This document shows positions 1-64,000 of a DNA stretch of 64,000 nt, piece by piece. Source of the stretch: Megaleporinus macrocephalus (taxonomy: Eukaryota; Chordata; Actinopteri; Characiformes; Anostomidae); the NCBI GenBank assembly GCA_021613375.1, contig CM038722.1:20958107-21022106 (forward strand), given 5' to 3'. The translations under genes were made by a program, and so were the position numbers. The notes under the pieces are model-generated. The model saw only the letters and a program-made list of their open reading frames with translations, had not been told where the DNA came from and did no database searches. How positions within the stretch are numbered: the first letter of the stretch is position 1; each line of letters starts with the position of its first letter.

Positions 1-711
1 TCTAATTTACCTCCTGACTTGTGGACCCAGAGTTTCTCAATTTTTGATTACCAAGTGCTGGTTAACATGGAGAACGGATTCCTGACTGACTTACAGCAAT
101 TATCATGCAGTTAAGTGGATGTGCACTCTGTGTTTGAATCCATATTGATAACCATTTTAAGTGAGGTAGCTCCTAGAGCAGTGGTCTCCCACCATACTTT
201 ATACGACAGAGCCAGGTTCCAACCACAATTTGATACCTTATCCCTGATTGGCTAAACCAGATGTATTAAATTTAAAAAAAAGGGGCCAAGCAGCTTATTT
301 GACACAAGCTGGAACTAAACTACAGGAAAGTAGCTTTTCAGGATTGGGGTTGGACACCACTTGCATTAAACACGTTTAAATGAATGGTACCTGTCACCAC
401 CACTGTGAAGAACTTTCTCTAGAACAGAGCATCTCACATCAAACCACTCTGAAATATATTGCCTACAACTTAAACATCAAGTTATGCAGACTTGTTTTGT
501 TAGAAATACTGTTTATAACTGTCTAGTATCATGTTGTCAAGGAAGTGTAGTTCTGAAGTACTTGTACTTACTTCCAACCAATGAAGGAGAGCTCACTGCA
601 GCTGATATTTAACCTATAAATACAGTTTCTTAAATTGATTAACCTTTCCCTAATGGACTATAGACAGCCATGGTATGTTAGACATCTATGTTTACTAAAA
701 TTGTCATGTGT
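1..711. other. tmprss3 3' flank; no gene seen
   Basis: Beyond the end of tmprss3. About 175-365 resembles a common fish dispersed repeat (edges read GTGGTCTCCCACC and GGGGTTGGACACCACTT). A short TA-rich tract lies at 773-795. No coding exon was recognised. Confidence 0.4.
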
Positions 712-713
712 CC

Positions 714-719
714 TTTATT
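714..719 (-). terminator. tmprss3 polyadenylation signal
   Basis: TTTATT on the plus strand reads AATAAA on the transcript strand, about 295 bases after the proposed tmprss3 stop codon. Cleavage would fall near 685-705. Confidence 0.55.
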
Positions 720-1011
720 GTTGAAGTGCCACATCGAAGGTGTGTAAATCAATACATATGAAACAGACATAAATATATATATATACTGTATATATGCAAA
801 TAAATAAATAGATGAAAGTACACTATTAGTTTCTCAAACGTAATTCAGTAGCTTAAAGATCATGCTGTGCTTTAGGTGACTCAGTTGACAGTCATTCATA
901 TACAGAAGTGTGATGTGCTGTGTGGTGTTCTGTTAAGCGAGGATTAACAAGTGAATTTCATCCACAGAGTGGCAGGATCCCACCGTTAGTTCAGCCAGCC
1001 ATAAATGATAC

Positions 1012-29907
<28,896 letters not shown>

Positions 29908-30361
29908 CACTTCCCTCTCATCCTTTCATCTCTGCCCCTCAGTCGGAGAAACTGTCCATGGAGAGGCCACTCGATGACACCACAAAAAATCCACAGTGAC
30001 ACCCCTGTGACTCCAGCGAGCTCAGAAAGAAAAGGTGGATGGAAATCTGATGGACAAGCCAGAGAAGCAGCCTGACTGACTGACACAAATCAGACAATCA
30101 ACCACTCAAAGACTGGCTGATTCAAACAGTCTTCAATCAACAGATCGAGCTACGCTAAGGCTGATTAATTTGATGTAGATCTATCTAGTCTGCGTTTCCA
30201 AGACTGCTGGGAGACACAAAAACGGTTATAAACACCTGAACTAAAGGTTTACTAATTTATATTCTATTTAAGTTTTAAAGTTACATTTAAAGTAAGGATT
30301 AAATAGCCAATTGTCTGTTATCTTTCTAAACGACTCAGTGACTCAACTTATTCTCTCTTTC

Positions 30362-30411
<50 letters not shown>

Positions 30412-30879
30412 GTCTCTCTCTGACACAATAAGACACCTGATCAGGTGAGTATTCTGTCATGCCGGCTACAGCTGTGGATCAGATCTCCTGCAGTTTGTCT
30501 CCTTCAGTACTAACGTTACAGCAGAGCCATCACAGAGGGAGGGGGGACACCAGCCTACTGCCAGGGAAAGAGGTCAAGCATGAAAAGGTCAGCACATGCA
30601 GTCACAGGTTACAGCTTACAGCATGTTGATCTATTTTCTTGATACTTTTGTAATTTTGTAATTTTGTAATTTTTTGTAAAAGTTACTGGAAAACAAATTT
30701 GTGTTGATGTAGAACATTTTATCCATGTGGAAATAAAATACACATTTAAATCAAGTTCTTTCCATACATCACCTTTCCAAATGTATTCTTCAGCCTTATT
30801 TTATTTGTAATAGACTATGATGACCACTGAAAGTTGAGATCTAATCTCGTTAATAGTAATATAAAGTTATGCCCATATA
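29908..30879. other. tmprss3 upstream region with (CT)n tract
   Basis: Would hold the tmprss3 5' UTR and promoter. A (CT)n tract lies at 30364-30421, near ACACCTGATCAGGTGAG at 30432-30448. No clear TATA box or non-coding exon is resolvable. Confidence 0.4.
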
Positions 30880-31384
30880 CACTACCGCTCAGAAGTTTGG
30901 GATCACAGTGAAATGTTCTTGTTTTTAATGGAGTATCTTCTTCCTTAACACAACAATGAACTGACGGGTCTCTAAAGAAAGTTGTTTCTTTCTGGTCATT
31001 TTGATTCTGTCAGCAAGCCATCAACTGCTGATCTTCAGATACTAAACTAACCTAGAATGTTGTTCCCTTTTATTCTCACTTATTAGTAGAATGTTTTTCA
31101 ATTGAGCAAGAGTGTCCTAACAACCAGTTAGTCCAATAACATACTTAACTTGGATTAGTGGCTGTACCAGGAGATTTAGACAGAGGACTGAGAATTACTG
31201 ATAATAGGACTATATGTAAAATAAGCCTCTATACAAAAATAGACTTTAATACAAACATTTTTATTCTTTAAAAATCATCTGATACACTTAAATTAATTGT
31301 GAAATGGACAGTATTGTTTGTGAATTGCATGAAAATTGCATGAAATGAAATTCTAAAGAGATCCTAAACTGCTGAGCGGTAGTG
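30880..31384. mobile_element. Tc1/mariner-like MITE, copy 1
   Basis: Starts CACTACCGCTCAGAAGTTTG after TA and ends GAGCGGTAGTG, its inverted match. The body (GGGATCACAGTGAAATGTTC and ACTGACGGGTCTCTAAAG) is the same family as 47537-48050. The TA after the right end has mutated to CA. Confidence 0.75.
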
Positions 31385-31559
31385 CATATATTTGGATGTT
31401 GTAAAACATATTGTTTTTTTAGCCAACAGGAGTTATTAGTTGGAGCTGAATGATGATATGAGTTCAAAACATAGACCTTCAGCTTTAATTTGAGTGTATT
31501 TACATTTAAATGACGTAAACTGTGTAGAAGTTACAACACGTCTACAATGTAGGGGCTCA

Positions 31560-31975
31560 AAATCCACTGGGCAGATGAATGCTCAGCTGTTCTATGGCCA
31601 GGCGTGATTTCGTAGATTTCATTTGAATTGTGGCCTTTGCATTTAGAATCAGTGAGAGAGAGAGAGAGAGAGAGAGCAACAACATTAGATGTGTCCAACC
31701 CACATTACATGTTGTATTTTTAAGTACAGCTCAAAAACAAGAAGGCCCAGAACACGATAGAAAAATAGCAGTGGATGACAGAATAAGCCCTTCGCAGTCA
31801 GTCGAATCAAAAACACCTCGCAGGGGGTCTGCCTATCTGTGTCTAAGTCAGCAACCAAGAGGAGACCTCACCAGAGCAAGTACAGAAGATAAACACATAT
31901 CTAAAAAGACTGTACAGCTCTGGGACAACATCTTATGGACAAATGAATCAACGATCATCAGTATGAAGGGGAGAG
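31560..31975 (+). pseudogene. Possible Tc1-like transposase relic
   Basis: Within a 200-codon frame, KKTVQLWDNILWTNEST resembles the NVLWSDESK region of Tc1-like transposases, and HDRKIAVDDRISPSQSVE may be its N-terminal side. A (GA)n tract sits at 31653-31676. The match is weak and partial; I do not regard this frame as a gene. Confidence 0.35.
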
Positions 31976-32234
31976 AAAAGCATGGAGAAGGAAAGGAACT
32001 GCTGGAGGTAGGGTTAATGTTTGAGCAGATAAATGATATCAGTGAAAATTATTTTTTAATGATAATATTGATGATAATAATAATAATAATTGTACACAAA
32101 TCTATCATATTCTATGTATTCCATATTCCTTTATTTTTTTACTTAAAATTAGGAAAAGATACAAATGTGCAAAGTTTCTCGAGGAAAGGGAATATAGGAC
32201 ATCTTAAAAACTCATTTGCAGTTGAACAGTAACT

Positions 32235-35220
32235 GTAAATACAGGACCTCCTCAATGAGAGCTTTGGAAATGTTTAATCTAGCACACTGACACACACAAA
32301 ATTACAGTGTATTATTTATTCTTCATTTAATCTTAGTGAGTTTTCAATGAAAAACCAAACAAATTTAGCCCAGTACTGTATGTGTCCCATATTAGCAAAC
32401 AGCACATTGCCCTACATGACCTCAATCCAGCCTAGAGAATCTATATGAGGGATGATGACGTGTGCAAGTATTGTGTTACACATGCAGTGTGTCATTACAT
32501 GGAAGATAATTAGCGAGGTTACTGGAGAACCTGCACTCTCTGGAGCTGATTCTTACTCTCAGAACCAGAGCACTGTAACTATGGCTTTGCGAGCCATCAT
32601 CTAGCCCGTCAACAGTGGTCAGTGTTTGACTACAGAGCTCCACTTGGCTGGAGATTTTTGTGTAATGGAGCACTTTCTTTTTTTAAAAACACTCAGATCA
32701 CTGCTGCTGAGAACGGTCCATTACCTGAAACATGTCTGCAGTGATGGTCGACTGGGCACTGTTTGGAGCCCCTTTCACTGCAAGTAATACATCTGTAAAG
32801 TATCAACAAACACAATATTAAAATCAATTAATAAATGAAAATACGAAGTGAGGTTGGTTTCTTGGCACTGGCCCCTCTGGCCTGGTCTATAATCCATCCC
32901 TGAACAATGGTGGAGTGGTCAGAAACAGACCGGTAATGTATCAGGTAGAAGGGGGATTGCAACAAATGGGCTACAGTTAAACCATAGACCTATACTATAG
33001 ATAGACCTTGTCAAGTGACCAGATGGTGGAGGACAATGGGGACAATGTGTGTATACAGTGTTCTGTGAAAGTATCTAATCTTTTGGAAGGTTATAAACAT
33101 TCTTGGATTAAAAATTATATATCTTTTTTCAGTGGATGCTTTGTCAACTCATTTGCTGTAATTTCCAAAGGCTGCAAATACTAATATTTCTATTAAAACA
33201 ACTATTTTTATTACAACCCATTTAAAACTTTAATAATTCTCAAATACATCAAACTATTTGGCAAAAATGCAGGTCACTGGTGCAACTCCAGAACTCCAGA
33301 TAAATGGTGTGTTAACAGCGGTTTCATAAGATGTATGTTTTTTGCACAATGCTTGTAAAAGATGCCATTGAGTAGAAAAAAGTGTATTTACATCACCATT
33401 GTTGTATAAGGAGAGTTCAGTACTTGGAACTGACATACTATGAACCTCAAACACTGTTGTTCCTTCTCCAAACTACAAATCTTGAGTTTGTGAAAGAGGG
33501 CAGGAACATGAGGCATTTCTAAAATCCTAGACTGTTACGTAACAGTCTCAAGTCCCAAAATTACTCACCCCCAAAGGTACATATACCAGCTCAAGTTCCA
33601 GCTCAGTGGAAACAACAGAAACAGGACAACAGCAATGGCTATTTCCAGTCATGTATCAGCAGATCTTCATCTTTAAATGAGGCTGAAGTTGGTTTCCTGT
33701 TCAACAGCTCCTGACTTAATGTTCTGTTCTATCTTGAATTCCACAGCGCCGTTACTGGAACACAGTACTCAAAATAGAGTAAGTTTTTACAAGTTTTGGA
33801 GAATATTATTATTAGAAGAAACACAACCAATGCATGTTTATTATCTGTATTCAGACTGGCACACAGTATAGAAACCAGGAAACCACTTGTTTCTAAACAA
33901 GTTTAAAAGCCATAGCAGACTGATAAATCATAGCTGAGCTCTGTTTTGTGAGGTGATTGAAATGACCACCCTCCCTGGAAATGGACATGTTCTTTAGTGA
34001 TGAGCTCATCATCAGTGTTGTACTAAACTTGGCAATCTCAATGTTACAGATCATTAAGATAAAACCTCATAGGTAAGTTGCTGGGACATGGCAAACTGTT
34101 TACAGAGAATATTTATTCAATTATTTGTCATTTGTAATTTCCTGCTGTGGAGAGTTTAGCTAAAGTGAGAGAGTAAGTATTTGACAATACCTACAGTTGC
34201 ATGTAAACATTTAAATAACTTACATTCTTTGTTGATTTTCTGAAAGTAGGAGTTAGCTAATCCTCTAAAGCAGGGGTAGTTAATTAAAATGCAGTAAGGT
34301 CCAGTTAGAGTTACCTCAGGCCAAGGTCCCGACCCTCATAAATAAATGTTTTTTACTCACTTCAAATAAAAATTAAGAGCTACATTAAAAAAACAGAATG
34401 ATTTGGGAAAAAAGTGCATCTTAAAGTGCTTATTTATAGAAAAACTAAATTAAATGTGCGTCTTCTTGTTAACTCAGTTTCACATCTTGACCTGTTGGTT
34501 TGGAGCTGCCTGTTAGTACACAATTTCTGTTTATTTGCTGTTTATTGGTTTAACATATTGGGAAAGATATCTTAAAAATAAAATGTGCCATAGCTTTAAC
34601 ACAGGCCACATTTTAAGTTTTATTTCTTTGGGAAATTTGAGCAATTGTGCATTAAAATGTGCAAAATGTCTGTAGAGATTGTGTTCATTCACTTTTATTT
34701 AGAAAATCAACACAGTGTGATTTGATCAGGGGTGCCAAAACTTTTGCATACATTTGTATATCAGTGATCAACATTTAAACATACAGTTTGCCCATACATT
34801 TTGTGTTTCATTACAAATTTCGTTATGAATGCACAAAAGAAAAGGTTGAAAATAGCCTCAGAATATGTCTAGATACTTGGACTTACATTAAAAATAAAGC
34901 ATGGTTTTGCTCTGACTGTGGTAATATGTATTGTCATTACATTTAATTATTTGAGAGGATTTTAAATATTGTTCCACAAAAATTTGGGGCACTGTTTTAA
35001 CTGTTTAACTGTTTTGACTGAGGCAGACAATGAGAGCAACAAATATTTTTAATGAAATATTTAACAGAATATGTACATGTAGAATACTGCGAGGAACAGT
35101 GTGAACTAAAAACACATTAAAGCAGAGTCTGCATTATCAATAAGTAGTGTATTTATGTATTTATGTATTGTAATGCTATCATACTATACTGAATACATTT
35201 CAGACAGTCTTCAGCCACCA
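32235..35220. other. Intergenic DNA, no gene seen
   Basis: Mostly AT-rich unique-looking sequence. A dispersed repeat scrap is at 34265-34330 (GCAGGGGTAGTTAATTAAAA). An arm ending GGGGTGCCAAAACTTTTGCA at 34730-34749 is the reverse of the motif at 8839 and 55560. Confidence 0.4.
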
Positions 35221-35224
35221 GTGC

Positions 35225-35700
35225 TTTTTCTCTGCCCGGCTCTGTAATGACTGCGCTTCACCAGCAGGTGTCACTGAACGCCGCTTCTCTCCACTGAAGG
35301 CTGTCGTGTCCTCCTCCGCCTCTCGGCTGTGTTCCGAAGTGTCACCGGTGAAGTGGCTTTGCTCGGCAGTGATGATTCACCGGCCTGTAAATGTGTGTGC
35401 GCGCTCTAATATGACGGAACTGACTTCTGTGTAGCTCTAATCCCCTTCTCTCCGCCTTCCCGCAGTCACGACCACGGAGATAAAGAGAGAGAGATCCATC
35501 ATGACTCAGCTGGCAAATCATCCACCAGCTGCAGTGTTTCAGAGCCCACTGATGGAGCGCGTTCACGAGCACTTTTTAAGAGCGAGCTTCAGGCTCAGTT
35601 TCGGAGGCGTGCACAACATTGGTCCCTTCTCCAGCCAGATAGCCACCCATGGTGGTCCAGTAGGGCAGTCGTTTGGGATTCAGCCATAAGCAGTTCATTG
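35225..35700. other. GC-rich intergenic patch with small open frame
   Basis: Between the divergent genes, CpG becomes locally frequent (GCGCGCTC, CACCGGCC, TCCGCC). A 62-codon plus-strand frame at 35501-35689 starts MTQLANHPPAAVF; I recognise no family and see no splice partner. Could be an orphan promoter, a first exon or an old repeat. Confidence 0.3.
35261..35273 (+). promoter_or_regulatory. CTCF-like motif between the divergent genes
   Basis: CCAGCAGGTGTCA matches the core CCASYAGRKGGCR except for T in place of the second G of the GG. Suggestive only. Confidence 0.3.
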
Positions 35701-35904
35701 CTGTTCCATGCTTACCATAGGGGGCACTGCTTGGATGTGGGATTAATCATAGCCTAAGTTTATTTATCTGTAGAGCCTTAATTTTTAGTCTTTAATTAGC
35801 ATAATAGTTCAATCAAACCATCAAGTTATAGCAAATGGCTTTACATTAGAACCTACATTCCAGTAGCAGTGGGCCACCTTAACGTTTAAGCTGCTTAGAT
35901 CATA

Positions 35905-36335
35905 AACTCCAAAGGGTTCTTTAGTACATATAGAACCATGAACCTTCTGTTACTAGTAATTACCATACTGTTCTCTAAGTTTACTGAAAATATGTTGGAT
36001 GTGGTTGTATAGAGCACCAAACGGGATTTTCTATTAATGCACACCTAAAATATGGCTCATCAATGAACAAAGCAAGTTGTTCTTTATAAACCAATGAACG
36101 CTCAAATAACCTGTTACATGATGAAAGGGTCCTTGCGTTGTGAGAATGTTCTTCGAAAGGATGGGAAAATGTGCTGTACATAGTTCTGTATAGCACCACA
36201 CAAGGTTCTTTTATTGTTACTAGCTTGCCATCGTAAGAACAGCAGAACCATTTTCAAAGTACAACACACACACTGCATCAATCTGAAGAACTATTTCAGA
36301 GCCATTTAAGCATGTAAATAACTCTTTGGTGTCAT
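35905..36335. mobile_element. MITE of the GGTTCTATATAGAACC type, copy 2
   Basis: AAAGGGTTCTTTAGTACATA, TAGAACCATGAACC, GTATAGCACCA and AACCATTTTCAAAG repeat the phrasing of 3130-3690. Ends approximate. Confidence 0.45.
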
Positions 36336-37959
36336 ACCTATGCACCTGGGCTGACTAATCAGCTCATTAACAAACTCTTACAGAGTATTAAGATGGCATA
36401 TTGAAGGCCTCCAGGGCCAGAGTTGAGAAACACTGTACTAGATGATAGGACAACTGGGATTGGGAACCAATATCTTGGACCAACTGTTCTGTATCCTAGT
36501 CCTTGAATGCTGCTTACCCTGCAAATTTTCAGAGCAGGAGTTTCCAATCTTATAGGCAGTGGGTTGGTTGAGTGTTTTGATTCCAACAAAGCAGATGCCC
36601 ACTTGATCAGCTGTTCAAGACCAGCACACTTTGCTGTAAGGTTGAGATGCCCCTGAAGGCTTTTATCAGGAGTGTTATATCTACATCTAAATTCTGCAAG
36701 GTGGAAGATCTTTGAGACCAGGATGGAACATCTCTAACAGAGAATAACTGATTGAACATATTCTTGAGTCGAGTGAAAATGTGCAGGCTTGCTGGTCATT
36801 CATGGATGGGATACCAGATTTTTTAGTTTCCCCTTCTCCCAACACACGTGGCGCATCTATGAATGAATGGCCAACCCATTCCTGTGCCGATCTGGGTGTA
36901 TAAGAGCAAGGAAAGCAATATAAGAAAGAGGGCAGTGGCACACCCTACTCCCTATGTAGTGCACTGCGTATATCGTAAAATCATGGCTTCCACATCCAAA
37001 TAGCACATTAAATGTCTATAAGATACATCTTGGGATTCAACTCTCATTGGGATTCATCTCCAATCCCGGTGCCCCACTTACCTTCACAGTTTCAGGTACT
37101 CTGTGCTTCATTACACCTGATTCAGTTCATAAAGATCTTGATAATTAGCTGTTTAGGTGTACTAGGAGTCAGGAGTCAGACAATAGTTTAACTGTGGTCT
37201 CCAAGACTAAAGATAGAAACCACTGGCCTTTGGTCTGGGGTCTATTTCTCATGGCAGTTTAATCAGATTTTTTTAGGCGGGGTCTTTATAGGAGACTTGA
37301 GCAGTAGTCATCTGGTACTATGATAACTCTTTCAGAGGTTAATGAACAGTATTAATTTTTTTGGCTGGATGGCGTTGTGATCTCTCTGCATTAGTCTCAG
37401 TATCATACATATCAGCACCGAGTTAATTTGTATTAAGTTGAATTTAAGGATAAAATAATAATAAATAATACAATACTACACAACCCACGATGCCTGTAAC
37501 GTTATGTGCACGTTTTGAGGACAGAGGAGAGCTATGACACATGTTGCTGGCACTGACTACGTCAAACACCACCCATTAATTTCTTTGCGTCAGCGCTCAC
37601 ACTGAAACCATAGAGCCGTTTCACAGCGCGACGTACAGCAGCCAGGACCCAACTTCCGCACTACATGTTGCGCCCATCTCGATTCTTTAGCGCTGGAGCT
37701 TGCGGCTGTGCAAACGCGCTTAGAAGTACCACACATTCAGCTCTGCTTCAGTCCAGAATATCTGTTTAAATATCTGTTTAATAGATGATTTGTCAGTACA
37801 TCGCGTCATCAGGAGTCCCACAAATACTGAGATCTATAAAAGTTCAATCGAACCTATATTGACATACTCAATTTTATTAACTCTAAGAAACATTCACAGG
37901 CTGTACACCAAAAATAATCAGTTTTAGGAGATGAAAAAGAAGGAAAAAAACACATGTGA
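36336..37959. other. Intergenic DNA upstream of pdxk; no gene seen
   Basis: 36340-36600 holds scraps of common fish repeats (GGCCTCCAGGGCCAGAGTTG and CCCTGCAAATTTTCAGAGC). The rest shows no coding or repeat signal I can name; CpG content rises from about 37560. Confidence 0.4.
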
Positions 37960-38243
37960 AAGCGAACGGTCCGTCACTGTCATCGTGATGCTCGTGATGT
38001 CAGCGGGTTTAGGCGCCCGCCGAGAATGCCTGAGCAGTTGTTGCGGTCCAGGCTCTCCGCCTCGCCAATGACCGTCTCTCCATGTTGCACGTCCTTCAGT
38101 TCGGCGCGTGGCTCCTCAAACTGCCATCACGGATTCCGGTGTGGACGCAGCAGAGGGAACCGGCCGACTGCCCTCGAGCCGCGGGATCGCGCTGTTCTTC
38201 ACGCGCCGCCTGCGCGGACGGCACCGACAACTTCGTGCGCGAG
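37960..38243 (+). promoter_or_regulatory. GC-rich pdxk promoter-like region with CCAAT box
   Basis: This stretch is rich in G, C and CpG in an otherwise AT-rich window and ends at the pdxk start. A CCAAT sits at 38065-38069, 175 bases before the ATG. No TATA box is evident, which fits a housekeeping CpG-type promoter. The exact start of transcription cannot be read from the sequence. Confidence 0.6.
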
Positions 38244-38330
38244 ATGGAGATGGAGTGCCGAGTGCTGTCCATCCAGAGTCACGTAGTGAGGGGCTACGTG
38301 GGCAACAAATCCGCCTCGTTCCCCCTGCAG
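38244..38330 (+). CDS. pdxk: pdxk coding exon 1
   Basis: Encodes 29 residues, starting [14 protein letters not shown] and ending SASFPLQ, with donor GTAAAGCG in phase 0. The start is chosen because it gives the same length as human PDXK (MEEEC...); a second Met two codons on at 38250 is possible. The reading frame stays open upstream to an ATG at 38082. Confidence 0.93.
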
Positions 38331-38447
38331 GTAAAGCGTTCGGGGTTGCGATCGCATGTGCACGCGCTGTCAATATCGTTTGTGTTTTAAGGACGCGCGC
38401 GCGGACAGACAGAAAGACAGAAAGACAGGCAGACACGCTCGCCCGCT

Positions 38448-38537
<90 letters not shown>

Positions 38538-41500
38538 AGATGCCAGGAGCGATGGACGCCGGCCGGTACCGGGCACGGTGTTTGCAGGTGAAAGTAGTTA
38601 AAGGTCACTCCGTGAAAATATCTCGCGTGCCTCGTTTTCGTGCTTCGAATTGGTGTCTCTGCCCAACTTCCAGCTCTGTTCCAGGTTGTTTCTCGAGACA
38701 AAGTTTCCCCTTAAAACGGCCTAATTTGGTGGTCTCATGTGTCTGATACCATTTTTCTTTATTGATATCATGTTATGTGCGTTTTTACAGCGGTTCTGTC
38801 AGATCAGCAGTCTGTGCATGCAGAACCCTTTCAGTACATATGATGAAGAACAGCAGCGCGTGACAGCCTCGAGCCATTTACTGTCAGAATTCCTGAATTC
38901 CGCTTTGGAAGTGGGCTGGAACAGGGAAGCACGAGTTGTCTGTGGAAAACTCTCTTGTTCTGGGGGCTTTGAGGTCATTCTCGGAGGATTTGGTCCTCTC
39001 CTCACAGTTTTTTCCTGTGGGAATATGAAAGCCGCTCGTTTAAACGGGCATCACTGACTGATTTATGGATTCGACATCTCGAGGTTTGATCTCTGGGACA
39101 TTGGAGCAAAACAGCCTGCCGTTGTCAGTGGTTGGTGTTTGTAACCTCTTGGTTGTGAACGTAGGCTCTGATCTTCACCAGGAGCCCAACTCGCTCCTTT
39201 AGATGGTCCAGTGACGTCACAGCCGGGAAGACACCAGTTTCCAGCATGTCTTGGGAAAAAATTTAATTTACATTTATAAGCTGTCATTTCTGTTGGACAG
39301 GAGAAGTAAACTGCTATTTGTTTATTTCACTGTATAGTCACAGTATTATTTATTTGGCGGGAGGCTTGTAATTATCTGAAGTAGGGTTTGGAAATATGAC
39401 CATATATATATATATATATATCATTATCATTATCATGGCTTATTATGTCACCATACAATAGGTTTTTTTGAAAAAATCATTGATATCATCAGTATTTGTA
39501 AACCGCTGACCCACTGCATAACAAGTAGCAGAAAACTGGCCCCTTTTAACTGGATTTAGCGCAAAACAGCAAATACAATTACTGAATAAAAATCTTTGTG
39601 CTTACAGTTTTTGATAGTGTTGTTTAAAATGTTTTTAAAATGCTTTTCTCATATCATGACATTCTGAATATTTTAGTATCGTAATATATCATATCATGTC
39701 ATATCGCCTATCTCTGGTTGAGTTATTGATACCTTTGATACATGATTAGTAGGCAGGGTAGTAATACATCATGTTCATAAGTATTCCCTAAAGAAAGCAG
39801 ACTCTGTCCAGAGATAGCTTTATGCATATTTTGGAAGATTATGTTTAATACAATCAAAGGTTGTAATGAATCATATGTAAAAGTTTAGTTGAAAACATTC
39901 CAAAGTTGACTAAAATTATCATATGATTGTTATGTGAAGAAACAGTTTTGATATGCATCAAAGGCATCCATGTATCATGTTTCAGAGATACCAGCTGGGT
40001 GGCCCTGGCCTGTCTGGTCTCATAATACCACTTTGGTTCTCAAGACGTGATAGTGAGTCAGTGTGGCAATAATCAGTCTAAAATGAGAGGATTAAAAAGC
40101 ACCACTGCTACTCTGACGGTGTGTTCTAACTTCTTGTCAAGCATGTTGGAGGTTCTGCCCCTGTTAGAACATTTAAAGCCATGTAGCCAATAAAAGGAAG
40201 AGTAAATGCAACGATGGCTAAAGCTTAGGGCAAGCGACCATTATCACCACCACCGTCTGCTGTCGAAACATTAGCATTGCTTTACAATGCTGGAGACACA
40301 TTGGCATTGCTTTACAATGCTGGAGACACATTGGCATTGCTTTACAATGCTGGAGAAACATTGGCATTGCTTTACAATGCTCGGAACACATTGGCATTGC
40401 TTTACAATGCTGGGGACACATTGGCATTGCTTTACAATGCTGGAAAAATATTGGCATTGCTTTACAATGCTGGAGACACATTGGCATTGCTTTACAATGC
40501 TGGAGAAACATTGGCATTGCTTTACAATGCTGGAGAAACATTGGCATTGCTTTACAATGCTGGCGACACGTTGGCATTGCTTTACAATGCTGGAGACACA
40601 TTGGCATTGCACATTGGTGTTGCTTTACAATGCTGGAGACACATTGGCATTGCACATTGGCGTTGCTTTACAATGCTGGAGACACATTGGCATTACTTTA
40701 CAATGCTGGAGACACATTGGCATTGCACATTGGCGTTGCTTTACAATGCTGGAGACACATTGGCGTTGCTTTACAATGCTGGAGACACATTGACATTGCT
40801 TAACAATGCTGGAGACACATTGGCATTGCATTACAATGGAGATGTTATTGATGAGTTAAAATATGAAGTTTGCTGCATTGTTCTTGACTGGTAACAGTTG
40901 AAGAGGGAGGATGATGAACTGTGCATTTTCCGATGATACTCTATGTCGCCCCCTATTGTTTAGAGTATGTATTTGACAGGTTGTGTCATCTTACAAATCA
41001 CTCCTTTAATGCACTATGATACTTTTTCTTCCCTGGAAATGTCAGTTTTTGACTTTGCTTTGTTTTCTTAATCACTTTGTGGGAAATATTACAAAAAGGC
41101 AAGATATTTGGCTGAAAAATGCTTTTTATTTTGGGGCTCGTTCTTTCTTGAACAGTCTTTTTGGATAGAATGTGGCAATGTGCTCTCAGAATGAAGTGAT
41201 CTGACTGAAACAAAAGCCAGGGACATCGTGAAATGTAAATGTATTGCTTGTCGCTTTTTAAAGATAAGATCCCTAATTTAAGGTCTAGTTGCTGAAGCAG
41301 AGATACGTTTACTACGAAGGATCCTATAGGTCATATAAAATATCTTGTTAGTAAAAAGAGACCCATGGCTTCAGAAAAAGACTTGTGACTGTAGTCCAAT
41401 AAGACAGGCCCTGAACACGCCCCCGAACAAGCTTCACCTCTGGCTGAAAGTGATCTGTTTTAAAAAATAAGGATCCAATGTTTGTAGATGGCAAGGTGGT

Positions 41501-43789
41501 TACATTCAAATAGACTGTACTAACGCTGTCACCTGGTAGTATAACTCATCCTCCGTAAGCCCCCTCTTTAGTCCCTGGGTTACCCTGGATCTTGAAAAGC
41601 TGTTTGTGGTGATGTTATGAACTCACTTCATGCTTGCTAGTCTCTGGTGGAGTTTTATACAGCGGTATTCTCTAATACTAGGCCAGCAAGTGGTAGAAGT
41701 GGTTAGTAGACAGCAGCAATGTGTTCTGTAGGTCCAAACAAGCACGAGATGATTGTCCATTTGCTCTGCTGCAGGTTTTCTTAAGAATTTTCTCTGTGTT
41801 TTTAATTAGCTGTTAAAAACAGGGACAGTTTTGGGGAATGTCCCCTGAAAATGGTCCAAATGTCATTGTTGCTGCCACAAACTGTGATTTCTTGTCATTA
41901 TTAACTGTGTTGTCCTGTGTCACAATACGAATAATGACATTTCCTGAACTCACACATGTCGGATTTATTAAAACCAAGTGAATTGTAGTACTTGCAGTTC
42001 TGGCAGTGGTCAACCTGCCCTGAATTAGTTTTTCGCGCTAATGTAATGTACAATTGCTTAATATAAAATCTGTATCTGTTTCAGGTGATGGGCTTTGAAG
42101 TGGACTCCATCAACTCGGTACAGTTCTCCAATCATACAGGTATAGTTGGAACATACCTTTCCTGATATGACGATAGGCTGCCTTTCTTACCAATCTTAAT
42201 TCCTCTAGCTATTAATTGGTGTCATGACCTGTTTAGGCTGGACAGGTAAATTAGCCTGTGTTTGTCTTTGCTCATTTAAAAGTTGTGCATTCACAGAATA
42301 TTGATGTCATCAGTCTGTGACCTCTTCTGACTTTTTGTCCTCACTGACCCACTGACCGGTGGAGCTCCTTTCTGTTTATGTTAGCTACTTCATGATCTCT
42401 GAAGTGACCTTTCTGCTGGTCATGAGTTACCCTGAAGCATCACATAAGCAAAACTCTCTGACCTGCCTGTTCAGTCCAGGCAGTTACGGAAAACACTGCA
42501 AAGTTCTTTTGGTCGTTCAAGATGTAGGTATGCACTTATCAGGCGACGCAAGAGTAGCTGTCAGTTTTGCGTTTGTTCAGACACTCAAGCAATAGTAGAA
42601 CTAATATGAAAGCAGTAGAAAGGTTTACAGGAGATTTCTTACATCAGAAACCATATAGGTTGCTGGTCATTAATTTAATCCCAGTTTTTTTTTTACTTCT
42701 GTGGTTCTAACAACGTAGGCCTTGTACATTATTTGATGACGTTACTCTCGTCACTGCTGCTCTATTTTAATATACTACTGGTCACCATGGTGATGACAGC
42801 TCAAAGACCCACTGTTTGTACACTGTTAATTACTGAAGCATCCGGACAGATAAAATATAGACATGTATAGCCAACAGCATCTAAAACCAAAACCTAAAGG
42901 TAGACATATTTAGAGTCATGGCAAAACTATTCTTGGACAGTTAAGTGAAGGACAGTTGGTTCATCATTTTTTTGATTTTTGAGAATTGATTACGATTGAC
43001 AGCTCTGCTAGAAAAACCAGCATGGACCAGCATTTGGCTGCTTGTATTGTATGTTGGATGCAGGTCACCCAGCATGGACGTTTACCAGCATTTGATTCGT
43101 GCTGGTGTTTTCAGCAGGGAGCTGACACTGAGGGATGATTGGCGTTTGCAAATCCTAAGAGGTCGAGCTCCCTTCTGGTTTGTTTGCAGTTTGGTCTCAG
43201 GTTGATGGATTGTTGCATCTTTAGTAATTTGACTAACTGAAGTACGCAGGACAGTTTGTAACCTTTTGGTAAGCTACAAGAAGAGTCCAGATCAGAACTT
43301 TGGTATTCTCTCTAAAAAACATTGTTGTGAGTTTTGGCAGCAGTCTGTGAAGCATGTCTGACCTCGCAATGGTTGCTCTGATAGAATGCATTGTGGGCAG
43401 AACACAGATAGGTAAAGAAAATAATTAACAAAAACAAAAAACTAACAAAGGTCAATCTTTGACGGACCTGGTTTTGTATGTGCCAAATAGCCATTAGTCA
43501 GTTTCAGTGTTCTCAAATTGATCAGAGTAGAGACAGTCACTGGGGGGCTTTGTCAGGACAGTGTAAGTGATAAGATACTTGCTTCAGGGGGGTAGCTATG
43601 GTCATTTGGTTACAGAAATATGTTCTGTTCGGTGCGTGCGTTGGTCCAAGCTGATGAGTATGCAGGCTGCAGTTGGAGGTGGTCTGAGAGACACAGAGCC
43701 TATTTTGGTCAGAGCCTTTGAGGACAGAGAAAGAGTAAGGTGAGTCATGTATGAGGTGAGGGGATGTGTGGAGCTTGGTGATGTTCATT

Positions 43790-43848
<59 letters not shown>

Positions 43849-44123
43849 ACACAGGCAGAGAGTGAGCGAGCAGATAGAGATATCTGATTGTAAGCTAACT
43901 GAGTATTTGATTCTCACCTCAGGGTGTTACAGAAGTGTTTGACTTTCTAGGGCAGTCTCCCTCTCTTCCTCTCTCTCTCTCTCTCTCTCCTTGTGCTGCT
44001 CTTTTTGCCCACCTTCTCAGTCGCCATCCACAGCTTTATCACTGAGACTGGCTTTACTTTCTACTTTGGATGCTTTCAGCCCTGAATTCCCTGCTAAGCT
44101 AAATGCCACTGTACTGTGTGAGC

Positions 44124-44189
<66 letters not shown>

Positions 44190-47100
44190 TGTAAATGTGT
44201 CCAGTCACAGCCCTTCAACCCTTCGCTGAACTCTTATCCATTACAAAGGGACAAGCGCAACTGATCTGGGATCAGTAGTTCACCTCCCTCCTGTTCTCCA
44301 TTCATTTAGGGCTGAACTTGCTCCCAGTCTCGCTCCGCTGCACCCCCTCTCCCTTTGGACCACGATGTTGTCTTCAGCCACTTGAGCCACTTTGTCTCTC
44401 CAGTGGAGCTTAAAGTGGAAGAAGGCTGATGAAATAAAAAGGAGTGCGTTACAGGGCTGATGCTGGAGTTTTAGCCAGCACTGTAGGATGAGGCTAACAC
44501 TGATGATATCAATTAAGCAAAAGTTGGTAATCGATTATTTGACTAATCAAACTATTATCCTCATCCTATCGAAGTTCCATCTGTGCAGCACAATGTCTTC
44601 TTAAGTATATCATCAAACTCTGCTTGTTATACGCTCTTCATTGAACTTGGTTACTTAATTGAAAATTCAATTACAGTTTCGAGGACAAAGCTCCTCATCA
44701 TTTGCGATGCTTAATGTTGGAAATACATACCTCTTCTCAGCAGTAGTTCAAGTTCGTTAGAGGTTGTGATGATAACTTGATTTACTTGCCTGGTGGTGTA
44801 GTGGTTAGTATGGTGGTGTAGTGGTTAGTACGGTGGTGTAGTGGTTAGTATGGTGGTGTAGTGGTTAGTACGGTGGTGTAGTGGTTAGTACGGTGGTGTA
44901 GTGGTTAGTATGGTGGTGTAGTGGTTAGTACGGTGGTGTAGTGGTTAGTACGGTGGTGTAGTGGTTAGTACGGTGGTGTAGTGGTTAGTAAGGTGGTGTA
45001 GTGGTTAGTACGGTGGTGTAGTGGTTAGTATGGTGGTGTAGTGGTTAGTACGGTGGTGTAGTGGTTAGTATGGTGGTGTAGTGGTTAGTACGGTGGTGTA
45101 GTGGTTAGTACGGTGGTGTAGTGGTTGGTATGGTGGTATAGTGGTTAGTACGGTGGTGTAGTGGTTGGTATGGTGGTATAGTGGTTAGTACGGGGGTGTA
45201 GTGGTTAGTATGGTGGTGTAGTGGTTAGTATGCTGGTGTAGTGGTTGGTATGGTGGTATAGTGGTTAGTACGGGGGTGTAGTGGTTAGTACGGTGGTGTA
45301 GTGGTTAGTACGGTGGTGTAGTGGTTAGTAAGGTGGTGTAGTGGTTAGTACGGTGGTGTAGTGGTTAGTACGGTGGTGTAGTGGTTAGTACGGTGGTGTA
45401 GTGGTTAGTATGGTGGTGTAGTGGTTAGTATGGTGGTGTAGTGGTTAGTATGGTGGTGTAGTGGTTAGTAAGGTGGTGTAGTGGTTAGTATGGAGGTGTA
45501 GTGGTTAGTATGGTGGTGTAGTGGTTAGTATGGTGGTGTAGTGGTTAGTATGGTGGTGTAGTGGTTAGTAAGGTGGTGTAGTGGTTAGTACGGTGGTGTA
45601 GTGGTTAGTACGGTGGTGTAGTGGTTAGTACGGTGGTGTAGTGGTTAGTACGGTGGTGTAGTGGGTAGTACGGTGTTATAGTGGTTAGTACGGTGGTGTA
45701 GTGGTTAGTATGGTGGTGTAGTGGTTAGTACGGTGGTGTAGTGGTTAGTACGGTGGTGTAGTGGGTAGTACGGTGTTATAGTGGTTAGTACGGTGTTATA
45801 GTGGTTAGTACGGTGGTGTAGTGGTTAGCACGGTGGTGTAGTGGTTAGTACGGTGGTGTAGTGGGTAGTACGGTGGTGTAGTGGGTAGTACGGTGGTGTA
45901 GTGGTCAGTACGGTGTTGTAGTGGTCAGTACGGTGGTGTAGTGGTCAGTACGGTGGTGTAGTGGTTAGTACGGTGGTGTAGTGGTTAGTAGGGTGGTGTA
46001 GTGGTTAGTACGGTGGTGTAGTGGTTAGTACGGTGGTGTAGTGGTTAGTACGGTGGTGTAGTGTTAGTAAGGTGGTTTAGTGGTTAGTACGGTGGTGTAG
46101 TGGTTAGTACGGTGGTGTAGTGGTTAGTATGGTGGTGTAGTGGTTAGTACGATGGTGTAGTGGTTAGTACGGTGGTGTAGTGGTTAATACGGTGGTGTAG
46201 TGGTTAGTACGGTGGTGTAGTGGTTAGTACGGTGGTGTAGTGGTTAGTATGGTGGTGTAGTGGTTAGTACGGTGGTGTAGTGGTTAGTTCGGTGGTGTAG
46301 TGGTTAGTATGGTGGTGTAGTGGTTAGTACGGTGGTGTAGTGGTTAGTATGGTGGTGTAGTGTTAGTATGGTGGTGTAGTGGTTAGTATGGTGGTGTAGT
46401 GGTTAGTATGGTGGTGTAGTGGTTAGTACGGTGGTGTAGTGGTTAGTATGGTGGTGTAGTGGTTAGTACGGTGGTGTAGTGGTTAGTACGGTGGTGTGGT
46501 GGTTTCGGGTGACGATCCGGGTTGGATTCCCGGTCCGGGTGGTCTGTGTGGAGTGTGTATGTTCTCTCTGTGTTTGAGTGGGTTTCCTCCGGGTACTCCG
46601 GTTTCCTCCCACACATCCAAACACATGCATGTTAGGTTGATCGCTCACTCTAAACTGCCCGTGTACATGAGAGTGTGTGTGTGTGTTGGCCATTTAAAGG
46701 ACTGGTGATCTGTTCATGGTGAACCCCGCATTCGCCCAATGACGCTGAGATAGGCTGCAACCCCCCCTGGTGACCCTGACTAGTGGGAAGCAGAAGATGA
46801 TGAATGGATGGATTAGTTCTGTCTTCAGGGTATTATGAAACCATGTTATGCAGTCTTCTCCACAGGGGGGCGCTATCAGAACTGAAAAAGAGGAAATCCA
46901 CACCAGCAGGAACTCGTGAATGTGCGTTTGCATTTAAAATTCCATGTAGATGAAGCAAAATTCAGTGTTTGCTGTTACGAATTACGTCTACATGATTGCT
47001 AATTTAATTGTAACAGCATTAAGTTTAAATGTAATTTGTCTTCATTTAAGATACACTGTCCCTTCACTCTCCTGTTGTCCTCAAATTTAGATTTAATTTC

Positions 47101-49172
47101 AAATTTACCAACATCTTTCATCCTTGGGGTCAGTTTCACTCCAGCAATGTCAAGTGCTTTGTTCCTTTGCAAAAAAACAACAAAAAAAGTCAATAATTTA
47201 TTTAGAGATATTAAATATTGAATGGGGTCAAACTTGCCTTACTCCAGAGATAACAGGGAGACAGGCTGATAGACGCATCAAAGTGTTTTGGAATATTAAA
47301 AAAAATGCAAACTCTGATAATTAATTGCTAATGTGATGGACAGTGACAGGCCTCAATACAGATATTACTGAAGCATGATGAAGCACTACAGTGGGGTCTG
47401 AAGAGTTGAATGCCTGTTAAAGCTTATGAACAGAAAGCTATTACATGCAATGATCAGGAATACATTCCCTGATGTCAGAGACGTTTTAATTTGATGGACA
47501 GCTTTCGGCCTAAGATCCATTCGTTGCATAGAGATACACTACTGCTCAAAAGTTTGGGATCACAGTGAAATGTTCTTGTTTTCAATGGAGTATCTTCTTC
47601 CTTAACACAACAATGGACTGACGGGTCTCTAAAGAAAGTTGTTTCTTTCTGGTCATTTTGAGTCGGTCAGCAAGCCAGCAACTGCTGATCTTCAGATACT
47701 AAACTAACCTAGAATGTTGTTCCCTTTTATACTCACTTATTAGTAGAATGTTTTTCAGCTGTGCATCACAATTGAGCAAGAGTGTCCTAACAACCAATTA
47801 GTCCAACAACATCCTTAACTTGGATTGGTGGGCGTACCAGGAGATTTAGACAGAGGACTGAGAATTGCTGATAATATATATGCAAAATAAGCCTCTATAC
47901 AAAAATAGGCTTTAATACAAACATTTTTATTCTTTAAAAATAATCTGATACACTTACATTAATTGTGAAATGGACAATATTGTTTGTGAATTACATAAAA
48001 ATTGCATAATATGAAATTCTAAAGTAATTCTAAACTTTTGAGCGGTAGTGTACATGTAGGGTGTTACGAGGCAAAATAGTACTGAAAGAAAACAATGTTT
48101 TTCTGATCTACCGCTATTTTAACGTGAATAAAACTTTATATAAATATATAATTTGAATTATTTAGTTTACATCTGGATGGAATTTTGCAGAACCATGTTG
48201 GAAATGCTGGAATTGCCCTTTAACAGATGCTGGAACCAATATAAACCAATTAAAGTGTGTGTCAGTTACTGTGGTAATAATGGGCTTCATGTAATATCGG
48301 TCTGCATGTAAGTGAGTGGGCTGCTCAGTGGAGGTGAGGTTGAAGGGGTGAGGTGTGTGTTGAGAAATAAGGGTCTGTGAATAGCTGGGTTTTCTGAATG
48401 GAGGGCATTGCGCTGTAGCGGAGATGTGAAGGTGAATGACGTAGGAGTGTGTGTGTGTATGTGTGTGTGAGAGAGAGAGAGTGAGTGAGTGAGTGTGTCA
48501 TTCAGTTTGGGTTTGCTGAGCTGACTCATTTTGCGTAAGCGTCAGTATGTGTGTTGGCTCATTAGGGTCCCGCAACACATGCCACTGTCTCACACTCCCT
48601 CTCTCTCCTCGTCTCTCTTATTCTGGCATTCTGAAATGACAGCCGCTGCCTCGACCAGTGACGTAGAGCCAGAGAAAGAGATTGAAAACCTATAAAGACT
48701 ATAACAGATCCAGTGAGAGAGAGACTGCAAAATGAAGAGATCCTAGGCGAGAGGACAGAGTAAGCAAAAAGAGCAGAAAGACGACGACAACAATAACAAT
48801 CAGTTGGTGAGGAGATGAAATGAGCAAGTGAACAAATGGTGTCTGATGAATGTCAGCGCTCGTTTCCTTGAGGCGTCAGGGTTTAGAGCTGCAGTATGTA
48901 CAGTTGGCTTTATTAAAACTGAGAGAAATGGCATTAGTGAGTCCAGACATTTAAAAAAGCATGTTAAAATATGGTGTGTGTGCTGCTGCGGATCACGCTG
49001 TACAGCTGAAGCGATGATTTAAATGTTACTGGTGTCCGGTCAGGTTTCACAGATGTTTTAAAAACCATATTATGATATATTATAATATATTAATAAATAT
49101 ATATATATTCATATAATTTTATCCAGATGTAAACTAAATCTTTCAAATTATATATATATTTATAATATATAT

Positions 49173-49264
<92 letters not shown>

Positions 49265-52200
49265 ATTATTATTATTTTTTAGAGTTTACGAGATTGTTTA
49301 TGGTTTTGTGCTGATCCTGCTGGTTTACAGCAGTATTAGCCTAATAACTAGCCCCAAACCTAACCAGACAGGTCAAGGCTGGTTGACCTGTTGTCAGCAT
49401 GGACTTAAATACAGTGTATTTGCTAGATTAAGGTTAGACCAGGGTTCGAGAGCTCATAGAATATCTGTACCACGGTATCTTAAGAATAAAGCTTATACTC
49501 TGAACCGGTCTCCCTCTTCATACTATGGCAAGACAGACGTTACAGCAAGTCACCGGCTCGAGGTTTAGATCTGGAATGTAAAATCAATACTACACTGATG
49601 TTGACATTAATTGATAATTCACTCACATCCTCGAATAGACAGTCCTGCAACAAGTTTTCATTTCATTCTTTCTGAGTACTCTTTTACTGCGATCGCGATC
49701 ACCTTATTCATCCAACGCTATGACATGCTCTTCCGCAGGTTGTGTACAATCTCACGCTTACACCAGAGAGGTCGGCAACATTTTCCATAGTGTAGCTTTA
49801 AGGGAGTCTAAAACAAATGCTACTTTGAACTACTCCCTGTATTAAATTAGTTCTTAATAGTATATATTAAAATGCTAATACGTGCTGAAGGCTAGGTGGG
49901 CCACGTGGTGATGCAGATGTAGTTTTATAAACCGTTTTAATCCTTTTAAAAGTAAGGGTGACTTCTTTTACTCCATGCTCCAGCTGCAGATGAGGTCAAG
50001 TCAAGATTCCAGTAAGATTCCAGGTACTCTGGTTTTCTCCCACACGTCCCACACATGCATGCCATTTAAAGGACTGGTGATCTGTCCATGGTGAACCCCG
50101 CATTCGCCCAATGACGCTGAGATAGGCTGCAACCCCCCCTGGTGACCCTGACTAGTGGGAAGCAGAAGATGATGGATGGGTGGATTAGTTCTGTCTTCAG
50201 GGTATTATGAAACCATGTTATGCAGTCTTCTCCACAGGGGGGCGCTATCAGAACTGAAAAAGAGGAAATCCACACCAGCAGGAACTCGTGAATGTGCGTT
50301 TGCATTTAAAATTCCATGTAGATGAAGCAAAATTCAGTGTTTGCTGTTACGAATTACATCTACAAGATTCCAGTAAGTCATTGTCCTGAATGCCAATGCT
50401 ACAGGAGAAGTTCTCAGTGTTCTTAATGGATCTCACTATTCTGTATTTGTGTACCCCATACACTCCTGTTACATGAGTGACAGTGTTGCGACTATTAATT
50501 GTACGCCATTGTCAATTTTACTGAAAGCTTAACAAATACTTTGAATCGAACAATAGAAAGATAATACACTTCTCTCCTGTTCTATTGGTTTACAGTGTGG
50601 GAGCCACTTCTGTGAACAGATTCATGCTAAACGATTTCATTTGTTGTTTGACTGCATTCATGACCAATTGAAGGAAATGCATTCCTACTTATTAGTATTT
50701 CCATTAAGAATGTTTTTCTAGATTATGTAATTGTAAGGTTAAATTAGTGCTTTTGTGTCCTGGTTTGGCGCTCTATTAACAGTGAGTTGCTTAATCCTAC
50801 ATCCACCTTTTAGCCCAAATCCAACAACCCTGTAATTCAAATGTGCATAAATGGATGGAAACTAACAGAGTCCAGTTAATAAGCTGTTGGAACCTTCCTA
50901 AGTAGTTTAACTAGTTGTTAGCCAGCATTCCTTCAATTTCTTATAAGTGAAATGATCAGTCTGGCTTTAAATGAGAGAGGACAGCTTTTCACGCCCTGTT
51001 AGGACTGCTAATGGCCTGCATGTGGTGAGCATTTCTCCATTAGTCGGCGCTGCCTCTCTCTACACAGATGAGGTATGTCCGGTGCCAGCTCGGCCTCTTG
51101 GACCACTGCCATCTCCATCACTTCCAAGGCGCTGTGTGGCTTTTAATCTCCCCTCTTCGAAAACCCTGAACTTTTTCTCTCGTAAATCTCTGAAAGGCCA
51201 GACTCTGAGTCATTTCACTGAGAAACCCGGCAGGCCCTTTAAACAGCACTAAACATCTGCGAAGGATGCTCTTTGGGCCGAATCATTGTCAGTAATGCAA
51301 ATTGGATTTCTTGCAGTCACTGAGGTTCAAGCCTCAAGCGTTTGAACGCCAATGTTGTAAGTTTCTCGCAACCATAGGAGACCAGGGATGAATTTCACGT
51401 TCAGATTTTTCTATTTAGTCATATGCCCAAGTTCTACAGAGAACACACTTTTGCACATTTTAATAAACAATTGTTTTTTTTATAAATGTTCCTATGGACA
51501 TTTTTTGTACATTACTTTTTTTCCAATAAGCTAAATTCAGTGAATAGAAATTTACAAAAAGCTGCCATGTATTTGTTTGCTGTAGAGGATTAGTTCACTT
51601 ACTACATGTAATTTGGCCACAGGAGTTTAAAACTCTGCAAGTAAGTCTTATTAAAATGCCTTTAAAGGAACAGTATGTAAGATTTGTATTTTAAAACATT
51701 CCAACGTTAACTAAAAGTATCAAGTGAATTTTAAAAAATAATATCTTTGACAGTACATTAAGATAAGATAATCCTTTATTATTCCCACAGTAGAGAAATT
51801 CACCGTGTTACAGCAGCAAAGGGATAGCAAGGCACTCAGTACAACAAATAGATACATAAACAGTACAGTATATACAATATAAATAATAAAAAGTCAAGAA
51901 CTCTTAAGATTGTATTTACATACAAGTTGTCTGTGTAACGTGCTGAAGTTAGCATGCTAACCAGTTATCACAGTCCCATCAGAGTATTCCTGTCTATAAT
52001 ACAACTTAATACAATACAAGTACCTAAAAATAGTTAGGTATTAGTGATAGTGAATCGCTTAAGCATCGTCTTTCTTCAGTCCGACGTGTGAAAATGATAA
52101 AGTAGCCCTTCTCCAATGCTGTTTTGTAATCTCTTATCAGTCCTGTTGAAGGTCATGCTCTTGGGTAGATCATTTAGGAACAGGTAACCAATGAAGGAAA

Positions 52201-55200
52201 GTGTTAACGCAACACTTGACAAGCAACTGTTAAAACAAACTGAACTGGTCAGTAAACACCTGTTAATGCTGACATTGAGGAGGAGGGTGCGTTCTTACAA
52301 TAGTGGTGGACATCACAACTTTCTGGTGATGTGTTGCCCCCTATTGTTTGGAGTATAAATTTGACAGGTTGGGTCATCTCACATATTGCTCCTTTAAGAT
52401 ATTGATATATCTGAGTGTATGTATGTGTGATATTTCATGTAGCATGGTTTCTCACTTACCCAGATAACTTGAACCAGATAAACTGCTCAGTGGGAGAGAA
52501 GGACTTGATTTTAGGCTTAAGTTATCTGTCTAGCTGTAAACATTTGCCAACACTCCTCAGGACATAGATATGCTGTCCACAGCTAAAATGTTTCTCATTA
52601 GAGACTGTAATGCAGTTAACATAAACAAATGTAAGTCGAGACTGTAAAGGCTTGTGGGTGAGACAGTATGTACAGTCAGCGTTGTTACTGCTGCCTCGCT
52701 GGGCATGGATGCATATATTGCATATATCTGCACATGCATGCTCGCTCACTGTTGTGGTTCAGTGTAACACGGAATGTCAGGGCGGTGTGTATGAGGATGG
52801 TATGTGTGGTTGAAAGCTGTGCTCGTGAATGTTACAGCAGAGTCGTTGCTGAATTGCGGCAGAAGGAGGCGATGACGACAGAAGGGGGTCTTATCACAAA
52901 GAATCCCCTTTGCGCGCAATCTTACACACACGCGCACACACACACACACACGTGCACACACAAAGGCAGCGGCGACTCTTCTTTCTCTGCCCCTCAGGCT
53001 TTCTTCTGTCCTGTTACTTAGCAACAAGCACCACACCATGTGACCAGCTTGGTGATTCACCTGAATTGTGACATCACAGCCTCCCACGGCAACAGTAACT
53101 GCCTCTGACGAAGCAGCGATGCTCCTAGTACTGCGCCAGTGCGCATGGTGGGTGGGTGTGTATGTATGTATGTGTGTGTGCATGCACGCTGATGTCAGTG
53201 TCACTGTGGTTAGAGGCCCCATCAGCTTATGTTTTTTTCTTTAAACTATGGTTTTCACATCAGTGAGTAAAACAAACCTGTTCCCATTAGCGAACACTCA
53301 AACGAGCAGTTCACTCAAAAACAAACATAGATGTCACATGCAAGTCATAAGCAAGTCTTAAGTCTTAACCTTCAAGTCTTGAGCAAGTCCCAAGTCACTG
53401 TGGAAGAATTCAAGCAAGTCAAGTCAAGTCCCTGCTATAAGTCAAGCAAGTCTCAAGTCAAGTCATTCAAATTATTACGCCCTAAAGCCAGTTTCCACAT
53501 TTAAATCACTTAAAAGGCATGAAGCGGTCATGAAGAGAGAAATTTTATTTTCAATGTTGAGAAATCTGTTTCTAAATTCTGGAATTTTGAAGCTGCTTCT
53601 CATATGACCGTGTCATTGTTTCTTGTTACAGTGCAAAAAAGATTGAGGGCACTCGTTGAAAACGTTTGTCTTTTTACAGATACTTATAACACATGGATAG
53701 TTAATCTTCATTTAAATAATATAGAGGGATGGATACAACTGAACACATACACCTATAGTTATGTCTTTTGAAACCATGTTAGAACACATTAGAACACTCT
53801 GCATATGTATTACAAATTAAAATGCCTAAAGTAGAATCAGAAGCAGCACATCAGCTGCAGAGGATCAGAACATCTTCAGAGCTGACGTTGGAGGCCTCTG
53901 TCTCAGACATTTAGTTTGGTTTGCTGAGGTGAGTGAGATTGCCATGACCAGATACAAAGAGCTCTCTGTGGCCTTCAGAAAGAAGGTTGATGATAGATGC
54001 TGTACTTTAACATCAACTGTGGTGAGAGCTACCTACTACCATGCCATTTTGGGATGTCAGACTCATCTGCATCTACAACCTTCTTTCTGGAGGCCTCAGA
54101 GAGTCGTTTGGATCTGGTGATCATGGCGATCCCATTCACCTCAACAATCCAGAGCAAACTAAATGTGTGAGGTTTAGATTAAGCACTATTAGGATGGGAT
54201 TAGTATTAGTGGGGGAGTTGGACTAATGTATTATGCACTTCTCCCCGGACCCAGACTCTCCAGTACAGTTACAGATGTGTACTGCATTACCTTCTGCTCA
54301 CCATACAGCAGAAACGCTACCTGTGACTCAGGGCAGTCACATACCAACAATTAAAGAATTAAACTCACAGCCTAATATTTCTCAGCCCCGCACTTTTAAA
54401 ACTTCACAGGTTGTGATCTTATGAGATACTTCTGTCTGGCTCACGTAAACAAACGCTGGTGTGTTTAGCTGAGTGGTGGACGCTGAGGCGGCTGATTATG
54501 AGAAGTTATTAGTTTATTAATACAGAACTTATAGCTACTAGCTACGGCCAGTAATAACAGTTAAACTAAACGGTTTACCGCTATAAATGGAAATACTAAT
54601 GGGGGTCTATTTTAGCCACAGACATAGTCAGAATAAAATTAAACATTAACACTGGAACTGTAGACAGTACAGCTAGCACTAGCGTTAACGTACTAGGACT
54701 CAATTATAACGTCTTTTCATAATGTTAACAGCAACACACGACCCAAATCATATCATTCTACCCTTTTACTGAAGTCAAATTTGATTGATATTCGCTGTTT
54801 TTTATCTCAATAAATACACAATCGATTTAAAAGGCGAATCTAGCGTTAGCTTCTTGGCTAATGATTAACGTCAGCTTAACAGTCAGTAACAGAGCTCTCT
54901 GTGGTTCTGAAGTGAATGAAATGATGTTGATGTTGATGTGGTGGTCGTGTCAGGGTTAGAACTGCAAACCCTGCATGTTGCTGTTCTCTTTTTACTCTTA
55001 TTGTCCACTGCATACTTCTTAAATCCAGACTTCACTATGTTTGGAGAAGCCGCTCCAGCACAGGAGCTACATGTTGGCCTCTGATGGGTTGCCATGTTTA
55101 CGCGCATCGCAAAAAAAATCCCAATCATCAAGAAAAAATAACTGTTAAAAATATGTATTCTCTCAGTGTGTACAAATACAAACATTTAATAAAAAAATAC

Positions 55201-58200
55201 AAGTCATTTCGAGTCATATGTGCTAAGTCTAAGTCAAGTTTCAAGTCATGAATACCAAGTAATCTACCAATACCAATATCACGTGACTCGAGTCCCCCAC
55301 CTCTGATATTCAGTACATTCAGGAGTGGAAAAAAAAGAGAAGTACTTTTGTACTGCTGTCATTTTGTTCTTCTGCTCTTTGTTAAAATGTTGGTTGCATA
55401 CTTTAAATAAAAAAAAAACTTTTTGAAGGACAATGATGTCTCTTTGACCAAAGTGATAAAGGTGTTTGAGTTTGTACACAAAACATAGCTTGTCATTGCC
55501 ATGTTACTTGTTCTGAGACTGCCTTAAAACCTTTAGCCGTATAAAACAGTTAAAACAGTCGTATGCAAACGATTGAACACCTCTGGTCAAATTACACGTT
55601 TAGTTGTTTTTCTGAGAAACACGTTTAAATTTAGAGAACACAGCAGGTTCTACAGTTGAGTTGTTTAATTCTTTCTTTGTTTCCACTGTCGGGTGTGGAG
55701 AGGAATTGGTGCCAAATTGAAATGCAGTCACTACAGTGGAGAACTGTGTAATGCGGTACACACACATAGCGCTGCTTTTCTACAATAACAAGCTGAATTC
55801 TTGCCAGAATTAAAAACAAAAAGAAACTTCTATCAAACCTGATAGAGTTTGCATTTACAAATCAAAATGCTGAATGCCTGTCAGAATTGAATGCAGTCCA
55901 CTGTTAAATGAACAGAAATGACCAAACGCTACCATATATTTGTTTGCTGTAGAGGATTTGTTCACTTACTACATGTTATTTGGCCATGGGAGTTTAAAAC
56001 TCTGCAAGTAAGTCTTATTAAAATCAGTGGAACACGCCTTTAAAGGAACAGTATGTAAGATTTGTATTTTAAAACATTCCAAGATGAACTAAAATTATCA
56101 AATGAATTCAAAGAAATTATAGGTTTGACAGTACATTAAAGATGTCTGTGAATTGTCTTTCAGAGATATCTACTAAAGTTAGCATACTAACCTGTTATCA
56201 CACACCCATCCTGTCTATAATATAACTTTGTACCTAAAAAGGAGATAATGACTCACTGAAGCATCGTTTTCCGTCAGTCCGACATGTGAAAATAATAAAG
56301 TAGCCCTTTTTTAATGGTGATTTGTAATCTCTTATCAATCATGTTGAAGGTCCTGCTCTTGATTAGATTTTTTAAGTACAGGTAGCTAGTGTCAACACAA
56401 CAACCGCTACCTCCCAGCAAGAATCTGCGTTTGGCAAAATGCTGAATGTGTATAAGAATTGAATACAGACCTTGTAGAGCTTCAAACATTCTTCATTGAA
56501 ATTTGTTAAAAAGTTAAACAGTTAAGCGTAAGTGCCTTTTGTACCTTTAAGTGTTTTTACCTGGTCACTATCTCACTTCACCCTTTGACCTTTCTGTTAA
56601 CCAGGCTATGCGCACTGGAAGGGGCAGGTGCTGACGGCAGATGAGCTCCACGTGCTGTATGAGGGGATCAAGCTCAACAACGTCAACCACTATGACTACG
56701 TCCTCACAGGTGGGTAAAGGAACAGTTTGGGTCACGAGACATGGCAACCCAACACCCCAAAGCTTGTGTGTCATAGCATGTGTATGTCCTGTAGCACATG
56801 CAGTGTTGGTATAGGTGAATATCGCTGCTCTCGAAAGAAATGGCTGCTTTACAGGAGATGACCAAATGTAAGTCAATGGAACCAGAATTTTTCCAAGCTT
56901 TTTAGAGCATTGGTTTATTAACAATACAATTCTCACACAAGCTGAAAAGCAGCTGCGGCGCTCATATAGTGTAAAAATGGAGATGTTTTTCTTGAACCAG
57001 TGATGATATAGGTGTAGGGCTTCACACAGCAATTCTCCTTGGTTACATTACCCAGTCTCTCTATTAATAATATTATTATATGGGCTCAAAATAGATTTAT
57101 AGAGTGCTGGCGGTTTCGTCCTAATGCATCCTGCCAGCCATGTTAAAGACTGTGAGCTCACACATCAGTAAAGGTTTTGCTGCTTTTTACTGGCTATATA
57201 GCGCAGCATAGAAACAGCATCAGGTTTTATTAAGCACATGCAAGTTGACTTGTCAGTATCTTGTGGTAACTGAGTTTAGAAAAGAAGGCACATGAAGAAG
57301 CATTTACTTATGTTCTGTACGGCTGAAATCAAGCCGATATGTGTTGTTACAGAAAATAAGTTTGATTTTGATATTTGGCTGTGAATTACCAACTCCCAGC
57401 ATTCACCTAAGGCAGCCAGGTGGAAAAATAGGGCAAGCAGAATGTTGGGCAAACAAAAGTTATGACCCGTTCTGTACAGATTCTGGATTAAAGGCAGTAA
57501 GGACTCCTGTCTCTGTACCAACGTTCTTTATTCTGTATAAGATGGTTTTAAATATTACAATCTCTGTTAGTCTTGCATTAGCTCACCTCCACATGGAATA
57601 CTAAACCTGCCTCAGTAATACTTAACACATTGTTAGTTATAAAACAGATGTTGTCTAACCAAAATGAAAAGTAAATAGTATATCATCACTGTCCAAAGAA
57701 AAACGAGCATCTCCAAAATAGCATTTTTTTTCTAGGAGCAACCAAAAATGTCCTTTACTTTCAATGTAAGTTAGTGGAACCAGATTTTTTCCTAGTGATT
57801 CTGGAGCATTTCTATTGGTCCCTTCATCATGAAACTTCCACAACACATAAAAAGTAGCTGCCATGTTGAAATGATATGGAAAACATATAGAATCAGCCAA
57901 AATGGAGATGTGTGTTTCCTTGGACAGTGATGAGATACAGTCTGTTTGAGATTATTTACAGTTATCAGCGATATTATGATAATGAAGACGTGCAGTTCAC
58001 ACAATGCTAGTTATAAAGTGAAGTATTCCATTACTACTTTATCCTCATAGTGTCAGTGCAAAACAAAAGAAGCTCACTTCAGGCACCAAACATGTCTTTG
58101 CTGACACTGCAATTGGGATGAGATGGAAATTGTAGAAATCTGGTTTCTTGCTGAACTTTCCCTTTAAGACATACATTGTGCCACATAAAAATAAACACAT

Positions 58201-58690
58201 CCTCTCACCTTCTCACTATACCTTCAGAACTGTATCAGGGGGGTTGTAGAGGACGGGTGGTTGTTTAGCAGAAGGTCATACACACACACACACACACACT
58301 CACTCACTCTCTCTTAGGGGAGACAGTGCCCCAGACGTTCCGGACCATTGCTGCTCTGAGTGTGTGTGTATGTGTTTTGGTCCTGTGCGTATTGCGTTCT
58401 AATGGATGAACTCTCCTCCTTATCGCCTTTAGATGAGAAAAGAGAGGGAAGAAGAAAGAAATAAGGGAGCATGAATAGGAAGGATAAGAAACTATATAGG
58501 GAGCTTCATTTGTGCCCTTGTTTTCCAGGCTAATACACAGGAGGAGGCCATTTGTGCCTGTAAGGAATTTGAAGAAAAGCCAAGGACACTGTTGTCTGTC
58601 CCAAGAATACATGGACAGCATTATTTATCTGGTAGTGTGAACTGGAGATGCGAACAATACAATCTTATGTTACAGATTTATATATTGCTG

Positions 58691-58751
<61 letters not shown>

Positions 58752-59410
58752 TATTTAAAAATAATTAAAGCATAATCACCTCTCGCTTTAAAAGAAGTGA
58801 CAGTAAATGTGTGTTAATTGGTATTAAAGAAGTAGATTAGTACCATAAAAGTATCACGTATCATCAAATTGCCTTTAAATGTCGTGATATTAAGGTGATA
58901 GCTAGTGTGCAGTGCTGCCATGGAGAAATGCGCTACTGACCTCACTTCCTGTTGGCAGTCTTCGTAGTCTGGCAGCTTTCTCCATGACACATCAGGTCTC
59001 TGCAGGCGCGGAGTGTGGAGAGATGCATGGCAGACGGGAACGTGTGGAAAGAGCAGAGTGACCTTGGCAAACAGTAGTGGTCTCCAAGGAAATACCACTG
59101 TAGAGTGTGTGTGTTTTTTTTTTGTTGTTGTTTTTGTTTTTTTTACATGCCGCTCTGCGATTCTCACTCTGAACGCTGTGTTTGTGGGTGTGAAATATAT
59201 AGCATCACTGGGAATTCACTTTAAAAGGGTTTATGAGTTGCAGGTTTGGGTCTTTGCCAGTTCAATTTGAGACTTATTCCAAAAACAGTTGGGCTCCTTT
59301 CTCAGGCAGTGATTAGTTCCACTTCTATTTCTGATTTTGATCCACTCAGAGCTCTGCGCGTGTGTGTGTGTGATGTGGTTTGCCTTGCCACTTACTCACT
59401 TTGCAAGTGC

Positions 59411-59470
<60 letters not shown>

Positions 59471-62400
59471 ACACACACACACACACACGTACACACACCC
59501 CGAAGGGAAGCCTGAAGTCAGCATTACTATAAAAACCTCTTGTTCTGCCTAAGCTCTTATCTCCCACCTAGACCAGTGCAGCAAAGTCAGCAGCTCAGGA
59601 AGCCGGCACACTGCAGGAATTCCAAGGAGTGTGTGTGTGTGTGTGTGTGTGTAAAACAGTGTGACTGCACACACATGCTTTGTTTTAGCCTTGTCAATCA
59701 AGTTTCTCAGCCCAGTCGTCAATGAGAGAAACTTCACAGCTATAGTAAGAGCTTGCTGTCAGTATGTCTGCCCTGGCAGCTAGAATACTGAAGCACAGCA
59801 TTTACAGCGAGCGTTTCAGTATTCTTATAAACTATTCATACTCTCAGAACATTATCTACTGGTACTCCCTCAGTAACTGCTGTTATCTGACTGCATAAAC
59901 TCACAGATCACAGTATATTAAATATCTCTGCTTTTTTATTCACTATCTCATGGTCATTAACGAGTGCTGTGTCGGTGCTGCACTGTCCGGTCTGTTTACT
60001 GTGTCTCGTCTGTTATTTAATAGTATTTATTGTTTCTAGTTAAATTTTGTTGCACACTTTCGTCTGCACGTTTGCACTTTGTGCTCTTTGTTCTATGTTG
60101 GGCCGTGTTGTTCCTGGAGGAACGGAATTTCGCTCCACTGTGCACATGTATGTAGATGGAATGGCAATAAAAACTTGGCATACCGAGGTAAACATTGGGT
60201 ATAGTTTAAAACAATTTGAGGTGTTTTCCAGGCAGTTTATGACTAAGAGTACATTCGAAATGGCATACTACTATACTACGTACTAGGGGTGTAAGAAAAT
60301 ATCAAATATCGGGATATTTTGTTTTGTGATGCTGTATCGATTCTCAAAAACACAGTATTGATACACAGGTTCCTGGCAGACAGTGAATCATTGTGTGTCG
60401 TGTTTAAACCTCTGACCACTAGATGGCAGTGTTATAATCAATTTTCAGCTCCACTCCAACATTAACACACAGCACAAAGGCGCAATGCTATTGTAAGCAT
60501 TGACAAACCTGTTTATATAGTGGTGTGTTTTAATAGTAGGATTTGAAAAATCATAATATATCACTTTGTTTGCAGTATCGCAATATATTACGATATATTA
60601 AATCGTGACCACTGTATCACGATACGCATCGTATCGTCAGGTTCTTGCCAATACACAGCTCTACTACGTACTGCATGCTACCTTTATATTAGTATACAGG
60701 ATTCCTGGTGTACAGCTAAATCTGTGTTTTGTACTACAGGACCCCAACTGCACTGCCAACGTCAGGGACTGAGCCAGTAGTTAGAAACGTGTTACTGTTT
60801 ACAAACTCTCTGTCTGAAGATTAAGTCATACTCCTTAATAAGTAAAGAGTCTCTTGCGTTTGATGTCAGGGAGGATCTAAGCAAGCACTAATTCTGGAGA
60901 CATTAGCAACCCTTTCATGTGCATTCATGTAGGAGCAGAGTGTACTCGTATTGAATAGAACACACAGAGTGTAGGCACATGTAACCTCACTGGCGCAGTC
61001 TGAATCTAAAAGGTTGATCATCTACTCGCCTTGCTTTACCATTTCAACTCTTTCCATTGATTTACTATGCTCGTTTTGCTGTGCTAGTCTTTGCTGTGGG
61101 ATCCAGCTAACTAAGGTTGCCACAGGGGACACAAAGACACACAGACGCAGCTGTAATTATCCACGTTCTGTTCACATGAACTCAGTTACTACATTAACCA
61201 GTGTCCGCTCAGTGTAGGAGTTCTGAACGCTGCTTTACTTCAGTCGTTTATTCTGTTCCTGTGTTGCTTAACAGAAAAATAAAGTCTCTTTTCAACTTTA
61301 TTCACATTTCAGGCTAGAAAAGAATATTACAGGAGTGCTACAGTTATTATGACTACCCAGTGCGCTGTTGAGAGCTTAATGGAAAAGTTGGAAAAGTTTT
61401 TTTTGTTTTGTTTTGTTTTGGTTTTTTTTGTAGTAAAAACAAGTGACTGCCACAGTTGTTGGATTAATACTGTGTAGAAGTTATAGTACATATTTTTTTG
61501 TTTAATTATTTGACGATACAGTGACTCACTTTCAACAGGCCACTGCTAGACTTAGACTTTATTTTATTTTTTCTTCGGCCACCTGAAACTGTGTCCTGTT
61601 GACACAGATCAAAACAAACACTTATGACTTATCTTAAATATACAATACCATACATTAAATATATTACTACCTTAACACAAATATACAATACAATAAATTA
61701 AACATAGAACACTGACTATCAACATATCAATTCCCCAAATACCTTAATAAATACATCAGAAGAAGAATAAGGAGAAAAATCCAAATAAATAGTGAACTTG
61801 CTCATCTCGTCAGCACACCCCTCTCAGTATAATTTATGAAGAGTCGGTTGTTAGGTTAGCAAGGCGAATTATTTCTGATCGGGATCATGTTCCTCTTTCA
61901 GTGCATAGTTACTGACAATTTTCATAATTCATAATTCAAGATACTAAGAGTGCCTGAAAATGTGTATTGGATTAGGATGCTTACATGTGAGCAATACAGT
62001 TGAACACTCCTGATAATTACAGATTTAGTACATAACCTACTTATTTACATACATACATACAGACGAGCAAGAGGCAAAAATTACACACTTTTTTCTGTTT
62101 AAGCAAAACAAACTTTACACATAATCATCACTAATTAAATGTAAACCACAAAAAGCGTCTTATCTGCGTACAAATACGAACAGTGTGTGCATTGAAAGCT
62201 TTTCCGCTTCCATCGCAGAGTTCTGAGTGAGAAATGAATAAAATGATACCATGTTTTTATTGTTGCTCGCGTTCACTGCAACTTCTAAAAGGTTAATGTA
62301 GTAAGACACTACGGCCTGCTCTCTCATGAATATCCTCAGAGTTTAAAGGGCAATGCAAGCAACCCTTTATCTGTGACCGTACTCACAAAACAGCACAGGC

Positions 62401-62972
62401 CTCAAACGCTGTATTGCTTTTATAAAAGGTTTGTGATAGAAACCAATAGTGTATACAGATTTTAATACAGCTTCAAACTCAGGGCCAATCAGCACCCAGG
62501 AACAGAACTCTCCGTTACATAATAGCTGTGTTGGTGAAGTGCTCCTTCAGCGTTTCTGAATCAGGACTGGGCCGATGCTGGTCCTCTCTTATCTTCTCTC
62601 ACAATATATGTAGCACCCATCCACAGAGACTCATGTTTAAATACCAGGAGTCTCTGTTATATAGCTGTTGATGTGTTTTTGGCTCAGAGAGGGAGCCATT
62701 GTTAAAGCTTGAGGAAATGAAAATGATTGGATTGTTATTAGTGTCTCGTGGGCTTTGTAGAGTGTTTTATGGGTGGGTTTGTGAGGGTCAGGCCTCGTTA
62801 TGATAAAGTCAATAACCTTTATGTTTTCCATAGTGAATAATCTGATCCTATGATGGGATTTGCTGATGCACTGTAACTCTCCACGCAGGTTACACCAGAG
62901 ACACGTCTTTTCTGGAGATGGTGGTGGACATCATACAGGAGCTGAAGAGGGCCAATCCCAGTCTTGTGTATG
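38244..62972 (+). CDS. pdxk: pdxk pyridoxal kinase, 5' part (coding exons 1-4; continues beyond window)
   Basis: Four exons join in phase to 110 complete codons plus one base. Known: PDXK phosphorylates pyridoxal, pyridoxine and pyridoxamine with ATP in the cytosol to supply PLP; the human enzyme has 312 residues. Seen: [17 protein letters not shown] at the N-terminus, [32 protein letters not shown] and [18 protein letters not shown]. Numbering from the first Met is identical to the human protein, so the substrate-pocket residues S12, V19, T47 and Y84 and the salvage-loop W52 are all present. The ATP-binding half and catalytic Asp lie to the right of the window. Introns 1-3 are 3.8, 14.5 and 6.2 kb and packed with repeats. 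An in-frame upstream Met at 38082 could extend the N-terminus. Some fish have two copies; which one this is cannot be told. Confidence 0.95.
38453..38534. repeat. (GT)n microsatellite in pdxk intron 1
   Basis: About 41 uninterrupted GT units beginning 122 bases after the exon 1 donor. Confidence 0.97.
39385..39720. repeat. AT-rich element with ATCATATCATG motifs
   Basis: A TA run at 39402-39422, then TCATTATCATTATCATGG, ending GTATCGTAATATATCATATC. The style resembles the GTATCG-rich hAT MITEs at 60284 and 63099, but ends are not resolved. Confidence 0.3.
40266..40843 (+). repeat. 30-bp minisatellite in pdxk intron 1
   Basis: About 18 copies of CATTGGCATTGCTTTACAAT plus GCTGGAGACA; the second half has insertions of CATTGGCATTGCA. 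The 30-bp period leaves open frames on both strands that are not genes. It sits inside a probable DNA transposon copy (see 40905-41015). Confidence 0.93.
40905..41015. mobile_element. Right end of a TTAAAGGA-type DNA element
   Basis: CGCCCCCTATTGTTTAGAGT, TTTGACAGGTTGTGTCATCT and ACTCCTTTAA match the right end of the element at 51656-52399. The left end of this copy, beyond the minisatellite, is not clear. Confidence 0.5.
41016..42084. other. Remainder of pdxk intron 1; no gene seen
   Basis: No coding exon or named repeat recognised before the exon 2 acceptor. Confidence 0.4.
42085..42139 (+). CDS. pdxk: pdxk coding exon 2
   Basis: Encodes [18 protein letters not shown] and the first base of a Gly codon. 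Acceptor CTGTTTCAG, donor GTATAG, phase 0 in and 1 out. H46 and T47 belong to the pyridoxal pocket in the human enzyme. Confidence 0.94.
43792..44186. repeat. Cluster of (CA)n, (CT)n and (GA)n microsatellites
   Basis: CA at 43792-43851, CT at 43970-43989 and about 60 bases of GA at 44127-44186, all in pdxk intron 2. Confidence 0.95.
44791..46505 (+). repeat. 20-bp minisatellite, about 85 copies, built from a tRNA-like SINE head
   Basis: The unit TGGTGGTGTAGTGGTTAGTA (T/C at the first base) repeats without break; only two units, near 46064 and 46362, are one base short. Each unit has TGGTGTAGTGG, which fits the Pol III A-box TRGYNNARNGG, and 18 of 20 bases match the 5' part of eukaryotic tRNA-Glu (TGGTGGTCTAGTGGTTAGGA). 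The array runs directly into the rest of a SINE with a B-box-like site. It lies in pdxk intron 2, on the sense strand. Confidence 0.95.
46500..46815 (+). mobile_element. tRNA-derived SINE
   Basis: After the A-box array come CCGGGTTGGATTCCCGGTC (B-box-like GGTTGGATTCC at 46520-46530, one mismatch to GGTTCGATTCC), TGTGTGGAGTGTGTATGTTC, GTGGGTTTCCTCCGGGTACT, CGCATTCGCCCAATGACGCT and CTGACTAGTGGGAAGCAGAA, ending in GATGGAT repeats. This is the order of a common fish tRNA SINE. Confidence 0.8.
46695..46998 (+). repeat. Duplicated segment, copy 1 (SINE 3' half plus flank)
   Basis: Nearly identical to 50059-50362, from CCATTTAAAGGACTGGTGAT to GAATTACGTCTACA. The shared part runs about 190 bases past the SINE end and includes ACAGGGGGGCGCTATCAGAA. 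Confidence 0.9.
47537..48050. mobile_element. Tc1/mariner-like MITE, copy 2
   Basis: CACTACTGCTCAAAAGTTTG at the left, AAACTTTTGAGCGGTAGTG at the right, with TA on both sides (47535-47536, 48051-48052): a complete copy with the Tc1/mariner TA target duplication. Same family as 30880-31384. Confidence 0.85.
48140..49161. repeat. Inverted-repeat pair about 1 kb apart
   Basis: ATAATTTGAATTATTTAGTT then TACATCTGGAT (48149-48178) returns inverted at 49121-49161 as ATCCAGATGTAAACTAAATC then TTTCAAATTAT. The interior holds GT and GA tracts near 48448-48495. Confidence 0.6.
49176..49259. repeat. (AT)n microsatellite
   Basis: About 80 bases of AT next to the right arm of the inverted-repeat pair. 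Confidence 0.95.
49262..50000. other. pdxk intron 2; no gene seen
   Basis: No splice-supported exon or named repeat recognised. Confidence 0.4.
50017..50362 (+). mobile_element. Truncated SINE plus flank, inserted with 15-bp target duplication
   Basis: The insert begins near GGTACTCTGGTTTTCTCCC, lacks the middle of the SINE (GCATG joins directly to CCATTTAAAGG), and then copies 46695-46998 almost exactly. CAAGATTCCAGTAAG stands on both sides (50002-50016 and 50363-50377). There is no tRNA head and no poly-A. Confidence 0.75.
51656..52399. mobile_element. DNA element with TTTAAAGGAACAGTATGTAAGA ends
   Basis: The left end TTTAAAGGAACAGTATGTAA and right end TCACATATTGCTCCTTTAAG are inverted matches. 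The interior matches 56038-56405 over much of its length. It is interrupted by a younger insertion at 51765-51903. Non-coding. Confidence 0.65.
51765..51903. mobile_element. Young insertion (AATCCTTTATTATTCCCACA type) inside older element
   Basis: AATCCTTTATTATTCCCACA and TTACAGCAGCAAAGGGATAG are phrases of a fish LINE/SINE tail. TTAAGAT is duplicated at 51758-51764 and 51904-51910, and the related copy at 56130-56150 shows the uninterrupted (empty) site. Confidence 0.6.
53330..55310 (-). mobile_element. hAT-like element with BED zinc-finger remnant
   Basis: The left part is full of CAAGTC repeats, and the right end reads AAGTCATGAATACC and GACTCGAGTCCCCCACCTCTG, the usual end of a fish hAT family. 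The minus-strand frame 54883-55185 has [22 protein letters not shown] and SLQNHREL, resembling a BED zinc finger, the N-terminal DNA-binding domain of hAT transposases. The rest of the transposase is absent. Left boundary uncertain. Confidence 0.5.
55935..56405. repeat. Second copy of the 51565-52190 region
   Basis: TATTTGTTTGCTGTAGAGGA, GGAGTTTAAAACTCTGCAAG, AAAGGAACAGTATGTAAGAT and AGTCCGACATGTGAAAAT match 51565-52190 in order. The match begins about 90 bases outside the presumed element end, so either the element is longer or flanking DNA was duplicated too. Confidence 0.7.
56605..56709 (+). CDS. pdxk: pdxk coding exon 3
   Basis: Encodes residues 48-82, from [15 protein letters not shown] to VNHYDYVLT. 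Acceptor GTTAACCAG, donor GTGGGTAA, phase 1 in and out. Confidence 0.95.
57000..58680. other. pdxk intron 3; no gene seen
   Basis: 57640-57920 partly resembles 56820-57010 (CCAAATGTAAGTCAATGG and CTTTCAATGTAAGTTAGTGG; both have AAATGGAGATGT), a possible old local repeat. A short CA tract is near 58277. Confidence 0.35.
58696..58750. repeat. (AT)n microsatellite
   Basis: About 55 bases of AT in pdxk intron 3. Confidence 0.95.
59411..59500. repeat. (AC)n microsatellite
   Basis: About 80 bases of AC, twice interrupted by GT, in pdxk intron 3; a GT tract follows at 59628-59652. Confidence 0.95.
60284..60663. mobile_element. hAT MITE, copy 1, with 8-bp target duplication
   Basis: Starts TAGGGGTGTAAGAA and ends ACACAGCTCTA, flanked by CTACGTAC at 60276-60283 and 60664-60671. 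Same family and orientation as 63099-63460 (ATTCTCAAAAACACAGTAT, ACCACTAGATGGCAGTG). Non-coding; pdxk intron 3. Confidence 0.88.
60416..60429 (+). promoter_or_regulatory. Consensus CTCF motif carried by hAT MITE copy 1
   Basis: CCACTAGATGGCAG satisfies every position of CCASYAGRKGGCRS. Occupancy is inferred, not shown. Confidence 0.55.
60700..62880. other. End of pdxk intron 3; no gene seen
   Basis: Ordinary intronic sequence with a T-rich run at 61398-61431 and (CATA)n at 62047-62060. No supported exon before 62889. Confidence 0.4.
62889..62972 (+). CDS. pdxk: pdxk coding exon 4
   Basis: Encodes residues 83-110, from [19 protein letters not shown] to NPSLVY. Acceptor CCACGCAG, donor GTCAGTAC, phase 1 in and out. 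The next exon (YVCDPV in the family) is not in the remaining 1028 bases. Confidence 0.95.
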
Positions 62973-63098
62973 GTCAGTACTGTGGCTTTTAATGCCCATT
63001 TTTGCTATTTGAATAGCATTAAAACTATATTTTAATACTTAAACATGAAAAAATTTAGTACTGGTTTGAAAACAACTTACAAAATGTACACTGTAAAA

Positions 63099-63460
63099 TA
63101 GAGGTGAAAGAAAATATAGAATCTGGGGATATTATATTTAGAGATACTGTATCTATTCTCAAAAACACAGTATCAGTACACAGATTCCTGGCAGGCAGTG
63201 AATCATTGTGTGTTGTGTTTAAACCTCTGACCACTAGATGGCAGTGTTGTAATCCATTTTCAGCTCCACTCCAACATTAACAAGCAGCATAAGGGCGCAA
63301 TGCTATTGTAAGCATTGACTAACCTGTTCATATAGTGGTGTGTTTTAATAGTAGGATTTGAAAAATCACAGTATATTACTTAACTTGCAGTATCGCAGTA
63401 TATTACGATATATTGAATTGTGACTGCTGTATCACAATATGTATTGTATCGCAAGCTCTA
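63099..63460. mobile_element. hAT MITE, copy 2, with 8-bp target duplication
   Basis: Starts TAGAGGTGAAAGAA and ends GCAAGCTCTA, flanked by CTGTAAAA at 63091-63098 and 63461-63468. Same orientation as copy 1, 2.8 kb away on the other side of pdxk exon 4. Confidence 0.88.
63231..63244 (+). promoter_or_regulatory. Consensus CTCF motif carried by hAT MITE copy 2
   Basis: CCACTAGATGGCAG again, unchanged although the surrounding element has diverged from copy 1. Confidence 0.55.
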
Positions 63461-63468
63461 CTGTAAAA

Positions 63469-64000
63469 TATGTTATGTTGCTGTTTGATTTCCATGTCGT
63501 TGCTGTCCAAAGACTATTTTTGTCCTCTTCTGTAAAGTTACAATTTTGAAGATACTTGTTTTTCATTGGACAGCGATGATATGTAGCTTTGTTTAGGCGT
63601 TACTGTTGTGTTAAAGGTGAAACACAATATCAACTTTTGTTGTTTTAATTCTTTGCACATCCATGTCGCACCATTATTCTGAAAATAACCAATAACAAGA
63701 TAATAAATTAATTTAGGACTGCCACTAACCATTATTTACCTAAATACTATGCCCATTATAGATAAATTAGTTTACATTATAGATTTCTTAATATTTAAAG
63801 TTGTATGCAATTAAAATTTTTAAATCATTTGCATAATGCTCTCTCAAACACGAAAGCCTTCCTATCTTCTCAATCAGCTTCGCACATAAACAAGGAATTG
63901 TATCAGTAAAGGAGTGAATTATTACAACACAGCAAACTGGCACTAAGCATGTACATGAAGTTAGCTCTTTAAAAAAGATAAGCTCTTTTTTTTAACCTCT
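63469..64000. other. Start of pdxk intron 4; no gene seen
   Basis: AT-rich intronic sequence to the window edge; the next pdxk exon is not reached. Confidence 0.5.

Follow-up and report, generated by a model that had tools for sequence, protein, structure and literature searches.

A 20-bp minisatellite probably born from the tRNA-like head of one SINE copy in a pdxk intron of Megaleporinus macrocephalus

An intron of the pyridoxal kinase gene pdxk of Megaleporinus macrocephalus contains a 20-bp tandem array, which is best explained as a minisatellite (probably a VNTR) that was born in one copy of a teleost tRNA-derived SINE, grew by slippage or unequal exchange and is likely neutral. We put the probability of this reading at about 0.8. 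The slippage route, the length polymorphism and the lack of function are what we infer from the 64,000 nucleotides analysed (the window) and from relatives of the element. The intronic position claimed in the earlier note is borne out by the exon in front of the array, whose peptide matches pyridoxal kinase chains (Table 1). We take this exon to be exon 2 by the numbering that we assume for pdxk; the next one presumably lies at about 56605, where assumed pdxk peptide words were located.

Table 1. Coordinates of the features discussed (positions in the window)
Feature	Position	Strand	Evidence
pdxk exon; the array lies in the intron directly after it	42085..42139	+	peptide vs pyridoxal kinase chains, best E 6.1e-06
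Minisatellite of 85 tRNA D-arm units, period 20 bp	44792..46489	+	TRF, unit parsing
Final strict A-box; the B-box-like site follows after 37 nt	46472..46482	+	motif scan
Unit 86, degenerate and with a broken A-box, 17 nt ahead of the B-box-like site	46490..46504	+	unit parsing
SINE-like body with an ATGG-type end, dispersed in teleosts	46505..46825	+	11 relatives
B-box-like GGTTGGATTCC, G in place of C56	46520..46530	+	motif scan; relatives' codon F in 10/11
Second, shorter, 5'-truncated copy of the element, same intron	50003..50377 (aligned 50019-50369)	+	between perfect 14-bp direct repeats AAGATTCCAGTAAG
Other minisatellites, units of 36, 42, about 26 and 30 bp	7008-7302, 14126-16385, 17324-20735, 40258-40838		TRF

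TRF delimits the array at 44792-46504 (period 20, 85.8 copies, 94% matches, score 2978), that is, as the short tandem units in many copies of which a transposon-derived minisatellite consists. Parsing resolves it into 85 clean head-to-tail units, 83 of 20 bp and two of 19 bp, followed from 46490 by a degenerate 86th unit that joins the array to the SINE-like body; the previously claimed number of about 85 units from a SINE head therefore holds. There are 21 unit types. The commonest, GGTGGTGTAGTGGTTAGTAC, accounts for 34 of the 85 units and its T-ended variant for 20, giving 54 together. Position 20 of the 83 full-length units is C in 53, T in 25, A in four and G in one, and position 1 is G in all 83. 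CpG decay was considered as the source of the variation at position 20 and rejected, since the invariant G at position 1 leaves strand-symmetric deamination unsupported.

Neighbouring units are slightly closer to each other than random pairs (1.05 vs 1.18 mismatches). Two occurrences of a block of unit types, AADF, lie five units apart, and a 1-bp deletion of the same type is found in two units; both observations suggest local duplication. No higher-order structure was found by autocorrelation of unit types, the best value (0.31, lag 2) being equal to the shuffle mean of maxima (0.31). The outer fifths of the array have 0.06 and 0.19 mismatches per unit (position 20 excluded) compared with 0.47-0.53 in the middle. 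The edges are thus more uniform than the middle, contrary to the prediction of a simple model, and we report this without an explanation. Together with the four other larger arrays picked from the TRF table, the 20-bp array occupies 8,261 of the 64,000 bases of the window (12.9%). The window also includes a repeat pair, 47534-47800 and 30877-31130, with 91.8% identity over 267 columns.

Judged by its matches, the 20-bp unit is a tRNA-like D-arm sequence. The unit pattern GGTGGTGTAGTGGTTAGYAY was scanned against prokaryote genome contigs (84,980 species, represented by a single genome each) and matched 26 loci, 23 of them inside tRNA genes called by ARAGORN (20 Asp, 2 Gly and 1 His); the remaining three (L008, L017 and L024) have no ARAGORN call and look tRNA-like by eye. 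As the typical match has five tRNA bases ahead of it, the unit corresponds to tRNA nucleotides 6-25, i.e., the D arm. All 26 loci end in GCAT, and the endings found in the array itself, GTAC or GTAT, occur in none of them. The three loci just named and L010, which are archaeal tRNA-like sequences sharing the D-arm 20-mer, look interrupted; ARAGORN places a tRNA at the match only in L010. Viral contigs scanned with the unit pattern gave no matches. A likeness of 18 of 20 bases to tRNA-Glu had been put forward; relative to the tRNA-Glu sequence that we assume, it applies to the T-ended unit, but the commonest unit has 17 of 20. Moreover, Glu is not singled out as the parent tRNA, because the 20-mer class is common to archaeal tRNA-Asp, -Gly and -His genes. 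For the fish DNA, ARAGORN called no tRNA genes and Rfam reported nothing at the gathering threshold; at E up to 10, the region 46440-46860 had no tRNA match, only one to a miRNA family (E 3.1).

The sequence that follows the array is, according to its relatives among predicted proteins, a dispersed teleost SINE-like repeat. The open frame 46487-46705 found a single relative, P0001 (E 2.2e-17), and the profile built from this frame and P0001 brought up 35 candidates, 11 of them relatives (counting P0001). Three of the 11 carry fish names, two of Lucifuga dentata and one of Scortum barcoo, both percomorphs. These relatives, together with another copy of the 3' part further along the intron, constitute the dispersed copies expected of a tRNA-derived SINE. 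Since the relatives are predicted proteins, copies with interrupted frames are under-sampled. Viral contigs had no match for a body pattern and no confirmed one for P0001, the body was unmatched in phage and plasmid records, and its antisense frame had no homologue. The literature search found no paper in which a 17-base piece of the SINE head is written out.

In five of the 11 relatives (P0004, P0005, P0006, P0008 and P0009) the frame runs through the head, giving VVS[TA]V and then ASQQEG. P0007 reaches the head in a changed form and the other five begin inside or past it. A stop followed by Y before GG, which in this frame would mark an adjoining upstream unit, is absent from all five head-reading relatives; in P0006 and P0008, with only three or four residues ahead of the head, this check covers the adjoining unit and not a more distant one. 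The five are not fully independent, as P0003, P0004 and P0005 are near-identical kin. With one head unit in each of the five relatives able to show it, the array looks local to the window copy. The comparison of SINEs with one versus many head units, proposed in the earlier note, thus comes out in favour of a single head in 5/5 cases among these 11 predicted proteins. One head stands ahead of the body in the relatives (at codon level only) and unit 86 runs into the body in the window, so that the unit appears homologous to the adjoining element. The unit being D-arm sequence, its flank a teleost SINE-like repeat and the head single in five relatives, the idea that the D-arm part of one SINE was amplified is supported.

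With TRGYNNARNGG, which we take to be the strict A-box consensus, the + strand of the array has 76 A-boxes and the - strand none; nine of the 85 units are without one, and the rest of the window contains four on each strand. The 12-base A-box form occurs four times in the array and elsewhere in the window four times on the + and eight times on the - strand. The proposed figure of about 85 A-boxes is therefore right for most units but too high as a count under the assumed consensus. The B-box-like site said to follow the array is present: GGTTGGATTCC at 46520 has one mismatch to GGTTCGANTCC and is one of only two sites in the window with at most one. By the tRNA numbering that we assume, it has G at position 56. 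The corresponding codon of the relatives is F in ten and L in one, and F implies C or T at position 56 in those relatives. Motif scanning detected no B-box within the array.

The A-box to B-box gap is 32 nt in 24 of the 26 archaeal loci (in the other two no gap was found) and, as deduced from codons, 33 nt in the five head-reading relatives, which is a normal spacing at that level. In the window, the degenerate unit is so close to the B-box-like site that the anticodon region must be missing, and the tRNA-like part after this unit is about 16 nt shorter than the codons of the relatives imply. The statement that the array ends exactly where the SINE continues consequently needs amending: the body does follow the array, but the degenerate unit intervenes and the tRNA-like part is short. 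As a tRNA-derived SINE head, the window copy retains the A-box, has a degenerate B-box and lacks the anticodon part. Of the 76 strict A-boxes, only three are within 31-93 nt of the B-box-like site, at distances of 37, 57 and 77 nt. TTTT does not occur from 44600 until 47286.

The earlier note saw in the array a field of TFIIIC/Pol III sites, which might start short transcripts or act as a boundary with help from the downstream B-box. The 76 A-boxes on one strand would suit such a role, as would the three inside the permitted range, and yeast tau-A was reported to be partly moved to a second A-box (PMC11724288). In the same report, however, most of the hold on TFIIIC comes from the B-box (nanomolar affinity), the A-box being micromolar and having a small role in recruitment, and natural A-to-B gaps range from 31 to 93 nt (PMC11724288). 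The array is devoid of B-boxes, and its sole downstream candidate carries C56G, a change described as abolishing TFIIIC-dependent integration of a Dictyostelium retrotransposon (PMC5391098). In mouse, TFIIIC was reported as undetected at two SINEs lacking a conserved B-box, both of which were also outside acetylated regions (PMC3744447). The lack of an Rfam tRNA match even at E up to 10 and of TTTT across the region also speaks against Pol III activity. A working type 2 promoter would need an A-box 31-93 nt from an intact B-box; here three A-boxes are in range and C56 is absent. Taken together, the sequence argues against TFIIIC or Pol III binding, and we consider a field of such sites very improbable. 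The A-boxes are most likely inert as Pol III sites without a working B-box and may be seen as copies of half a fossil promoter.

An extra-TFIIIC (ETC) boundary had also been suggested. ETC sites share with the array a promoter-box sequence without an evident Pol III gene, but they are described as B-box sites, so an A-box-only array followed by one degenerate B-box is unlike them. It is conceivable that eighty-odd weak A-box contacts and the degenerate B-box would hold TFIIIC by avidity, forming an A-box-driven tether or boundary in the pdxk intron with a strength varying with array length, but we give this even less credence than the field of Pol III sites. If an A-box-only array did bind TFIIIC, against the sequence evidence, it would provide a length-tunable test of avidity. 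A narrow literature search for the exact phrases tandem or multiple A-boxes returned nothing on Pol III by title and beginning of abstract, which is no proof of absence.

Another way to obtain several heads is their multiplication at retroposition, through template jumping at the RNA 5' end, in which case the element would have arrived with several heads instead of gaining them by DNA expansion after insertion. The array does sit at the 5' end of the element, and partial Alus beside full Alus form one reported class of human repeat (PMC3389668). On the other hand, the block repeats and the two units with the same 1-bp deletion type fit DNA-level duplication, the insertion is unmarked by a target-site duplication, and 85 jumps would be required unless expansion came later. 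We regard this origin as unlikely, though it is the least unlikely of the alternatives. Somewhat less probable is an effect of strand asymmetry. The G-rich strand of the array is the + strand, which is also the coding strand of pdxk, and its GC skew of +0.86 over 1.7 kb might favour R-loops that slow the polymerase or promote repeat instability. Yet such an orientation has an even chance at random, the mean G4Hunter score is 0.73 with seven runs of three or more G, and other G-rich arrays of the window score alike.

The same G4Hunter score and number of G runs led us to reject a G-quadruplex. A sense-RNA hairpin was rejected as well: the first 100 nt of the array folded as RNA have a z of -7.24 and none of 200 dinucleotide shuffles is as stable, but when 2000 composition-shuffled units were handled in the same way, 295 of them equalled or surpassed five copies of the consensus unit, so the fold is taken to be an effect of tandem repetition. 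Folded as DNA, neither strand of the array did better than shuffles.

The second copy of the element lacks 46631-46688 and continues for 172 bp past the ATGG-type end, with 170 of these 172 bases identical to 46826-46997. Either it is a read-through retrocopy or it reveals the true 3' end of the element. Its putative target-site duplication is a perfect 14 bp, while none was found for the array-bearing copy, where the best score, 6, was reached by 82 of 100 shuffles.

A minisatellite is believed to begin when the short repeats on either side of a motif undergo slippage or unequal exchange, and to expand afterwards (PMC6947457). Applied to a SINE-born minisatellite, this would mean that the 20-bp D-arm segment of the tRNA-like head was duplicated first, plausibly through slippage involving short direct repeats at a spacing of 20 bp, and that growth to 85 units proceeded by further slippage, conversion or unequal exchange. 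In four of the five head-reading relatives H (CAY) stands just before the head, and three of those four (P0006, P0008 and P0009) have S-T at the end of the head, which would be AGY ACN with S encoded by AGY. A seed repeat CAC or GCAC with 20-bp spacing would therefore be compatible with three of the five relatives at codon level, and it would have at most 3-4 bp; the direct repeats scored in human are longer, 5-20 bp (PMC3389668). The window flank does not have the codons found before the head in the relatives, so the window copy is presumably shortened or eroded at its left end. Against the SINE-born minisatellite we count the missing target-site duplication, the short seed, the uniform edges and the autocorrelation at shuffle level. 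Judging from the sequence, neutrality of the array is most likely.

The locus offers a clean example of a minisatellite whose unit is a single defined 20-bp piece of a SINE; the remainder of the element is attached, and single-head relatives allow a comparison. It is relevant to the question of how tandem repeats are seeded by transposable elements: 23% of human minisatellites and satellites were reported to be transposon-derived, and postulated mechanisms could account for how such repeats began in only 6% of cases (PMC3389668). It also advises caution, as promoter-box matches inside repeats should not be read as function.

SINE-derived minisatellites are already known, namely the human Alu minisatellites and a mouse B1-derived VNTR (PMC9659126, PMC6947457). 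As described, they resemble the array in that a short internal SINE segment was amplified head to tail; unlike them, the array is built of the D-arm/A-box segment of a fish tRNA-like head, in 85 units that are still joined to the remainder of the element. Tandemly repeated DNA derived from the tRNA-related part of SINE-like elements has been reported too, as Hy/Pol III in Hydromantes and as satellite 1 in Xenopus (PMC9659126, PMC6947457). Their tRNA-related SINE-like origin is common to the array, but they are described as satellite families, whereas the array was seen at one locus and its unit has the A-box half only. The Xenopus satellite 1 repeat has a working Pol III promoter. In Coilia nasus, tandem repeats were found upstream of SINEs at 13 loci (PMC6951006). 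These repeats resemble the array in lying on the 5' side of fish SINEs, but they are described as flanking, while the unit of the array is the SINE's own head. The array adds one more case to the known SINE-derived minisatellites.
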